This document shows positions 1-64,000 of a DNA stretch of 64,000 bases, in pieces (within the stretch, counting starts at the first letter, position 1; every line of letters starts with the position of its first letter). Location of the stretch: contig QXZA01000029.1 of NCBI GenBank assembly GCA_009886625.1, positions 1 to 64,000 on the forward strand, read 5' to 3'. This DNA comes from Flavobacteriaceae bacterium (GTDB lineage: Bacteria > Bacteroidota > Bacteroidia > Flavobacteriales > Flavobacteriaceae). Position numbers and translations under genes: made by a program. A model generated the notes under the pieces. The model worked only from the letters and a program-made list of their open reading frames with translations, searched no databases and was not told the origin of the DNA.

Positions 1-139
1 TTACATATCAAATTACACCCCCCTGTTTCTATAGAAAAACTATTTTCTAAAACCCATGCCCCTGTGTTTTGATTAAAAATGTATAGAAACTTTTAGCTTT
101 TAAAATAGAGTAGCCGTACAAATACCGTACAATAAGAAA

Positions 140-185
140 ATAAAAAATCCCTAAAACATTGATTTCAAATGTAATAGGGATTGTT
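140..185 (-). terminator. Terminator of tRNA-Ser
   Basis: A two-tier hairpin: outer arms AATCCCTA (147-154) and TAGGGATT (175-182), inner arms ACATT (156-160) and AATGT (168-172). Read on the minus strand it is followed by a run of T, as in an intrinsic terminator. It lies directly downstream of the minus-strand tRNA-Ser. The remaining bases 1-139 hold no gene that I can support, only a short direct repeat CCGTACAA at 113 and 125. Confidence 0.7.
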
Positions 186-189
186 AAAG

Positions 190-273
190 CGGAGAGACAG
201 GGATTCGAACCCTGGCGACGGTTGCCCGTCGACAGATTAGCAATCTGCTCCATTACCACTCTGGCACCTCTCC
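190..273 (-). tRNA. tRNA-Ser (anticodon GCT)
   Basis: On the minus strand the acceptor arm GGAGAGG (from 273) pairs with TCTCTCC ending at 191, with discriminator G at 190. The T arm with GGTTCGAATCC is visible as its complement at about 199-215. The anticodon stem-loop AGATTGCTAATCT gives anticodon GCT, which reads AGC/AGU serine codons. A long variable arm with complementary CGACGG and CCGTCG segments at about 216-233 fits a class II tRNA such as tRNA-Ser. It has its own promoter (288-318) and terminator, so it is probably transcribed alone. Confidence 0.95.
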
Positions 274-287
274 TGATAAATGGAGGA

Positions 288-318
288 CAAAAGTAAGTGT
301 TCCAGTATAAGAAAACAA
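288..318 (-). promoter_or_regulatory. Promoter of tRNA-Ser
   Basis: On the minus strand TTG (316-318) is followed after 20 bases by TACTTTTG (288-295), matching the Bacteroidota primary sigma factor pattern TTTG-N19/20-TAnnTTTG. Initiation is expected near 280-283, a few bases before the tRNA 5' end at 273. Confidence 0.75.
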
Positions 319-331
319 TCTTTTTTAAAAA

Positions 332-2386
332 TTATTCTGGATATTCTATTCGGAGTTGATAGACATTAATCAATTTTCGTAAAAGCACCTTTTTAACGGT
401 CTCTATTTCTGATAATGTAATATTAGAATTATTGAATTGAAGCGCATTCATTTTGCTAGTTACAATCTTTTCAATAAAATGTTTTAATTGTTCTATATCA
501 GGGGATTTCAAACTTTTAGAGGCGGCTTCTACAGCATCTGCCATCATTAAAATTGCATTTTCTTTTGAAAAAGGTCTTGGACCTGGGTATTGAAAATCCT
601 CAATGTGAGTATTGTCTGGATCCAACTCCAATTGTTTTTTATAAAAATAATAGACCGAAGAATCACCATGATGGGTTCTTATAAAATCGATTACACGATC
701 GGGTAATTTATTTTTTCGAGCAATAGCGATACCATCCAAAACATGATTAATAATAATTTGAGCACTTTGCTTGGGAGTAAGAGCACTATGAGGAGATTCT
801 GATGCAATCTGATTTTCTGAAAAATATTTTGGCTGCTTAAGCTTTCCAATGTCGTGGTAAAGCGCCCCCACACGAACTAATAAAGTATTTGCTCCTATTT
901 CGTTGGCAGCAGCCTCTGCAAGATTAGCTACTTGTAAAGAGTGATGAAAGGTCCCTGGAGCTTGATCAGAAAGTTCTTTTAACAACTTAGAGTTTGTGTC
1001 TGAAAGCTCTAATAATGAAACATCTGATATCAAACCAAATAACTTTTCATAAATATAAATCAAGGGTTGTACAAAAAGCATTAAAAGTCCATTTAGTATA
1101 AATAAACCAATGGTAAGCAAATCAATTTTCAAGAAAGTTCCCTCTTGAATTATGGTAAATGCGATGTAGGCAATCAAATATACTAGTACGATTTGACCTA
1201 CAGAAATGAATAAATTTGCACGGCGGTATAATTGATCAATGGATTGAATGGTTACAATCCCAGCAACAATTTGAAGAAACACAAACTCAAAGCTATTGGG
1301 TACAATAAACCCAATCAATAGTATAGTAAGCAAATGAGCAAAAAGTCCCAAACGAGCATCAAAAAAAGTTTTGATAATAAGAGGCAAAATACACAAAGGT
1401 GCAGCAAAAATAAGGACGGTATTGTATCCCATTAAAATGGTAGTGACCAAAATAACAAATACAATATTGAAAAAAATAAAGGTTAGTTTTCGATTGTTTT
1501 CATATATAGCTAAACGATACTTGTGTAAAAACAATAATAGTAATGAAAAGGTCAAGAAAATAAGAATGGAATACCCTATCAAAATCCAAACTGAACTTAC
1601 ATCATCGCTTTCTAGCATAGAAAACTCTCTTCGTAAAGAGGTTAATGCTTCAAAATGACTTTCATCTACTACCTCTCCTTCCGCAATTATTAATTCCCCA
1701 GAGGAAACTACACCCCTGGAGAGAGAAATGTTTTGGAGGGCTTCATTTACTGCATCTTGATAAAAAACGGTATCTAATGAAACATTAGGAGTAATAAGTT
1801 CAAAGAACAAATCATTAAATACATCAAAATAGTCTTCATAATTGGATCCCTCAAACCACTGAGTTAAACGTTCAAAAAGAATATCTGATTTAAAAAGCTG
1901 TTCAATTGAAAGAGGGTACTCTATATTTTCTTGTATGAGTAATATTTCCTCATTAGCCTGATGTTTATAATTTGGTGGGAGCACCCCATATTCATAAATT
2001 TTATTTAATATTTTTTCTCCAAACTGATAAACACTATCAAATACCATTGGGTTTTCGAGAATAGGAAAAAATCGTGTAAAGTCATCTTGATATCGTGAAA
2101 GCACTTCTTCCTTTATCTTAAGGTCACTTCTCAAATAAGGTTTCAAAGTATTCAAAGCAGCCTCTTGATCTACTTTTACTTCAGCTTCTGATTTTAAAAT
2201 GGAAAAATCAAATGGAGCATAATAACTGGGGTATTGCCATGCTCTACCCTTTTGGAATTCATATTTAAACTGTCCCCCTATTGGAAAAAGGTTGAGAATA
2301 ATTAAAGAGCTAACAAGTATAAGTACAGACTTGTAAATTATTTTTTGTTGAGCCACAATGTAATTCCAGAAGGATTTCAAAATCAA
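332..2386 (-). CDS. pgpH: PgpH-type 7TM HD-domain phosphodiesterase
   Basis: Predicted inner-membrane cyclic-dinucleotide phosphodiesterase of the 7TMR-HD (PgpH) family, whose characterised members hydrolyse c-di-AMP. The 684-residue protein has one N-terminal membrane helix (about residues 18-38), an extracytoplasmic region to about 260, a block of about seven membrane helices (about 265-455) and a C-terminal HD domain. The HD residues are visible as HHSLQ, YHDIGK, RTHHGD and MADAVEA. Length and order are normal for the family. It stands alone, divergent from the NlpC/P60 gene. The substrate is assigned by family only; the symbol is used in that sense. Confidence 0.85.
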   Translation of the reverse strand: MILKSFWNYIVAQQKIIYKSVLILVSSLIILNLFPIGGQFKYEFQKGRAWQYPSYYAPFDFSILKSEAEVKVDQEAALNTLKPYLRSDLKIKEEVLSRYQDDFTRFFPILENPMVFDSVYQFGEKILNKIYEYGVLPPNYKHQANEEILLIQENIEYPLSIEQLFKSDILFERLTQWFEGSNYEDYFDVFNDLFFELITPNVSLDTVFYQDAVNEALQNISLSRGVVSSGELIIAEGEVVDESHFEALTSLRREFSMLESDDVSSVWILIGYSILIFLTFSLLLLFLHKYRLAIYENNRKLTFIFFNIVFVILVTTILMGYNTVLIFAAPLCILPLIIKTFFDARLGLFAHLLTILLIGFIVPNSFEFVFLQIVAGIVTIQSIDQLYRRANLFISVGQIVLVYLIAYIAFTIIQEGTFLKIDLLTIGLFILNGLLMLFVQPLIYIYEKLFGLISDVSLLELSDTNSKLLKELSDQAPGTFHHSLQVANLAEAAANEIGANTLLVRVGALYHDIGKLKQPKYFSENQIASESPHSALTPKQSAQIIINHVLDGIAIARKNKLPDRVIDFIRTHHGDSSVYYFYKKQLELDPDNTHIEDFQYPGPRPFSKENAILMMADAVEAASKSLKSPDIEQLKHFIEKIVTSKMNALQFNNSNITLSEIETVKKVLLRKLINVYQLRIEYPE

Positions 2387-2467
2387 TATTTGTTATCAAA
2401 ACTACACAAACTAATTGTTTTGTTAGCTATTTTCGAAACAGTTCGAGGCACTAGGGATAGAATTCGT

Positions 2468-2475
2468 TATTTTTG
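2468..2475 (+). promoter_or_regulatory. Possible -7 box of the NlpC/P60 gene
   Basis: TATTTTTG fits TAnnTTTG and lies 35 bases before the TTG start at 2510. The only -33 candidate is a weak TTCG at 2442-2445. Confidence 0.45.
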
Positions 2476-2509
2476 TGAGTGAATTTAAGCAATTGTATAA
2501 AAATATAAT

Positions 2510-3259
2510 TTGAAATACGGAATCTGTCATTTAAGTATCGTTCCGATGCGCAAAGAAAGTAATCACAGAAGTGAGATGGTATCACAGCTTTTATATGGAG
2601 ATTGTTTTAAAATCATTGGGACTAAAAAAGAATGGCTTCACATCACTACATTATTGGATGATTATTCAGGTTGGATTGACCATAAACAAGCTCAATTAAT
2701 TTCGTTAAAAGAAGCAGAAGATATAGGAATCCATCAGGCAGCCTATAGCACACAGCTTATTGATTATATTGAAACCACGGACAACAAGCTCACTACTTTA
2801 GTGATTGGAAGTAATATTAGTGCAATAACATTATTACAACATTCGTATTCTGGTCCCAGCTTCAAGGGCAAAAACAAAAAAGCTAAACTTCTTGAAATTG
2901 CTTCTTTATATCTAAACGCTCCCTATTTATGGGGTGGAAAAACCCCAATGGGTATCGATTGTTCTGGACTTACTCAAATGATATACAGAATCAACGGACA
3001 TCAGATTCCTAGAGATGCCTCTCAACAAGCTTTACTTGGTTCAACTTTGAGCTTTATTGATGAAAGTGAACCCGGTGACCTTGCCTTTTTTGATAATGAG
3101 GAAGGTGCAATAATTCATGTGGGGCTTTTACTTGAAAACAATTATATCCTTCATGCCCATGGTAAAGTTCGTATAGACCGCATTGATCAGACAGGTATAT
3201 ACAATATCGATACCCAACAGCATTCTCATAAACTGAGGATTATCAAAAAAATAATATAA
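2510..3259 (+). CDS. SH3 / NlpC-P60 family peptidoglycan hydrolase
   Basis: Predicted cell-wall cysteine peptidase cutting D-Glu/diaminopimelate-type peptide bonds. The 249-residue product has an SH3-like N-terminal half (about residues 1-115) and an NlpC/P60 domain (about 125-249). The catalytic Cys sits in DCSGL, the His in IHVGLL and the third polar residue probably in HAHGK. No signal peptide is evident from the TTG start at 2510. That start is favoured because the alignment-like beginning MKYGICHLS follows immediately and a -7 box lies 35 bases upstream; no upstream ATG is in frame. It is followed by a strong hairpin shared with the convergent TPR gene. Confidence 0.85.
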   Translation: MKYGICHLSIVPMRKESNHRSEMVSQLLYGDCFKIIGTKKEWLHITTLLDDYSGWIDHKQAQLISLKEAEDIGIHQAAYSTQLIDYIETTDNKLTTLVIGSNISAITLLQHSYSGPSFKGKNKKAKLLEIASLYLNAPYLWGGKTPMGIDCSGLTQMIYRINGHQIPRDASQQALLGSTLSFIDESEPGDLAFFDNEEGAIIHVGLLLENNYILHAHGKVRIDRIDQTGIYNIDTQQHSHKLRIIKKII

Positions 3260-3260
3260 A

Positions 3261-3290
3261 AAAAAACCTTCATTAAATGAAGGCTTTTTA
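3261..3290. terminator. Bidirectional terminator
   Basis: Hairpin CCTTCATT/AATGAAGG (3267-3283) flanked by A-run on the left and CTTTTTA on the right. It can end both the rightward NlpC/P60 gene and the leftward gyrA-TPR transcript. Confidence 0.8.
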
Positions 3291-3313
3291 GTTAATTAAA
3301 ATGCTTATTATTA

Positions 3314-4534
3314 TTATTTAAGAAGTCCTTTCATTTTCATGAAACCTTCGTTATCTCCTAGTGTTCCGTATATATTCATCAACGTATTGATTGCCTCCTC
3401 ATTTTGACTTACCTTAATAAGCTTTTCCAGGATAGGAACACACTCCTTATAAATCTCCTCTCGAGAGGTTTTAAGTATGTCATAACGAGCGTTATCTGCT
3501 CTTGAATTTCCTAAAGAATTCATTTCATCCACAATTTTTGCCTCTCCATCTAAAATTAAAGAAACAAGATTCAAATAACTAGATTCTGAATTTGGGTTTA
3601 GCTCAATTGATTTCTCATAGTATTTTCTAGCTTCTACAGCATTTCCGCGTTGAGCATTTACCACACCTAAGTTGAAATATAAAGATCCATTATTTGGATC
3701 TTGGGCAATAGCCTCTTTCATCAATTCTTCAAAACGATCATTTTCCTCTAGCTGAATGTAGAGATTAGCTTCAGTTAAAATCAAATTCAAATCCTTAGGA
3801 TTTTCCTTTCTTGCTTCTTTAACTGCCCCCATTGCTTTTTCATTATCTCCTAGCTGGGCATAAATTAAAGCAATATTTTTAACAATCTCAGGAAATTTAG
3901 ATTCAGAGGTTTCTACCTTGAAATCGCTATATTCTTTGGTCTTTTTATAAAGATTATATTCCGTTTCTGAAAATTCTATTTCTTCTCCTGTTTCAGTTGA
4001 TTTTGCCAAATAACGTGTTGTAATTCCTTCGTAACGAATCTCTTTCAGTTCATTATAATACTTCAATGAACCCTCAAAATCAGCTCCATTTACTGAACTT
4101 GAAGCAGCGTAATACAAATAATCTTGATTCGTTTCTGGGTTAATTGTATACGCTAAATACAATTTACTGGCTGCATCTACAAAACGCTTTTCAGCATTAT
4201 CCTCAATAGCGCTATTTACAATATCTGAGGTTAAGGATTGTACTTTTGCGTCGTAATCAGAATTTACAGCTCCAGCGGCTTTGAAAGCAGTATATTTTTC
4301 ATAAGAAGCTTCAAAGTTTTTATTTGCTTGTTCAATCTGTGCCTCCAAAAATGTTTTTTGATTTAACACCTTGGCTTCTGCTTGTTCAAATAATGCAGCA
4401 TTAGTTTCCAAAATATTTACTGCTCCAGTAACATCTCCAGAGTTAAATAATTTGATCGCCTTTTTAACCTCTTTTTTTTGTCCAAAAGAGAACGTCATGG
4501 TTAAGATAAAAAGTAAGAATAATTTGTTTTTCAT
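3314..4534 (-). CDS. Exported TPR-repeat protein
   Basis: A 406-residue protein with a signal peptide ending near FSFGQ (about residue 19) and tetratricopeptide repeats. The clearest repeat is about residues 280-320, with SLYFNLGVVNAQRG and ARKYYEKSIELNPNS. It is therefore a predicted periplasmic scaffold for protein contacts; the partner cannot be read from sequence. It follows gyrA by only 27 bases on the same strand with no terminator between, so the two are probably co-transcribed, an arrangement that recurs in Flavobacteriaceae. There is no enzymatic motif. Confidence 0.8.
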   Translation of the reverse strand: MKNKLFLLFILTMTFSFGQKKEVKKAIKLFNSGDVTGAVNILETNAALFEQAEAKVLNQKTFLEAQIEQANKNFEASYEKYTAFKAAGAVNSDYDAKVQSLTSDIVNSAIEDNAEKRFVDAASKLYLAYTINPETNQDYLYYAASSSVNGADFEGSLKYYNELKEIRYEGITTRYLAKSTETGEEIEFSETEYNLYKKTKEYSDFKVETSESKFPEIVKNIALIYAQLGDNEKAMGAVKEARKENPKDLNLILTEANLYIQLEENDRFEELMKEAIAQDPNNGSLYFNLGVVNAQRGNAVEARKYYEKSIELNPNSESSYLNLVSLILDGEAKIVDEMNSLGNSRADNARYDILKTSREEIYKECVPILEKLIKVSQNEEAINTLMNIYGTLGDNEGFMKMKGLLK

Positions 4535-4561
4535 TGTTAATTTATAATTGTTTGGTTGTAT

Positions 4562-7057
4562 TTATTCAATAATAGTGCCATCGTTAACGTCCACATCAAT
4601 AACATCTTCTATTGGAGCATCATCATTCATTACTTTGGCTACAGCTGCAATAGTATCATCTCCTTTCAAGTTGATCAATTTAACCCCTTGGGTCGCTCTA
4701 CCCATAACTCGGAGAGATGTAATTTCCATCCGTATTGCAATCCCTGATTTATTGATAATCATTAGGTCGTCTGAATCAGTAACTGTTTTGATAGAAACTA
4801 ATTTTCCTGTTTTATCTGTAATGGAAATCGTTTTTACTCCCTTACCCCCTCTATTTGTAATTCGGTAGTCATCAAGACTGGAGCGTTTTCCGTAACCATT
4901 CTCAGAAACAACAAGGATATTCGCATCCATATCATTTACAGCAACCATCCCAACTACTTCATCTTGGGCATCGGTTAATGTAATTCCTCTCACCCCAGAA
5001 GCGCCTCTACCCATTGGTCGGGTTTTACTTTCCTCAAAACGAATCGCTTTTCCAGATTTAACCGCCAGCATAACATGACTGTTTCCGTTAGTTAATTTAG
5101 CTTCTAAAAGTTCATCGTCTTCCTTAATACTAATCGCATTAATTCCATTGGCTCGTGGTCTAGAATACTGTTCTAAGGAAGTCTTCTTGACCTGACCTTT
5201 CTTGGTCGCCATAATAACATAATGATTGTTAATGTATTCCTCATCTTTTAGATCTTGGGTACATATAAAGGCTTGAACCTTATCGTCTTGTTCGATATTA
5301 ATCAGGTTTTGAATCGCTCTTCCTTTTGCTGTCTTTGATCCCTCGGGGATTTCATATACACGCATCCAGAAACATTTTCCTTTCTGGGTAAAAAACAACA
5401 TATATTGATGGTTTGTTCCAACAAACAAATCCTGAAGGAAATCTTCATCACGAGTTGTAGATGCTTTTTGCCCTACCCCTCCTCTATTTTGAGTTTTATA
5501 TTCATTAAGAGGAGTTCTTTTGATGTATCCTGCGTGAGAAATTGTAATAACAACTTGGTCATCTGGAATCATATCTTCCATACTAAAATCTCCGCCAGCA
5601 TATTCAATATTTGAACGTCGCTCATCGCCATATTTATTCTTAATCTCAACAAGCTCTTCCTTAATGATATCCATTCTTCGATCTTTTTTATCAAGAATAT
5701 CTTTAAGATCTGCAATGGTTTTTAATAAATCATTGTACTCTGTTCTAAGCTTGTTTTGCTCAAGTCCTGTCAGTTGACGCAAACGCATCTCTACAATAGC
5801 TTTGGCTTGAATTTCAGATAATTTAAAACTCTTGATTAGACTTTCTCTAGCAACATCTGCGCTTTGAGAGGCTCTAATGATTTTGATAACTTCATCTATA
5901 TTGTCTGAAGCAATAATGAGACCTTCTAATATATGGGCTCTGTCTTCTGCTTTCTTTAATTCAAACTTGGTACGTCTTACAACCACATCATGGCGGTGTT
6001 CCACAAAATAATGGATCATCTCTTTGAGATTCAGCATTTGTGGTCTTCCATTTACTAGAGCAATATTATTAACGCTGAATGAAGATTGAAGTTGAGTGTA
6101 TTTGTATAATTTATTAAGTACAATATTAGGAACAGCGTCACGCTTTAGAATGTACACAATTCGCATTCCGTTTCTGTCAGACTCATCTCGTATACTACTA
6201 ATTCCCTCTAACTTTTTGTCATTGACCATCTCTGCGGTCTTGCGAATCATTTCAGCCTTATTCACCTGATAAGGTATTTCAGAAACAATTATGCATTCCC
6301 TTCCATTGACTTCCTCAATATTGGCTTTGGCACGCATGACAATCCGTCCTCTACCCGTTAAAAAGGCTTCACGAACCCCTTCATAACCGTAAATAGTACC
6401 TCCTGTTGGAAAATCAGGAGCCTTGATTGTTTGGATTAACTCCTCAATCGTTATTTCAGTGTTTTCAATGTACTGTATCGTACCATCGACCACCTCCGTT
6501 AAGTTATGGGGAGGCATATTCGTTGCCATACCTACAGCAATACCAGATGCTCCATTGACTAATAATGTAGGAACACGCGTTGGTAAAACAGTAGGTTCTT
6601 TAAGTGTGTCATCAAAATTTAGTTGAAGATCAACAGTCTCTTTGTCAATATCGGCCATTAAATCTTCCGAAATCTTTTGCATTCTAGCTTCGGTATATCG
6701 CATTGCTGCTGGACTATCTCCATCAACCGAACCAAAGTTTCCTTGACCATCTACCAAGAGATAACGAAGACTCCACTCTTGAGCCATTCTTACCATGGTA
6801 TCATAAACAGAACTATCGCCATGGGGGTGATACTTTCCTAATACTTCTCCTACAATACGTGCTGATTTTTTGTGTGCGGTATTTGCTCGAATTCCTAATT
6901 CGTGCATACCAAATAAAACACGTCGATGAACTGGCTTTAAACCATCTCTTACATCAGGCAGTGCACGTGACACTATGACAGACATTGAATAATCAATGTA
7001 AGCTGATTTCATTTCATCTTCAATGTTGATTGGAATGAGCTTATCTCCTTCGTTCAT
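4562..7057 (-). CDS. gyrA: DNA gyrase subunit A
   Basis: Catalytic subunit of type II topoisomerase, which breaks and rejoins DNA to introduce negative supercoils using ATP bound by GyrB. The 831-residue chain has the full family layout. The winged-helix/tower region carries catalytic Tyr121 in AAMRYTEAR, and the C-terminal half holds beta-pinwheel repeats with a GyrA box (QNRGGVGQK). The quinolone-resistance region reads HGDSSVYDT with Ser82 and Asp86 at the positions of E. coli Ser83 and Asp87, that is, the wild-type drug-sensitive residues. The C-terminus ends in a short acidic tail. It heads a pair with the TPR gene and is divergent from clpC. Confidence 0.98.
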
Positions 7058-7273
7058 ATGACTTATTTATATAATCGCTAAAATAAGGAAACACTAAACA
7101 ACATATCCTATATTTTAATCTCATAATTTGTAAAATTATCAACATAAAGTAGATCTTATTTTGTTATAAATAATAAGGCTCCTGCTTTTGAAATATGATT
7201 ATTTTTTTGTCTATTAGCATTAAGCAATAATAATTGGTCTACTTTTTGAAATAGATTAAAAAAAATAAGGCAT

Positions 7274-9820
7274 ATGGACGATAATTTCTCACCAAGAGTT
7301 AAGGATGTAATTGCATATAGTAAAGAAGAAGCACTTCGATTAGGGCACAGTTTTATTGGAACAGAACACCTAATGTTAGGCATATTAAGAGACGGTGGAG
7401 GAAAAGCCATCGCAATACTCAATTCCATTGAAGTAAACTTAGAAGAGTTAAGAAGAAAAGTTGAGATTTTAAGCCCTGCGGCACTTGACGACTCTCAATT
7501 GATGAATGATAAAAAAAATCTTCATTTAACACGACAAGCAGAACGTGCACTCAAAACCACTTTTTTAGAAGCAAAGCTTTTTCAAAGTGAATTAATTAAT
7601 ACCGTTCATCTACTCTTGTGCATCTTGAGAAATGAAAATGATCCTACAACTAAATTGTTGACAAAACTTGATGTTGATTATGATTTAGTCAAAGAACAAT
7701 TCAAACTTATGTTGGCAAATGATGCTGACAGTTATGAAGATCTTTCCGCTTCTTCCTCTTTTCCTGAAGAGAAAAGTGATGGAGATGAAAAGGAAAACCC
7801 ATTTATCCCTACTTCCGAATCCAAAACAAACAAAAAAACTAAAACACCCGTTTTAGATAACTTTGGACGAGATGTTACCCTTTTGGCTGAACAAGAAAAA
7901 TTAGACCCCGTTGTTGGGCGTGAAAAAGAAATTGAAAGAGTATCTCAAATTCTAAGCCGAAGAAAGAAAAACAACCCTTTACTTATAGGCGAGCCTGGGG
8001 TTGGGAAATCAGCTATTGCAGAAGGTTTAGCCCTTCGTATCATTCAGAAAAGAGTTTCACGTGTCTTGTATAACAAACGTGTTGTCACTTTAGATTTAGC
8101 CAGCCTAGTGGCGGGTACTAAATACAGAGGACAATTTGAAGAACGCATGAAAGCGGTAATGAATGAGCTGGAAAAAAATGATGATATCATTCTTTTTATT
8201 GACGAAATTCACACCATTGTAGGAGCTGGAGGAGCTACTGGAAGCCTAGATGCTTCAAACATGTTTAAACCGGCCCTTGCACGTGGAGAAATTCAATGTA
8301 TTGGTGCAACTACACTAGACGAATACAGACAACATATAGAAAAAGATGGAGCGCTGGAACGTCGTTTCCAAAAAGTATTAATTGAGCAAACTACCCCAGA
8401 GGAAACACTCGAAATACTTCAAAATATTAAAGATCGATATGAAAATCATCATAATGTAAACTATACGGATGAAGCTTTAAAAGCTTGTGTTGATCTTACT
8501 GATCGCTATATGTCTGATCGTTTTCTTCCGGACAAAGCGATAGATGCATTAGATGAAGCTGGGTCACGAGTTCACATAAACAACATGAGTGTTCCTCAAG
8601 AAATTATTGATTTAGAAAAACAACTTGATGAAGTTAGAGAATCAAAAAATACGGTAGTCAAAAAACAAAAATATGAAGAGGCTGCTAAATTACGAGATGA
8701 TGAAAAGCGTTTTGAGCGTTTATTGATAGAAGCTCAAGAAAGATGGCAAGAGGATTCCAAGTTGAATCGTGTTAAAGTAAATGAAAACAACATCGCAGAT
8801 GTTGTTTCGATGATGACCAACATTCCTGTAAACAAAATTGTAAACTCTGAAAAAACAAAACTTTCTAAGCTCTCAGCTTCAATTGGTGAAAAACTAATTG
8901 GGCAAAAAGATGCTGTTGAAAAAGTAGTAAAAGCAATACAAAGAAACCGTGCTGGCTTGAAAGCACCCGACAAGCCCATTGGATCTTTTATTTTCTTAGG
9001 GCAAACTGGAGTTGGTAAAACCCAATTAGCCAAAATATTAGCTTCTGAAATCTTCGATTCTGAGGAAAATCTTATCAGAATAGATATGAGTGAATACATG
9101 GAAAAATTCGCTATTTCTAGATTAATTGGTGCACCTCCGGGTTATGTTGGTTATGAAGAAGGGGGTCAATTAAGTGAAAGAGTGAGAAGACGTCCTTATT
9201 CCGTAATTCTTTTGGATGAAGTTGAAAAAGCACATCCTGACATCTTCAACATGCTTTTACAGGTATTAGATGATGGTTTTTTAACTGACAGCCTAGGAAG
9301 AAAAGTCAATTTCCAGAATACTATCATCATCATGACCTCTAACATTGGAGCACGACAGGTAAAAGATTTTGGAACAGGACTTGGATTTGAAACCGCTTCT
9401 CAAAAAGCTCAAACTTCTGACATAGAAAAAGGGGTTATTGAGAAAGAATTAAAGAAAACTTTTTCTCCTGAATTCCTAAATCGTATTGATGATATAGTGA
9501 TATTTAATGCCCTAGAAAAGCAAGATATTCGTATAATTGTTGATATAGAATTGAAAAAATTCATCACCCGAGTTGAAAAGATAGGATACAAATTAAACGT
9601 ATCTGATGCAGCAAAAGATTTTATTGCTGAAAAAGGGTTTGATAGTAAATATGGAGCTCGTCCTCTTAATAGAGCAATCCAAAAGCATATTGAAGATTTA
9701 GTAGCTGAACATGTTGTTGGAAACACTATAAAAGAAGGTGATCTCGTAAGTATTGATAAAAACAAAAAAGAAGATGCTTTGCAGCTTGATGTTAATCAAC
9801 AAATCGAGAGTTCTTCATAA
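7274..9820 (+). CDS. clpC: ATP-dependent Clp protease ATPase subunit ClpC
   Basis: AAA+ unfoldase that feeds substrates to ClpP and can disaggregate proteins. Over 848 residues it shows the repeat Clp-N domain (about 1-150), a Ser/Glu-rich linker (about 150-195), and a first AAA+ module with Walker A GEPGVGKS at about 239-246. A UVR-like middle segment (YEEAAKLRDDEKR, about 455-475) is the ClpC mark that separates it from ClpA and ClpB. The second AAA+ module has GQTGVGKT near 576-583 and the C-terminal D2-small domain. It is transcribed alone, divergent from gyrA across 216 bases. No CtsR or McsB partner gene is present nearby. Confidence 0.95.
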   Translation: MDDNFSPRVKDVIAYSKEEALRLGHSFIGTEHLMLGILRDGGGKAIAILNSIEVNLEELRRKVEILSPAALDDSQLMNDKKNLHLTRQAERALKTTFLEAKLFQSELINTVHLLLCILRNENDPTTKLLTKLDVDYDLVKEQFKLMLANDADSYEDLSASSSFPEEKSDGDEKENPFIPTSESKTNKKTKTPVLDNFGRDVTLLAEQEKLDPVVGREKEIERVSQILSRRKKNNPLLIGEPGVGKSAIAEGLALRIIQKRVSRVLYNKRVVTLDLASLVAGTKYRGQFEERMKAVMNELEKNDDIILFIDEIHTIVGAGGATGSLDASNMFKPALARGEIQCIGATTLDEYRQHIEKDGALERRFQKVLIEQTTPEETLEILQNIKDRYENHHNVNYTDEALKACVDLTDRYMSDRFLPDKAIDALDEAGSRVHINNMSVPQEIIDLEKQLDEVRESKNTVVKKQKYEEAAKLRDDEKRFERLLIEAQERWQEDSKLNRVKVNENNIADVVSMMTNIPVNKIVNSEKTKLSKLSASIGEKLIGQKDAVEKVVKAIQRNRAGLKAPDKPIGSFIFLGQTGVGKTQLAKILASEIFDSEENLIRIDMSEYMEKFAISRLIGAPPGYVGYEEGGQLSERVRRRPYSVILLDEVEKAHPDIFNMLLQVLDDGFLTDSLGRKVNFQNTIIIMTSNIGARQVKDFGTGLGFETASQKAQTSDIEKGVIEKELKKTFSPEFLNRIDDIVIFNALEKQDIRIIVDIELKKFITRVEKIGYKLNVSDAAKDFIAEKGFDSKYGARPLNRAIQKHIEDLVAEHVVGNTIKEGDLVSIDKNKKEDALQLDVNQQIESSS

Positions 9821-9911
9821 AAGAGAGCTAACATTTACATATCCTTGAAAAGTACATTAAAAAACCCTTGATTTTTATCTATTATTTAGAATAAAGCCAA
9901 TGCTTTTATAC

Positions 9912-9941
9912 TATTTTTGCGCTTAGTTTAATTGTGTAAAC
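9912..9941 (+). promoter_or_regulatory. thrABC promoter and adjacent palindrome
   Basis: TATTTTTG at 9912-9919 matches the Bacteroidota -7 box, 58 bases before the thrA start. The expected initiation point (about 9924-9926) falls at the edge of the inverted repeat GTTTA-N6-TAAAC (9926-9941), a possible operator. The operator role is inference. I see no leader peptide rich in Thr or Ile codons. Confidence 0.45.
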
Positions 9942-9977
9942 CAAGGCCTTATTTTAAGGGAATTGATATAGATCATT

Positions 9978-12434
9978 ATGAAGGTTTTAAAATTTGGAGG
10001 TACTTCTGTTGCAAATTCAGAAAGTTTAAAGTTTGTTGTTGATATTGTAAAAAGATCAACCAGTGAAAAACAGATAGTGGTTGTATCTGCATTGGGGGGG
10101 ATAACCAATCTTCTAGTAGAAATGGCTTTAACCGCAAGTAGAGGTGAAGCTAATTTCATAAAACATATTCAAACCGTTGAAAAACGTCACTTAGAAATTA
10201 TATTGAGTACTATCCCAGTAACCCAACAAAGTGGTAGTATCAGTTTTTTAAAATCTCAAATAAATGAACTGGAAGGAGTACTTGAATCCCTCCACACTTT
10301 AAAAGAATTAACTCCTAAAAGTCTTGCAAAGATTTCAAGTTATGGGGAGGTTTTATCAAGCACTATTATTCATGAGCTCTTTAAAAACCATGAAATCGAT
10401 GTAACTTTAAAAGATGCCAAAGCTCTCATTTTCACACATAAAGTGAATGATAGAGAAATTGTAGATCACAATAAAAGTGCCAAAAACACTCAAGACTTTA
10501 TTGCTTCACTTTCTGCAAAGGTTACTTTAGTGCCTGGATTTATTGCCAGTGATGAAAATGGAGATATTACTACCCTAGGAAGAGGAGGCTCTGACTACTC
10601 CGCCGCTTTACTTGCCAACTACAGTGAAGCTTCCGTTTTAGAAATCTGGACAGATGTAAGTGGCATGTTTACTGCACATCCAAAACTTGTTTCTCAAGCC
10701 CAAGCCATTCCTAAGTTATCCTACCACGAGGCAATGGAATTATCACATTTTGGTGCTAAAGTGATCTATCCCCCTACCCTTCAACCCATCATTGAAAAAG
10801 AGATTCCCATTCTAATTAAAAACACTTTTGATAAGGAAGCAGAAGGAACAATGATTGATTCTATAGGAACTTTAGAAGGAGGTAATGGAACAGTTGTAAA
10901 AGGTGTAAGTCATATTGAAGACGTAGCCCTAGTAAGTTTAGAAGGAAGTGGAATGATTGGTATTCCAGGATTTTCAAAACGCTTGTTTGAATGTCTTTCA
11001 TCTAATAAAATCAATATTATCATGATTACCCAAGCCTCCTCTGAACATTCTATTTGTTTGGGAGTCAGATCTGAAGATGCAGCTGTCGCCAAGAATGTTA
11101 TTGATGAACACTTTGCTTTTGAAATTTCTCTGAACAAAGTTGCTCCTGCTATTATTGAATACAACATGGCCAACATAGCCGTGGTGGGAGATCGAATGAA
11201 AGATCACCAAGGAATTAGTGGAAAACTATTTAGCAGCTTAGGAGCTAACAACATAAATATAAGAGCTATTGCCCAAGGAGCTTCTGAAAGAAACATCTCT
11301 ATTATTATTGATGAAAATAATACGCAAAAAGCACTAAATACAGTACATGAAAGCTTTTTTGAGGAACAATCAAAAGAATTAAATTTGTTTATCACCGGTG
11401 TTGGAAATGTAGGAGGAAAACTTATTGAACAAATCCATAATCAACAAGCTTATTTATTAAAACATTTGCGCCTTAAAATTAGAGTTATTGTACTTTCTAA
11501 TTCAAGACAAATGCTTCTCAATAATGGACATATTGACTTGAATAAATGGAAAGAACAACTTGACAGTAGTTCCATAAAAGCTAATCGTGAACTCTTTTTT
11601 GAGCATATTAAAAAATTAAACTTACGAAATAGCATTTTTGTTGACAATACCGCAAACGAAAATATTGCCAATGAATACGGTCGTTATTTAGCACATAATA
11701 TTGGCGTAGTTACTTGCAATAAAATTGCGTGTGCAAGTACTTTAAACAATTATACTGATCTCAAAAAAACATCGCGTCGATTTGGAACTCCCTTCCTATT
11801 CGAAACCAATGTTGGTGCTGGACTTCCTGTCATTGACACCTTAAATAACTTGATTGCCTCAGGAGACGAAATCATTAAAATACAAGCCATACTTTCAGGA
11901 AGTTTAAACTTTGTTTTCAATAAGTTTACTCCAGAAACTTCTTTCAAGGATATTGTTAAAAGTGCTCAAACAGAAGGCTACACAGAACCAGATCCAAAAA
12001 TTGATTTAAGTGGGGTTGATGTCGCCAGAAAAATATTGATTTTGGCTCGTGAAAGTGGTTTTGAAATTGAATTGAGTGATGTAGAAAACAAAGCATTCTT
12101 ACCTGAAGAAGTGTTAAATACAGATTCCAATGATGCCTTCTATCAAATGATAGAAAAAAACGAGTCTCATTTTCAAACCTTACTCGCAAATGCGAATAGC
12201 AAAGGAGCACGTTTAAAATATGTAGCTCAACTTGAAAACGGAAAGGCTAGTGTTGGTCTTCAAGAAATTGATTCAACACATGATTTTTACAATTTAGAAG
12301 GAAGTGATAACATCATATTATTTTATACAAACCGCTACAAAGAACAACCCCTAATTATCAAAGGAGCAGGTGCGGGTGCTGAAGTTACTGCAGCAGGAAT
12401 TTTTGGTGATATCATACGAATCGGAAAACGTTAA
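9978..12434 (+). CDS. thrA: Bifunctional aspartokinase / homoserine dehydrogenase
   Basis: Catalyses the first step (aspartate to aspartyl phosphate) and the third step (aspartate semialdehyde to homoserine) of threonine and methionine synthesis. The aspartokinase part begins at once with KFGGTSVA (residues 4-11). Tandem ACT regulatory domains follow at about 300-455. The NAD(P)-binding GVGNVGG of homoserine dehydrogenase begins at about 472, and the dehydrogenase runs to residue 818. The size is that of enterobacterial ThrA. It is first of three genes: thrB starts 3 bases after its stop. The two ACT domains make feedback inhibition by threonine likely, as known for the family. Confidence 0.97.
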   Translation: MKVLKFGGTSVANSESLKFVVDIVKRSTSEKQIVVVSALGGITNLLVEMALTASRGEANFIKHIQTVEKRHLEIILSTIPVTQQSGSISFLKSQINELEGVLESLHTLKELTPKSLAKISSYGEVLSSTIIHELFKNHEIDVTLKDAKALIFTHKVNDREIVDHNKSAKNTQDFIASLSAKVTLVPGFIASDENGDITTLGRGGSDYSAALLANYSEASVLEIWTDVSGMFTAHPKLVSQAQAIPKLSYHEAMELSHFGAKVIYPPTLQPIIEKEIPILIKNTFDKEAEGTMIDSIGTLEGGNGTVVKGVSHIEDVALVSLEGSGMIGIPGFSKRLFECLSSNKINIIMITQASSEHSICLGVRSEDAAVAKNVIDEHFAFEISLNKVAPAIIEYNMANIAVVGDRMKDHQGISGKLFSSLGANNINIRAIAQGASERNISIIIDENNTQKALNTVHESFFEEQSKELNLFITGVGNVGGKLIEQIHNQQAYLLKHLRLKIRVIVLSNSRQMLLNNGHIDLNKWKEQLDSSSIKANRELFFEHIKKLNLRNSIFVDNTANENIANEYGRYLAHNIGVVTCNKIACASTLNNYTDLKKTSRRFGTPFLFETNVGAGLPVIDTLNNLIASGDEIIKIQAILSGSLNFVFNKFTPETSFKDIVKSAQTEGYTEPDPKIDLSGVDVARKILILARESGFEIELSDVENKAFLPEEVLNTDSNDAFYQMIEKNESHFQTLLANANSKGARLKYVAQLENGKASVGLQEIDSTHDFYNLEGSDNIILFYTNRYKEQPLIIKGAGAGAEVTAAGIFGDIIRIGKR

Positions 12435-12437
12435 TCA

Positions 12438-13358
12438 ATGGATCAAATAGAAGTATTTTGCCCTGGTAGTGTTGCCAATATCTCATGTGGATTTGATGTT
12501 CTGGGCTTTTGTTTGGAACCTGTGGGAGACCTGATGAAGGTAACTAAAACCGATAAACCAGGAATTACAATTGGATCAATTAAGGGACAAGGTTTACCAA
12601 AAGATCCTTTAAAAAATGTTGCAAGTGTTGCGGCTATGGCATTATTGGAAGCACACCCAAGTTCATTTGGTTTTCAAATAGATATCGATAAAAGAATTAA
12701 ACCAGGAAGTGGAATCGGTAGTAGCGCTGCCAGTGCAGCAGGTGCAGTTTTTGCAATAAACGAACTTTTGGGAAAGCCCTTCAGTAGAAATGAATTGGTT
12801 CAATTTGCAATGGCGGGAGAGGCACTAGCCAGTGGAGCCGCTCATGCAGACAACTTAGCTCCAGTACTCCTAGGTGGGTTTACTCTTGTTAGAAGTAACC
12901 AATCCTTAGATATTATTAAACTCCCAAGTCCGCCTGATTTGGTAGCAACAGTAATTCATCCTAAAATTGAATTAAAAACAATACATTCCAGAGCTATCCT
13001 TAAAAATACTGTACCACTAGACAAAGCCATTCAGCAATGGGGAAATCTCGGTGCTTTTGTTAGTGCGCTTTATACAAATGACTACGGTCTTCTTTCAAGA
13101 AGTATGAAAGATAAAGTCATTGAACCCTACAGAGCAATGCTTATTCCTCAGTTTTATAAAGTTAAAGCTTCAGCATTGCAAGCGGGAGCTTTGGGTAGTG
13201 GTATCTCGGGTTCAGGCCCCTCTATCTATGCTTTATCAAAAGGCATGGATATTGCAATACAAGTTGGTGAAGCAATGAAAAAACAATTCGATGATTTAGA
13301 ACTAGAATATGAGGTTCATCTTTCTAAAATTAATAATGAAGGCATTAAAATAGTGTAG
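12438..13358 (+). CDS. thrB: Homoserine kinase
   Basis: GHMP-family kinase that phosphorylates homoserine with ATP to give O-phosphohomoserine. The 306-residue product carries the GHMP phosphate-binding loop PGSGIGSSAASA at about residues 90-101 and the C-terminal glycine-rich motif GALGSGISGSGPS near 251-263. It sits between thrA (3-base gap) and thrC (6-base gap), so translation of the three is probably coupled in one message. Confidence 0.97.
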   Translation: MDQIEVFCPGSVANISCGFDVLGFCLEPVGDLMKVTKTDKPGITIGSIKGQGLPKDPLKNVASVAAMALLEAHPSSFGFQIDIDKRIKPGSGIGSSAASAAGAVFAINELLGKPFSRNELVQFAMAGEALASGAAHADNLAPVLLGGFTLVRSNQSLDIIKLPSPPDLVATVIHPKIELKTIHSRAILKNTVPLDKAIQQWGNLGAFVSALYTNDYGLLSRSMKDKVIEPYRAMLIPQFYKVKASALQAGALGSGISGSGPSIYALSKGMDIAIQVGEAMKKQFDDLELEYEVHLSKINNEGIKIV

Positions 13359-13364
13359 TAAACT

Positions 13365-14666
13365 ATGAAATATTACAGTTTAAATTATAACTCACAAGAT
13401 GTTTCTTTTTTATATGCTGTACGAAAAGGATTAGCTCCAGATAGGGGGCTCTACTTTCCCAGTGATATTAAAAAATTACCGAATACCTTTTTTAAAAACA
13501 TCCATAATCTTTCAGATCATGAGATTGCCTTTCAAGTAATACATCAGTTTGTGGGAGGCGATATCCCAGACTCTCGATTAAATAAGATTATTGAAGAAAC
13601 CCTAAGCTTTGATTTTCCAATTGTACCAATCACAGATAGTATCGCAACATTAGAGTTGTTTCAAGGACCTACTTTAGCTTTTAAAGACGTAGGTGCACGG
13701 TTTATGGCCAGATGCCTTGCTTATGCTAATGAAGTCGAAAAAAAGGAAAAACTAACCATACTTGTAGCAACTTCTGGTGACACAGGAGGAGCAGTTGCGG
13801 ATGGTTTCTATAAAGTTGATGGAATAAATGTTGTCATTTTATACCCTAAAGGAAAAGTAAGCCAAATTCAAGAAAAACAGCTAACCACTTTAGGAGAAAA
13901 CATTAAAGCAATAGAAGTAGATGGAGTATTTGACGATTGTCAAGATATGGTCAAAAGTGCTTTTATTGATAATGATCTGATACAAAATGTTGCTTTAACA
14001 TCTGCTAATTCTATTAATATTGCACGCTGGCTTTCTCAGATGTTCTATTATTTTATTGCTTATAAAAATCGACTTCATCCAGAAAAAAAACTTGTGGTTT
14101 CTGTTCCTAGTGGAAACTTTGGTAATTTATGTGCTGGTTTGGTAGCAAAAAAAATGGGACTTCCCATTGATCAATTTATTGCTAGCACTAATATTAACGA
14201 TACAGTACCTGACTACTTAAATTCGGGTACCTACACTCCAAAAAAATCAAAAGCTACCTTATCGAATGCAATGGATGTGGGAGACCCAAGTAATTTTATC
14301 CGGATACAAAAGTTGTTTAATAATGATTTTTTTAAATTGAAAAAGATTCTTAAAGGCTATCACTATACGGATACAGAAACTAAAAAAGCAATAAAAGAAA
14401 TTCATGAAGTTTCTGGATATATTGCAGATCCTCATGGTGCAGTTGGGTATTTAGGGTTGAGAGATTTTCTTAAAAATACCACAGATGACTACCAGGGATT
14501 ATTCCTGGAAACAGCGCATCCAATCAAGTTTGTAGATACAGTAGAAGCTACCCTTAAAACAACTGTTGAAATTCCTAAACGTCTGGAGAGCATATTAGAC
14601 AGAGAGAAAACCAGTATCCCTATCTCGCGTTACGATGAACTAAAATCATTTTTACTAAAGCGTTAG
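13365..14666 (+). CDS. thrC: Threonine synthase
   Basis: PLP enzyme converting O-phosphohomoserine to threonine, the last step of the pathway encoded by this operon. The 433-residue protein is of the longer type with an N-terminal extension (MKYYSLNY). The PLP lysine is Lys107 in GPTLAFKDVGARF, and the phosphate-cradle motif is VPSGNFGNL. Its TAG stop (14664-14666) overlaps the TAA stop of the convergent aminopeptidase gene, leaving no room for a terminator between them. Confidence 0.97.
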   Translation: MKYYSLNYNSQDVSFLYAVRKGLAPDRGLYFPSDIKKLPNTFFKNIHNLSDHEIAFQVIHQFVGGDIPDSRLNKIIEETLSFDFPIVPITDSIATLELFQGPTLAFKDVGARFMARCLAYANEVEKKEKLTILVATSGDTGGAVADGFYKVDGINVVILYPKGKVSQIQEKQLTTLGENIKAIEVDGVFDDCQDMVKSAFIDNDLIQNVALTSANSINIARWLSQMFYYFIAYKNRLHPEKKLVVSVPSGNFGNLCAGLVAKKMGLPIDQFIASTNINDTVPDYLNSGTYTPKKSKATLSNAMDVGDPSNFIRIQKLFNNDFFKLKKILKGYHYTDTETKKAIKEIHEVSGYIADPHGAVGYLGLRDFLKNTTDDYQGLFLETAHPIKFVDTVEATLKTTVEIPKRLESILDREKTSIPISRYDELKSFLLKR

Positions 14667-16294
14667 TCAATTGACAATTCGGGTAAAACAAAATTATCTA
14701 GCGCACTTTTTTCACGCATTACTTTTTCTATTTCTTCCCAACTTCTCGGAGCATCATTTGATAAGTTCACAGATCCCTCCTCAGTGATTAAAATATCGTC
14801 TTCAATTCGTATCCCAATATTCCACCATTTGGGATCACAAGGACTGCCCTCTGGAACATAGATTCCCGGTTCTACTGTAATTACCATATTGGGTAACAAA
14901 GTTTCATACAAGCCAGGGTCATGAACATCTAATCCTATATGATGAGCAATCCCGTGGGGTAAGTAACGTCTAAATTCTTCAGGCTTTTCAATTAATCCTA
15001 ATGCTAAAAGTCCTTCTTGAACAACCGCATTAGTAGCTTCAGAAATTGCTCTAAAACTTGCACCGTTTACTGAGGCATTGATCCCAGCAGTTTGCGCATC
15101 ATACACAATTTGATAAAGCGCTTTTTGTTCAGGAGTGAATGTTCCAGAAACAGGAATGGTTCGGGTAACATCTGCTGTATACCCCTGATACTCTGCTCCT
15201 AAATCCATCAATATTAATTGGTTTTTTAAATCCGTTTTATCATTTATGATATAATGTAACACACAAGCATTGTCTCCAGCACCAACTATAGAAGGGTAGC
15301 CCTCATGCGCAGCCCCATACTTCTTAAATACTAATTGATGAATTCCTTGAACTTCTCTTTCTGTCATTCCAGGGTGTATTGCCCTCATTACTTCTATTTG
15401 TCCTTGGGTAGAAATACGAACCGCTTTCTTTATTAGTCGAATTTCTTCTTCGGTTTTCTTTTCTCTTAAACTTGCCATAAAATAGCTCAGTTGGTCGATA
15501 TCAAAGTTATAATCTCTCAACAAAAATGCACTTCTTGTTTTCAAATCTGTAAGAAACATATCCTCACCCACCTTCATAAAATCTTGTATCACAGGATCTT
15601 CCTTTAGGGTAGTATCCTCTTCCATCATATATGAAATTCTTGTTTTTAAATAGGTGACTTCAGATTCTGTTACAGTTCTTATTCTTTGATACAATCGATA
15701 CCTTTCTGCATCAAAATTATCAGGATAATTTATTGCATTTTTAAACTCTTTTTGTAGATCGAACAAATCACTTGTATCACTTTTATTATCTCTAACGTCA
15801 TTCTTAAAGTTGAATATTAAAACCGTGTCAAAGTCAGAAAAATCATTTTGCTCTTGAGAAAATTCTGTTTTACTCATTACACGCTCAAAGTCCATTTTTT
15901 GGGCTCCTTCAACACCTAATTGTCTTCCATTCCACATCTCATTTCTTGCATCACGATCTCTAACATATATCTTTTCATAATAGACCCCTTCAGAATCTAT
16001 TTGAGGTGCACTATAAACTAGTAAAACAGCATGAGGCTCCTTCCATCCTGTCAAATAATAAAAGTTAGGGTCAGGATGGTATTCAAAATCTACATCATTG
16101 GCTCTGTTACGAACTGGGGCAGAAAAATAAACAGCTACACTATTGCTTGGAAGTTTTTGACGTAATTCTTGACGTCGTTTCTTATGAAAATCAGTTGAAA
16201 GTTCCGACTTTTGTGCATTGGTGGAAAGCGGTATTAGCAAAAGTCCAATAAAAATGACAAGGCTATAAATACGAGTATCGTTTCTTAAAATCAA
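14663..16294 (-). CDS. Exported Xaa-Pro aminopeptidase (M24B)
   Basis: Predicted dimetal aminopeptidase removing N-terminal residues that precede proline. The 543-residue chain starts with a signal peptide (hydrophobic about residues 11-26, ending STNAQ), so it acts outside the cytoplasm, unlike E. coli PepP. The N-terminal creatinase-like domain is enlarged by an insertion around 120-230. The C-terminal pita-bread fold keeps the metal ligands: Asp in ILMDLGAEY, Asp in TADVTRT, His in LPHGIAHHIG, Glu in TVEPGIY and Glu in IRIEDD. It is transcribed towards thrC and shares overlapping stop codons with it. Confidence 0.9.
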   Translation of the reverse strand: MILRNDTRIYSLVIFIGLLLIPLSTNAQKSELSTDFHKKRRQELRQKLPSNSVAVYFSAPVRNRANDVDFEYHPDPNFYYLTGWKEPHAVLLVYSAPQIDSEGVYYEKIYVRDRDARNEMWNGRQLGVEGAQKMDFERVMSKTEFSQEQNDFSDFDTVLIFNFKNDVRDNKSDTSDLFDLQKEFKNAINYPDNFDAERYRLYQRIRTVTESEVTYLKTRISYMMEEDTTLKEDPVIQDFMKVGEDMFLTDLKTRSAFLLRDYNFDIDQLSYFMASLREKKTEEEIRLIKKAVRISTQGQIEVMRAIHPGMTEREVQGIHQLVFKKYGAAHEGYPSIVGAGDNACVLHYIINDKTDLKNQLILMDLGAEYQGYTADVTRTIPVSGTFTPEQKALYQIVYDAQTAGINASVNGASFRAISEATNAVVQEGLLALGLIEKPEEFRRYLPHGIAHHIGLDVHDPGLYETLLPNMVITVEPGIYVPEGSPCDPKWWNIGIRIEDDILITEEGSVNLSNDAPRSWEEIEKVMREKSALDNFVLPELSID

Positions 16295-16319
16295 GATCTT
16301 TAAATTTTAGTATGAACTT

Positions 16320-17405
16320 ATGAAAAAAACTACATTATACAATACGCATTTAAATTTGAATGCAAAAATGACTCCGTTTGGAGGATACGAAATGCCAGTT
16401 CAATATAGCGGAGTAACTAAAGAGCACCTGGCTGTAAGAAAGGGTGTAGGAGTTTTTGATGTTTCTCATATGGGAGAATTTATGGTTTCTGGGCCAAAAG
16501 CTTTTGATCTATTACAATACATTTGTAGTAACGATATTTCAAAAATTAGTATTGGCAAAGCGCAATACAACTACTTTCCTAATGAAACAGGAGGTATTGT
16601 AGATGATTTGATTGTTTATCGTTTGGAAGAAGAAAAATACCTTTTGGTTGTAAATGCATCCAATATTGAAAAAGACTGGAAGTGGGTTCAAAAGCATAAT
16701 GTTGATTTTGGTGCAGTAGTAGAAGATCAATCTGAAGAAACAGCTCTTTTAGCCATTCAAGGGCCAAAAGCAATTGAAGCAGTGCAACAACTTACTTCTG
16801 CTCCTCTAACTGAATTACCTTATTATTCTCATACTACAGCAACATTTGCAGGCTGTGAAAATACTTTAATCGCAACAACAGGATATACAGGAGCGGGAGG
16901 ACTAGAAATCTATTTACCCTCCTCCAAAGCACCTGAAGTATGGGATGCTATTATAAAAGCTGGAGCAGATTTTGATATACTGCCAGCAGGTTTAGCCGCA
17001 AGAGATACCCTTCGTTTGGAAATGGGGTATTGCCTGTATGGAAATGAAATAAATGATACTACATCACCACTTGCTGCTGGTTTAAATTGGGTTACAAAAC
17101 TAGATACAGGAACTTATAATGCTGACCATTTGATCAACCAAAAGAAGGATGGAACCCCAGATAAACTAGTAGGCTTTGTTTTAAAAAATAGAGGAATTCC
17201 AAGAGCAGGTTATTCTATAGTAAATCAAAATAGTGAACCTATTGGAGCGGTAACTTCGGGTACTCAATCGCCTATATTGTCTCAAGGTATTGGGTTGGGC
17301 TATGTATCCTCCAATTATACTAAACCTGGAACTCAAATTGCAATTAAAATAAGAGATAAAGAGAGTCTTGCCGAAGTTGTAAGATTGCCCTTTATTAAAA
17401 ACTAA
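16320..17405 (+). CDS. gcvT: Aminomethyltransferase (glycine cleavage T protein)
   Basis: T protein of the glycine cleavage system: it takes the aminomethyl group from lipoylated GcvH, releases ammonia and forms methylene-tetrahydrofolate. At 361 residues it has the typical size and family segments: TPFGGYEMPVQY near the N-terminus, VFDVSHMGE, GGIVDDLIVYR containing the conserved Asp pair, TGYTGAGGLEIY, and a C-terminal GcvT barrel with LGYV. The other glycine-cleavage genes are not in this window. The next gene begins 3 bases after its stop. Confidence 0.96.
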   Translation: MKKTTLYNTHLNLNAKMTPFGGYEMPVQYSGVTKEHLAVRKGVGVFDVSHMGEFMVSGPKAFDLLQYICSNDISKISIGKAQYNYFPNETGGIVDDLIVYRLEEEKYLLVVNASNIEKDWKWVQKHNVDFGAVVEDQSEETALLAIQGPKAIEAVQQLTSAPLTELPYYSHTTATFAGCENTLIATTGYTGAGGLEIYLPSSKAPEVWDAIIKAGADFDILPAGLAARDTLRLEMGYCLYGNEINDTTSPLAAGLNWVTKLDTGTYNADHLINQKKDGTPDKLVGFVLKNRGIPRAGYSIVNQNSEPIGAVTSGTQSPILSQGIGLGYVSSNYTKPGTQIAIKIRDKESLAEVVRLPFIKN

Positions 17406-17408
17406 ATT

Positions 17409-18239
17409 TTGAAACCCATATTAATTTTAGGAGGAAGCGGATACATTGGGAACTTACTTTACAAAGAGTTAGCCCCGTATTTCAATACTTTTGCAACCTA
17501 CAATTCTTCTAAAGACCATTCGGACAATCAACACTTTTTCCCTTTTGATATGGAAGAAGAAGGCCCTGAAGCAATTTTGAAAGAAGTAAAACCTAAACTC
17601 ATTATTTCTTCGTTACGAGGAGATTTTAATGCACAAATAGAAACCCATACGTTTTTATCAGAATATATAAAGAATAAAAATTGTCGTATTTTATTTTTAT
17701 CCTCTGCAAATGTTTTCGATTCTTTCCAGCACTTCCCGTCTTATGAATATGACAAAACGCTGTCAGAAAGTATTTACGGAAGGTTTAAAATCAAGATTGA
17801 AAATCAATTAATGCGACTAGCTGTTGGCAAGTATACCATTGCAAGATTGCCAATGATTTTTGGGCTAAATGCACCTCGCACCCATGAAATTGACGCTGCT
17901 ATCAGAGAAAACAAACCCATTGAAGTGTTTCCAAACACCATCATCAATGTAAATAGTGATTTCAGATTAAGTCAACAGATACATTATTTAATCAATCAAC
18001 AAAAAACTGGGATTTTTCATTTGGGAAGTTCAGATTTGATTTCACATTTTGACTTCATAAAAACCATCGTAGAAAAAAGATATTTTAAACCTGGAATCTA
18101 TAAGCAAGTGTACACTTCAAATACAATGCGTTATTTAGCTGCTTTGCCAAAAGAAAACAAACTTCCCAACCATCTACTTCCCTCCTATACTGACATAATT
18201 AATGATCTTACTTTGTTAGACTCTAGAAAACATCGCTAA
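17409..18239 (+). CDS. NAD(P)-dependent sugar reductase/epimerase-like protein
   Basis: Extended short-chain dehydrogenase fold related to dTDP-4-dehydrorhamnose reductase (RmlD-like). The product of 276 residues opens with a Rossmann dinucleotide loop GGSGYIGN (about residues 8-15), has an SSANVF strand end and a YxxxK catalytic pair in YEYDK (about 113-117). The start is TTG at 17409, three bases after gcvT, and begins exactly at the first beta strand. No sugar-nucleotide synthesis genes lie nearby, so the substrate is unknown. It is probably co-transcribed with gcvT and yebC. Confidence 0.75.
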   Translation: MKPILILGGSGYIGNLLYKELAPYFNTFATYNSSKDHSDNQHFFPFDMEEEGPEAILKEVKPKLIISSLRGDFNAQIETHTFLSEYIKNKNCRILFLSSANVFDSFQHFPSYEYDKTLSESIYGRFKIKIENQLMRLAVGKYTIARLPMIFGLNAPRTHEIDAAIRENKPIEVFPNTIINVNSDFRLSQQIHYLINQQKTGIFHLGSSDLISHFDFIKTIVEKRYFKPGIYKQVYTSNTMRYLAALPKENKLPNHLLPSYTDIINDLTLLDSRKHR

Positions 18240-18269
18240 TTTTTTTATTTTAGCTCAAAATTAAAAATA

Positions 18270-18986
18270 ATGGGAAGAGCCTTCGAATTTCGTAAAGCAA
18301 GAAAAATGAAACGCTGGTCTGCTATGGCCAAAACATTTACTCGTATAGGGAAAGACATCGTCATGGCGGTTAAAGAAGGCGGACCAGATCCAGAAAATAA
18401 TTCAAGACTACGGGCCGTAATTCAGAATGCTAAGGCTGCCAACATGCCCAAAGACAATGTTGAACGTGCTATTAAAAAAGCATCAGACAAAGACACAGGT
18501 GATTTCAAAGAAGTACTCTTTGAAGGCTATGCTCCGCATGGAATTGCTGTTTTGGTAGAAACGGCAACAGATAATAACAACAGAACAGTGGCTAATGTAC
18601 GTTCCTATTTCAATAAGGCCAATGGAAATCTAGGAACTTCAGGTTCTGTAGAATTCATGTTTGATCATACATGTAACTTCCGTATCAATCCTACAGGACT
18701 CGATCCTGAAGAAATAGAACTCGAATTTATTGATTACGGAGTAGAAGAAGTTTTTGTTGATGAAGATGGATTGTTACTTTATGCGCCTTTTGAAAGCTTT
18801 GGAGAATTACAAAAAGAATTAGAACGAAGATCATTTGAAATTCTATCTTCTGGTTTTGAACGAATTCCTCAAATCACTAAACAACTGGAAAAAGAAGCAC
18901 AAGAAGAAATATTAAATCTAATTGAGAAAATTGAAGAAGATGAGGATGTACAACAAGTGTATCATGCCCTGGACATTCAAGAATAA
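18270..18986 (+). CDS. YebC/PmpR-family regulatory or translation factor
   Basis: A 238-residue member of the conserved YebC/TACO1 family, described both as DNA-binding regulators and as factors helping ribosomes through proline stretches. Recognisable are the basic start MGRAFEFRKARK, the segment FTRIGKDIVMAVKEGG, the family stretch VERAIKKAS followed by GYAPHG, and GSVEFMF. It lies 30 bases after the reductase gene. Its stop abuts the stop of the convergent acyltransferase (18986/18987). Confidence 0.93.
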   Translation: MGRAFEFRKARKMKRWSAMAKTFTRIGKDIVMAVKEGGPDPENNSRLRAVIQNAKAANMPKDNVERAIKKASDKDTGDFKEVLFEGYAPHGIAVLVETATDNNNRTVANVRSYFNKANGNLGTSGSVEFMFDHTCNFRINPTGLDPEEIELEFIDYGVEEVFVDEDGLLLYAPFESFGELQKELERRSFEILSSGFERIPQITKQLEKEAQEEILNLIEKIEEDEDVQQVYHALDIQE

Positions 18987-19526
18987 TTAGAAACTCTTTT
19001 CTGGAGAATATCCTTTCACTCCCTTAAATAATTTTTCAAGAGACTGTAAATCTTTTTTTTCATCCTCTGAGGGAATAAAGTTTGGATGAACAACTACTTT
19101 CTTATTTTCATAATCAAAAGAAACAGGTACGATAGGTACATTCGCCTTCTTTGCAATATGATAAAAGCCCGTTCTTAAAGTATCTACTTTTTTACGAGTT
19201 CCCTCGGGAGCCAAAGCAATTCTAAACTTATTATATGCATTAAAAACAGCCACCATAGATTCAACCGAGCCCTTATTCCCGGTACGATCAATGGGTGCTC
19301 CACCCAAGCCTCTAAAAAACCAAGAAGTAAGTGGAGTAAATAATTCTTTTTTACCAACAAAATTGATGGTTTCTCTTGAAATACTTCTGACCAATAATCC
19401 AATAAAAAAATCCAACCAACTTGTGTGTGGAACAACTGCAACTATGTACTTGGGTAAGGTTGGAAAAACTCCTACCAATTCCCAGCCAAGTATTCTAGTA
19501 TAAATTAATTTAGAAAGTGAATGCAT
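18987..19526 (-). CDS. PlsC-like 1-acyl-glycerol-3-phosphate acyltransferase
   Basis: Predicted phospholipid or lipid acyltransferase. The 179-residue protein has the HX4D catalytic motif in HTSWLD (about residues 34-39) and the second motif APEGTRKK (about 107-114), both spaced as in the PlsC family. It is short for PlsC (usually 230-270 residues) and lacks a strong N-terminal anchor, resembling the small acyltransferases common in Bacteroidota. The acceptor is unknown. Five bases separate it from the upstream helicase gene on the same strand, so they are probably co-transcribed. Confidence 0.82.
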   Translation of the reverse strand: MHSLSKLIYTRILGWELVGVFPTLPKYIVAVVPHTSWLDFFIGLLVRSISRETINFVGKKELFTPLTSWFFRGLGGAPIDRTGNKGSVESMVAVFNAYNKFRIALAPEGTRKKVDTLRTGFYHIAKKANVPIVPVSFDYENKKVVVHPNFIPSEDEKKDLQSLEKLFKGVKGYSPEKSF

Positions 19527-19531
19527 TTTTT

Positions 19532-20962
19532 TTATTCAAGAGTTGTAAAATCATCATTAGGAAATCCAATGAGAAAGAGTTGTTTTTTGGCACGAGTCAT
19601 TGCAGTATATAGCCATCTTAAATAATCACGATCAGGCCCATCAGGTAAATAGGGCTTTTCAACAAATACATTTTTCCATTGTCCTCCCTGAGACTTGTGA
19701 CAAGTAACAGCATAAGAATATTTTACCTGTAAAGCATTGAAAAAAGGATTACTCTTTACCTTCAAAAACTTTTTATACTTAGATTTTTCTGATGCATAAT
19801 CTTTTAAAACCTCTTGATAAAGACGGTTCCCATCTTCATAAGAAAGAGAGGGAGTTTCAGTCTTTAATGTATCCAAAAGCAATACCGTATCAAAAGAATC
19901 TTCTTCGGGATAATCTACTAAACTCATAGTTACTTCTGCAAAAGAAAATCCATACAATTCTTTTTTGGATTGAATGGAATCAACACGAATCACATCTCCA
20001 TTGGCAATGAAGCCAGGTTTGGATTCAGGAGCAAGCCAGAAATAATTATTTTTAACTACCATCAATTGATCGCCAACAGCAAGTTCGTCTTCTAATCCCA
20101 AAATTCGTTTGCGTATATTCTCATTATATATGTTAGCCCGTTTATTTGAACGAACAATAAAAATTGTTTGATCGGTTCCTGAATCTCTAAAAGCATTTTC
20201 TATGGCTTCAAAAAGATCTATCCCATTGTTGGTATATAAAATATCTAAAAAACCTTCAACTTCAAACTGAAATTGATCGTAAACTTCTTCATTTAATTGT
20301 GATCGCAACATGGTAGCATTATTTAAAATTCCAGAACCTTTTGCCTGACGGACCACTGCATCTAATTTGACACTATATATCTTGTCAAAATGAAACTGAG
20401 TCAATTCCTCTTCATCTAGTGCTGGACTTATCGTCAGATGAATTGGAGGAAGCTGAGCAGGATCTCCCACAAAAATCAATTTGCATTGAACTCCTCCCGA
20501 TACATATTGGACAACATCATGAAGTAGCGAACCATTTTCGAAAAGTTTTGCATTCTGACGATCATCTCCAATCATAGACGCTTCATCAATAATAAAAACT
20601 GTTTTGCGATGCTTATTGGCTTTTAACTGAAACTGCATTTTCCCTCCTGACTCTGGTTTGGGGTAATAAATTTGTTTGTGAATTGTTTTTGCAGAAAATT
20701 GAGAATAAGTGGACATTACTTTGGCCGCACGTCCTGTTGGTGCCATTAAAACAGCTTTATGATCTGCAAATTTCAACTGTTTTACTAAGGAACCAATTAA
20801 AGTAGTTTTCCCTGTCCCTGCATATCCTGTCAATAAAAAAGCAGTGTTTTTTTCCTTTGAAAAAACAAATTCAGAGATAGCAGGAAACCATTCTCTTTGA
20901 GATTCCGTTGGCGGGAAAGGAAAACTGTCTTCAAGTTGACGGTGAAATTTTTCTGGAGTCAT
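19532..20962 (-). CDS. Dda/RecD2-like SF1B DNA helicase
   Basis: Predicted 5'-3' DNA helicase. Residues 46-54 carry Walker A GYAGTGKTT, residues 125-129 the motif II IDEAS, followed by a GDPAQLPP motif III. The C-terminal UvrD_C2-type segment has TCHKSQGGQW (motif V) and WLYTAMTRAKKQL (motif VI). The size (476) and one-piece layout match phage T4 Dda and its Bacteroidota relatives, not the longer RecD subunit of RecBCD. No recB or recC is present. The cellular role is presumably repair or replication restart; that is inference. Confidence 0.85.
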   Translation of the reverse strand: MTPEKFHRQLEDSFPFPPTESQREWFPAISEFVFSKEKNTAFLLTGYAGTGKTTLIGSLVKQLKFADHKAVLMAPTGRAAKVMSTYSQFSAKTIHKQIYYPKPESGGKMQFQLKANKHRKTVFIIDEASMIGDDRQNAKLFENGSLLHDVVQYVSGGVQCKLIFVGDPAQLPPIHLTISPALDEEELTQFHFDKIYSVKLDAVVRQAKGSGILNNATMLRSQLNEEVYDQFQFEVEGFLDILYTNNGIDLFEAIENAFRDSGTDQTIFIVRSNKRANIYNENIRKRILGLEDELAVGDQLMVVKNNYFWLAPESKPGFIANGDVIRVDSIQSKKELYGFSFAEVTMSLVDYPEEDSFDTVLLLDTLKTETPSLSYEDGNRLYQEVLKDYASEKSKYKKFLKVKSNPFFNALQVKYSYAVTCHKSQGGQWKNVFVEKPYLPDGPDRDYLRWLYTAMTRAKKQLFLIGFPNDDFTTLE

Positions 20963-21023
20963 AAAGTGAATGAAAGTCTAAATATAAATCATTTTAAATA
21001 CTTTTCTGATTCAAAAAAAATTG

Positions 21024-21031
21024 TAGATTTG
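21024..21031 (+). promoter_or_regulatory. -7 box upstream of the 21055 gene
   Basis: TAGATTTG fits TAnnTTTG, 23 bases before the ATG at 21055. A weak TTTC at 21003-21006 lies 17 bases upstream. Confidence 0.5.
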
Positions 21032-21054
21032 TTTTTATCAATTAATATATAATA

Positions 21055-21702
21055 ATGAAATTAGGCATTCAAATCGTACTCTGGATCGCATCTATCTTTT
21101 TTACTTACAAAATATATGATTCCATCAACGGTCCCATTAAATTTAAACAAGTAAAAAACGAGCGTTACGCCAAAGTAATTAACCGTTTAAAAGATATCAG
21201 AACAGCCCAAATTGCTCACAGAGACGTGAAAGGACAATTTTCAAACAACTTTGATAGTTTAATCAAATTTATTGATGAAGGGCAGTTTACTCTTATAGAA
21301 AAAAGAGATTCTTCTTACTTAGAATATGATCGTACTTACAGAATTGATATGCTACGTGAAGTAGTCGTGATTGATACCTTGGGTACAGTTCCCGTTAAAG
21401 ATTCCCTATTTGGTACTTCAACTAGCTATCAAAATATGTTTTCTGTCCCTATTGATGGCGTTGAAGATCAAACCTTTGAAATTGCTGCAAAGGTTATTGA
21501 TAAAAATGGATATAAAGTTCCCGTATTTGAAGTGAAAGTCAAAAAAGAAATAATCCTATTTGATCAAAATAAAGACTTGATCAGACAAGAAAATGAGACT
21601 GTCTCTGTTGATGGTGTCAATGGACCTGAAATTATATTAGGCTCTCTTTCAAATGTTAGCACTAATGGTAATTGGCCAACCATTTTTGATGCCAAGCAAT
21701 AA
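21055..21702 (+). CDS. Conserved membrane-anchored protein of unknown function
   Basis: I do not recognise a characterised family. The 215-residue product has one N-terminal hydrophobic segment (about residues 4-20, GIQIVLWIASIFFTYKIYD) and then a predicted extracytoplasmic domain. That domain begins with a helix resembling the helix after the membrane anchor in pilin-like proteins (RLKDIRTAQIAHRDVKGQF), followed by beta-rich sequence. It is the first gene of a set with DUF3822 (14-base overlap) and rsmD. The pilin-like resemblance is an impression and not established. Confidence 0.7.
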   Translation: MKLGIQIVLWIASIFFTYKIYDSINGPIKFKQVKNERYAKVINRLKDIRTAQIAHRDVKGQFSNNFDSLIKFIDEGQFTLIEKRDSSYLEYDRTYRIDMLREVVVIDTLGTVPVKDSLFGTSTSYQNMFSVPIDGVEDQTFEIAAKVIDKNGYKVPVFEVKVKKEIILFDQNKDLIRQENETVSVDGVNGPEIILGSLSNVSTNGNWPTIFDAKQ

Positions 21703-22465
21703 TAAAATTATACAACATAACGAATTATCCATTCACTCTTTTGTGAATGGATTTTCATTTTGTACCCAATCCAAAATAGATTTTTTACCCCTAAACAATG
21801 ATCCAGAGGAATTTAAAAAAGCTTTCGAAGAATACATCGACTATTATCCCAAGAATACCCTTAGTGCGATAAGTTTAATTCACTTTGAGCACCCCTCTGC
21901 TTTTGTTCCAAAAGCTCTTTTTAATGAAAAATTTCTAGAGCGTTATTTGAGTTATTATAAATTAGACAAAGGAGATCAATCTTTTGGATATGATATTATG
22001 TCAGAAAGTGATCAGGTTAATGTCTACTCCTACTCTACTAAAATTAAGAGCTTATTGGAAACTGCAGAAAACAGTTTTCAAGAAACCCACTACAACACAA
22101 TACTTTCTAGGACGATATTAAATTTGACTTCTAATGCAAAAGATCAAATTCAATTGTTTGTGCACTTACAAAAAGACTGCATGGATTTGTTTTTGACCAA
22201 GGGTAATACTATTGATTTTCATAATCGATTCAGCACATTAAGTGAAGATGAATTTCTTTATTATGTCTTTTTTGTTGTTGAACAATTTGATTTAGAAAGT
22301 AACGTCTTTGAAATTGTTTTTTTAGGCAAAATAGATTTCTTCAACTCCTTCTATGATGCAATCAAACTCTATCATGAAAACATTCGTTTTCATCGTGAAA
22401 TCATTATCAGCAAGCAAGCGACAGAAAATCATAACGCCCCATTTTTAGCACAATATTTTAGTTAA
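21689..22465 (+). CDS. DUF3822 family protein
   Basis: A Bacteroidota-specific family of unknown function, usually next to rsmD as here. I choose the ATG at 21689 (MPSNNKIIQ), which overlaps the preceding gene by 14 bases; a TTG 36 bases earlier is also in frame but adds residues (MLALMVIGQ) that look like antisense of the upstream gene. The product then has 258 residues without signal peptide or membrane segment. The alternation of short beta strands and SAISLIHFEHPSAFVPKALF suggests an actin-like ATPase fold, a weak inference. Its stop overlaps the rsmD start by one base. Confidence 0.82.
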   Translation: MPSNNKIIQHNELSIHSFVNGFSFCTQSKIDFLPLNNDPEEFKKAFEEYIDYYPKNTLSAISLIHFEHPSAFVPKALFNEKFLERYLSYYKLDKGDQSFGYDIMSESDQVNVYSYSTKIKSLLETAENSFQETHYNTILSRTILNLTSNAKDQIQLFVHLQKDCMDLFLTKGNTIDFHNRFSTLSEDEFLYYVFFVVEQFDLESNVFEIVFLGKIDFFNSFYDAIKLYHENIRFHREIIISKQATENHNAPFLAQYFS

Positions 22466-22992
22466 TGCGAATTATATCGGGTACTCATAAAGGGCGAAGA
22501 ATTGCTGCGCCAAAAAACTTACCGGTTCGCCCCACTACCGACCGTTCCAAAGAAGGTCTTTTTAATATTTTACAACACCGCCTTGAATTTGATACTTTAT
22601 CAGTTTTAGATCTTTTCTCAGGGACTGGAAATATGAGTTATGAATTTGCTTCTCGTGGAGTTTCAAACATCACTTCGGTGGATCAAAACCGCAGCTGTAT
22701 CCATTTTATTCAAAAAACAGCAACAGAACTGAGCTTGAATATTAATTCAATTCAAAGTGAGTCAACTCTCTTTTTGAAAAAAAACCTACAAGATTATAGC
22801 TTGATTTTTGCAGACCCTCCATATGATTGGGAAACCGAAGCCTATTTAAGTCTTTTACAGCTTGCCAAACAGCGTCTGGATTCGGATGGCATAATTATAT
22901 TTGAACACAGTAATTTCCTAGACCTATCGCAGGGGGATGGATTTGATTTCTCTAGAAACTATGGAGGAAGTGTGTTTACCTTTTTTGAATAA
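22465..22992 (+). CDS. rsmD: 16S rRNA (guanine966-N2)-methyltransferase RsmD
   Basis: SAM-dependent methylation of G966 in 16S rRNA within the 30S subunit. The 175-residue protein shows GTHKGRRI at the N-terminus, the RPTTDRSKEGLFN segment, the SAM loop LDLFSGTGNMSYE and the catalytic ADPPYDWE motif IV. Length is usual. It ends immediately before the 3' end of the oppositely oriented RNase P RNA gene, whose U-tract overlaps the last bases. Confidence 0.93.
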   Translation: MRIISGTHKGRRIAAPKNLPVRPTTDRSKEGLFNILQHRLEFDTLSVLDLFSGTGNMSYEFASRGVSNITSVDQNRSCIHFIQKTATELSLNINSIQSESTLFLKKNLQDYSLIFADPPYDWETEAYLSLLQLAKQRLDSDGIIIFEHSNFLDLSQGDGFDFSRNYGGSVFTFFE

Positions 22993-23285
22993 AAAAAGCA
23001 GGCCGATAAGCCGGATTCTGTCGAGTCTTATCATTTATCTGGATGTAAAATTACTCTTACATTCTAGCCGCCTACCCTTCTACATTGAACGAGCCGCTCT
23101 TAATTGTAGATATACTTGGCGTTGCACCGCATAGAGTTTACCTGGTTTCACTACAGCCTAACTGTACTTGCTTTCTGTTGCACTGGTCCGCTTCTTTCAA
23201 AGGGCGGGTGTTACCCGCTATGTTGCTCTGTGGTGTCCGGACTTTCCTCTCCTTTCTGATGAAAGGAGCGATAAGATGGCCTGCG
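22992..23285 (-). ncRNA. rnpB: RNase P RNA
   Basis: Catalytic RNA that matures tRNA 5' ends. On the minus strand the universally conserved GAGGAAAGTCCGGAC is complementary to 23233-23251, and the conserved 3' part ACAGAATCCGGCTTAT is complementary to about 23007-23022. P1 is formed by GCAGGCC (23278-23284) and GGCCTGC (22998-23004), setting the ends; a T-run (complement of 22991-22997) follows as terminator. A -7 box at 23289-23296 predicts initiation near 23284, in agreement. Length is about 290 nt. The protein-like reading frames within it are artefacts. Confidence 0.95.
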
Positions 23286-23288
23286 GGT

Positions 23289-23296
23289 CAAAGTTA
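23289..23296 (-). promoter_or_regulatory. -7 box of rnpB
   Basis: TAACTTTG on the minus strand, five bases before the P1 helix that begins at 23284. No clear -33 TTG is seen. Confidence 0.55.
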
Positions 23297-23361
23297 GCCA
23301 TTTGTTAATAATTAAGAGGGAATATCCTCCTACATAAATGAGAAAACTATCCCTTGATTTA

Positions 23362-23369
23362 TATCTTTG
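23362..23369 (+). promoter_or_regulatory. -7 box of dnaX, nearly leaderless start
   Basis: TATCTTTG lies only 6 bases before the ATG at 23376, so transcription would begin at or next to the start codon. No clear -33 element is visible. A TTG inside this box (23367) is in frame but would be untranscribed if the box is used. Confidence 0.5.
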
Positions 23370-23375
23370 TGTAAC

Positions 23376-25150
23376 ATGGAAGCATTTGTTGTATCGGCTT
23401 TAAAATATAGACCTAGTACTTTTGAAGAAGTAGTAGGGCAAGAAAGTATTACAAGAACCCTACAAAACAGTCTTGAAACAAATCAACTTGCGCAAGCACT
23501 TCTTTTTTGTGGTCCCAGAGGAGTAGGAAAGACCTCCTGTGCAAGAATACTTGCAAAACAAATAAACAGTGCAGTTACACAAGAAGATGAGGACTATTCT
23601 TTCAATATTTTTGAATTGGATGCTGCTTCAAACAACTCTGTGGAAGACATACGAAAAATCAACGAGCAAGTAAGGATTCCTCCACAAATTGGCACCCACA
23701 AAATATACATCATTGATGAAGCACATATGCTCTCCACAGCTGCTTTTAACGCTTTTCTAAAAACCTTAGAAGAACCGCCCAAGCACGTGATCTTTATTTT
23801 GGCCACTACCGAAAAAAATAAAATCATTCCTACGGTACTTTCCCGTTGCCAAGTCTATGATTTCAAACGTATTTCCATTCTTGACATTCAGAAATATCTT
23901 GCAAAGATAGCTGCAGATCGAAAGTTAGTATTTGAAGAAAACGCTTTATATCTTATTGCACAAAAAGCAGAAGGAGCCTTAAGAGATGCTTTGTCTATTT
24001 TTGACCGTATGGTTAGTTTTACTCAAGGAAATTTAACCGCTACTACTGTAGCCGACAATTTGAATGTTCTTGATCATCAAACCTATACAGATTTAGGCTA
24101 TTTCATCTTTAAAAACGATATCCCAGGTATTTTAACTGCTTATGATGGCTTACTTCAGCGAGGTATTGATAGTTTACAATTTGTAAGTGGATTGGGAGAT
24201 CACTTTCGAAATTTGATGTTGGCCAAAGATCCCAAAACCTTAAGTTTAATGGAAGTAGGTGCCAGTATCAAAGAAGCCTATACAGCGGCTACTACTCCCC
24301 TAACCCCAGACTATCTGCTCGATGCAATCACTTTAATTAACACTTGTGAAATAGGCTATAAAAACTGTAAAAACAGAAGGGTACATGTAGAACTCTGCCT
24401 TATGCAGCTTGCCTCGCTCCATTTTAATGGAGAAAAAAAAAAGGCTACATAATCCCAGCCACAGAGTTTAAGAACAAACCCCTTCCTACACAAGCCACTC
24501 GCATTCCTGAACCTCAAATTAAGAAAGAAGAAACTCCTGCATCAACTGTTGCAGAAGCTGAACCTTATCCCACTAAAGAAAGACCACCAGAAGTAACTCC
24601 TCCAACCCCAACCCCAGCGGGAGAAACCCCCAAAGTGGAATCAAAAGTTGAAGAACCTAAAAAAGAGTACACCTCTTCTAAAGCAGTTTCCTCACAAGTT
24701 TCTGGGTTTTCACTTTCTAGTATTGCACTAAAAAAAGCAGCCAAAGAAAAAAGCCAACCTAAAGTAATTGAAACTGATCTAACTGAAGATCCGTTTGAAC
24801 TGGAACAAGTAGAAAGCCTCTGGAAACAGTACATAGAAAATAGTAAAAAGGAGGGGAAAAGTAATATTGCGGCTATTTTGAGCATGAATAAAGTGAGCCT
24901 AAATAAAGATTTTGAATTGGGCTTTGTGGTGGCCAATGAAATGAATCAAGTGGAATTGTCCAAAGAAATGGAACGTTTAATTCCCTTTTTACGCAATGCC
25001 TTAAACAACCAAAGCCTAAGCATAAAACTTGAAATTAGCGAAACTACAAGAGAGGATGCTGTCTATTCTCCCAATGAAAAATACCTGCATCTACTCAAAA
25101 TAAACCCCAATTTGGATTCCCTCCGCACAACTTTTGATTTGGATTTTTAA
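23376..25150 (+). CDS. dnaX: DNA polymerase III gamma/tau subunit, split by a -1 frameshift
   Basis: Clamp-loader ATPase of the replicative polymerase. From ATG 23376 the first frame reads 358 residues to a TAA at 24450-24452. It contains Walker A GPRGVGKTS, Walker B IIDEAHM, LKTLEEPP, and sensor/SRC motif LSRCQ: a complete AAA+ module plus collar, like E. coli gamma. The frame one base back is open from the A-run through 25150 and encodes a Pro/Glu-rich linker and a tau-like C-terminal domain, giving about 591 residues in total. The junction is an A10 run (24433-24442) ending in the slippery heptamer A AAA AAG. The four zinc cysteines of E. coli DnaX are absent, as is common in Flavobacteriaceae. 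A sequencing error in the homopolymer is the alternative. Confidence 0.9.
24433..24460 (+). other. Slippery A10 site in dnaX with a small downstream hairpin
   Basis: Ten consecutive A then GG. In frame 0 it reads GAA AAA AAA AAG GCT ACA TAA, containing the -1 heptamer A AAA AAG (24437-24443). A 4-bp stem GGCT (24443-24446)/AGCC (24457-24460) follows at once. A GGAG tetramer (24429-24432) precedes it. Homopolymers of this length also support RNA-polymerase slippage. Confidence 0.75.
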
Positions 25151-25268
25151 ACTAGGTTTCAATTCTAATCTTTCTTAGTTCCCGATTTTTTTTACACTTT
25201 TAGTTTCCTAGCTACCCAAATTGAAAGTATACCCCGTGAAAAACCTACGAATTATTCCCATTTTATAA

Positions 25269-25586
25269 CCGTATGAGTCCTTTGAAAAAGCAAAACTTGC
25301 TTTTAAAAACGGATTTAGTCCTTCTACTAAATTTCAAAAAACAGCACCCCTCTGCGTAAAAATAGTCATTGAAAATAGCAATAGGGCAACAACAGAACTA
25401 TACACAAAGGGATCTCCCCAAGAAATAGGAAATATTATTAATCCCTTGGATAATTTTTACAAATCAAAAAAATCAAAAATACATGCCAATAGAGGAAGTA
25501 TTGAGGAACAAAATAAAAATATAACGGTAATAAAGACACCTAAAGGTGTATACAAACATAGTTACCTGCAAGCTAAAGCAACGAAA
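25269..25586 (+). pseudogene. Open remnant without start codon
   Basis: After a TAA at 25266-25268 a 106-codon open stretch runs into the lipoprotein-like start at 25587 in the same frame, with no ATG before that point. It encodes hydrophilic sequence (for example FKNGFSPSTKFQ, TELYTKGSPQEIGN) that reads like real protein but matches no family I know. It is probably the tail of a lost gene. A perfect inverted repeat ACACCT-AA-AGGTGT lies inside (25536-25549). Confidence 0.35.
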
Positions 25587-25908
25587 ATGAAAAAAATATT
25601 AGGAATTTTAGTTCTTGGACTTTCATTATTTGGATGTAAAGAAAATCCATCTGAAAAGAAACAAATTTAACAAAAAGTAGAGTTTAATCAAGATTTAGCA
25701 TATGAACTCAAAAGGATGGCTGAAGTTGACCAAATTACAGCGTACATACGACAAGGAGAGTAAAAAAAATGTCTAATGAGGAATGGAACTCTTTTAAAGA
25801 CAGTGGATTTACAAGTGGAATATTGGAGAGATTAAATGTTACGAAAAAGTTGGAAATGAGGAATGGGAAACAATCGAAATGGAAAAATCAGTTGCCAACA
25901 ATGCATAA
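25587..25908 (+). pseudogene. Decayed small lipoprotein gene
   Basis: ATG at 25587 begins a lipoprotein signal (MKKILGILVLGLSLFGCKE) that stops at a TAA (25668-25670) after 27 codons. The same frame continues as coding-like sequence (ELKRMAEVDQITAYIRQGE) to a TAA at 25761-25763. There an apparent one-base loss moves the frame to MSNEEWNSFKDS (from 25769), and a further shift leads to KVGNEEWETIEMEK, ending at a TAA (25906-25908). One nonsense change and two frame changes mark a pseudogene. The EL-KRM-EVDQ spacing is reminiscent of DUF6624-type proteins, tentatively. Confidence 0.6.
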
Positions 25909-25964
25909 CCGAAAAGATTACGCACTCATATCCCTAACTAACAATTATACGATACCGTTAAACC

Positions 25965-26846
25965 CTACTTATTCTTACACAACTCACGAATCATTCCATC
26001 GGAGAGTCCCACTTTAGGAACATAAATCACTTTTGCACCACTCCAGTGTAGGGTCTTAATAAATAATTTAGAGGCGGGTAAAATCACATCAGAGCGGTCT
26101 GGATTTAAGCCCAGTTTTATAATCCGTTCTTCATAGGTCAGAGCACTCAGTTGGTTATTTAAGGCACTTAAGGTTAAGTAACTTAGGGGTCGGCCTTCTT
26201 TAATTCCAGCCATTTTATGAAGTTTATTGATATTGCCTCCAGTACCCAGAAGGTAAATTTTGTCATGAGCATGAGTATGGGTTTTTACCCATGTTTCAGC
26301 GGCTTGCCATGTCTCCTCACCCACTTTATTATTCAGTAAACGAACTGTTCCTATCTTAAACGATTTGGAATGGACTCGTTTTCCTTTTATCAAGACACTA
26401 AACTCCGTACTCCCCCCTCCTACATCAATATAAAGAAAGGTTTTTTCTTTACTTATGGTGTCAAAAACATTGGTGTTAGAAATAATTTTTGCTTCTTTTT
26501 TACCGTCAATGATTTCAATCTTGATCCCCGATTTATTGAGCACTTTTTCAACCACTTTAGCCCCATTTTTAGCATCTCTTAGTGCTGAAGTAGCAAACGC
26601 AAGGTAATCTTTCACCCCATGTACTTGCATCAACAACTTGAATGACTTCATGGATTTCACTACTCGCTTGATATTACTATCCGATATCTTTCCATTGACA
26701 AAAGCATCCTCTCCCAATCGTATAGGAACACGTACCAAAGCATTCTTTAAATAAACGGTTTTCTTTCCATGGTCTATAACATTGGCAACCAACATTCTTA
26801 CTGCATTAGAACCAATATCAATGGCTGCGTATTTTCTAATCTTCAT
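25965..26846 (-). CDS. ppx: Ppx/GppA-family phosphatase (exopolyphosphatase)
   Basis: Predicted to release phosphate from polyphosphate ends or to hydrolyse pppGpp. The 293-residue chain is the short, two-domain actin-like form. Visible are IDIGSNAVRM (phosphate loop 1, about residues 9-18), FATSALRDAKN, and YIDVGGGSTEF (loop 2, about 140-150). The HD-like C-terminal domain of long Ppx proteins is missing. Its ATG overlaps the ppk stop by 4 bases, so polyphosphate synthesis and degradation are coupled in one message. It is the last gene of the string starting at pyrR. Confidence 0.9.
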   Translation of the reverse strand: MKIRKYAAIDIGSNAVRMLVANVIDHGKKTVYLKNALVRVPIRLGEDAFVNGKISDSNIKRVVKSMKSFKLLMQVHGVKDYLAFATSALRDAKNGAKVVEKVLNKSGIKIEIIDGKKEAKIISNTNVFDTISKEKTFLYIDVGGGSTEFSVLIKGKRVHSKSFKIGTVRLLNNKVGEETWQAAETWVKTHTHAHDKIYLLGTGGNINKLHKMAGIKEGRPLSYLTLSALNNQLSALTYEERIIKLGLNPDRSDVILPASKLFIKTLHWSGAKVIYVPKVGLSDGMIRELCKNK

Positions 26847-28897
26847 GACTGAAGATTTTTATAGTAGTCATAAATTGCCCACTGAGAGCGCACAGGTTTT
26901 TCTGAAGATTTTCTTAGTAGATTTTGAGTCGCTTTATTTATTATTCTAGCCTTGACATTGTCCTTCCAAATAATATCAAAAACGTCAAGAATTTGTTTTT
27001 GTAAAGCAGGATCATAAATAGGTGCAGCCACCTCTACTCTGTTTTCGATATTTCGAGTCATAAAATCTGCAGAAGAAATATAAACTTTCTGATTTCCTCC
27101 ATTTTCAAAAACGTATAAACGTGGGTGTTCCAGATAACGGTCCACAATACTGATTACTTCTATATTTTCACTCATCCCTTTTACTTCAGGGATCAAACAA
27201 CAAATTCCCCTAACTACCATTTGAATAGAAACGCCAGCCTGACTAGCTTCATAAAGCTTATTGATCATGGAAAAATTTGTAATGGCATTCAATTTTAATT
27301 TAATCCCACTAGGTAATCCTGCCTTTTTATTTTCAATTTCTTTATTGATCATGCGCACCAAAGTGGATTGAGTGTAGTGAGGCGATACAATTAAATGCTT
27401 GTATTTCTTTAATTTATAATGTACTTGTAAAAAATTGAAGACCTTATTTACCTCTTTCAGCACTTTTGGATTAGAGGTGAACAAAGTATAATCAGTATAG
27501 ATCTTGGCTGTATCTTCATTTAAATTTCCGGTACTTATAAAACCGTATCGTTTCTTTTTACCCTCTTCTATTTTTTCAATAATACAGATTTTAGAATGCA
27601 CTTTTAATCCAGGTATTCCGAAAATCAATTCTACCCCCGCCGCTTGCATTTGTTCTGCATAGGTAATATTATTGGTTTCATCAAAACGAGCTTGTAATTC
27701 AATTTGAACCAGTACTTTCTTTCCGTTTTTAGCAGCATTTATTAAAGCACTTGCAACATTAGAAAGTTGTGACAACCTATAAATAGTAATCTTAATTGAA
27801 TTCACCTTTGGATCCAATGCGGCTTCTCTCAAAAATTTAATCACAAAAGAAAAACTATGATAAGGAGTGTACAAAAGATAATCCTTCTCTTCTATCGCCT
27901 TAAAAATACTTTTCTCCAGCGACAATCCTTCAATAGGAATTGGCAGCATTTTACTGTACTGCAGATCATTCCTATTTAGCTGTGGAAACTTCATGAAATC
28001 CTTTCGGTTATGATACCTTCCACCAGGAATTAAACTGTCTGTCGAGTCAATTCCCAACAAACCCTTAAGTGCATTTAATGTTTCTGGATCAATTTCTTTA
28101 TCGTAAACCATTCTAACGGGTTCTGCCAAAATACGTTCTCTAACACTCTCAACGATCTTGTTAATATAGCTTTTGGATACATCACCCTCCATATCCAACT
28201 CGGCATCACGAGTAACTTTGATCATATGAGCTTCAATGGCAGTATACTCAAAGAAGTTAAATATTAAATCAAAATGATAACGAATCAAATCATCTAAAAA
28301 CATGACATATTGTTTATTCCCTATAGAAGGCAATACAATAAAGCGTTCCAGCTCTGTAGGAATTTCAATAAGGGCATATTGATTTTTAAACTTTTTAGGA
28401 TTTGAAAAAGAGAGCTTTACTGCTAAAAAAGCGTGATTATTTGATAAATCTTGGGTGAGCTTATCTGAGATGATAATAGTCATTAAAGCAGGACTAACTT
28501 TTTGAATAAAGTATTCTTTTAAAAACTCTTGGTGCTCTTCAAAAACATTATTTTCATTGACAAAGTAAATCTGTTCTTTTTCAAGTTCCTTTTCAATATC
28601 AGTCAGAATATTGTTGGTCTCTTTTTGTTGTTCAATTACTTTCTTAGTAATTGCTTTTAATAAATCTTTTGCATTTTTACCGCCAAAAATCTTTCGACCC
28701 GTTTTATCAGATTGAGCAATACGTTGAACCGTTGCATATCGCACTTGAAAAAATTCATCCAAATTATTTGAAAAAATTCCTATAAAGCGAAGACGCTCCA
28801 GTAATGGCACATTTTGATCTGCTGCTTCTTGAAGTACACGAGCATTGAAATCTAGCCAACTTATCTCTCGATTTATGTAAAGTTCGTCCTCTTTCAT
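26843..28897 (-). CDS. ppk1: Polyphosphate kinase 1
   Basis: Transfers the gamma phosphate of ATP reversibly to polyphosphate chains. All parts of PPK1 are present over 684 residues: N-terminal domain starting YINREISWLDFNARVL, head domain, and two C-terminal phospholipase-D-like domains. The autophosphorylated His is in GLKVHSKICII, followed by ISTGNLNEDTAKIYTD; the second motif is HPRLYVFENGG. The gene follows sixA by one base and overlaps ppx by four. Confidence 0.96.
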   Translation of the reverse strand: MKEDELYINREISWLDFNARVLQEAADQNVPLLERLRFIGIFSNNLDEFFQVRYATVQRIAQSDKTGRKIFGGKNAKDLLKAITKKVIEQQKETNNILTDIEKELEKEQIYFVNENNVFEEHQEFLKEYFIQKVSPALMTIIISDKLTQDLSNNHAFLAVKLSFSNPKKFKNQYALIEIPTELERFIVLPSIGNKQYVMFLDDLIRYHFDLIFNFFEYTAIEAHMIKVTRDAELDMEGDVSKSYINKIVESVRERILAEPVRMVYDKEIDPETLNALKGLLGIDSTDSLIPGGRYHNRKDFMKFPQLNRNDLQYSKMLPIPIEGLSLEKSIFKAIEEKDYLLYTPYHSFSFVIKFLREAALDPKVNSIKITIYRLSQLSNVASALINAAKNGKKVLVQIELQARFDETNNITYAEQMQAAGVELIFGIPGLKVHSKICIIEKIEEGKKKRYGFISTGNLNEDTAKIYTDYTLFTSNPKVLKEVNKVFNFLQVHYKLKKYKHLIVSPHYTQSTLVRMINKEIENKKAGLPSGIKLKLNAITNFSMINKLYEASQAGVSIQMVVRGICCLIPEVKGMSENIEVISIVDRYLEHPRLYVFENGGNQKVYISSADFMTRNIENRVEVAAPIYDPALQKQILDVFDIIWKDNVKARIINKATQNLLRKSSEKPVRSQWAIYDYYKNLQS

Positions 28898-28898
28898 A

Positions 28899-29384
28899 TT
28901 AAACTAAAATTTCTTTTGGTAAACCTAAATTACAGGATCCAGCATTTACTTGTGACCATTGGGATTGTTCAAATACGATACGTGCCCATGCGGCTGTAGG
29001 GAGGTTTCCTATGGTTGTATCGCTTAAATAACTAACAGCTGAACTAAAAGCTGGATTATGTCCCACACAAATTACTTTATCAAACTCATCATCGATGGAA
29101 TGTATAAATTGAAGTAAGTTGGAGGTATCAAAGGTATATAGTTCCTCTTTAATATTTAATTTTTCAAATGCAATTCCTAAAGTATGGATAAGTAAAGTAG
29201 CTGTGTGCATGGCTCTATTTGCTGGACTTGAAAAAATAATTTCTTGCTTCTTAAACAATGAAGCGCTAGCCGTTGCCATATTAGTGATTCGTTTCATTCC
29301 TTTTTCTGTCACAGGTCGGTTGCGGTCAGAAACGGCATAATCCCACGAGGACTTGGCATGGCGTAAAAGAATCAACTCTTTCAT
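28899..29384 (-). CDS. sixA: SixA-like histidine phosphatase
   Basis: Member of the histidine phosphatase (phosphoglycerate-mutase-like) superfamily of 161 residues. The phospho-accepting motif is LRHAKSSWD (His8), with Arg in SSPANRA and second His in CVGHNPAF. E. coli SixA removes phosphate from phosphohistidine on ArcB or the nitrogen PTS; which protein is the target here is not known. The single-base gaps to pdxH and ppk place it inside the operon. Confidence 0.85.
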   Translation of the reverse strand: MKELILLRHAKSSWDYAVSDRNRPVTEKGMKRITNMATASASLFKKQEIIFSSPANRAMHTATLLIHTLGIAFEKLNIKEELYTFDTSNLLQFIHSIDDEFDKVICVGHNPAFSSAVSYLSDTTIGNLPTAAWARIVFEQSQWSQVNAGSCNLGLPKEILV

Positions 29385-29385
29385 A

Positions 29386-30033
29386 TCAAGGAGCTAAGCG
29401 TTCAATATTCCAAAAATTACCCTGCAATTGACATCGAATCCGATCGTGAAGGCGGTTAGGCCTACCCTGCCAAAATTCAATACACAGTGGTTTCACTACA
29501 TAGCCTCCCCAGTGATCAGGACGTGGCACATCCTTTTCTACATATTCAATCTCCAATGCTTCTAGTTTTGCTTCCATAATGGTGCGATCAGAAATAACCT
29601 TACTCTGGTCAGATACAATTGCACCAATTTGACTTCCTTTTGGTCGGCTTTGAAAATAAGCATCAGAAGCTTCGTTCGTTAGTTTGACCGCTTCTCCCTT
29701 AATGATTACCTGACGTTCCAAAGGTGGCCAAAAAAACGCAAGGCCTACCTTAGAGTGGTGAGCAATGGATGTTCCCTTTTCACTTTGATAGTTAGTATAA
29801 AAGACAAATCCTTCTTCGATCAAGGCCTTTAAAAGGACAATTCTAGATTTAGGAAAATCATCAAGTCCAAGAGTTGAAAGCGTCATTGCATTGGCTTCTT
29901 CTATAGCCTGGGTTTCATTGGCTTGATCAAACCAATTTTTAAAAAATGTCATGGGATCATTTTGAATATCTTCAATATTCAAAGCGCCCTTTTGATAGGA
30001 TTTACGTAAATGTCCTAAATCTTCTTGTTCCAT
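29386..30033 (-). CDS. pdxH: Pyridoxamine 5'-phosphate oxidase
   Basis: FMN enzyme oxidising pyridoxine or pyridoxamine phosphate to PLP. The 215-residue protein has the family pattern: N-terminal LRKSYQKGAL, DDFPKSRIVLLKAL (FMN and PLP contacts), GLAFFWPPLERQVIIKGEAVKL, SRPKGSQIGA, and the C-terminal signature EFWQGRPNRLHDRI. It lies in the string between rnz (28-base gap) and sixA (1-base gap). Nothing else in the string uses PLP. Confidence 0.96.
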   Translation of the reverse strand: MEQEDLGHLRKSYQKGALNIEDIQNDPMTFFKNWFDQANETQAIEEANAMTLSTLGLDDFPKSRIVLLKALIEEGFVFYTNYQSEKGTSIAHHSKVGLAFFWPPLERQVIIKGEAVKLTNEASDAYFQSRPKGSQIGAIVSDQSKVISDRTIMEAKLEALEIEYVEKDVPRPDHWGGYVVKPLCIEFWQGRPNRLHDRIRCQLQGNFWNIERLAP

Positions 30034-30061
30034 TTGTTTTACAAGTTACAAAGCATTGGTG

Positions 30062-30970
30062 TTATATCGTAAAAGTTTTGAGGTCTTCGGCTAAAATAAC
30101 ATTTTGAAACACCGTAGAAGCCTCAGTAATAAATTCTTCTTTATTGGAATATCGATTAGAAAAATGACCCAACATGAGTTGTTTGACTTCAGCCATTTTA
30201 GCAATTTGGGCTGCCTGTTTTGCCGTGCTGTGTTTTGTTTTTGTAGCCAATTCACTATTCTTCTCTAAGAAAGTAGCCTCATGATAAAGCAGATCAACTT
30301 CCTTAATGTTTTCTACTAAAGATTCCAAATAGGCTGTGTCACTACAAAAAGCATATTTTTTAGATTTGCTTGGAGGCAAAGTATAGGCTTCATTTTTTAA
30401 AACATTTCCATTATCCAATATAATATCAGAACCCTGTTGTAATTGTTGAAATTGAAAAGGTAGTAGGTCAAATTCCTTTAGTACTTCTAGATCAATTTTT
30501 CGTTTTGAAGATTTTGTTTCAAATAAAAATCCATTGGTATAAACACGATGAACCAAAGGGAGGGTGCTGACCTTTACCGAGTCGTTCTCAAATATGATTT
30601 CACTGAAATCTTTTTCCAACTCATGAAAATGAAGTGGATAATCTGTCCAAGATTTCGCCAACTTCAATTGTAAAATAATAATTTCCTTTATTCCTTTTGG
30701 ACCATACACATTAAGAGCTGCTGTTCTTCCCAACAATCTAAAGGTGCTGATTAAGCCAATTAAACCGTAAAAATGATCTCCATGAAGATGAGAAATAAAA
30801 ATATGTTGAATTCTAGAAAACTTTACTTTTGATTTTCTCAATTGAATTTGCGTTCCCTCGCCACAATCAATTAAAAATAAATTACCGCTCACTTCCAAAA
30901 GCTGAGAAGTTGTATGCTTATTTTCTCTTGGAGTAGCCGAATGACAGCCTAATATGGTTAATTCCATCAT
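30062..30970 (-). CDS. rnz: Ribonuclease Z
   Basis: Metallo-beta-lactamase-fold endonuclease trimming tRNA 3' ends. The zinc motif HLHGDH is at about residues 61-66 and further ligands are in LVHRV, FCSDTAY and MLGHFSNRY. At 302 residues it is the short bacterial form with the flexible-arm region around 150-200. It directly follows the small unknown gene (no gap) in the operon. Confidence 0.95.
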   Translation of the reverse strand: MMELTILGCHSATPRENKHTTSQLLEVSGNLFLIDCGEGTQIQLRKSKVKFSRIQHIFISHLHGDHFYGLIGLISTFRLLGRTAALNVYGPKGIKEIIILQLKLAKSWTDYPLHFHELEKDFSEIIFENDSVKVSTLPLVHRVYTNGFLFETKSSKRKIDLEVLKEFDLLPFQFQQLQQGSDIILDNGNVLKNEAYTLPPSKSKKYAFCSDTAYLESLVENIKEVDLLYHEATFLEKNSELATKTKHSTAKQAAQIAKMAEVKQLMLGHFSNRYSNKEEFITEASTVFQNVILAEDLKTFTI

Positions 30971-31285
30971 CTAAAAGCCTAAATCACGTTGCATTTGTTC
31001 AAACGAAATAAAATCTAAGGCTTCTGTTTTTGTGGGTACAGTTACCCACTCTGAAGGAAAATGATCTGTGAGTTCAGGAGAAAGTATAAGCACTAAGCTA
31101 CGTCCCTCATTTAGTTGGTGTAAAGCCAACGATGCTAACTCTTCAATCTTAGGAAGATAGGTTTCACAATTTAAGATCAGGTCAAATCCTTGGTGCTCTT
31201 TTAAATTGCTAAAGAGTGACTCTTTATTTTCCACATATGCTTTAGCTTCAAGGTAAGCTGTATTATTTTCTTCCCACTGTATCAT
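30971..31285 (-). CDS. Unknown 104-residue protein between pyrB and rnz
   Basis: A small soluble protein without recognised motif. The pattern (DLILNCETYLPKIEELASLA, then GRSLVLILSPE) has the alternation of strand and helix seen in STAS-like or small Rossmann-like domains, but I cannot assign it. Coding status is supported by a 4-base ATGA overlap with pyrB and a zero-base junction with rnz, that is, translational coupling on both sides. Confidence 0.75.
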   Translation of the reverse strand: MIQWEENNTAYLEAKAYVENKESLFSNLKEHQGFDLILNCETYLPKIEELASLALHQLNEGRSLVLILSPELTDHFPSEWVTVPTKTEALDFISFEQMQRDLGF

Positions 31286-32220
31286 TTCAAAGGAATATTC
31301 AATTTAGAGGCTAAAAGATAAATAATAGCCATACGAACTGCAACTCCATTCTCAACTTGATCTAGAATAATTGCTTGATCAGAATCAGCAACCTCACTAG
31401 TAATTTCTACCCCACGGTTAATTGGTCCGGGATGAAGTATTACAATTTCTTTTCTCAATTGCTTTAGACGTTCTCCAGTAAGGCCAAAATTTTGACTGTA
31501 TTCACGTGTAGTTGGAAAATAACTCAATTCCATGCGTTCGTTTTGAACACGAAGCATGTTGGCTGCATCACACCAATTCAAAACTTCCATTAAATTAGAA
31601 GAAAAACTTACACCCAATGATTCGATATGTTTAGGAAGTAAGGATTTAGGAGCACAAAGACGTACCTCAGCTCCAAGCATTTTTAAAGCGTATATATTAG
31701 AAAGTGCAACTCTAGAGTGTAAAATATCCCCTACTATGGCGATCCTTCTTCCTCCCAAATCTCCAAATTTTTCTTGCAGAGAAAACGCATCCAACAATGC
31801 TTGTGAAGGATGTTCATGTGTGCCATCCCCTGCATTGATAATACAAGAATTAACATGTTGGGATAAAAAGTGTGCAGCCCCTGGATGAGGGTGTCGCATT
31901 ACAATCATATCAACTTTCATTGCCAGTATATTATTAACTGTGTCAACTAAAGTTTCTCCTTTTTTAACTGAGGACTGTGATGCAGAAAAATTAAGTACAT
32001 CTGCACTGAGTCTTTTTTCTGCCAACTCAAACGATAATCTTGTTCGGGTACTGTTTTCAAAAAACAGATTAGCAATTGTAATATCCCGAAGACTGGGAAC
32101 TTTTTTAATGGGCCGATTAATAACTTCTTTGAAATGCGTTGCTGTTTCAAAAATCAAGTGCAAGTCTTCTGGATTGAGATACTTTATCCCTAGGAGGTGA
32201 GAAACACTTAAGGCTTTCAT
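31282..32220 (-). CDS. pyrB: Aspartate carbamoyltransferase catalytic subunit
   Basis: Joins carbamoyl phosphate and aspartate, the committed step of pyrimidine synthesis. The 312-residue chain has the carbamoyl-phosphate motif FENSTRTRLSFE (about residues 52-63), HPSQALLD with the catalytic His near 137, and LHPGPINRGVEI near the C-terminus. No pyrI regulatory subunit is encoded nearby. It overlaps pyrR by 4 bases and the small unknown gene by 4 bases. Confidence 0.97.
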   Translation of the reverse strand: MKALSVSHLLGIKYLNPEDLHLIFETATHFKEVINRPIKKVPSLRDITIANLFFENSTRTRLSFELAEKRLSADVLNFSASQSSVKKGETLVDTVNNILAMKVDMIVMRHPHPGAAHFLSQHVNSCIINAGDGTHEHPSQALLDAFSLQEKFGDLGGRRIAIVGDILHSRVALSNIYALKMLGAEVRLCAPKSLLPKHIESLGVSFSSNLMEVLNWCDAANMLRVQNERMELSYFPTTREYSQNFGLTGERLKQLRKEIVILHPGPINRGVEITSEVADSDQAIILDQVENGVAVRMAIIYLLASKLNIPLK

Positions 32221-32759
32221 TGGCTTTGTTTTTCTAAATAAACAATATTATTTGATGCATTATCAGACCATACCACTTTAACCTTATCGCCTTGGAGAGC
32301 ATCAATTTGTGCTCCTAAATAATCAGGTTGAATCGGCAAATGACGGCTAAAACGTCGATCAACTAACACTAACAATTCAATTGATTTTGGTCTACCATAA
32401 CTATCTATAGCTGTAAGAGCAGATCGAATACTTCTCCCGGTAAATAAAACATCATCGATTAAAACAACATCTTTCCCTTCGATAGTGACTTCCATTTCTG
32501 TGGCATTTGCATTATGAGGGATTTCGTTTCTTCTAAAATCGTCTCTAAAAAAGGTAGTGTCTAGCTTCCCACTCTGGAGGGAAGTGACGCCATTTTTTTT
32601 CAGCAGATATAACAATTGTTCTAGGAGTAATACCCCACGAGGTTGAAGACCAACGAGCACCGTTTCAGAAAAATCACCATGCCGTTCGATCAATTGACAA
32701 CAAAGCCTATTTAGCATGATATTTACCCTTTTTTCACTAAGAAGGACTTTAGGTGTCAT
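32217..32759 (-). CDS. pyrR: PyrR bifunctional regulator / uracil phosphoribosyltransferase
   Basis: Phosphoribosyltransferase-fold protein of 180 residues. The PRPP loop is VLIDDVLFTGRSIRSAL (about residues 97-113), as in PyrR. In Firmicutes PyrR attenuates pyr transcription through an RNA antiterminator. Here the leader is only about 8 bases from the predicted -7 box, so RNA attenuation upstream of this operon is unlikely. It heads the eight-gene leftward string. Confidence 0.93.
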   Translation of the reverse strand: MTPKVLLSEKRVNIMLNRLCCQLIERHGDFSETVLVGLQPRGVLLLEQLLYLLKKNGVTSLQSGKLDTTFFRDDFRRNEIPHNANATEMEVTIEGKDVVLIDDVLFTGRSIRSALTAIDSYGRPKSIELLVLVDRRFSRHLPIQPDYLGAQIDALQGDKVKVVWSDNASNNIVYLEKQSQ

Positions 32760-32774
32760 AGTTGTAATATTTTA

Positions 32775-32782
32775 CAAAAGTA
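32775..32782 (-). promoter_or_regulatory. -7 box before pyrR
   Basis: TACTTTTG on the minus strand, 15 bases before the pyrR ATG; this predicts a very short leader. The region where a -33 box would lie overlaps the T-tract of the rpsA terminator, and no TTTG is seen there. Confidence 0.5.
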
Positions 32783-32798
32783 TTATTTTATTAAGTAT

Positions 32799-32826
32799 AA
32801 AAAAAACCCTCCGTAGGGAGGGTTTT
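32799..32826 (-). terminator. rpsA terminator
   Basis: Perfect stem ACCCTCC/GGAGGGT (32806-32812 and 32817-32823) with a T-run on the minus strand (complement of 32799-32806). It separates rpsA from the pyrR string. Confidence 0.85.
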
Positions 32827-32849
32827 TAAATAATAAATTCAAATGATAA

Positions 32850-34796
32850 TTATTTATCATTATCCATTTGCTCTTTCAAACTTGCAAGGGCATCTAAATC
32901 CCCAAGCGTTGCTTTTTCAGAATTAGCAGCAGCTAAGTTCTTAGTGGCACGCTTTAGGTTTTTAATTTCCTGCTCTTTGAAAAGGGCAGTATGAGAAGCT
33001 ACTACTCTCTTGAATTCTTTGTTGAATTCAATAATTTTAAAAACAGCTTCATCCCCTTTTCCTAATTTAGATCCATCTTCTTTCTCTAAATGACGTGAAG
33101 GTACAAAAGCAATGATGTCTTCATTAAAATGAATTGTAGCGCCTTTGTCTACCATTTCGGTTATCGAAGCAGTGTGTTCGGATTCTAAACCAAATTCTTT
33201 CTCGTATTTATCCCAGGGATTGTCTTTGGTTTGTTTGTGACCTAAACTTAGTTTTCGTCCTTCAACATCTAATTCAAGAACAATTACGTCGATCTTGTCA
33301 CCTAAAGCAAGTACCTCAGATGGGTGCTTCACTTTTTTAGTCCATGATAAATCAGAGATATAAACTAATCCATCAATTCCTTCTTCTAATTCAATAAAAA
33401 CTCCGAAGTTGGTAAAGTTTCTTACCAAACCAGAATGTTTTGATCCAATTGGATACTTGGAAGTAATATCAGTCCATGGGTCTGGCGTAATTTGCTTGAT
33501 CCCTAATGACATTTTTCTTGATTCACGATCAATCGATAAAATGACAGCTTCGACTTCATCCCCTACTTTTACGAAATCTTGTGCAGAGCGTAAGTGAGTT
33601 GACCATGACATCTCAGAAACGTGAACTAATCCTTCAACACCTTCTTTGATTTCAACAAAAGCTCCGTAGTCAGCTATAACCACTACTTTTCCTTTTACTC
33701 TTTCTCCTTCTTTAAGTGTTTCAGAGATTTCATCCCATGGGTGCTGGCTCAATTGTTTTAATCCTAATTGAATACGAGACTTGTTGTCATCAAAGTCAAG
33801 GATTACAACATTCAACTTTTGGTCTAACTCAAGAATCTCACTTGGGTGATTAATACGGCTCCAAGAAAGGTCCGTAATATGAATTAATCCATCTACACCA
33901 CCGAGGTCGATAAAGACACCGTAAGAAGTAATGTTTTTCACAGTTCCTTCTAAAACTTGCCCTTTCTCTAATTGACCAATGATTTCTTTTTTCTGTTCTT
34001 CAATATCCGCTTCAATTAAAGCTTTATGTGAAACAACAACGTTTTTAAACTCGTGATTAATTTTCACCACTTTAAATTCCATTGTTTTGTTTACATATTG
34101 ATCGTAATCACGAATGGGTTTTACGTCAATTTGAGAACCAGGTAAGAACGCTTCAATACCAAAAACATCAACAATCATTCCTCCTTTAGTTCTACATTTT
34201 ACAAAACCGCTTACGATTTCTGCATTATCATGTGCATTGTTTACACGATCCCATGCTTTAATTACACGAGCTTTTCGGTGAGAAAGAACCAATTGACCTG
34301 TACGATCTTCACGTATGTCAACAATCACTTCTACCTTATCCCCAACTTTTAAGTCTGGGTTGTAACGGAATTCATTTAGGGAAATAACCCCTTCAGATTT
34401 TGCATTGATGTCAATAATGGCTTCACGCTCTGTCATGTAAACCACTTCTCCTTCAATTACGTCTTCATCTGAAGTGTCAACGAAATTCTCTTTTACTAAT
34501 TTTTCGAATTCATCAAGTTGTTTGTCTTCAATTAAATCGATTCCTTCTTGATAATTGTGCCAGTTAAAATTGTCTAAAAATTCAGCTTGTACTGCTTTTT
34601 GATCAACTTCTGGTGCTTTTTCTTCAACCACAGCCACATCAACAGTTGAATCAGATACAGGAGCTTCTTGAGTTTCAACAGTTTCAGTTACTTCTTCTTT
34701 TTTAGTGGTTTTCTTAGCAGTTGTTTTCTTTGGAGTTACTGCTTTTTTAGGCTCAGCGCTTTTGGCTGCAGCCTCTTCGGTTGGTTTTTTGGCCAT
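32850..34796 (-). CDS. rpsA: 30S ribosomal protein S1
   Basis: mRNA-binding ribosomal protein of 648 residues. An N-terminal extension rich in Lys, Ala, Thr and Glu (about residues 1-65) precedes repeated S1/OB domains. Four closely similar ones each contain a G-x-V-x-x-x-x-x-x-GVF/GAFV pattern with WS and H motifs, as in GVFIDLGGVDGLIHITDLSW and GAFVEIKEGVEGLVHVSEMSW. The extension is typical of Bacteroidota S1 and presumably disordered. It is transcribed from a very good promoter with a roughly 100-base leader and ends at a strong terminator. Confidence 0.96.
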   Translation of the reverse strand: MAKKPTEEAAAKSAEPKKAVTPKKTTAKKTTKKEEVTETVETQEAPVSDSTVDVAVVEEKAPEVDQKAVQAEFLDNFNWHNYQEGIDLIEDKQLDEFEKLVKENFVDTSDEDVIEGEVVYMTEREAIIDINAKSEGVISLNEFRYNPDLKVGDKVEVIVDIREDRTGQLVLSHRKARVIKAWDRVNNAHDNAEIVSGFVKCRTKGGMIVDVFGIEAFLPGSQIDVKPIRDYDQYVNKTMEFKVVKINHEFKNVVVSHKALIEADIEEQKKEIIGQLEKGQVLEGTVKNITSYGVFIDLGGVDGLIHITDLSWSRINHPSEILELDQKLNVVILDFDDNKSRIQLGLKQLSQHPWDEISETLKEGERVKGKVVVIADYGAFVEIKEGVEGLVHVSEMSWSTHLRSAQDFVKVGDEVEAVILSIDRESRKMSLGIKQITPDPWTDITSKYPIGSKHSGLVRNFTNFGVFIELEEGIDGLVYISDLSWTKKVKHPSEVLALGDKIDVIVLELDVEGRKLSLGHKQTKDNPWDKYEKEFGLESEHTASITEMVDKGATIHFNEDIIAFVPSRHLEKEDGSKLGKGDEAVFKIIEFNKEFKRVVASHTALFKEQEIKNLKRATKNLAAANSEKATLGDLDALASLKEQMDNDK

Positions 34797-34900
34797 TTCC
34801 GATGGGTTTTTGTATTCTGTACAAGGGAAAACCTTAGTTGCAAATACAGAAGTTGTTTATATAAATTAATGGCGCTTTCGGTTTTTCCTTCCAATTAAAA
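34797..34900 (-). promoter_or_regulatory. rpsA 5' leader with interleaved inverted repeats
   Basis: Between the predicted initiation point (about 34900) and the ATG, two pairs of complementary segments occur in the order A-B-A'-B'. Pair A is GGAAAAACC (complement of 34880-34888) with GGTTTTCC (complement of 34826-34833). Pair B is TTCTGTA (complement of 34845-34851) with TACAGAA (complement of 34815-34821). They can form either alternative hairpins or a pseudoknot. S1 leaders are autoregulatory in Proteobacteria; such a role here is inference. Confidence 0.4.
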
Positions 34901-34905
34901 GCGTG

Positions 34906-34936
34906 CAAATATACTCTTAATCGCTTGATAAACAAA
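34906..34936 (-). promoter_or_regulatory. rpsA promoter
   Basis: A perfect match to the Bacteroidota consensus on the minus strand: TTTG (33 box, 34933-34936), 19-base spacer, TATATTTG (34906-34913), followed by GCACGC, a pattern shared with the secDF promoter in this window. Confidence 0.85.
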
Positions 34937-34969
34937 TAATAAATGTGTTTTTTAAAGCTCGAATTCGCC

Positions 34970-35641
34970 TTATACGATAGATTGAATCTTGTCCATCATT
35001 AAACGATAAACCTCATCAATAGTTAATGTGCTTACCTCAATCTCTATAGCATCGTCTGCTTTTCGCAATGGATTAATACTTCGGGTTGAATCTTGATGGT
35101 CTCTTGCTATTATATTTTCTAAAACGGCTTCAAAGGATTCTAAATTTCCTTTTTCCAATTGTTCTTTATGACGTCGTTCTGCTCTTATCTCTGGGGAAGC
35201 CGTGAGAAAGAATTTACATTCCGCTTCTGGAAAAACTACAGTCCCAATATCTCTCCCATCCATAATTATTCCACGTTCTTTTCCCATTGACCTCTGCTGA
35301 GCAACTAAAAAGTTTCGGACAGCTTCAACACTCGCTATTTTACTAACAACATTATTGACTTTGGATTCCCTAATTTCATTGGTGACATTTATGCCATTCA
35401 AGAATATTTGTTGTCCGTGTTCACCATTTTCAAAATGAATATTGACATTAGGAAGTGAATCAATCAATTGAGCTACATCTATATCTTCAGTGGAATTTTG
35501 TTTTTGAACGTAATAAGTGACAGCACGGTACATTGCACCGGTATCAATATAGATGTAATGTAAAGCAGCAGCAATTTTTTTGGCAACAGTACTTTTACCT
35601 GTTGCTGCAAATCCATCAACTGCAATGATGATTTTCTTCAT
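34970..35641 (-). CDS. cmk: Cytidylate kinase
   Basis: Phosphorylates CMP and dCMP with ATP. The 223-residue protein opens with the P-loop DGFAATGKST (about residues 9-18) and contains YIDTGAMYRA, IIMDGRDIGTVVFP and the lid with AERR and RDHQDSTR. Its start lies 23 bases after the lon stop on the same strand, so it is probably the downstream member of a lon-cmk pair. Confidence 0.96.
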   Translation of the reverse strand: MKKIIIAVDGFAATGKSTVAKKIAAALHYIYIDTGAMYRAVTYYVQKQNSTEDIDVAQLIDSLPNVNIHFENGEHGQQIFLNGINVTNEIRESKVNNVVSKIASVEAVRNFLVAQQRSMGKERGIIMDGRDIGTVVFPEAECKFFLTASPEIRAERRHKEQLEKGNLESFEAVLENIIARDHQDSTRSINPLRKADDAIEIEVSTLTIDEVYRLMMDKIQSIV

Positions 35642-35663
35642 AGTGTAAAAATAACCATTATAT

Positions 35664-38123
35664 CTATGAAGAGATTAATTGCTTAGCATTGACAACATTT
35701 TGAGAGGTGACCGCATAGGAAATCACTTCATGCATTTCTTTCACATAATGAAAATGCAAACCTTTTAGATAACTTTCGTTAATTTCTTCAATATCCTTTC
35801 GATTGTCTTCACAAAGAATAATCTCTTTAATTTTGGATCGTTTGGCAGCAAGAATTTTCTCCTTTATCCCTCCGACTGGCAATACTTTCCCCCTTAGTGT
35901 AATTTCACCCGTCATTGCCAAATGCTTTTTTACACGTTTTTGGGTAAACAAAGAAACCAAAGAGGTTAACATAGTAATCCCGGCACTGGGTCCGTCTTTA
36001 GGTGTGGCCCCTTCAGGAACGTGAATATGAATGCTATATTTATCAAATTCAAACGCATCAAGTCCCATTAAAGACACATTGGCTTTAATATATTCTAAAG
36101 CAATCGTAGCCGATTCCTTCATGATTTTTCCTAAATTTCCTGTAATACTCAATCCCCCTTTACCCGGAGAAATAGCCGACTCTATAAATAAGATATCACC
36201 TCCAACAGAAGTCCATGCCAAACCGGTTACAACTCCTGCCACATGATTATTTTCATATAAATCACGGTGTACTTTTGCAGGACCCAGAATAGTTGTCAAA
36301 TCTTCTAATTCAGGGTTAATTTTGTATTCCTCCTCCATTGCAATGGATTTAGCCGCATAACGAACAGATTTCGCTACTTGCTTGTCAAGGCCTCGAACTC
36401 CTGATTCTCTTGTATAACTCTCTACTATCTTATCTAAAACGGATTTCTTGAGCGTTAATTGCTTTTTATTCATCCCATGCTCTTTAAGCTGTTTAGGTAA
36501 TAAAAACTTTTGAGCAATTCCAGTCTTTTCTTCTTGAGTGTACCCACTAACATTTATAATCTCCATACGATCTCTCAATGCTGGGTGGATAGGTCCAAGA
36601 CTATTGGCAGTAGCTACAAACATGACCTTAGATAAATCATATCCCATCTCAAGGAAATTGTCATAAAAGGATTGGTTTTGTTCGGGATCTAGAACTTCCA
36701 AAAGTGCTGAAGCAGGATCGCCCTGAACTCCAGAAGCTAATTTATCAATCTCATCTAAAACAAAAACAGGATTAGAGGTACCTGCTTTTTTCAAACTTTG
36801 AATTATTCTTCCCGGTAAAGCTCCAATATAGGTTTTTCGATGTCCACGAATTTCCGCTTCATCTCGCATCCCTCCCAATGAAATCCGAACATACTCTCTC
36901 CCAAGGGCTTCGGCTATAGACTTTCCTAAGGAAGTTTTCCCAACTCCAGGAGGACCATACAAACATAAAATTGGAGATTTCATATCGTTTCGCAACTTCA
37001 ACACTGCCAGATATTCAATGACACGTTTCTTTACCTCTTCCAAACCAAAATGATCCCGATCTAAAATCTTTTGAGCTCGTTTAAGATCAAAATTATCCTC
37101 GGAAAACTCATTCCAAGGCAAATCCAAGAATAGGTCTAAATAATTTCGTTGAATTGAGTACTCTGCAACTTGAGGATTCATGCGTTGCATTTTCATCAAC
37201 TCTTTCTCAAAGTGCTTTTCTACTTCTTTGGACCAAAGTTTCTTACTGGCACGCGCTTTCATTTCTTCAACTTCTTCTTCATAAGAAACCCCACCCAATT
37301 CTTCTTGTATGGTTTTCATTTGCTGATGTAAATAATATTCCCTTTGCTGAGTATCCATTTCTGATCGTACTCTCGATTGAATATCATTTTTAAGCGCTAG
37401 TTTTTGGTATTCTTCATTCATATGCTTCAAACACATTAAAGCACGTTTATGCAAACTAACCTCTGTAATAATACTCTGTTTTTGTTTTACCGCAACATTC
37501 ATATTGGAAGCAACAAAATTGATAAGAAAAGAAGGCGTTTGGATATTCTTAATGGCAAAAGAAGCTTCTGATGGAATATTGGGATTCTCTTGAATGATTT
37601 GCAAGGCTAAATCCTTAATAGAATCTATAGTAGCATTAAACTCTTTATCGTTTGGTTCAGGTATTTGATCCTTGACTGCTTTGATTTTTGCCTTTAAGTA
37701 AGGTTCCTCTTCTGTAATTGCATCGATCTCAAAACGCTTTTTCCCTTGAATAATGATGGTTGTATTTCCATCAGGCATTTTCAATACCCTTAGTATTTGA
37801 GCAACAGTTCCTAAAGTGAAAATGTCTTTTGCACCGGGGTTTTCTTCATTTTCGTTTCGCTGAGCCACCACTCCAATAATCTTATCCGCTTTGTTGGCAT
37901 CTTTGATTAATTGAATCGATTTATCTCTTCCCGCCGTAATCGGGATTACAACACCGGGAAAAAGAACTGTATTTCTGAGCGGTAGTAACGGAACAACCTC
38001 AGGTAAAGCCTCATTTTCTAATGCTTCTTCATCTTCAGTTGACATTAAAGGAATCAAATCCGCTTCGGATTCTATATCTTGGAGTGACAAGTTGTCAACT
38101 GTATTAAAAAAGGATTTCGCCAT
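35664..38123 (-). CDS. lon: ATP-dependent protease Lon
   Basis: Cytoplasmic AAA+ serine protease for misfolded and regulatory proteins. Over 819 residues: a short acidic N-terminal tail, LON substrate-binding domain (from VPLLPLRNTVLFPG, about residue 45), long coiled-coil region, AAA+ module with Walker A GPPGVGKTS, and the protease domain with catalytic Ser in PKDGPSAGIT and Lys in GGIKEKILAAKRS. All catalytic parts are complete. The gene is followed by cmk. Confidence 0.97.
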   Translation of the reverse strand: MAKSFFNTVDNLSLQDIESEADLIPLMSTEDEEALENEALPEVVPLLPLRNTVLFPGVVIPITAGRDKSIQLIKDANKADKIIGVVAQRNENEENPGAKDIFTLGTVAQILRVLKMPDGNTTIIIQGKKRFEIDAITEEEPYLKAKIKAVKDQIPEPNDKEFNATIDSIKDLALQIIQENPNIPSEASFAIKNIQTPSFLINFVASNMNVAVKQKQSIITEVSLHKRALMCLKHMNEEYQKLALKNDIQSRVRSEMDTQQREYYLHQQMKTIQEELGGVSYEEEVEEMKARASKKLWSKEVEKHFEKELMKMQRMNPQVAEYSIQRNYLDLFLDLPWNEFSEDNFDLKRAQKILDRDHFGLEEVKKRVIEYLAVLKLRNDMKSPILCLYGPPGVGKTSLGKSIAEALGREYVRISLGGMRDEAEIRGHRKTYIGALPGRIIQSLKKAGTSNPVFVLDEIDKLASGVQGDPASALLEVLDPEQNQSFYDNFLEMGYDLSKVMFVATANSLGPIHPALRDRMEIINVSGYTQEEKTGIAQKFLLPKQLKEHGMNKKQLTLKKSVLDKIVESYTRESGVRGLDKQVAKSVRYAAKSIAMEEEYKINPELEDLTTILGPAKVHRDLYENNHVAGVVTGLAWTSVGGDILFIESAISPGKGGLSITGNLGKIMKESATIALEYIKANVSLMGLDAFEFDKYSIHIHVPEGATPKDGPSAGITMLTSLVSLFTQKRVKKHLAMTGEITLRGKVLPVGGIKEKILAAKRSKIKEIILCEDNRKDIEEINESYLKGLHFHYVKEMHEVISYAVTSQNVVNAKQLISS

Positions 38124-38197
38124 TTATTTTTTTTTAGGTCATTATGTCATTATTATCAAGGATTCATTAGATTTTTAAACAATATTAGAAATTTTGA

Positions 38198-38425
38198 AAC
38201 CTCTTTAACAACAGCAGTTTAGTATGGGCAATAGTTATGCCATCACAAATTTTCTTTAGTAAAGTGTAACATCTTCTTGGTTTATTACTCATATTAGAAT
38301 ATGCTGGTTTTAGATCTTCGATTCCGTTAGATCACTCTATTGAGAATATCAGAGCTACCGAAAAATATTTTAAAGGAATTTATAATCCACAAACAAACCT
38401 ATCTGCTTTAAAAATCACTTCCTAA
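38198..38425 (+). pseudogene. Short remnant frame in the lon-GIN intergenic region
   Basis: The 341-base gap between lon and the GIN-domain gene has one stretch that looks coding. One frame reads LFNNSSLVWAIVMPSQIFF to a TAA (38267-38269) and then 51 more open codons (GLLLILEYAGFRSS, ATEKYFKGIYNPQTN) to a TAA at 38423-38425. No start codon is suitably placed. It may be the tail of a lost gene; no family is recognised and chance is possible. Confidence 0.25.
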
Positions 38426-38464
38426 TTTGGAGGTGTCAAAATTAACCCCTAAAATTAAATTATC

Positions 38465-39160
38465 ATGAAAAATTTATTTATTCTATTGGCGATGATTTGC
38501 ATCAATACCGAAGCTATAAAAGCGCAACAAACTAAAAAAAGAAATGTTGGAACCTACGATGGTATTCATATAGCTGGAAGCTATAAAGTCACTTTAATCT
38601 CACGTGCTGAGGGTACCATTGAACTCAAAGGTGATGAGGAAGACCTTGAGAAAATAGCCTCAAACGTAAAAAACGGAACCTTGACCATCAAACAAAAAGA
38701 AAAGTCGTGGTTTAGAACTTGGGATACCGAAATGGTTTATATCACCATCCCAGTTGAAGATATTGACAAAATCATCTTAAGTGGTTCCGGAGAAATTGAC
38801 TCACGTTTCACCCTTGAAGGTGATCACTTTAAAACTATAGTCTCTGGCTCTGGAAATATTAATATTTCTGTGGATGTAAATCATCTAGATGCAATGGTTA
38901 CCGGTTCAGGAGAAATTATATTAGAAGGAGATGCATCCACTGTAGATTTTACTTTAACCGGTTCTGGAGAAATAGAAGCGAGTGGTGTAGAAGCTTCCAC
39001 TGGAAAAGCAAAAATCACGGGTTCTGGAGACATTGACATGCACACTTCAGAAATATTAGATGCATTTATTACTGGATCAGGAGATGTTGTTTGTAAAGGA
39101 AACCCAAAAAAACAAAAAACAAAAATAACAGGTTCAGGTGATATCTCTGTAAGAGATTAA
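38465..39160 (+). CDS. Exported GIN-domain (DUF2807) protein
   Basis: Predicted secreted or periplasmic beta-helical protein of the head-GIN (DUF2807) family, whose function is unknown; the annotation 'auto-transporter adhesin' is historical. The 231-residue chain has a signal peptide ending near IKAQQ (about residue 21). From about residue 108 at least seven GSGEI/GSGDI/GSGNI turns recur at roughly 16-22 residue spacing, one per coil of a right-handed helix. The final turns have the form KITGSGDI. Its TAA overlaps the stop of the convergent transporter gene. Confidence 0.85.
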   Translation: MKNLFILLAMICINTEAIKAQQTKKRNVGTYDGIHIAGSYKVTLISRAEGTIELKGDEEDLEKIASNVKNGTLTIKQKEKSWFRTWDTEMVYITIPVEDIDKIILSGSGEIDSRFTLEGDHFKTIVSGSGNINISVDVNHLDAMVTGSGEIILEGDASTVDFTLTGSGEIEASGVEASTGKAKITGSGDIDMHTSEILDAFITGSGDVVCKGNPKKQKTKITGSGDISVRD

Positions 39161-40482
39161 CCCAGTTTCTCTCGTGGAACACGAAATAGCATAAGTGCTC
39201 CCACTATAAAAAAGAGCATGAAAAATAAAATTGCATTTCGCATGCTACCCGTAATCTGATCAATAATTCCAAATAGGGACATTCCAACAATGATCCCTAT
39301 TTTTTCAGTAACATCGTAAAAACTAAAAAATGAGGCTGTATCGTCTGTTTGAGGGATTAACTTGGAATAGGTTGACCTCGATAACGCTTGTAGCCCTCCC
39401 ATTACCATTCCTACCAATCCTGCTACACTATAAAACTGTAGAGGAGTCTCGATATGATAGGCGTAATAACACAAGGCTGCCCAAATGAGATTAACAACAA
39501 TTAAAACGCGGATGTTTCCAAAACGTTCTGAAGCTCTGGCAGTTAAAAAAGCTCCCAAAATTCCTACAATCTGTATTAACAATATGCTTACAATTAAACC
39601 AGTTGTTTTTTCAGCTGCACTTCCCCATTGAATTTCTTCTTCTCCAAAATATGCAGCCACCAAGAGAACCGTTTGTAATGCCATACTATACATATAAAAT
39701 GCGGGAAGATAACGTTTCATTGCCTTGTTATGCTCCAGTTGATTCCAAACACTTTTTAACTCTTTATATCCGTTCCAAAAAACATCTTTAGTGACTTTGA
39801 CCTCACGATTTCCTTTTGGTAAATAATAAAATGAATATTGACTAAAAAGTACCCACCATATACCCGCTGACACAAACGAATACCTCATGGCTTTCATAGC
39901 GGCTTCTCCTTCTGTTCCTGTAATACCAAACCAATCGGGATTCATTACCATTGCTAAATTTGACAATAATAAAAGAACACTTCCTATATACCCTATTGAG
40001 AATCCTTTGGCACTCACCCTATCTTGTTGTTCTGGGAAAGCAATGTCTGGAAGGTATGAGTTATAGAATACTAAACTTGACCAATACCCTATTAGTCCAA
40101 AAAAGTGAATAAACAATCCCAAGTAAATGGTTTCCAATTCAAAGAAGTACAAACCCATACAACTAATCGCACCGATATAAACAAAAAGCTTCATAAAGCG
40201 CTTCTTATTTCCTATATAGTCTGCGATTCCAGAAAGTATAGGAGACATAAAAGCAACAATAAAAAAAGCTGCAGCAGTTACAAAACTGATCATGGCAGTA
40301 TTTTTTAAATCATAACCAAAAAGAGAAATTATGTTACTTTCTGAAAACAAAGCGCCGTAATATATTGGAAAAATAGCTGAAGAAATGACTAATGGATAAA
40401 CAGAGTTCGCCCAATCATAAAAAGTCCAGGCATTGATTATTTTTTTACTTCCTTTCTCTAAAGGGGTTTTTAAACTTAACAT
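39157..40482 (-). CDS. UMF1-family (Atg22-like) MFS transporter
   Basis: Predicted inner-membrane carrier of 441 residues with about twelve membrane helices. The N-terminal signature KKIINAWTFYDWANSVYPLVI and LSGIADYIGNKKRFM place it in the UMF1/Atg22-like branch of the major facilitator superfamily; yeast Atg22 exports amino acids from the vacuole. The substrate here is unknown. The gene is followed by convergent overlap with the GIN-domain gene and preceded by the M48 pseudogene, 46 bases away. Confidence 0.87.
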   Translation of the reverse strand: MLSLKTPLEKGSKKIINAWTFYDWANSVYPLVISSAIFPIYYGALFSESNIISLFGYDLKNTAMISFVTAAAFFIVAFMSPILSGIADYIGNKKRFMKLFVYIGAISCMGLYFFELETIYLGLFIHFFGLIGYWSSLVFYNSYLPDIAFPEQQDRVSAKGFSIGYIGSVLLLLSNLAMVMNPDWFGITGTEGEAAMKAMRYSFVSAGIWWVLFSQYSFYYLPKGNREVKVTKDVFWNGYKELKSVWNQLEHNKAMKRYLPAFYMYSMALQTVLLVAAYFGEEEIQWGSAAEKTTGLIVSILLIQIVGILGAFLTARASERFGNIRVLIVVNLIWAALCYYAYHIETPLQFYSVAGLVGMVMGGLQALSRSTYSKLIPQTDDTASFFSFYDVTEKIGIIVGMSLFGIIDQITGSMRNAILFFMLFFIVGALMLFRVPREKLG

Positions 40483-40528
40483 TAAATCAATTTAGTCACT
40501 CAATGTAATGAAAAAATCAACAGCAAAA

Positions 40529-41338
40529 TTAATATTTAATACTATTGATTTTGCTAGCTAAAAGTTTAGCATTTGAAGCCCAGAGCTTTAAATTGTCAAT
40601 ACGCCTTTGGTTAGAGGTATGAGTACTCAAAATTTCGGGTTGTGATTTTCCACCTGAAGCTGCTTTCATGGGTTCCCATAATTTTGGCGCTTCATCGACA
40701 TTATACCCCGCAAAAGCCATTAGTTCTAAACCGATTTTATCCGCTTCAGATTCGTGCTTTCTACTAAAAGGTAATACCCCTAACACTGAGGAACCGATTC
40801 ATTAGGCTGCTAGAATTGCTTTCCGCTTTGCATCAGGTTGCTTTTCTGTGGCTTTTTCTGCAAAAATATTTAATCCTTGTTGAGCTAAAATAATTGACAT
40901 TCTCTGTCCTCCGTGATCAGCAAGTGCATGTGCCACTTCATGACCCATAATGGCAGCTATCTAATCGGGGTTTTCGGCTATGGGGAGTATACCGGTATAA
41001 AAAACGATTTTACCTCCTGGCATACACCAAGCATTGCGTTGTTCATTCTCTACCAAATTATATTCCCAAACATACTCTCTCAAGAAATTTGGCTGCCCCT
41101 TGAAAGCAAAATATTTTTGTGCCGCTAGCGCGATGTAAACTCCTATTTTAGAAATTTGTCGCTGCGCTTTAGTACCCATGACAGTTTTATTGTCTTTTAA
41201 AAATGAATTGTATTGTTGCAAAGCCATAGGAAACAATTACTTGTTGGAAAAGGCATTAAATGTTTTCTTTCCTGTTAAGTGATTCACTTTACATCCTGAA
41301 ATAAGAATAAGCAGTATTAAAAAAAAAGTAGGTCGCAT
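40529..41338 (-). pseudogene. M48 metalloprotease lipoprotein gene with four in-frame stops
   Basis: From ATG 41338 the frame encodes a lipoprotein signal (LILISGC) and an M48 peptidase without any frameshift across 269 codons, but it is broken by TAA (41237-41239), TAG (40961-40963) and adjacent TAA TGA (40799-40804). The zinc motif HEVAH, the third-ligand motif HESEAD and the tail [13 protein letters not shown] are intact. Intact relatives would have Q at the TAG position (DQIAAIMGHE). It is recently inactivated, or mis-sequenced. Family members are outer-membrane chaperone-proteases of BepA/LoiP type. Confidence 0.85.
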
Positions 41339-41417
41339 TGGGGGGTGTTTTAAAATTTAAAAAAAGCGCATTTATATCTAAACTATGTTAAATTTCTACA
41401 AAGAAAGCATATTCGGT

Positions 41418-41446
41418 TTTGGGTGAAAAAAAGATTAGTAATTTTG
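41418..41446 (+). promoter_or_regulatory. Promoter of the msrB pair
   Basis: TTTG (41418-41421), 17-base spacer, TAATTTTG (41439-41446), with the ATG only 11 bases downstream, giving a very short leader. Confidence 0.6.
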
Positions 41447-41456
41447 ATAAAAAAAG

Positions 41457-41942
41457 ATGATAAAATATTTCCCCCTACTCCTACTTGCCTTTCTGGTTTC
41501 TTGCCAAGGCAATTCTCAAGAAAAAAAGAGTACCCAAAAAGACTATGCCGTAGTCAAAACTGAAGCAGAATGGAAAGCAAGTCTTTCTACTTTAGCTTAC
41601 AGAGTTCTTCGTCAAGCAGCAACGGAGCGACCCTTTACAGGTCCTTTAAATAACAATAAAAAAGAAGGAACCTATGTTTGTAGTGGCTGCAAAACTCCCT
41701 TGTACGAATCCCAACACAAATTTGACTCTGGAACAGGTTGGCCCTCCTTTGATCGAGGAATTGAAGAAAATTTAGAATACGATGTGGATTATAAAATTGG
41801 ATATCCGCGTTCGGAATTAAAGTGCAATACTTGTGGTGGACATTTAGGACATATGTTTAATGATGGACCACGCCAAACAACAGGAAAAAGACACTGTATC
41901 AATTCAGCTGCTTTGGCCTTTATACCAAAAAATGAGCAATAA
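41457..41942 (+). CDS. msrB: Peptide-methionine (R)-S-oxide reductase, lipoprotein form
   Basis: Reduces methionine-R-sulfoxide in proteins. The 161-residue product begins with a lipoprotein signal (LLLAFLVSC, Cys16), so it is exported and lipid anchored. The MsrB domain has the zinc pairs CSGC and CNTC, the substrate motif GTGWPSFD, and the catalytic Cys in RHCINSAAL. Its end overlaps the second msrB by 11 bases in a different frame, indicating tandem, coupled genes for two cellular locations. Confidence 0.93.
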   Translation: MIKYFPLLLLAFLVSCQGNSQEKKSTQKDYAVVKTEAEWKASLSTLAYRVLRQAATERPFTGPLNNNKKEGTYVCSGCKTPLYESQHKFDSGTGWPSFDRGIEENLEYDVDYKIGYPRSELKCNTCGGHLGHMFNDGPRQTTGKRHCINSAALAFIPKNEQ

Positions 41943-42339
41943 AGAGTATCTGATAAAAAAAACAGAAACTGAATGGAAAGAACAATTATCTCCTGAAGAG
42001 TTTCACATCTTAAGAAAAAAAGGAACCGAACGCCCTTTTACTGGAAAGTTTAATGATCATCATGAAAATGGAATTTACACCTGCAAAGGATGTGGACAAG
42101 CTCTTTATGATTCTTCTTCCAAATTTGATAGTGGTTGCGGATGGCCTTCCTATGATACTGCAATTCCGGGAGCTATTGAATTCATTAAAGACAATAGCCA
42201 TGGAATGATCCGTACAGAAATTGTTTGTTCTCAATGTGGTGGACACCAAGGGCATGTGTTTAACGATGGCCCTACCCCAACAGGAGAACGGTATTGTGTC
42301 AATGCTGCCAGCATAGATTTCACGAAGGAGGAAAATTAG
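41932..42339 (+). CDS. msrB: Peptide-methionine (R)-S-oxide reductase, cytoplasmic form
   Basis: Second MsrB, 135 residues from ATG 41932 (MSNKEYLIKKTE). I prefer this start to in-frame TTG codons further up because it coincides with the usual N-terminus and gives no signal peptide. Zinc pairs CKGC and CSQC, GCGWPSYD and catalytic Cys in RYCVNAASI are complete. It overlaps the lipoprotein msrB by 11 bases. The paralogues are similar in sequence, so a tandem duplication with gain or loss of an export signal is likely. Confidence 0.92.
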   Translation: MSNKEYLIKKTETEWKEQLSPEEFHILRKKGTERPFTGKFNDHHENGIYTCKGCGQALYDSSSKFDSGCGWPSYDTAIPGAIEFIKDNSHGMIRTEIVCSQCGGHQGHVFNDGPTPTGERYCVNAASIDFTKEEN

Positions 42340-42363
42340 AGCAAAATATTCTCTCTAGTTTCG

Positions 42364-42371
42364 TAAATTTG
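42364..42371 (+). promoter_or_regulatory. -7 box of lpdA
   Basis: TAAATTTG followed by GCAGCG, 22 bases before the ATG at 42394. No clear -33 TTTG. Confidence 0.5.
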
Positions 42372-42393
42372 CAGCGAATTTAAATTACACTTC

Positions 42394-43782
42394 ATGAGTT
42401 CATATGATATTATAGTAGTAGGAAGCGGTCCAGGAGGCTATGTTACAGCAATTAGAGCCTCACAATTAGGTTTTAAAACCGCTATTGTTGAAAAAGAAAG
42501 TTTAGGCGGAGTGTGTTTGAACTGGGGTTGTATTCCAACCAAAGCCCTTATTAAATCTGCACAAGTTTTTAATTATTTAAAACATGCTGGAGACTATGGG
42601 TTAATTGTAAAGGAATACGACAAAGATTTTGATGCCGTAGTAAATCGTAGTCGAAATGTTGCAGCCGGAATGAGTAAGGGAGTACAATTTCTGATGAAGA
42701 AAAACAAAATTGATATTTTAAAAGGTCATGGAAAAATTCTTGCGGGTAAAAAAGTAAGTGTGACTTCAAATGATAAAACTGAAGAATACAGTGCTTCAAA
42801 TATTATTATTGCCACAGGAGCCCGCTCCCGTGAGCTTCCCTCTCTTCCACAAGATGGGAAAAAGGTAATTGGTTACCGTGAAGCAATGACTTTACCAAAA
42901 CAACCTAAAAAACTTATTGTGGTTGGTTCTGGTGCCATTGGAATCGAATTTGCCTATTTCTACAATGCTATGGGTACTGAAGTGACTGTAGTAGAATACC
43001 AAGATCGCATAGTACCCGTTGAAGATGAAGAAATCTCTAAACAACTAGAACGTTCTTTCAAGAAAAGTGGAATTAACATTATAACCGGTGCTGAAGTAAC
43101 TCAAGTAGATACCAAAGGAAAAGGCGTTACTGCAACTATTAAAACAGCAAAAGGCGAAGAAACATTGAAAGCAGACATCGTATTGTCCGCAGTTGGAATC
43201 AAAACCAACATTGAAAATTTAGGCCTAGAAGACGTTGGAATTGGAGTAGACCAAGACAAAATATTAGTGAACGACTTCTATCAAACCAACCTTCCTGGCT
43301 ATTATGCCATTGGAGATGTAACCTCTGGACAAGCTCTAGCCCATGTCGCTTCTGCTGAAGGGATATTGTGTGTTGAAAAAATTGCAGGACAGCATGTAGA
43401 AGCGTTGGATTACGGAAACATTCCAGGATGTACCTATTGTTACCCTGAAGTAGCCTCTGTAGGGCTCACCGAAGCTCAAGCCAAAGAAAAAGGCTATGAC
43501 ATCAAAGTAGGAAAATTTCCTTTCTCTGCCTCTGGAAAAGCACAAGCTAGCGGAACTTCAGACGGTTTTGTTAAGGTGATTTTCGACGCTAAATACGGCG
43601 AATGGCTGGGTTGCCACATGATTGGCGCCGGGGTAACCGATATGATTGCCGAGGCGGTACTAGGTCGAAAGCTCGAAACTACCGGCCATGAGGTGCTTAA
43701 AGCCGTTCACCCCCACCCCACCATGAGTGAGGCGATGATGGAGGCCGTAGCTGCCGCCTATGATGAAGTGATTCATATCTAA
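42394..43782 (+). CDS. lpdA: Dihydrolipoyl dehydrogenase
   Basis: FAD enzyme (E3) that reoxidises dihydrolipoamide in 2-oxoacid dehydrogenase and glycine cleavage complexes. The 462-residue chain shows the FAD loop GSGPGGY (about residues 9-15), redox pair GGVCLNWGCIPTK (about 38-50), NAD loop VVGSGAIGIEFA (about 175-186) and the dimer-interface HPHPTMSEAM with the catalytic His. No E1 or E2 genes are adjacent. Codon use changes abruptly from about 43560: the last 220 bases are roughly 55-60% GC against the mid-30s before, while the protein remains normal. Confidence 0.97.
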   Translation: MSSYDIIVVGSGPGGYVTAIRASQLGFKTAIVEKESLGGVCLNWGCIPTKALIKSAQVFNYLKHAGDYGLIVKEYDKDFDAVVNRSRNVAAGMSKGVQFLMKKNKIDILKGHGKILAGKKVSVTSNDKTEEYSASNIIIATGARSRELPSLPQDGKKVIGYREAMTLPKQPKKLIVVGSGAIGIEFAYFYNAMGTEVTVVEYQDRIVPVEDEEISKQLERSFKKSGINIITGAEVTQVDTKGKGVTATIKTAKGEETLKADIVLSAVGIKTNIENLGLEDVGIGVDQDKILVNDFYQTNLPGYYAIGDVTSGQALAHVASAEGILCVEKIAGQHVEALDYGNIPGCTYCYPEVASVGLTEAQAKEKGYDIKVGKFPFSASGKAQASGTSDGFVKVIFDAKYGEWLGCHMIGAGVTDMIAEAVLGRKLETTGHEVLKAVHPHPTMSEAMMEAVAAAYDEVIHI

Positions 43783-43807
43783 ATTTATTAGATTAAATAG
43801 ACGATAA

Positions 43808-43840
43808 TAAAACCCGCTTAAAGTGGGTTTTATTATTTTT
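43808..43840 (+). terminator. lpdA terminator
   Basis: Stem AAACCCGC/GTGGGTTT (one G-T pair) with a short loop, followed by TATTATTTTT. Confidence 0.8.
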
Positions 43841-43936
43841 ATTACTTTAGTAATCAAGGTACTTCCAAAACGACACTACAACCAGAGGACCTATTTTAAT
43901 GGATAAAGAATTAATGAAAACGATTAATTTTATTCT

Positions 43937-44317
43937 ATGTCAAAATCCAAAAAAAATATTGTTCAAACAAAAAATCAGATTGACAAATTCATAAAAGAAC
44001 TCAGAACCAGTGATTTTGAGAAATATGAAATCCTTATTTGGCTAAGAAATATTGTCTGGGACACCTTCCCCAAGGTAAATGAAACCTTTAAGTATGGTGG
44101 CATCGTCTTTTCACTAAAGGAGAATTTTGGAGGATTATTTGTTTCAAAAAAACATGTTTCTTTTGAATTTTCCTACGGTTATAAACTAACCTCCAAATTA
44201 AAGTTAGAGGGAACTGGAAAATACAGAAGACACTTAAAAGTGACTCACCTAAACAAAGAGATGAAAAAAGACCTCATATCCCTTTTAGAACAAATTAGAT
44301 TCCTTGATGATGATTAA
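43937..44317 (+). CDS. DUF1801 family protein
   Basis: Small soluble protein of 126 residues of the DUF1801 (YdhG-like) fold. Typical features are the helical start, WLRNIVWDTFPKVNETFKYGGIVFS (the family's E-x-x-K/Y-G-x-P/V region) and KYRRHLKV near the end. Function is unknown. The gene stands alone after the lpdA terminator. Confidence 0.8.
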   Translation: MSKSKKNIVQTKNQIDKFIKELRTSDFEKYEILIWLRNIVWDTFPKVNETFKYGGIVFSLKENFGGLFVSKKHVSFEFSYGYKLTSKLKLEGTGKYRRHLKVTHLNKEMKKDLISLLEQIRFLDDD

Positions 44318-44406
44318 AGGAAGAGGCAAGCGTTTAAAATAATCACTGCCTATAACTTTCTTTTGAACTACTTATCTTTAGCCTTGTTATTTTAAAAAAA
44401 GCAGAG

Positions 44407-45384
44407 GTGAATAAAAAATTAAGAAACAGCATTCTGATACTGGCGATCTTAACCATTGGATACTTTTTTGCTGACACTATTTTATTCGACGGAGTAAAAC
44501 CTGTACTGATAAAGGATGCTGGATTTAGGGCTAGCTTTTTTGCGAAAAAAACCACTAAAGATAAAGCGACGATTGTTTTAGTTGGTGGTAGAGACTGGGG
44601 GGCATATTGGGGACAGGAGTTAGCCAAAGCCAACTATATGAGTTTATCATTACCCTATCATCGCGAAGAAGGACTACCTGCACTCCCAGAAGAAATCCCC
44701 TTGGAGTATTTTGGAAAAGCATTCCGTTGGTTAAAAAATCAACCTCAAGTTAACTCTAATGAAATTATTGTAATGGGAGCATCAAGAAATGCAGAACTGG
44801 CCTTGGTACTTGCCTCCTATTATCCAGAACTTGTAAATGGTGTCATTGCTTATAGTCCCTCGTCGGTGAGTTGGTCTAATACGGTACTTCCCTTCAATTC
44901 AGATTTTATGAAACCTAGTTGGACTTTTGAAAACAAACCCATTCCCTATATTCCCATGGATAAGCTGCAAGGTGGAAATCAAAAGATTATAGAAACTTTG
45001 AATTATTGGAAACGAGGCTTAACGGATACTGTTGCTGTCAAAAAAGCTTCCATTCAAGTTGAAAAAATTAATGGCCCTATTCTACTTTTTTCAGGTCTTG
45101 ACGACAACGTATGGCCCTCAGCCATGATGAGTGATCAAATTGAAGCAAGACTTAAAAACAGTCCTTTCAAATATGAGATTCAAAATATACAATATAAAAA
45201 CGCTGGACATTTGATCTCAGGAAATCCTAATTATACTCCAAGCAATAGACAAGGAGAGATGTGGATCGACGGAACTTCATATCGTTTTAATTATGGTGGA
45301 ACCACAACAGGAGATCAAGCTGCACAAAAAGACGCTTCCAAGAGAGTTTTACAATTTTTATCCATGTTAAAGGAGACCCCTTAG
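44407..45384 (+). CDS. Alpha/beta hydrolase of the BAAT C-terminal type
   Basis: Predicted acyl-CoA thioesterase/acyltransferase-like hydrolase with an N-terminal membrane anchor (ILILAILTIGYFFADTILF, about residues 9-27). The 325-residue product starts with GTG at 44407; no nearby ATG is in frame before the hydrophobic segment. The nucleophile elbow is GASRNAE (Ser about residue 120), Asp is in SGLDDNVWP and His in NAGHLIS, in the order of the BAAT family. Substrate is unknown; similar proteins occur next to antibiotic or lipid genes, but not here. Confidence 0.8.
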   Translation: MNKKLRNSILILAILTIGYFFADTILFDGVKPVLIKDAGFRASFFAKKTTKDKATIVLVGGRDWGAYWGQELAKANYMSLSLPYHREEGLPALPEEIPLEYFGKAFRWLKNQPQVNSNEIIVMGASRNAELALVLASYYPELVNGVIAYSPSSVSWSNTVLPFNSDFMKPSWTFENKPIPYIPMDKLQGGNQKIIETLNYWKRGLTDTVAVKKASIQVEKINGPILLFSGLDDNVWPSAMMSDQIEARLKNSPFKYEIQNIQYKNAGHLISGNPNYTPSNRQGEMWIDGTSYRFNYGGTTTGDQAAQKDASKRVLQFLSMLKETP

Positions 45385-45479
45385 CGTTTCTTTGCCTTTT
45401 CTTTTTTTTACGGACGTGGAATTCATTTTAATTGGAGTACATTAGATTAAATAGCTTTCTTATCCTTGAATAAAGTACA

Positions 45480-46037
45480 ATGATAAAGACCGAAATAGTA
45501 ACTACAAAACTAAAGTTAAGATTGATTAAAGCTTCTGATCTAGAGTCAATACATAACTTACATTCCTTACCCGAAACAGATCGATACAATACCTTGGGTA
45601 TTCCAAAAAATTTAGAGCAAACACGATCCATCATCAATCCCTGGATGAGAGAACACGAATCCTCAACAATAAAAAATTACACCTTTGCAATTGACACAAA
45701 TTTGGAGGAAATATTCATTGGTTTGTTTGGATTAAAACTTGGTGGTTCAAAATACAAAAGCGCTGAAGTTTGGTATAAAATCCATCCAGACCATTGGAAC
45801 AAGGGTTATGCCACCGAGTCCTTAGAAGCTGTACTTGAGTTTGGATTTGAAACCTTACAACTACACAGAGTTATTGCGGGTTGTGCTGTAGACAATATTG
45901 GATCCATTAAAGTATTAGAAAAAGCTGGTCTTCAAAGAGAAGGAAGAGGAAGACAAATATTGCCTTTAAAAACGGGATGGTCTGACAACTTTCTATATTC
46001 TATACTTGAAACCGATCCTAGAAATAAAACCAAATAA
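45480..46037 (+). CDS. GNAT acetyltransferase, RimJ/RimL-like
   Basis: N-acetyltransferase of 185 residues. The acetyl-CoA loop is HPDHWNKGYATESL (Q/RxxGxG/A type, about residues 101-114) and the C-terminal family motif is DNIGSIKVLEKAGL (about 142-155). The acceptor is unknown; relatives acetylate ribosomal proteins or small amines. It is followed after 16 bases by the DinB pseudogene. Confidence 0.88.
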   Translation: MIKTEIVTTKLKLRLIKASDLESIHNLHSLPETDRYNTLGIPKNLEQTRSIINPWMREHESSTIKNYTFAIDTNLEEIFIGLFGLKLGGSKYKSAEVWYKIHPDHWNKGYATESLEAVLEFGFETLQLHRVIAGCAVDNIGSIKVLEKAGLQREGRGRQILPLKTGWSDNFLYSILETDPRNKTK

Positions 46038-46053
46038 TAAAATCCATGGTGCT

Positions 46054-46605
46054 ATGAACTCATATTTAGAAAGTGTAAAAAAACAATTTACATATTACAA
46101 ATTCCTTGGAGATCAAACTTTTGAGCAAATAGCTGATGAAAAATTATTTTGGAAACCCAATCAAGAATGCAAAAGTATTGCTTCACTCTGCAAACATTTA
46201 AATGGAAATATGCGCTCGCGTTGGACAAACTTCCTCACTACAGATGGAGAAAAAGTGAATAGAAACCGTGAGAAGGAGTTTGAAGAAGATTTGAAAACAA
46301 GAGCTTCTTTGATGCTGTTATGGAATCAAGGCTGGGAATGCTTATTTAAAGCTATTGATACTTTGACCGAAGGGGATTTAGAAAAAGTAATCTAAATACG
46401 AAATATGGGACATACTGTTCAAGAAGCAATAAACAGACAATTAACCCACTACCCCTATCATATTGGTCAAATTGTATTCCTGGGAAAGTTAATTCAAAAA
46501 AAAAATTGGAAATCGCTTTCTATTCCAAAAGGGAGTTCTGAAGAATACAATCGTGTAAAGTTTTCGAAACCCAAAAGAAAACAACATTTCACAGATGACC
46601 TTTAA
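46054..46605 (+). pseudogene. DUF1572/DinB-superfamily gene with one nonsense codon
   Basis: From ATG 46054 the frame encodes a DinB-like four-helix protein of the DUF1572 type (KSIASLCKHLNGNMRSRW, with the metal-binding HLN position). It is cut at codon 114 by TAA (46393-46395) and continues in the same frame as RNMGHTVQEAINRQLTHYPYHIGQIV, the normal second half, to 46605. One substitution from a Tyr codon would restore it. Two polypeptides or a sequence error are alternatives to simple inactivation. Confidence 0.8.
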
Positions 46606-46697
46606 AATATCCTCCTGCTTTTCCATTGAACAAACTCTTAAATAGACACATTGTATTATAACCTTTATTCTCTACATTAGTAAATGATAAAGAGACA

Positions 46698-47486
46698 ATG
46701 AAACTCAATTGCTTTCAAATAAATGCGTTTACTGACCAAAGCTTTGGTGGAAACCCAGCCTGTGTTGTCCCACTAGATCGCTGGCTAGATGATACTGTTT
46801 TACTCAATATTGCTAAAGAGAATGCTGTTCCTGAAACGGCCTTTTTTGTAAACTATGAAGAATACATTCATTTACGTTGGTTTACCCCAGATATTGAAAT
46901 GGATTTATGTGGTCACGCTACTCTTGCCACTGCCCACTGTTTAAAAAATCATTTAGATTTTGATAAAAATGAAATGAAATTCAAAACCTTAAGTGGGGAT
47001 TTGGGCGTCACCACAGAAAATGGAATTTACCATTTAGATTTTCCTTCACGAATGCCGGTCGCAGTTGAACTCCCAGAAGTCATAAAGAACTCTTTATCTA
47101 TCCAACCCAAAGAAGTTTACAAAGCGAGGGATTATGTTTTGGTCTATAATGACGAAAAAGAGATCCAATCAATCCAAATCCATCGACAAACATTTGACCA
47201 AATTAATTTAAATCCAGGGGGAGTTATCGTCACTGCCATAGGCGAGAAGGCTGATTTTGTTTCTCGTTTTTTTACTCCTCAGGCCTCCATTCTTGAAGAT
47301 CCCGTAACTGGATCTGCCCATTGTTCATTGATCCCCTTTTGGGGAAAACGATTGAATAAAAAAGAGTTATTTGCCCTTCAACTTTCAGAGCGGAAAGGAA
47401 AATTGTTTTGTCAAAATAAAAAGGACCGTGTCCAAATTAGCGGAAAAGCAAAAACATATGCAATGGGATCTATCCTGTTAGATTAG
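46698..47486 (+). CDS. PhzF-family isomerase/epimerase
   Basis: Diaminopimelate-epimerase-fold protein of 262 residues. Typical segments are FGGNPACVVPL (about residues 16-26), the catalytic Glu in PETAFF (Glu about 45), CGHATLATAH (about 72-81), and DPVTGSAHCSL. Only one cysteine of the DapF pair equivalents is present, as in PhzF, where the Glu acts as base. The substrate is unknown; there is no phenazine cluster here. Confidence 0.88.
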   Translation: MKLNCFQINAFTDQSFGGNPACVVPLDRWLDDTVLLNIAKENAVPETAFFVNYEEYIHLRWFTPDIEMDLCGHATLATAHCLKNHLDFDKNEMKFKTLSGDLGVTTENGIYHLDFPSRMPVAVELPEVIKNSLSIQPKEVYKARDYVLVYNDEKEIQSIQIHRQTFDQINLNPGGVIVTAIGEKADFVSRFFTPQASILEDPVTGSAHCSLIPFWGKRLNKKELFALQLSERKGKLFCQNKKDRVQISGKAKTYAMGSILLD

Positions 47487-47550
47487 TACAAATAGTCCTT
47501 TCTTCCTCTATTTACCTCCTTTATTAATCATTTGGATTTTTATTTAATTT

Positions 47551-47829
47551 TTACCGAAGCCAATTATAGACAGTCAAAACTTCATGCTTTTTATTGGAAT
47601 AAAACACATAAATCAACAAACCTCTCTTTTTAACTTGAATCATCCTACCATCAGATTCAGTCAAATTTGATAAAGAAAATATTACAAGTAAAATCCCTGT
47701 AACTATATTCAAAATAGTAGCCTCCTCAAATAAATAAAGATACATTGTAGCCAATAAAAATATGACGCTAAAAAATAAAAATACACGAAGGAATACCTTC
47801 CTGCTATTTTGAATTAAAACAGTTTCCAT
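47551..47829 (-). CDS. Small predicted membrane protein
   Basis: A 92-residue product from ATG 47829 (METVLIQNSRK) with two hydrophobic segments (about residues 13-33 and 40-57) and a polar tail; an in-frame start 42 bases upstream is possible. No family recognised. There are no motifs to support function, and coding status rests on its length and amino-acid make-up only. Confidence 0.45.
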   Translation of the reverse strand: METVLIQNSRKVFLRVFLFFSVIFLLATMYLYLFEEATILNIVTGILLVIFSLSNLTESDGRMIQVKKRGLLIYVFYSNKKHEVLTVYNWLR

Positions 47830-47957
47830 TTCTGAATAAAATAGCTTTCGTAAACAATGGTCAGATTCCAATTGAAAAGAAATATACTCCTTATAAAAAT
47901 GAATGACACCTTTTTTTTTAAAGAAGAACTGAGCCTTTTAATGATTTACATGAGGCA

Positions 47958-47988
47958 TTGGTTAAGATTAGGGAATAGACTAATTTTG
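47958..47988 (+). promoter_or_regulatory. Promoter of the metallophosphoesterase
   Basis: TTG (47958-47960), 20-base spacer, TAATTTTG (47981-47988). Initiation near 47994 fits the TTG start codon at 48007 and excludes the longer in-frame N-terminus. Confidence 0.6.
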
Positions 47989-48006
47989 AAATCAAATTAC
48001 AAAATT

Positions 48007-48534
48007 TTGAAGAAAATTCTTCTACTTTCTGACACTCATGGTCATTTAGATTCTAAAATTAAGAACTATGTAAAGCAAGCAGACGAGGTCTGGCATGCAG
48101 GGGATATAGGAAAACTCTCCATTTTAGACGAGTTAGAAACGCTTAAACCCTTACGAGCTGTTTTTGGCAACATAGATGGCAATAAAGTGCGATTACAGGC
48201 TCATGAGGTGCTTTCTTTTTCTTGTGAAGGAGTAGCTATATTGATTACACATATTGCTGGCTATCCAGGAAGGTATACGCCAAAAGCGAGAAGTTTGATT
48301 ACTCAATACAGACCCAAACTTTTTATTTGTGGACATTCACATATACTCAAGGTAATGCAAGATAAAACAAAGGGGCATTTACACATGAATCCTGGAGCAG
48401 CAGGTATTTCTGGCTTTCATAAAATAAGAACCATGCTCAGATTTGAACTTTCAGAAGGAAAAGTGCAAAATCTAGAGGTAATTGAATTAGGACTTCGAGG
48501 TGCTTTATCGAATGCGGTCGATGGAACGGACTAA
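48007..48534 (+). CDS. YfcE/MJ0936-family metallophosphoesterase
   Basis: Predicted dimetal phosphodiesterase of 175 residues. The metal motifs are LLSDTHGHLD, AGDIG, VFGNIDG(N), LITHIAG and CGHSHILK, in the usual order. The start is placed at TTG 48007, where the first beta strand KKILLLSD begins, because the promoter lies at 47958-47988. The open frame extends upstream to 47857, but that part would be outside the transcript. Its 3' end overlaps the convergent DUF4293 gene by 30 bases. Confidence 0.87.
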   Translation: MKKILLLSDTHGHLDSKIKNYVKQADEVWHAGDIGKLSILDELETLKPLRAVFGNIDGNKVRLQAHEVLSFSCEGVAILITHIAGYPGRYTPKARSLITQYRPKLFICGHSHILKVMQDKTKGHLHMNPGAAGISGFHKIRTMLRFELSEGKVQNLEVIELGLRGALSNAVDGTD

Positions 48535-48894
48535 TTTTTCATCCTTTATGATATCTCTTCGAGCCAAAAGCAGAGAAATTATATTCAATAAATAGATACT
48601 TACAGTAGCGTAAAGGACTGAAGCCTGAACTCCATTGTAAATCGCTTGAACATAAAGAACAATCGGAAAGAAAGTAAAAAGAATAATCAAAAGAATTAAT
48701 ACCACCTGAATCTTTCTATTTTTAAAGAATAAAAGTGTGAGTAAAGTGAGGAAAGGGATTAAATAGAAACCATAGTTGACAGAAAAGAATGATTCTAAAC
48801 TCGTAGCATATTCGGTAAGGTGAGAAACATATAAAAGTCCGCTTGACAATAAAACAGCTAAAAGCAAGTAAAGGGATTGTATGCGTTGAATCAT
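48505..48894 (-). CDS. DUF4293 membrane protein
   Basis: A 129-residue integral membrane protein with four hydrophobic segments (about residues 7-23, 40-57, 64-84 and 93-110) and the typical end ARRDIIKDEKLVRSIDRIR. The family is restricted to Bacteroidota and usually adjoins rho, as here (divergent, 134 bases). Function unknown. The last ten codons overlap the metallophosphoesterase in antisense. Confidence 0.85.
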   Translation of the reverse strand: MIQRIQSLYLLLAVLLSSGLLYVSHLTEYATSLESFFSVNYGFYLIPFLTLLTLLFFKNRKIQVVLILLIILFTFFPIVLYVQAIYNGVQASVLYATVSIYLLNIISLLLARRDIIKDEKLVRSIDRIR

Positions 48895-49028
48895 GATTTT
48901 TTTTTACAAAATTAACTTTTTTTTAAAAGCAGCATTTTTAAAATAAAATTTGTAATATTGCTACTCCACAACTCTTAAACCTTTGAAGATAATTTCAAAA
49001 TCTTTAAAGTAATAATCACAAAAACTTC

Positions 49029-50621
49029 ATGTACGAAATAGCTACTCTTAAAACAAAGAAACTCCCCGAATTACAAGAAATTGCAAAAAAAATAGGTGTT
49101 AAACGAATCGCTGGTTTGAAAAAACTAGATTTAATTTATCAAATTGTTGACTTTATTGCTTCTAAGCCAGATAATGAGCCAGCAAAAGTTGCTCCTGCAA
49201 AACCTGAAAAAGCAAATAAAGAGACAACTGAAAAGAAAGCTCCCCTTAAAGTATTTCCAGTTCAAAAATCTAAACCAAAATCTCAGCACGATAAGAAACA
49301 AGGGACACAGAAACACCCTAACAACAATAAACAACATAACAAGAATAATTCATCACAAGGAGCTGCCAAGAACAATGGGAATAATCCTAATGGAAATGGA
49401 CATCCAAATAATAGAACAAATCCTAACCAAGGAAAAAATAACAATCGAAACGAATCCAATCACAATAAAGACAATCGAAGTAGGTATCGCGAACCTGATT
49501 TTGAATTTGATGGAATCGTACAAACTGAAGGGGTACTAGAAATCATGCCAGAAGGGTATGGCTTTTTAAGATCCTCAGATTACAACTATTTATCGTCTCC
49601 AGATGATGTTTACGCTTCACAATCACAAATACGTTTGTTTGGACTCAAAACAGGAGATACTGTTTTAGGATCAGTACGTCCACCCAAAGAAGGAGAAAAG
49701 TATTTTCCTTTGATTAAAGTTGATAAAATTAATGGTCTAGATCCAAAAGTTGTTCGTGATCGAGTTGCATTTGAACACTTGACTCCCTTATTTCCTCAAG
49801 AAAAATTCAACCTTGCAGACAAGTCAAGCACAATTTCCACACGTATCATGGACTTGTTCTCCCCTATCGGTAAAGGACAAAGAGGAATGATTGTTTCTCA
49901 ACCTAAGACGGGTAAAACAATGTTGTTAAAAGATATTGCCAATGCTATCGCAGCAAATCACCCTGAGGTTTATCAATTAATTTTACTCATAGATGAACGT
50001 CCAGAAGAAGTAACAGACATGCAGCGTAATGTTGACGGTGAGGTTGTAGCGTCAACATTTGATGAACCAGCAGACCGACACGTAAAAGTGGCTAATATTG
50101 TTTTAGAAAAAGCTAAACGCCTTGTAGAGTGTGGACATGATGTGGTTATCCTATTGGATTCCATCACCCGTCTTGCAAGAGCTTACAATACCGTTCAGCC
50201 TGCCTCTGGTAAGATTTTAAGTGGTGGTGTAGATGCAAATGCTTTACACAAACCAAAACGTTTTTTTGGTGCAGCTAGAAATATTGAAAACGGAGGTTCA
50301 CTTTCAATAATTGCTACAGCGCTTACAGAAACTGGTTCTAAAATGGATGAAGTGATCTTTGAGGAATTTAAAGGAACTGGAAATATGGAACTTCAATTGG
50401 ATAGAAGAATTGCCAACAGAAGAATATTTCCTGCAATTGACTTGATCTCATCGAGTACACGAAGAGATGATTTACTTCTCGATGAAACGACGATTAAGCG
50501 CATGTGGATCATGCGAAAGTATTTAGCGGACATGAACCCCGTTGAAGCAATGGAATTCATTAACGATCGTTTTAAGCGCACTCAGAGCAATGAAGAGTTC
50601 TTAATCTCAATGAATTCTTAA
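49029..50621 (+). CDS. rho: Transcription termination factor Rho
   Basis: Hexameric RNA translocase that ends transcription. Residues 1-45 form the Rho-N domain ([13 protein letters not shown]). Residues about 48-153 are a low-complexity insertion rich in Asn, Lys, Gln, Pro and Gly. The cold-shock RNA-binding domain follows ([14 protein letters not shown], about 168-181), then the ATPase with Walker A QPKTGKT (291-297), LIDERPEEV and the Q/R-loop segments [16 protein letters not shown]. The insertion is missing from E. coli Rho (419 residues). An equivalent region in Bacteroides thetaiotaomicron Rho has been reported to drive phase separation. Confidence 0.97.
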
Positions 50622-50640
50622 TACTATATACTTTAAAATA

Positions 50641-50671
50641 AAAAAGGCTCCAAATTGGAGCCTTTTTTATT
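50641..50671. terminator. Bidirectional rho/rpsT terminator
   Basis: Stem AAGGCTCCAA/TTGGAGCCTT (50644-50664) with A-run on the left and T-run on the right; it can end the rightward rho and leftward rpsT transcripts. Confidence 0.88.
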
Positions 50672-50691
50672 TAGTACAAATTTGTTAAAAC

Positions 50692-50943
50692 TTATAAAGA
50701 AGAAACGTGCTTTGCTAATTTAGATTTTAAATTAGCAGCCTTGTTTGTATGAATAATATTTCGCTTTGAAAGTTTATCAATTAACGAAACAATGCTTGGA
50801 AATAATTTTTCCGCTTCTTTTTTATCAGTAATGTCTCTCAATTTCTTGATCGCATTACGAGTAGTTTTGTGCTGAAAACGATTCAAAAGTCTCTTTTTGT
50901 TGTTTGAACGTATTCTTTTTAAAGCCGATTTGTGATTTGCCAT
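50692..50943 (-). CDS. rpsT: 30S ribosomal protein S20
   Basis: Small-subunit protein binding 16S rRNA, 83 residues, basic and helical. Begins with the typical MANHKSALKRIRSNNKKR and has the family end-segment DKLSKRNIIHTNKAANLKSKLAKHV. It starts only 17 bases after tRNA-Glu on the same strand, so the two are presumably in one transcript from the promoter at 51047-51078. Confidence 0.97.
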   Translation of the reverse strand: MANHKSALKRIRSNNKKRLLNRFQHKTTRNAIKKLRDITDKKEAEKLFPSIVSLIDKLSKRNIIHTNKAANLKSKLAKHVSSL

Positions 50944-50960
50944 GTCTTATTTTTAAATTG

Positions 50961-51032
50961 TAGCCCGTAGGGGAGTCGAACCCCTCTTTCCAGGATGAAA
51001 ACCTGGCGTCCTAACCGATAGACGAACGGGCC
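50961..51032 (-). tRNA. tRNA-Glu (anticodon TTC)
   Basis: On the minus strand the acceptor 5' GGCCCGT (from 51032) pairs with ACGGGCT ending at 50962, with discriminator A at 50961. D arm TCTATCGGTTAGGA, anticodon stem-loop CCAGGTTTTCATCCTGG with TTC, and T arm GGGGTTCGACTCCCC are all present. Length 72 nt without CCA, which is not encoded. Confidence 0.96.
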
Positions 51033-51046
51033 ATATTTTTCGTGCG

Positions 51047-51078
51047 CAAATGTACATGTAAAAATATTATTATACAAC
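51047..51078 (-). promoter_or_regulatory. Promoter of tRNA-Glu and rpsT
   Basis: On the minus strand TTG (51075-51077), 20-base spacer, TACATTTG (51047-51054), followed by CGCACG. Initiation is expected near 51040, eight bases before the tRNA. Confidence 0.8.
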
Positions 51079-51213
51079 CTAAAACCACACTTAACTATTT
51101 TTTTTTCTAATGTGTAGAATTTTTAAATTTCTACTTTGCATAAACTTTAACAATTTTCTTGTGGAAAAACACTATTTTTGTTGAAGTTAAACACTCCAAA
51201 TCTTAACTATCCG

Positions 51214-51491
51214 ATGAAAAACATTAAACAAATATTACTTTGTATTCGGGTATGGAGTTTGAAAAAATTCGTAAAAGTTTTGAAAAAAGTCTAAATGTAT
51301 TGACAACAAGAGATTCAATCTTGGAATTTTATAAGTCAGTATCACAGCAATTAAACAGTGATGTTTATCTTATAAAAAATGCGGGTATTAAAATGGTGAG
51401 TAGTACTAGCTATCACTATCAATCCAATAGAAACGAATTGTATTACAAGGATTTTAATGAAGACAAAGTAACTTTACTCAAAAACCTATAA
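51214..51491 (+). CDS. Possible small gene or remnant before proS
   Basis: A -7-like TATTTTTG (51173-51180) precedes ATG 51214, which opens MKNIKQILLCIR and stops after 26 codons. The frame from TTG 51240 or ATG 51252 reads 79-83 residues (MEFEKIRKSFEKSLNVLTTRD, cut here to its recognisable start) up to 51491, two bases before the convergent proS stop. The longer frame has natural amino-acid composition but no known family. Either it is a small gene with its start at 51240/51252, or a gene starting at 51214 that has suffered a frameshift. Confidence 0.4.
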
Positions 51492-51492
51492 A

Positions 51493-52971
51493 TCAATAAG
51501 ATTTCGCGAAAAGAACTCTTTGTAAAGAGGGATTTCCAGAGAAAACACATACTCCAGCTTCTTGCTCATTGTCAAGAGGAATACATCGAATGGTTGCTTT
51601 TGTATCTTTCTTAATGGCTTCTTCAGATTCGTTGGTTCCATCCCAATGCGCTGAAACAAATCCACCTTTGCCATTTAGGACTTCTTTAAAGCTCTCAAAA
51701 TCATCTACTTTGGTAATATTCTCTGAACGGAATGCTTTTGCTTTTTCAAACAAATCAATTTGTATTTTTTCCAATTCTGAGGTGATGTAGCCAACAATTT
51801 CTCCTTGGCTCACAATTGATTTGGATAATGTATCCCGACGTGCAATCTCTAATGTTCCATTCTTTAAATCTTTGGGCCCTATTGCAATACGTAATGGAAC
51901 TCCTTTTAATTCGTAATCATTGAATTTATATCCTGGCTTGAACTTATCTCGATTATCAAACTTCACTCGGATGTTTTTCTCTTCTAAATCTCGTTTGATC
52001 TTTTCTGCTGTAATAGCTACTTCGTTTTGTTCCTCTTCACCTTTATAAATTGGAATTATTACTACCTGAATAGGAGCCAAATTTGGAGGTAACACCAAAC
52101 CGTTATCGTCACTATGTGTCATGATCAATGCCCCAATCAAGCGAGTTGAAACTCCCCATGATGTAGCCCAAACATAATCCAATCCCCCTTCTGCAGTGGC
52201 ATATTTTACGTCAAATGCTTTTGAAAAGTTTTGCCCTAAAAAGTGTGATGTTCCTGCTTGTAAAGCTTTTCCATCTTGCATGAGTGCCTCAATACAAAAG
52301 GTTTCAACTGCTCCAGCAAAACGCTCACTCTCTGTTTTAATTCCTTGAATTACAGGGATTGCCATATAATTTTCGACAAAATCTGCATATACTTGGTTCA
52401 TTTGTCTTGCTTCTGCAATCGCTTCAGCTTTAGTTGCGTGTGCCGTATGCCCTTCTTGCCATAAAAACTCTGCGGTTCGAAGAAATAATCGTGTTCTCAT
52501 TTCCCATCGTACCACATTAGCCCATTGGTTAATTAAAATTGGAAGGTCTCTATAAGATTGTATCCAAGATTTATATGTATTCCAGATCACAGCCTCACTT
52601 GTGGGTCTTACAACAAGTTCCTCTTCCAATTTTGCGTTGGGATCAACTATCAATTTTCCTGGATTATCTTCGTCATTTTTAAGACGGTAGTGAGTGACTA
52701 CCGCGCACTCTTTTGCAAATCCTTCAGCATTTTTTTCTTCCGCTTCAAACAAACTTTTAGGAACAAACAATGGAAAGTATGCGTTTTCATGTCCTGTCGC
52801 TTTAAACATTTTATCCAATTCAGCTTGCATTTTTTCCCAAATAGCATAACCGTATGGCTTAATTATCATACAGCCTCGAACTGCTGAATTTTCAGCAAGA
52901 TCTGCATTGACTACGATTTCATTATACCACTTGGAATAATCTGTATTTCTAGAAGTTAATTTGTTGGCCAT
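51493..52971 (-). CDS. proS: Prolyl-tRNA synthetase (archaeal/eukaryotic type)
   Basis: Class II synthetase charging tRNA-Pro. The 492-residue length and absence of the INS editing insertion mark the ProS type 3 (archaeal-like) form that is usual in Bacteroidota. Motif 2 region [31 protein letters not shown] (spread over about 145-175) and motif 3 [14 protein letters not shown] are present, followed by the anticodon-binding domain and a zinc-domain-like end (Cys in IRCIPL and GVCVFSG). It ends in a C-terminal Tyr (FAKSY), as this type does. Confidence 0.96.
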
Positions 52972-52994
52972 AAAAACGTGGCATAAAATTTGCC

Positions 52995-53002
52995 TATATT
53001 TG
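52995..53002 (+). promoter_or_regulatory. -7 box of the 53066 lipoprotein gene
   Basis: TATATTTG, 64 bases before the ATG at 53066. TTG at 52964-52966 lies 28 bases upstream, longer than the usual spacer, so the -33 element is uncertain. Confidence 0.5.
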
Positions 53003-53023
53003 ATTATATTAATTCTTGTGATA

Positions 53024-53031
53024 CAAAACTA
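53024..53031 (-). promoter_or_regulatory. -7 box of proS
   Basis: TAGTTTTG on the minus strand, 53 bases before the proS ATG. It faces the promoter at 52995-53002, so the two transcripts cross in this 94-base gap. Confidence 0.45.
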
Positions 53032-53065
53032 AACTTTTTGAACCACATCTCTAAAACGAATCATT

Positions 53066-54346
53066 ATGAAAGCTGACTTATCTTTACGAAAAATTAAAAA
53101 TTCATTTTTAGTTGTTACCGCTTCTACTATTGTTTTTAGTTGTGGAAGTTTTCAGAGTGCTTCATATTTTGAATCAGATGGAATTTATGTTTCTAAAGCT
53201 CAAACTCAACAAGAAAGACCACAAGAAGCAGCTGGATTAAATAAAAATAATTATTATAGCCAATATTTTAAAGATGTTGCTGACGGAAATATGCCCCTAG
53301 TTTCTGACGATACTTATTTTACAGATTCAGAAACTTACACAAGCACAGATCAATACCAACAAACAGCTGTTGACAACAATATTTCTCAAATTCCATGGGG
53401 AGGTGAGACAACACAAACCGAAATCATCGTTGTAAATAACACCCCTAATTACCTCTGGGGTTTATCAGGATTTGCATTTAACAATTCACCATTTTGGAAC
53501 AACTATTACGGAAATCAATTCCGATTTGGTTATGGCAATTTTTACAATCCTTACTTTGACTTTTATGGTGGATATGCAGGTTACTGGGGTGGATTTAACT
53601 CATTTTATAGCCCTTTTGCATACTATGGCGGATTTTACAATCCTTATGGATTCAGAAACCCATGGAATCGATTTGGTTATACAAACATTTTCGGGAATCG
53701 CTACAACAATTTTAACAACAGAGATTACAACAGCACAGTTGCACGCATAAAATCCGGAAGAGGCGAAAAAAATTATGGCAATTATAGAAGGAATTCAAAA
53801 ACTAAAGGAGACCGTCAATCAAAAAATAATGATGCTGATGTACAACGCACACTGAACCGCGTTAATGTAGGAAGAGGAGTAAATTCTCTCGGAAGAACTG
53901 TACTCATTGGAAATAGTCGAAACACAAGATTAGGAACCAAAACGGCTGGTAACTCTGTAACGGCTAGACCCAAAATAAATGGAGGAACTACTGGTATTTC
54001 TAGAAGTGGTAATGTAAATCCAACAAAAACTGCAAACAGTAGTAGTGGTCGTTTTTCTCAATCAAGATATAATAATACAACAAGAAATAGAACAAATACA
54101 ACTTCACCAAGAAAAAGAAGAACTAAAACTAGGTCTGTAACTCGATCAAATAACAGAAATCAATACAACAACAACAGCACTAGTAGAAGCTATAACAATA
54201 CTAAATCTAATTCATACAGAAGCTCTAATTCTAGTCGATCTAGTAACTATAGCAGTCCTGCAAGATCCTATAACTCTGGAAGCAGTAGTAGAAGTAGTGC
54301 TGGTAGTAGTTCAAGTCGAGGATCTTCAAGTGGTCGTAGAAACTAA
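53066..54346 (+). CDS. Lipoprotein with aromatic-Gly/Asn core and Ser/Arg/Asn-rich tail
   Basis: I do not know a function. The 426-residue product has a lipoprotein signal (TASTIVFSC, Cys26), then an acidic Gln/Asp/Ser-rich segment (about 30-110). A Tyr/Phe/Gly/Asn-rich stretch follows at about 130-225 (for example FDFYGGYAGYWGGFN, FGYTNIFGNRYNN), then a basic, low-complexity tail of about 180 residues made largely of Ser, Arg, Asn, Thr and Gly (RSSNSSRSSNYSS). It is therefore an exported, probably mostly disordered protein. It is followed after 17 bases by an OmpP1/FadL gene on the same strand, so a shared envelope role is likely. Confidence 0.85.
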   Translation: MKADLSLRKIKNSFLVVTASTIVFSCGSFQSASYFESDGIYVSKAQTQQERPQEAAGLNKNNYYSQYFKDVADGNMPLVSDDTYFTDSETYTSTDQYQQTAVDNNISQIPWGGETTQTEIIVVNNTPNYLWGLSGFAFNNSPFWNNYYGNQFRFGYGNFYNPYFDFYGGYAGYWGGFNSFYSPFAYYGGFYNPYGFRNPWNRFGYTNIFGNRYNNFNNRDYNSTVARIKSGRGEKNYGNYRRNSKTKGDRQSKNNDADVQRTLNRVNVGRGVNSLGRTVLIGNSRNTRLGTKTAGNSVTARPKINGGTTGISRSGNVNPTKTANSSSGRFSQSRYNNTTRNRTNTTSPRKRRTKTRSVTRSNNRNQYNNNSTSRSYNNTKSNSYRSSNSSRSSNYSSPARSYNSGSSSRSSAGSSSSRGSSSGRRN

Positions 54347-54363
54347 TTCAAAAATCTTTAAAA

Positions 54364-55875
54364 ATGCGTATTACCTACTATATTATTGTATCCTTACTTG
54401 TGGGCCAACTATCTGATGCACAGACTGTTAGCGATTTTACACGACTTGTTTCATCAGATTTAAATGGATCTGCACGTTACACATCAATGGCAGGTGCCTT
54501 TGGTGCATTAGGTGGAGATTTAACTGCAATTAGTTTCAATCCTGCCAGTTCCTCTGTTTTTTTACATTCTGAACTTGGTCTCTCAGCCAATTATAAAAAT
54601 AAGTTAACTGAAAGTGTCTATTTAAATTCAAAGGCAACTTATGAAAATGATGACATTGGTTTAGATCATTTTGGAGGAGTGTTTGTTTTTAATAACAATA
54701 ACGAAGAAAGTCCGTGGTCTAGAATAAGCATGGGAATTAATTTTCACAAAGTAATTCAGTATGATCAAAATGCAAAAATTAAAGGACAAAACTCAACGGG
54801 AATTGATCAATACTTTTTATACTATGCCGATGGTCTCGCATTTGAGAACCTTCCTCTTTATGATGATGAAACCACTTCAGAGGTGTATCAAATTCTAGGA
54901 GAAGAGCAAGGTTTTGCAGCTCAACAGGCTTTCCTAGGCTATCAAGGATATATAATTGATCCAGAGTATTTACAAGATGAAAACACCTTCTATGAATCTA
55001 ATGTAAAATACCAAAATATTAACCATCAAGTTGATATTGTAAACAAAGGTTGGCATAGAAAAACAAGTTTAAATATTAGCGGACTTTATAAGAATTTACT
55101 TCATTTGGGTATGAATGTGAATTTTCATAAAATCTTTTTGAATCATTCCCAAACACTATTTGAAACGAATCAGGATCAAAATTCACCTACTTATAATATT
55201 AATTTTTATGATGAACTCGTCACATTTGGAAATGGAATTTCTACTCAAATTGGGGCAATTTTAAAACTGAAAAACATACGTCTTGGTGCAACCTATGACA
55301 GCCCCCAATGGATCACTCTAGCTGACGAAACTAAACAAAGTATCAGTGCTTTTCATTATGAGGAAGGACTAAATGTTAAAGAGGAAATCAAGCCAAATAT
55401 TACTAATTTTTATGAGGAGTACCAACTCAAAATTCCATCTAAAACAACATTAAGTTTTGCATATCTGTTTGGTAAAAAAGGATTGATCTCCATTGATTAC
55501 AGCAATCAAAATCTTTCAAACTCTAGTTATAAAGATCAATTTGGAAGTAATTACCTCAATGAGGTTAGCCAAGAAATAAAATCTAGATTTGATTCAGTAA
55601 ACACTCTAAAAGTAGGTGGTGAGTTTCGTTTTAAAGACATTAGTCTGAGAGCAGGATTTTTGAATCAAAATGCCTACCAAAGAAAAAGTACCTCAAACAA
55701 CACTGCGATTACTCTGGGATTAGGACTAGATTTTGGATCCAGCAGTTTTTCCCTTTCACTTGTAAACTTTGAGCAAAGTAAAGATTATGAACTCTATTCA
55801 GAGGGCCTAACAGATGTATATGCTCTAAATCAAAATCTCACACAATTTACCGTGAGCTATAACTTCAAACTTTGA
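54364..55875 (+). CDS. OmpP1/FadL-family outer-membrane transport protein
   Basis: Predicted outer-membrane beta-barrel of 503 residues for hydrophobic compounds. Signal peptide ends near LSDAQ (about residue 20). The N-terminal family segment SARYTSMAGAFGALGGDLTAISFNPA (residues about 36-61, shown only in part: SMAGAFGALGGDL, SFNPAS) forms the hatch. Alternating aromatic beta strands continue to the C-terminal strand TVSYNFKL ending in a hydrophobic residue. It is co-oriented with and 17 bases after the lipoprotein gene. Confidence 0.88.
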   Translation: MRITYYIIVSLLVGQLSDAQTVSDFTRLVSSDLNGSARYTSMAGAFGALGGDLTAISFNPASSSVFLHSELGLSANYKNKLTESVYLNSKATYENDDIGLDHFGGVFVFNNNNEESPWSRISMGINFHKVIQYDQNAKIKGQNSTGIDQYFLYYADGLAFENLPLYDDETTSEVYQILGEEQGFAAQQAFLGYQGYIIDPEYLQDENTFYESNVKYQNINHQVDIVNKGWHRKTSLNISGLYKNLLHLGMNVNFHKIFLNHSQTLFETNQDQNSPTYNINFYDELVTFGNGISTQIGAILKLKNIRLGATYDSPQWITLADETKQSISAFHYEEGLNVKEEIKPNITNFYEEYQLKIPSKTTLSFAYLFGKKGLISIDYSNQNLSNSSYKDQFGSNYLNEVSQEIKSRFDSVNTLKVGGEFRFKDISLRAGFLNQNAYQRKSTSNNTAITLGLGLDFGSSSFSLSLVNFEQSKDYELYSEGLTDVYALNQNLTQFTVSYNFKL

Positions 55876-55911
55876 TCTTTGGGTTAGGCTATATTTCCTT
55901 CAGAAATTAAG

Positions 55912-55919
55912 TATATTTG
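55912..55919 (+). promoter_or_regulatory. -7 box of the folE operon
   Basis: TATATTTG followed by TAGG, 17 bases before the ATG at 55936. No well-spaced -33 TTTG. Confidence 0.55.
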
Positions 55920-55935
55920 TAGGTATTTATTGCCT

Positions 55936-56616
55936 ATGAAAGTTGAAAAATTAATCACTGATAACAGTATGGAAGAAGGAGAAGATCACTTCTCTAATAA
56001 TGCCAAAACACCTCTGAAAGAGAATGCTTTTGAGAAAAGTGATGATGAGAAAATACTTATAATTCAAGATCATGTTAGTGAAATCCTAGAAACCCTTGGA
56101 ATGGATCTTACAGACGACAGTCTTAAAGGAACTCCTCTTCGTGTTGCCAAAATGTTTGTAAATGAAATATTTGGAGGGCTACATCCTAACAAAAAACCTA
56201 AAGCTTCCACCTTTGATAATTCCTATAAGTATGGTGAAATGTTAGTGGAAAAAAACATTACCCTCTACTCTACTTGCGAACATCACTTACTCCCCATAGT
56301 CGGAAAAGCCCATGTTGCATATGTCTCAAATGGAACCGTTGTCGGGCTTTCTAAAATGAATCGTATTGTAGATTATTATGCAAAAAGACCTCAAGTTCAG
56401 GAGCGTCTTACACTTCAGATTGTACAGGAACTTCAAGAAATCTTGGGTACACAAGACGTAGCTTGTGTGATCGATGCAAAACATCTTTGTGTAAATTCTA
56501 GAGGTATTAGTGATACCGCTAGTAGTACCGTTACAAGTGAATTTGGAGGAATATTTCAATCGGAAGATAAGAAAAGAGAGTTTTTAGATTACCTCAAACT
56601 AGAAACTGAATTTTAA
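55936..56616 (+). CDS. folE: GTP cyclohydrolase I
   Basis: Converts GTP to dihydroneopterin triphosphate for folate synthesis. I choose ATG 55936 over the in-frame TTG at 55930. The 226-residue protein has an acidic N-terminal tail, zinc ligands in [12 protein letters not shown] (Cys and His, about residues 114-125) and the third in KHLCVNSRG, and the GTP-binding [21 protein letters not shown] region. Its TAA overlaps the cysS ATG by one base. Confidence 0.97.
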
Positions 56617-58094
56617 TGGATACTTCATTAACCGTATACAATTCATTAAAAGGGAAAAAAGAAACTTTCAAATCAATTCTCCCAAACAATGTGGGTATGT
56701 ATGTTTGTGGTCCCACTGTATATAGCAATGTGCATTTAGGAAACTGCAGAACGTTTATTTCTTTTGACTTAATTTTCAGATACCTCCAACATCTGGGCTA
56801 CAAAGTTCGATATGTTCGAAATATTACGGATGCTGGACATTTAGAAAACGATGCTGATGAAGGAGAAGATCGCATTGCGAAAAAAGCTCGCTTAGAGTCT
56901 ATTGAACCAATGGAAGTTGTGCAACGCTATACCGTTGACTTTAGAGATACAATGGCGCAATTTAACGCATTAGCTCCTAGTATTGAACCCACAGCAACTG
57001 GACATATCGTTGAACAAATTGAATTGATCAAAGAAATCATGGATCAGGGATATGCCTACGAAATTAATGGATCTGTATATTTTGATGTAATCAAATTTAA
57101 TAAAGACATTCCTTACGGAAAGTTGAGTGGAAGAAACATAGAGGATCTCATACACAACACTAGAAACTTAGATGGTCAAAGTGATAAGAAAAACCCACAA
57201 GACTTTGCTTTGTGGAAAAAAGCAGAACCTGTACATATTATGCGATGGCCCTCTCCATGGAGTGAAGGTTTTCCTGGATGGCATTTAGAATGTACTGCAA
57301 TGAGCACCAAATATTTAGGTACTCAATTTGATATTCATGGAGGTGGAATGGATTTAAAATTCCCACATCATGAATGTGAAATTGCTCAAGCTGAATCCAT
57401 ACACAAAAAACCTCCGGTAAATTATTGGCTCCATGCAAATATGCTTACTTTGAATGGAAAGAAAATGGCCAAATCTACAGGGAATAACATCTTACCTGGT
57501 GAAATGTTTAGCGGTAAAAATGGTATTTTTAAAAAAGCATTTTCTCCAATGTCGGTTCGTTTTTTTATGCTTCAGGCCCATTATAGAAGTATAGTTGACT
57601 TGAGTGAAGCCGCTTTAGAAGCTTCAGAAAAAGGATTTCAACGATTGATTGAAGGTCTATCTAAATTAGAAAGCCTCCCCTTAAGTGCTGAAAGTTCTGG
57701 ATTTGACTTAACAGCATGGAAAAACAAATGTTATGCGGCCATGAATGACGATTTCAATAGCCCATTGCTAATTGCTCATCTTTTTGATGCGATCAAATAC
57801 ATTAATGCAGTTGCCAATGGACTTCTGGGCATAAGCAAAGATGATTTAGAGCTTCTTTCCAAAGAAATGAATGCCTTCTTTTTTGATGTTTTAGGTTTAT
57901 TGCATACAGAAAAAAATTCTACTGAAGAAGGGAATCAACAATTAGAAGGAGCATTAAAATTAATCGTGGAACTTAGAAATAAAGCACGTACTTCCAAAGA
58001 CTTTGAAACCTCTGATCTGATTAGGGATTCATTAAAAGAAATGAATATTCAAATAAATGATACGGCAGAAGGCACAACTTTCAAAATCAATTAA
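56616..58094 (+). CDS. cysS: Cysteinyl-tRNA synthetase
   Basis: Class I synthetase, 492 residues. The HIGH equivalent is HLGN in [11 protein letters not shown] (about residues 36-39), the zinc ligands are Cys in YVCGPT, Cys in HLECTAMS and His/Glu in [10 protein letters not shown], and the KMSKS loop reads KMAKS (about 286-290), a tolerated variant. The C-terminal helical bundle is complete. Coupled by a one-base overlap to folE and followed after 12 bases by yidD. Confidence 0.97.
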
Positions 58095-58106
58095 GATTAA
58101 CTCGTT

Positions 58107-58328
58107 TTGAAAAAGATTCTAATTTACCCTTTTGTTTTATTAATAAAAGGGTACCAATCTTTTATATCTCCCCAACTCCCACCTAGTTGCAGGTATCAAC
58201 CCACTTGTTCTCAATACACCCTGGAGTCTCTTAAAAAATATGGTCTTCTTAAAGGAGGGATTTTAGGAATCAAAAGGATTTCAAAATGCCATCCCTGGGG
58301 AGGTTCAGGTTATGATCCAATTCCTTAA
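58107..58328 (+). CDS. yidD: YidD membrane protein insertion efficiency factor
   Basis: Small (73 residues) amphipathic protein assisting YidC-dependent membrane insertion. The family core [20 protein letters not shown] and [12 protein letters not shown] is clear. Start is TTG at 58107, 12 bases after cysS; it gives the expected [22 protein letters not shown] end. Elsewhere the gene is often next to rpmH-rnpA; here it lies in the folE-cysS string. Confidence 0.93.
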
Positions 58329-58386
58329 GGAAAAATTTACTATCGATTTGAATTTAATTACATTTACATAGATAAATAACGCACTT

Positions 58387-59220
58387 ATGTTTCTCTCAAA
58401 GATCGACTGGGCTCCCAGCGAAACACTATTTAAAATCGGCAGTTTTGGAATCCATTACTACAGTTTGATGTTTATCATCGCATTTGGGTTGGGATACTAC
58501 ATCATGAAAAAAATCTTTGACCAGGAAAAAATTCCTTTAGAACATTTAGAGTCTCTTTTTGTATATATGATTATTTCGATTTTATTAGGCGCTCGATTGG
58601 GTGATGTGTTTTTTTACAGTTGGGATTATTATCGAGATCATTTGATTGAAATATTGCTCCCTATTCGAGATACCCCCACAGGATATACTTTTACAGGATT
58701 TAGAGGCCTTGCCAGTCACGGAGCTGTTATTGGATCCCTTTTAGGACTTTACTTATACCGACGTAAATTCAAACTAAAATCTCTCATCTGGATTTTAGAT
58801 CGTGTGGTTGTACCAACCAGTATAGGTGCTTTTTTTGTTAGGATTGGTAACTTTTTTAATTCAGAAATTGTAGGGGAATACACCAATTCAAATTTTGGAG
58901 TTGTATTTTTAAATAGAGGAGAAAATGCCGCTAGACATCCTGCACAACTTTATGAAGCAATCGGTTATCTAATCTTGTTTTTCTTGCTCAGACAATTATA
59001 TAAAAGTGCCAAAAAAGACAAGCCTGGCTTCTTATTGGGAGTCTTTTTCACAAGTATGTTTATCATTCGCTTTTTAGTAGAATTTCTTAAAGAAAGTCAG
59101 GGTGGTTTTGAAACCTATCTTCCCATACTTTCTACTGGTCAATGGCTAAGTATTCCTCTTATTTTACTAGGAATATATCTTATGGTACGAAAAACAAATA
59201 CTATAACTAGTGAAGCTTAA
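58387..59220 (+). CDS. lgt: Prolipoprotein diacylglyceryl transferase
   Basis: Inner-membrane enzyme that adds diacylglycerol from phosphatidylglycerol to the lipobox Cys, the first step of lipoprotein maturation. The 277-residue protein has about seven membrane helices and the Lgt signature GxRIGNFFNSEIVGE (Arg and Asn of the active site, about residues 152-165), LASHGAVIG, and RHPAQLYEA. It overlaps the following DUF192 gene by 11 bases. Several predicted substrates occur in this window (DUF192, msrB, the 53066 protein). Confidence 0.96.
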   Translation: MFLSKIDWAPSETLFKIGSFGIHYYSLMFIIAFGLGYYIMKKIFDQEKIPLEHLESLFVYMIISILLGARLGDVFFYSWDYYRDHLIEILLPIRDTPTGYTFTGFRGLASHGAVIGSLLGLYLYRRKFKLKSLIWILDRVVVPTSIGAFFVRIGNFFNSEIVGEYTNSNFGVVFLNRGENAARHPAQLYEAIGYLILFFLLRQLYKSAKKDKPGFLLGVFFTSMFIIRFLVEFLKESQGGFETYLPILSTGQWLSIPLILLGIYLMVRKTNTITSEA

Positions 59221-59692
59221 AAGTGTCTTTTTGATTCTTGAGGTACTATTTTTTTTAAGTGCATGCAATAACACACCCTCAAGAACAATTAAAGAAGCTA
59301 GTGTGGTTTTTAAAAAAGAAGCATCCTTAGGGATCTTTAATCTTAATGGGGAGCTTTTTAAAGAGTATGACATAGAACTTGCGGATACACCCTACGAGCG
59401 TCAAACTGGTTTAATGTATCGAACAGAAATGAACTCCAATAATGGAATGTTATTTATTTTTGAAGACAGTGCTATACGTTCGTTTTACATGAAAAATACG
59501 TTAATTTCACTGGATCTTATCTTTCTCAATGAATCGCTAGAAATTATAAGCATCTATAAAAATACTACACCCAATAATGAATCCAGCATTCCATCATTAG
59601 CCCCAGCTAAATATGTTTTAGAACTTCGTTCTGGACAAAGCGAATTACATCAATTTACAGTAGGAATGAAAATTAAATATACTGAGTTATGA
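59210..59692 (+). CDS. DUF192 lipoprotein
   Basis: Predicted lipoprotein of 160 residues: signal with lipobox FFLSAC (Cys19). The DUF192 domain covers about residues 50-155 with DTPYERQTGLMYR, MLFIFEDSAIRSFYMKNTLISLDLIFLN and PAKYVLEL. The family's function is unknown. GTG start at 59210 overlaps lgt by 11 bases, and its stop overlaps the next ATG by 4 bases, so it is coupled on both sides. Confidence 0.87.
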   Translation: MKLKSVFLILEVLFFLSACNNTPSRTIKEASVVFKKEASLGIFNLNGELFKEYDIELADTPYERQTGLMYRTEMNSNNGMLFIFEDSAIRSFYMKNTLISLDLIFLNESLEIISIYKNTTPNNESSIPSLAPAKYVLELRSGQSELHQFTVGMKIKYTEL

Positions 59693-60228
59693 ATGAAACG
59701 GAATTATTAAAATTAACTTATCCTATCGGAAAATTTGAATGGCCTGAAAATCCAACATCAGAGGCAATTAACCAGGGAATTACAAGACTAGAAGAATTTC
59801 CTGAGAAGTTAAAGGCAGCTATTGCAGGACTTTCAAAGGATACTTTACAAAATTGTTATCGCCCAGAAGGTTGGAATATTGCGCAAGTGGTACATCATTT
59901 AGCAGACAGTCATATGCATTCATATCTTCGGTTTAAACATGCAATAATTGAAGATACACCTTCTATAAAAGATTATCAGGAAGCAAACTGGGCACAACTC
60001 CCAGACGCCTCTAACACGGACTTATCTTATAGCTTAGATTTGATTACTGCCTTGCATAAACGCTGGACACTCTTTTTAAAATCACTTGCTCCTGAAGAGC
60101 TTAATAGATCATACTTTCATCCAGAACGAGCAAAACATTATCCATTAAACACCACCATTTTAATCTATACCTGGCATGGCGAACATCATTTAGCGCATAT
60201 TGAAAATGCTAAGAAAAAAGGATACTAA
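59689..60228 (+). CDS. DinB/YfiT-type putative metal-dependent hydrolase or thiol transferase
   Basis: A 179-residue four-helix-bundle protein of the DinB_2 group. The three metal His are in VVHHLADSHMH (about residues 67-77) and WHGEHHLAHIENAKK (about 163-177), with the typical RPEGWNIAQ before them. Bacillus relatives (BstA/YfiT) transfer bacillithiol; whether this organism makes bacillithiol cannot be judged here. Last gene of the folE string, ended by a strong hairpin. Confidence 0.87.
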   Translation: MNETELLKLTYPIGKFEWPENPTSEAINQGITRLEEFPEKLKAAIAGLSKDTLQNCYRPEGWNIAQVVHHLADSHMHSYLRFKHAIIEDTPSIKDYQEANWAQLPDASNTDLSYSLDLITALHKRWTLFLKSLAPEELNRSYFHPERAKHYPLNTTILIYTWHGEHHLAHIENAKKKGY

Positions 60229-60231
60229 ATT

Positions 60232-60266
60232 AAAAAGCCAAATCTAACGATTTGGCTTTTTTTATT
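60232..60266. terminator. Bidirectional terminator between DinB gene and secDF
   Basis: Perfect stem AAAGCCAAATC/GATTTGGCTTT (60234-60244 and 60249-60259) with loop TAAC; T-run on the right and A-run on the left. Confidence 0.9.
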
Positions 60267-60283
60267 GAAAGTAAGTTACTTTA

Positions 60284-63241
60284 TTATTTTTGCTCTAGAG
60301 CTTTCTTTTTTTGTGTATCATACATTACTGGAGTAGCAATAAACACAGAAGAATACGTTCCAACTAGAACACCCACGATAAGCGCAAACATAAATCCTCT
60401 AATAGATTCCCCACCAAAGATGAAAATCGCTAACAATACTATTAAAGTGGTGAGTGAGGTATTCAAAGTTCTACTTAGAGTACTATTCAAAGCAGCATCT
60501 ACAGTTGTATCTAAATCCCATTTAGTGTGCTCGGCTAAAAACTCTCTAATACGGTCAAAAACGACCACTGTATCATTTAGAGAATACCCAATCACAGTTA
60601 GGATTGCTGCAATAAAAGCTTGATTGATTTCCATGTTAAACGGCATGAACGTATAGGTAATTGAAAATATACCCAATACAATCAACACATCATGGAATAC
60701 AGCAGCTACAGCACCTAATGAAAATTGCCATTTCTGGAAACGTAAAAGAATGTATAAAAACACAACAATTAGGGATCCGATTACTGCTAAAAAGGAATTG
60801 TTTTTGATATCATCCGCAATGGTTGGTCCCACTTTGATTGATGACATAATTCCTATTTGCTTTTGAGAGCTCCCGTTGATAAAATTTTCATAGGTCATCC
60901 CATCAGGTAAATAAGATTGCAATGCAGCAAAAAGTTTATTTTGAATCTCTTCATCTACTTCAATACCCTCTACATCAACTTTGTATTTTGTGGTAATTTT
61001 AAGTTGGTTTTCTTCTCCGTAGGTTTTTGCCTCAGCACTCCCAAATTCATTGGATAAAATTGATCCAATTTCTGTAGGATTTACAGCATTCTCAAAACGT
61101 ACGGTATACGATCTACCTCCAACAAAATCAACTCCTTCATTTAATCCTTTAAGAGATAAAGAAGCCAAACTTACAAAGATCAATATTGAGGACACGATAT
61201 AAGCTACTTTTCTACGCTGAAGGAAAGATATTTTAATATTTGAAAATAATCCTTTAGTCGCCTTAGTTGAGAAAGAAACATCTTTACCCTTTTCATTTCT
61301 TGCATCAACAAGGATTCTAGTAATAAAAATCGCTGTAAAAAGAGAGGTTCCAATACCGATCAAAAGAGTTGTTGCAAAACCTTTAATAGGTCCTGTTCCA
61401 AATATAAAGAGAATCAGTGCGGTGAGCCCTGTGGTAATGTTAGCATCCAAAATAGAAGAAAGTGCATTGTTAAATCCATCAGCAATTGCTTTTCGAATTC
61501 CTTTTCCTTTTCCTAATTCTTCTCGAACACGTTCAAAAATAAGAACGTTGGCATCTACAGAAATACCGATTGTTAACACAATCCCCGCTATTCCAGGTAA
61601 TGTAAGTACAGCTCCTAGCCCTGCTAATATTCCAAAGATGAGTAGGATATTTAATATCAAAGCTATATCAGCATAGATTCCAGAACTACCGTAATAAAAG
61701 ATCATCCATCCTAGAACAAAGATCAAAGCAATAATGAAAGAGTATACACCCGCTTCAATAGCTTCTTGACCTAGAGAAGGTCCAACAATTTCAGATTGAA
61801 TAATCTCAGCGGAAGCAGGAAGTTTACCCGCACGTAATACATTTGCCAAGTCAATTGCTTCATTAAGTGTAAAGTTTCCTGTAATTTCGGAACGTCCACC
61901 AGCAATAGCCCCGCTTGAAACTCCAGGAGCTGAGTAGACAATATTATCTAATACTATGGCGATATTACTTGCTTCTTTGAAGGCTTTACCCGTCATGGCT
62001 TCCCATATTCTCGCACCTCTGGTATCCATTTGCATGGAAACTGCTGCATTCCCTACTTGATCATAGGTTTGTAGTGCATCAACAACCACTCCTCCACTTA
62101 AAGGAGCTTCGTTATCTCTGTTTGACTTCAATGCATATAATTCGATTACATCACTATTTGCTTCAGGTTTACCCCAAGCAAAGCGGATATATCTATATTG
62201 AGTGGGTAATAATTTTCTAACATTCGGTTGGTTTAAATAATCCAAGATCAAGTCAGCATCTCGAGAAGCAAACTGAGCTAAAACAGGACCCCCTTGAAAA
62301 CCTTGCCCAACAATTCGATCCAAAACAGGGTTAGTTGCTGAAGTAGATATAGAGTCTTGTGCAGACACATCTGCTAAAAGGTCATCAATCTCAGAGGACG
62401 CATCTTTTTCTTCATCCACTGCTACCTTGGTTTCATCCATCTGTGTTTTGAGTAATTCATTGGCTTCGATTAAAAAGCTGATCAACTCATCATTCTTATA
62501 AGTTTCCCAAAATTCTAACTGTGCAGTACTTTGTAATAAATTTTGAACACGTTCAACATCTTTCGCCCCTGGTAATTCAACTAAAATTCTCCCTGAAGTT
62601 CCTAAACGTTGGATGTTAGGTTGAGTAACACCGAATTTATCAATACGCTTTCTTAACACTTCAAAAGCAGAAACAATAGACTCATCAATTTTTCTACGGA
62701 CCACAACTTGTGTTTCTTGATCCGTCATTTCGAAATTGATCTCATCACTCAGTGTTCGGTTTGCAAAAATATCTGGAGAAGCAAGCTTCTCTCCACTCTT
62801 CACTGCATCAAAGGCTTTAAAGAACGATTCTATGTAAGGTTCATCTGAAGATTTTTGAAGGATATCAGCTTCGTCTAAGGTTTTGTTGAAAGCTGGGTTT
62901 CGCGTGTTTTCAGCTAAACCACTAAGTATATCGCGTATAGAAATTTGAAGAATAACATTGATTCCACCTTTTAAATCAAGCCCTTTATTGAGCTCTTTAT
63001 CTTTGGCGTCATTATAAGTTGTAAACCCATATAAACTGTTATTTCCTATAGAGTCTAAGTAAGCAGCTGCTTTCTGATCACGGACTTCTAAATAATTTGG
63101 GACCGCTTCAGAAATAGTTTGTTCGGCAAAGGAATCTGCTTGTTTTTCTACACTACTAGCGATGAATGTAAACGAGAGTTGGTAAATACTTACTAGTGCA
63201 AATAAAACACCGAAAACTCGAATTAAAGAATTGTTTTGCAT
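60284..63241 (-). CDS. secDF: Fused protein translocase subunits SecD-SecF
   Basis: Inner-membrane RND-type partner of SecYEG that uses the proton gradient to pull proteins outward. The 985-residue chain fuses SecD (about 1-670) and SecF (about 680-985). Visible are LDLKGGINVILQI (SecD P1 start, about residue 91), GRILVELPGAKDVERVQNLLQ, the SecD membrane motif TLPGIAGIVLTIGISVDANVLIFERVREE (given as its parts DANVLIFER and GISVD), and the SecF counterpart SLNDTVVVFDRIRE. The P1 domain is enlarged by an acidic insertion around residues 270-300. The fusion is common in Bacteroidota. Transcribed alone from the promoter at 63274-63305. Confidence 0.96.
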   Translation of the reverse strand: MQNNSLIRVFGVLFALVSIYQLSFTFIASSVEKQADSFAEQTISEAVPNYLEVRDQKAAAYLDSIGNNSLYGFTTYNDAKDKELNKGLDLKGGINVILQISIRDILSGLAENTRNPAFNKTLDEADILQKSSDEPYIESFFKAFDAVKSGEKLASPDIFANRTLSDEINFEMTDQETQVVVRRKIDESIVSAFEVLRKRIDKFGVTQPNIQRLGTSGRILVELPGAKDVERVQNLLQSTAQLEFWETYKNDELISFLIEANELLKTQMDETKVAVDEEKDASSEIDDLLADVSAQDSISTSATNPVLDRIVGQGFQGGPVLAQFASRDADLILDYLNQPNVRKLLPTQYRYIRFAWGKPEANSDVIELYALKSNRDNEAPLSGGVVVDALQTYDQVGNAAVSMQMDTRGARIWEAMTGKAFKEASNIAIVLDNIVYSAPGVSSGAIAGGRSEITGNFTLNEAIDLANVLRAGKLPASAEIIQSEIVGPSLGQEAIEAGVYSFIIALIFVLGWMIFYYGSSGIYADIALILNILLIFGILAGLGAVLTLPGIAGIVLTIGISVDANVLIFERVREELGKGKGIRKAIADGFNNALSSILDANITTGLTALILFIFGTGPIKGFATTLLIGIGTSLFTAIFITRILVDARNEKGKDVSFSTKATKGLFSNIKISFLQRRKVAYIVSSILIFVSLASLSLKGLNEGVDFVGGRSYTVRFENAVNPTEIGSILSNEFGSAEAKTYGEENQLKITTKYKVDVEGIEVDEEIQNKLFAALQSYLPDGMTYENFINGSSQKQIGIMSSIKVGPTIADDIKNNSFLAVIGSLIVVFLYILLRFQKWQFSLGAVAAVFHDVLIVLGIFSITYTFMPFNMEINQAFIAAILTVIGYSLNDTVVVFDRIREFLAEHTKWDLDTTVDAALNSTLSRTLNTSLTTLIVLLAIFIFGGESIRGFMFALIVGVLVGTYSSVFIATPVMYDTQKKKALEQK

Positions 63242-63273
63242 TTCAATTAAAATTTAAGCTCAATTAAGGCGTG

Positions 63274-63305
63274 CAAATATAGGATTAAACCAAAGAATTG
63301 ACAAC
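63274..63305 (-). promoter_or_regulatory. secDF promoter
   Basis: On the minus strand GTTG (63302-63305), 20-base spacer, TATATTTG (63274-63281), followed by CACGCC, nearly identical to the rpsA promoter core. Predicted leader about 27 bases. Confidence 0.8.
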
Positions 63306-63340
63306 TCTAAGGAGAATTAATGAATATGAAAATGAGTAAT

Positions 63341-64000
63341 TTAGAATATATCGCTCAATGCAGCCTTCATTGCTGATACTTTTTCAGCACTTTCGCTCAT
63401 CAATAGCTTCTCTTCAGCATTTAATTGAACATCTACAATCGATTCAACTCCATTTGCACCAATGATACAGGGGACGCCAATACAAATATCATTCAACCCA
63501 TACTCTCCCTCTAAGAAAACAGAACAAGGAATCATTCGTTTTTGATCGTTAAGAATGCTATCAACAAGATAGGCAACTGAGGCTCCAGGTGCATACCAAG
63601 CTGAAGTACCCAAAAGTTTTGTTAGTGTTGCCCCACCTACCATAGTGTCTGCGGCAACTTTTTCTAATGCTTGTTTGTCTAAATATTGAGAAACTGGTGC
63701 TCCATTATAACTGGCTAAACGAGTAAGCGGAATCATCGTGGTATCTCCATGACCACCTATCACCATACCTTGGATATCATTTGCTGGTTTGTCTAAAGCA
63801 AGAGATAAATAGGTTTTAAATCGTGAACTATCTAAAGCTCCTCCCATTCCAATAATTCGATTCTTTGGAAGACCTGTTGCTTTTAATGCTAAATATGTCA
63901 TAGTATCCATTGGATTGGACACTACAACAATGATGGCATTAGGAGAATGAGCCAAAATGTTCTCTGATACACTTTGAACAATCCCAGCATTAATACCAAT
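63341..64000 (-). CDS. mdh: Malate dehydrogenase (N-terminus outside the window)
   Basis: Oxidises malate to oxaloacetate with NAD in the TCA cycle. The 3' two-thirds are present (about 219 residues); the frame is open to the window edge and includes GINAGIVQSVSEN before the first internal Met. Substrate-side motifs are VSNPMDTMTYLA, GGALDSSRF (Arg), and the active-site His in GGHGDTTMIP. The GG-A-L-D-S-x-R form is that of LDH-like malate dehydrogenases. Missing is the N-terminal dinucleotide loop, which lies beyond 64000. Confidence 0.95.
   Translation of the reverse strand: MGINAGIVQSVSENILAHSPNAIIVVVSNPMDTMTYLALKATGLPKNRIIGMGGALDSSRFKTYLSLALDKPANDIQGMVIGGHGDTTMIPLTRLASYNGAPVSQYLDKQALEKVAADTMVGGATLTKLLGTSAWYAPGASVAYLVDSILNDQKRMIPCSVFLEGEYGLNDICIGVPCIIGANGVESIVDVQLNAEEKLLMSESAEKVSAMKAALSDIF

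What the first reader, a model, noticed from the sequence alone, without database searches (positions are those of the whole stretch)
24429..24460. dnaX requires a -1 frameshift at an A10 run to make the tau-like product
Frame 0 stops 9 bases after the A-run (TAA 24450-24452) and would give a 358-residue gamma-like ATPase. The -1 frame is open without a stop from the A-run to 25150 and encodes a Pro/Glu-rich linker and a C-terminal domain. The site contains A AAA AAG, the heptamer used in E. coli dnaX, while the A10 length resembles the Thermus dnaX case, where RNA polymerase slips. With Shine-Dalgarno use reduced in Bacteroidota and only a 4-bp hairpin downstream, transcriptional slippage seems more likely than ribosomal frameshifting. 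Two clamp-loader forms would result. I see this as the best candidate for an unreported recoding event in the window.
Basis: partly seen in the sequence, partly recalled or inferred. Interest (0 to 1): 0.72.

Follow-up and report, generated by a model that had tools for sequence, protein, structure and literature searches.

The report
Slippery A10 module in bacterial dnaX
A run of ten A's with an RNA hairpin right before it sits inside the DNA-replication gene dnaX of this bacterium and of many relatives across its phylum, and it probably makes RNA polymerase stutter so that one gene yields a short and a long clamp-loader protein whatever frame the gene is written in.

Summary
Frame 0 of dnaX (23379-24452) stops just after A10 (24433-24442), and the tau C-terminus lies in the -1 frame. 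It is no assembly error: 23 of 32 readable genus members need the same shift. The run is kept whatever the frame: 258 of 300 Bacteroidota dnaX sites examined (a sample enriched for shifted genes) have 9 or more A's, with tau in frame 0 (136), -1 (102) or +1 (14), and the other two frames usually close within a few codons. In this genome coding runs of A9 or more are scarce (9 seen, 39 expected), while in-frame A_AAA_AAG is not avoided. Best reading: hairpin-stimulated transcriptional slippage makes gamma and tau. Two-ORF dnaX genes with 10 A's were reported in 2013 (PMC3711429), so the event type is known; frame-independence and hairpin I found in no paper searched. Another genus and a few distant genomes seem to use ribosomal frameshifting instead. 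No RNA or protein data were available.

The parts
23379..24452 (+). dnaX frame 0: gamma-like product, 357 aa, AAA+ domains I-III
   Evidence: TIGR02397 dnaX_nterm E 2.3e-107; NF011531 positions 2-370
24417..24432 (+). RNA hairpin CUCCAU-UUUA-AUGGAG whose 3' arm touches the A run
   Evidence: -6.9 kcal/mol, z -2.16; relatives; covariation of the family hairpin, which is in another register:
24433..24442 (+). A10 slippery run (contains in-phase A_AAA_AAG at 24437-24443)
   Evidence: A9-A14 at 258 of 300 sites
24450..24452 (+). TAA that ends frame 0 (gamma) seven bases after the run
24469..24471 (+). TAA that ends the +1 frame (for RNAs with 9 or 12 A's)
   Evidence: read; +1 frame open for 8 codons
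24443..25150 (+). tau-specific linker and C-terminal domain in the -1 frame, 235 codons; first ATG/GTG/TTG of that frame at 24635
   Evidence: (NF011531 positions 391-612, E 2.9e-23)

Best explanation
The A10 run plus the hairpin that abuts it is a transcriptional slippage module. As RNA polymerase fills its 9-10 bp RNA:DNA hybrid with A's, the nascent hairpin folds at the exit channel and helps the homopolymer realign, so the mRNA pool carries variable A counts (inferred). RNAs read in frame 0 give gamma, because the stop follows at once; RNAs with 11 (or 8) A's give tau, about 590 aa; RNAs with 9 or 12 A's stop a few codons on and also give a gamma-like form. Because the two non-tau frames close soon, the module works whichever frame the genome writes tau in. 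Shown: anatomy, conservation, frame-independence, hairpin stability beyond synonymous choice, covariation in the family, scarcity of A9+ runs in this genome. Inferred: the slippage itself, its rate, the role of the hairpin, and the two proteins.
For: (1) Run kept, frame free: 258 of 300 unique sites have A9 or more; of these 136 have tau in frame 0, 102 in -1, 14 in +1, 6 unclear. On a 290-gene tree the frame state changes at least 52 times, run presence 13 times (single gene, FastTree). Non-conserved direction is the criterion for transcriptional realignment in PMC3711429. (2) Off-frame stops: median 2-3 codons at run sites (both within 6 codons at 111 of 136 in-frame sites; the longest exception is 85), 17 in in-frame genes with 6 or fewer A's (n 12; MWU p 4e-6), 8 at control positions of the same genes. 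(3) Hairpin touching the run: -5.26 vs -3.12 kcal/mol under synonymous reshuffling, 189 representatives, Wilcoxon p 8e-19; control positions mean z -0.12. Stem offset 0 in 89 of the 137 sites with stems of 5 bp or more. Family covariation score 0.273 vs 0.172, reached by 0 of 500 shuffles. (4) Own genome: A9+ runs in ORFs 9 vs 39.1 expected, A10 1 vs 8.9, T9+ 5 vs 18.6, while in-frame A_AAA_AAG is 62 vs 44.5. (5) Of 102 run sites needing -1, 50 (33 genera) lack an in-phase A_AAA_AAG. (6) Precedents in passages of PMC5009743: Thermus dnaX slips on nine A's; a Roseiflexus IS slips with a stem-loop directly 5' of the motif.
Against: No RNA-seq or protein data. In the window's genus all 23 shifted species keep G after A10, so A_AAA_AAG is in phase in all of them, as a ribosomal site would want. 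The five genus members searched show only the UUU anticodon for tRNALys by pattern, as in E. coli, which permits ribosomal shifting. In the Roseiflexus case the stem-loop gives loss of one base, whereas tau here needs a net gain of one (or loss of two). The hairpin is not universal: 114 of 251 run sites have an abutting stem under 5 bp or none, and outside the family p<=0.05 in only 19% of 125 representatives. One covariation measure, the number of pairs with a change on both sides, is not above shuffles (4 vs 3.2, 161 of 500). In AT-rich genomes codon choice alone makes such runs often: given the amino acids, A9 or more is expected by synonymous choice in 47% of the in-frame run genes (64.7 of 136, which looks only at sites that have the run). 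In-frame A_AAA_AAA is scarce (127 vs 181.9), which ribosomal shiftiness could also cause. Genus g21 makes the same -1 switch with no run.
Confidence: 0.8

Rival explanations
1. Programmed -1 ribosomal frameshifting at A_AAA_AAG makes tau, the mirror image of E. coli dnaX; the run is long only because the slippery site sits in it.
For: In-phase A_AAA_AAG in the window and in all 23 shifted species of the genus; only tRNALys(UUU) seen by pattern in the five genus members searched; genus g21 of the same family needs -1 without a run in 18 of 18 readable species; two genomes of family f7 have A_AAA_AAG_TAG followed by a strong predicted hairpin.
Against: No downstream structure above shuffles in the window (z -0.72); the GGAG that might act as Shine-Dalgarno lies only 4 nt before the heptamer (about 10 nt in E. 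coli, recalled); A_AAA_AAG is not avoided in this genome (62 vs 44.5); the nine genus members written in frame keep A10 followed by T or C, or A11; direction and phase are not conserved over the phylum.
Confidence: 0.12
2. Both layers act: RNA polymerase slips on the run and ribosomes also shift at A_AAA_AAG in this genus.
For: Both signals coincide at the window site.
Against: One layer suffices; heptamer not avoided in the sampled genome.
Confidence: 0.06
3. Sequencing or assembly artefact, or a decaying gene: the true run has 11 A's or tau is lost.
For: Homopolymers are error-prone and the genome is a draft in 30 contigs.
Against: Same A10 and same -1 need in 23 of 32 readable genus members from separate genomes, and a -1 need at an A9 or A10 run in single-contig genomes of other genera (G399, G470, G098); the -1 frame keeps the tau profile match.
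Confidence: 0.01
4. The C-terminal part is translated on its own from an internal start, with no fusion.
For: A GTG occurs at 24635 in the -1 frame.
Against: The residues right after the junction, mostly x-[YF]-I-I-P, are shared among genus members in the -1 frame ahead of any start (contexts); in four g21 loci, one of them with masked bases, no ATG/GTG/TTG lies within 240 nt after the junction.
Confidence: 0.01

Closest known systems
Two-ORF dnaX genes needing -1 for tau (GeneTack dnaX cluster, Antonov et al. 2013, PMC3711429)
   Same: dnaX split at a poly-A run, tau in the -1 frame; nine of 17 genes have 10 A's; transcriptional realignment proposed
   Different: That cluster holds only genes that need a shift and only -1; no upstream hairpin is mentioned in the passages read, and its species list (Suppl. 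Fig. S3) was not available. Here in-frame and +1 genes carry the same module.
Thermus thermophilus dnaX transcriptional slippage (Larsen 2000, known here through passages of PMC5009743 and PMC1088944)
   Same: A run (9) in dnaX, stops close by in both other frames, gamma and tau from one gene
   Different: Thermus tau is in frame 0; no abutting hairpin is mentioned in the passages read; different phylum
Roseiflexus IS transposase: nascent stem-loop stimulated slippage (ref. 99 in PMC5009743, passages)
   Same: Inverted repeat with 4-nt loop directly 5' of a slip motif about as long as the RNA:DNA hybrid
   Different: Mobile element, T5C5 motif, one-base deletion; here a core replication gene with A10
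E. coli dnaX -1 ribosomal frameshifting
   Same: A_AAA_AAG in phase; gamma and tau from one gene
   Different: E. coli uses an upstream SD and a downstream stem-loop and the shift makes gamma; here the shift makes tau, no downstream structure above shuffles, structure upstream instead

Membership tests
Transcriptional-slippage dnaX (Thermus type) | Homopolymer run of 9 or more A's at the gamma/tau boundary | tested here: met
   A10 at 24433-24442; 258 of 300 sites
Transcriptional-slippage dnaX (Thermus type) | Both frames other than tau's close soon after the run | tested here: met
   After 2 and 8 codons in the window; median 2-3 codons over run sites
Transcriptional-slippage dnaX (Thermus type) | Direction of the needed shift not conserved among orthologues (criterion of PMC3711429) | tested here: met
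   0 / -1 / +1 = 136 / 102 / 14 run sites; at least 52 changes on the tree
Transcriptional-slippage dnaX (Thermus type) | Slippage-prone runs avoided in coding sequence of the genome | tested here: met
   A9+ 9 vs 39.1, T9+ 5 vs 18.6 in 390.5 kb of ORFs, part of the genome
Transcriptional-slippage dnaX (Thermus type) | mRNA with variable number of A's; two proteins | not testable with these tools
   no reads or proteomics
E. coli-type dnaX -1 PRF | In-phase A_AAA_AAG | tested here: met
   24437-24443
E. coli-type dnaX -1 PRF | Downstream stem-loop | tested here: not met
   24443-24520 z -0.72
E. coli-type dnaX -1 PRF | Shine-Dalgarno-like stimulator about 10 nt upstream | tested here: not met
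   GGAG ends 4 nt before the heptamer and lies in the hairpin arm (spacing rule recalled)
E. coli-type dnaX -1 PRF | Single tRNALys(UUU) | tested here: inconclusive
   pattern search found only UUU in G000 and four other genus members; incomplete genomes, pattern may miss genes
Stem-loop stimulated slippage (Roseiflexus IS type) | Inverted repeat directly 5' of the slip motif | tested here: met
   24417-24432 touches the run; more stable than synonymous choice predicts over relatives, covarying in the family
Stem-loop stimulated slippage (Roseiflexus IS type) | Slippage depends on the stem | not testable with these tools
   needs mutants

The most novel reading that the evidence does not exclude
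Bacteroidota carry an old, frame-independent slippage cassette in dnaX: hairpin, A run as long as the polymerase's RNA:DNA hybrid, and stops in both off-frames. The genomic frame of tau drifts freely (0, -1, +1) because polymerase slippage always makes both products. In some lineages the cassette was replaced by ribosomal frameshifting of three kinds: A_AAR followed at once by a stop (genus g21), A_AAA_AAG_TAG plus a long hairpin (two genomes of family f7), and a +1 shift near GYN_AGG_C (six Bacteroidales genomes).
Probability: 0.5. Interest if true: 0.78.

Novelty: new variant of a known kind. Interest (0 to 1): 0.62.

Why it matters
If true, polymerase slippage, known from Thermus dnaX and from mobile elements, would be a common way in which a large phylum makes its two clamp-loader subunits, and the natural series of runs, hairpins and frames would let one test how nascent RNA structure drives slippage. 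Annotation that does not allow for it would truncate DnaX in such genomes (not examined here; PMC3711429 says that none of its 17 dnaX fs-genes was annotated in RefSeq). It would also show one gene switching between polymerase and ribosome as the level at which the frame is changed.

Tried and rejected
Considered and set aside: assembly error (recurs in separate genomes); internal start for the C-terminal half (no start at the junction); downstream stem-loop in the window (not above shuffles). The first locator script used a text anchor that failed in distant families; it was replaced by a Smith-Waterman locator. In one search I gave wrong coordinates for L265, so that fold says nothing. One search used too strict an E-value and returned nothing; one search repeated it with a laxer one, and the best of its listed matches was 66% identical, so I take it that the Bacteroidales +1 group is not in that sample of 395 class genomes. 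The first tRNALys pattern was too strict and found only G528; one search used a looser one, which still found nothing in 3 of 23 genomes.

Biases: the 300 sites are not a random sample. In one search, 18 of 20 stretches were genomes with a short open frame, taken on purpose, so the 102:136 ratio overstates shifted genes; loci fetched by the searches are the best matches to the query. Of 305 loci, 5 duplicates were dropped; 10 truncated or unclear sites were left out of the tree. The own-family set was chosen by locus number and misses two family members (L138, L139), which counted among the others. In one search I left out 5 of 50 distinct family sequences (L035, L036, L037, L040, L044), whose shorter hairpin lies in the window genus's register, and all of the window's genus. 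The tree is one gene by FastTree. Sequences are related, so p-values from counts of sites are optimistic; reduces this by clustering at 80% identity. The synonymous test of the run itself looks only at sites that have the run.

Next-base bias: G follows the run in 81 of 102 sites needing -1 but in 43 of 136 in-frame sites; by genus G 32, T 16, C 2 for -1, with G commonest in each phase of the run. I have no explanation.

Full report
WHAT IS THERE. In the window dnaX starts at ATG 23379. Frame 0 runs through A10 (24433-24442) as GAA AAA AAA AAG GCT ACA TAA and ends at 24452, giving 357 aa with domains I-III of a clamp loader. The -1 frame is open from 24443 to 25150 (235 codons) and matches positions 391-612 of the same NCBIfam model, NF011531 DnaX gamma/tau, whose first 370 positions match frame 0. 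Only one further place in the genome matches PF13177 over the cut-off; I take it to be delta'. An mRNA with 11 A's would give a tau of about 590 aa (my arithmetic).

RELATIVES IN THE GENUS. A search of 38 genomes of the genus gave 32 readable junctions: 30 and two. In 23 the run is A10 followed by G and tau needs -1, with frame 0 closing 2-7 codons on and the -1 frame open for 219-262 codons. In nine tau is in frame 0 and the run is still there: A10 followed by T (seven), A10 followed by C (L017), or A11 (L023). An assembly error would not give this pattern, and a purely ribosomal A_AAA_AAG site would not by itself explain why A10 stays when T or C follows.

ACROSS THE PHYLUM. Searches of the family (299 genomes), order (148), class (119) and phylum (118), and stretches fetched, gave 305 loci and 300 unique sites, located by local alignment of the end of domain III. 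A run of 9 or more A's is present at 258 of 300: 136 with tau in frame 0, 102 in -1, 14 in +1, 6 unclear. Of the 42 without, 18 are genus g21. The commonest length is 10 in frames 0 (101 of 136) and -1 (90 of 102), and 11 in frame +1 (9 of 14). The sample is enriched for shifted genes because picked them. In one search, drawn evenly over the class, about 33 of 117 matching genomes had a short dnaX frame by my reading of the table. Among named genomes, 22 of 34 readable Bacteroidota and 0 of 43 from other or unassigned phyla have such a run (L316 was cut short, L345 and L375 aligned poorly; in some distant loci the alignment ends early, so the site is less certain). On a 290-gene tree the frame changes at least 52 times and run presence 13 times; nine genera are mixed.

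TWO MORE PARTS OF THE MODULE. First, the non-tau frames close soon: at in-frame run sites 86% of 272 off-frame distances are 5 codons or less, against 38% of 6528 at control positions of the same genes; in-frame genes with 6 or fewer A's (n = 12) have a median of 17 codons. Second, the RNA just before the run often folds into a hairpin whose 3' arm touches the first A. In the window this is CUCCAU-UUUA-AUGGAG (24417-24432; -6.9 kcal/mol, z -2.16); in much of the family it is CUCUAUCA-NNNN-UGAUGGAG, in another register of the same codons. Over 251 run sites the abutting stem averages 4.9 bp against 3.2 in control windows; 137 have 5 bp or more, 114 less or none. With synonymous codons redrawn from each gene's usage (189 representatives at 80% identity), the observed hairpin is -5.26 against -3.12 kcal/mol, Wilcoxon p 8e-19, with p<=0.05 singly in 37%; the own-family set (64) has mean z -2.09, other families (125) -0.76 with p 2e-8, control positions (568) -0.12. 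On 45 family sequences 77% of pair cells are standard pairs against 70% in shuffles and 38-64% when the register is slid; cells changed on both sides are 22 against 9; covariation score 0.273 against 0.172 (0 of 500 shuffles); the number of pairs changed on both sides, 4 against 3.2, is not above shuffles. Examples: CTCTGTCA/TGACGGAG in L088 and L089, CTCCATTA/TAATGGAG in L086, CTCCAC/GTGGAG in L027.

WHICH LAYER SLIPS. For RNA polymerase: the run outlives changes of frame, phase and following base; the hairpin sits where nascent RNA leaves the 9-10 bp hybrid, the arrangement described for the Roseiflexus IS (PMC5009743, passages); and in 444.8 kb of this genome (356 mechanically called ORFs) runs of A9 or more are 9 against 39.1 expected, A10 is 1 (dnaX itself) against 8.9, and T9 or more 5 against 18.6, while in-frame A_AAA_AAG is 62 against 44.5. 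Under-representation of such runs is what PMC1088944 looked for in slippage-prone genomes (passages). Of the 102 run sites that need -1, 50 (33 genera) have no in-phase A_AAA_AAG. For the ribosome: the window's genus always has A_AAA_AAG in phase where tau needs -1; only tRNALys(UUU) was found by pattern in the five members searched; and in-frame A_AAA_AAA is scarce in this genome (127 against 181.9), as it would be under either mechanism. Codon choice in AT-rich genomes also favours A runs: given the amino acids, 47% of the in-frame run genes would have A9 or more by chance, and KK pairs are AAAAAA in 175 of 202 cases at the site against 99 of 151 elsewhere in domain III. So run conservation in frame-0 genes is only moderate evidence alone; the shifted genes, the off-frame stops and the hairpin carry more weight. 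A contribution of the ribosome cannot be excluded.

LINEAGES WITHOUT THE RUN. Genus g21 of the same family (22 genomes searched, 18 with a match) has no run in any of the 18, yet tau is in the -1 frame in all 18. The junction is always AAR TAR, preceded by GAA, GGA or GAG, and the -1 frame goes on at once with [VI]-x-x-[FY]-[IL]-[IL]-[PS] (L116 has masked bases). No common downstream structure was apparent in single folds. I read it as a -1 ribosomal slip of tRNALys with a stop codon waiting; in L111, L115 and L116 the base before AAA is G, which is less favourable. Two genomes of family f7 have A_AAA_AAG_TAG with tau in -1 and folds of -32 and -22 kcal/mol over the 80 nt from the stop (L172, L174), an E. 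coli-like site with the roles of the products reversed. Six named Bacteroidales or Bacteroidetes genomes (L325, L330, L332, L333, L337, L338) have no run and tau in +1 with a shared GYN AGG CAA TCR CRG G[AT]G stretch before the frame-0 stop. These are leads, not settled cases.

PRIOR ART. PMC3711429 (passages and one section read) reported 17 two-ORF dnaX genes in 12 genera, nine with 10 A's, and proposed transcriptional realignment; its species list was in a supplement not held. PMC5009743 (passages) notes that tau seems to derive from ribosomal frameshifting in some bacteria and names Chlorobium phaeobacteroides as a candidate. Passages only were seen of PMC1088944, PMC3971599, PMC12421855 and PMC3017870. 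Eight paper searches listed no paper whose title or shown abstract concerns the hairpin or the frame-independence of this dnaX site; many subscription papers are not in that library, and Larsen 2000 and one further PNAS paper looked up by DOI were not held.

VERDICT. The event type is known; the hairpin, the free frame and the apparent replacements by ribosomal sites are what is new here, as far as these searches show.

Noticed in passing
L033, L034, L101-L116 (genus g21), junction at the end of domain III: All 18 readable dnaX genes lack the A run but still need -1 for tau at AAR_TAR preceded by a purine-rich stretch; candidate ribosomal -1 shift with a stop codon in the A site.
   Followed up: partly
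L172 and L174 (family f7): A_AAA_AAG_TAG with tau in -1 and a strong predicted hairpin a few bases after it; an E. coli-like signal used the other way round.
   Followed up: partly
L325, L330, L332, L333, L337, L338 (Bacteroidales/Bacteroidetes genomes; titles name sheep rumen, horse feces and reindeer for three): dnaX with no A run; frame 0 ends after a shared RQS[RQ][EV] peptide and tau continues in +1; shared GYN_AGG_CAA_TCR_CRG stretch. Site and mechanism of the +1 shift unknown.
   Followed up: partly
run sites: G follows the A run far more often where tau needs -1 (81 of 102) than where it is in frame (43 of 136); unexplained.
   Followed up: partly
L186, L187 (family f16, about 0.6 Mb genomes): Two reduced genomes have A11 with a further frame (129-132 codons) in +1, while three others of that genus (L185, L188, L189) have runs of 7-8 in frame.
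   Followed up: no
L408 (own genome contig C2), ORF 1478-2251 minus strand: One of eight other coding A9 runs in the sampled own genome lies at codons 3-5 (M-A-K-K-K-E) of a 258-codon ORF; slippage there would shift the frame at the very start.
   Followed up: no
G528, G656 and perhaps G399: Genomes of other genera show a match with the CUU anticodon of tRNALys beside UUU (G399's match may be another tRNA); CUU would disfavour ribosomal shifting on AAG there.
   Followed up: no
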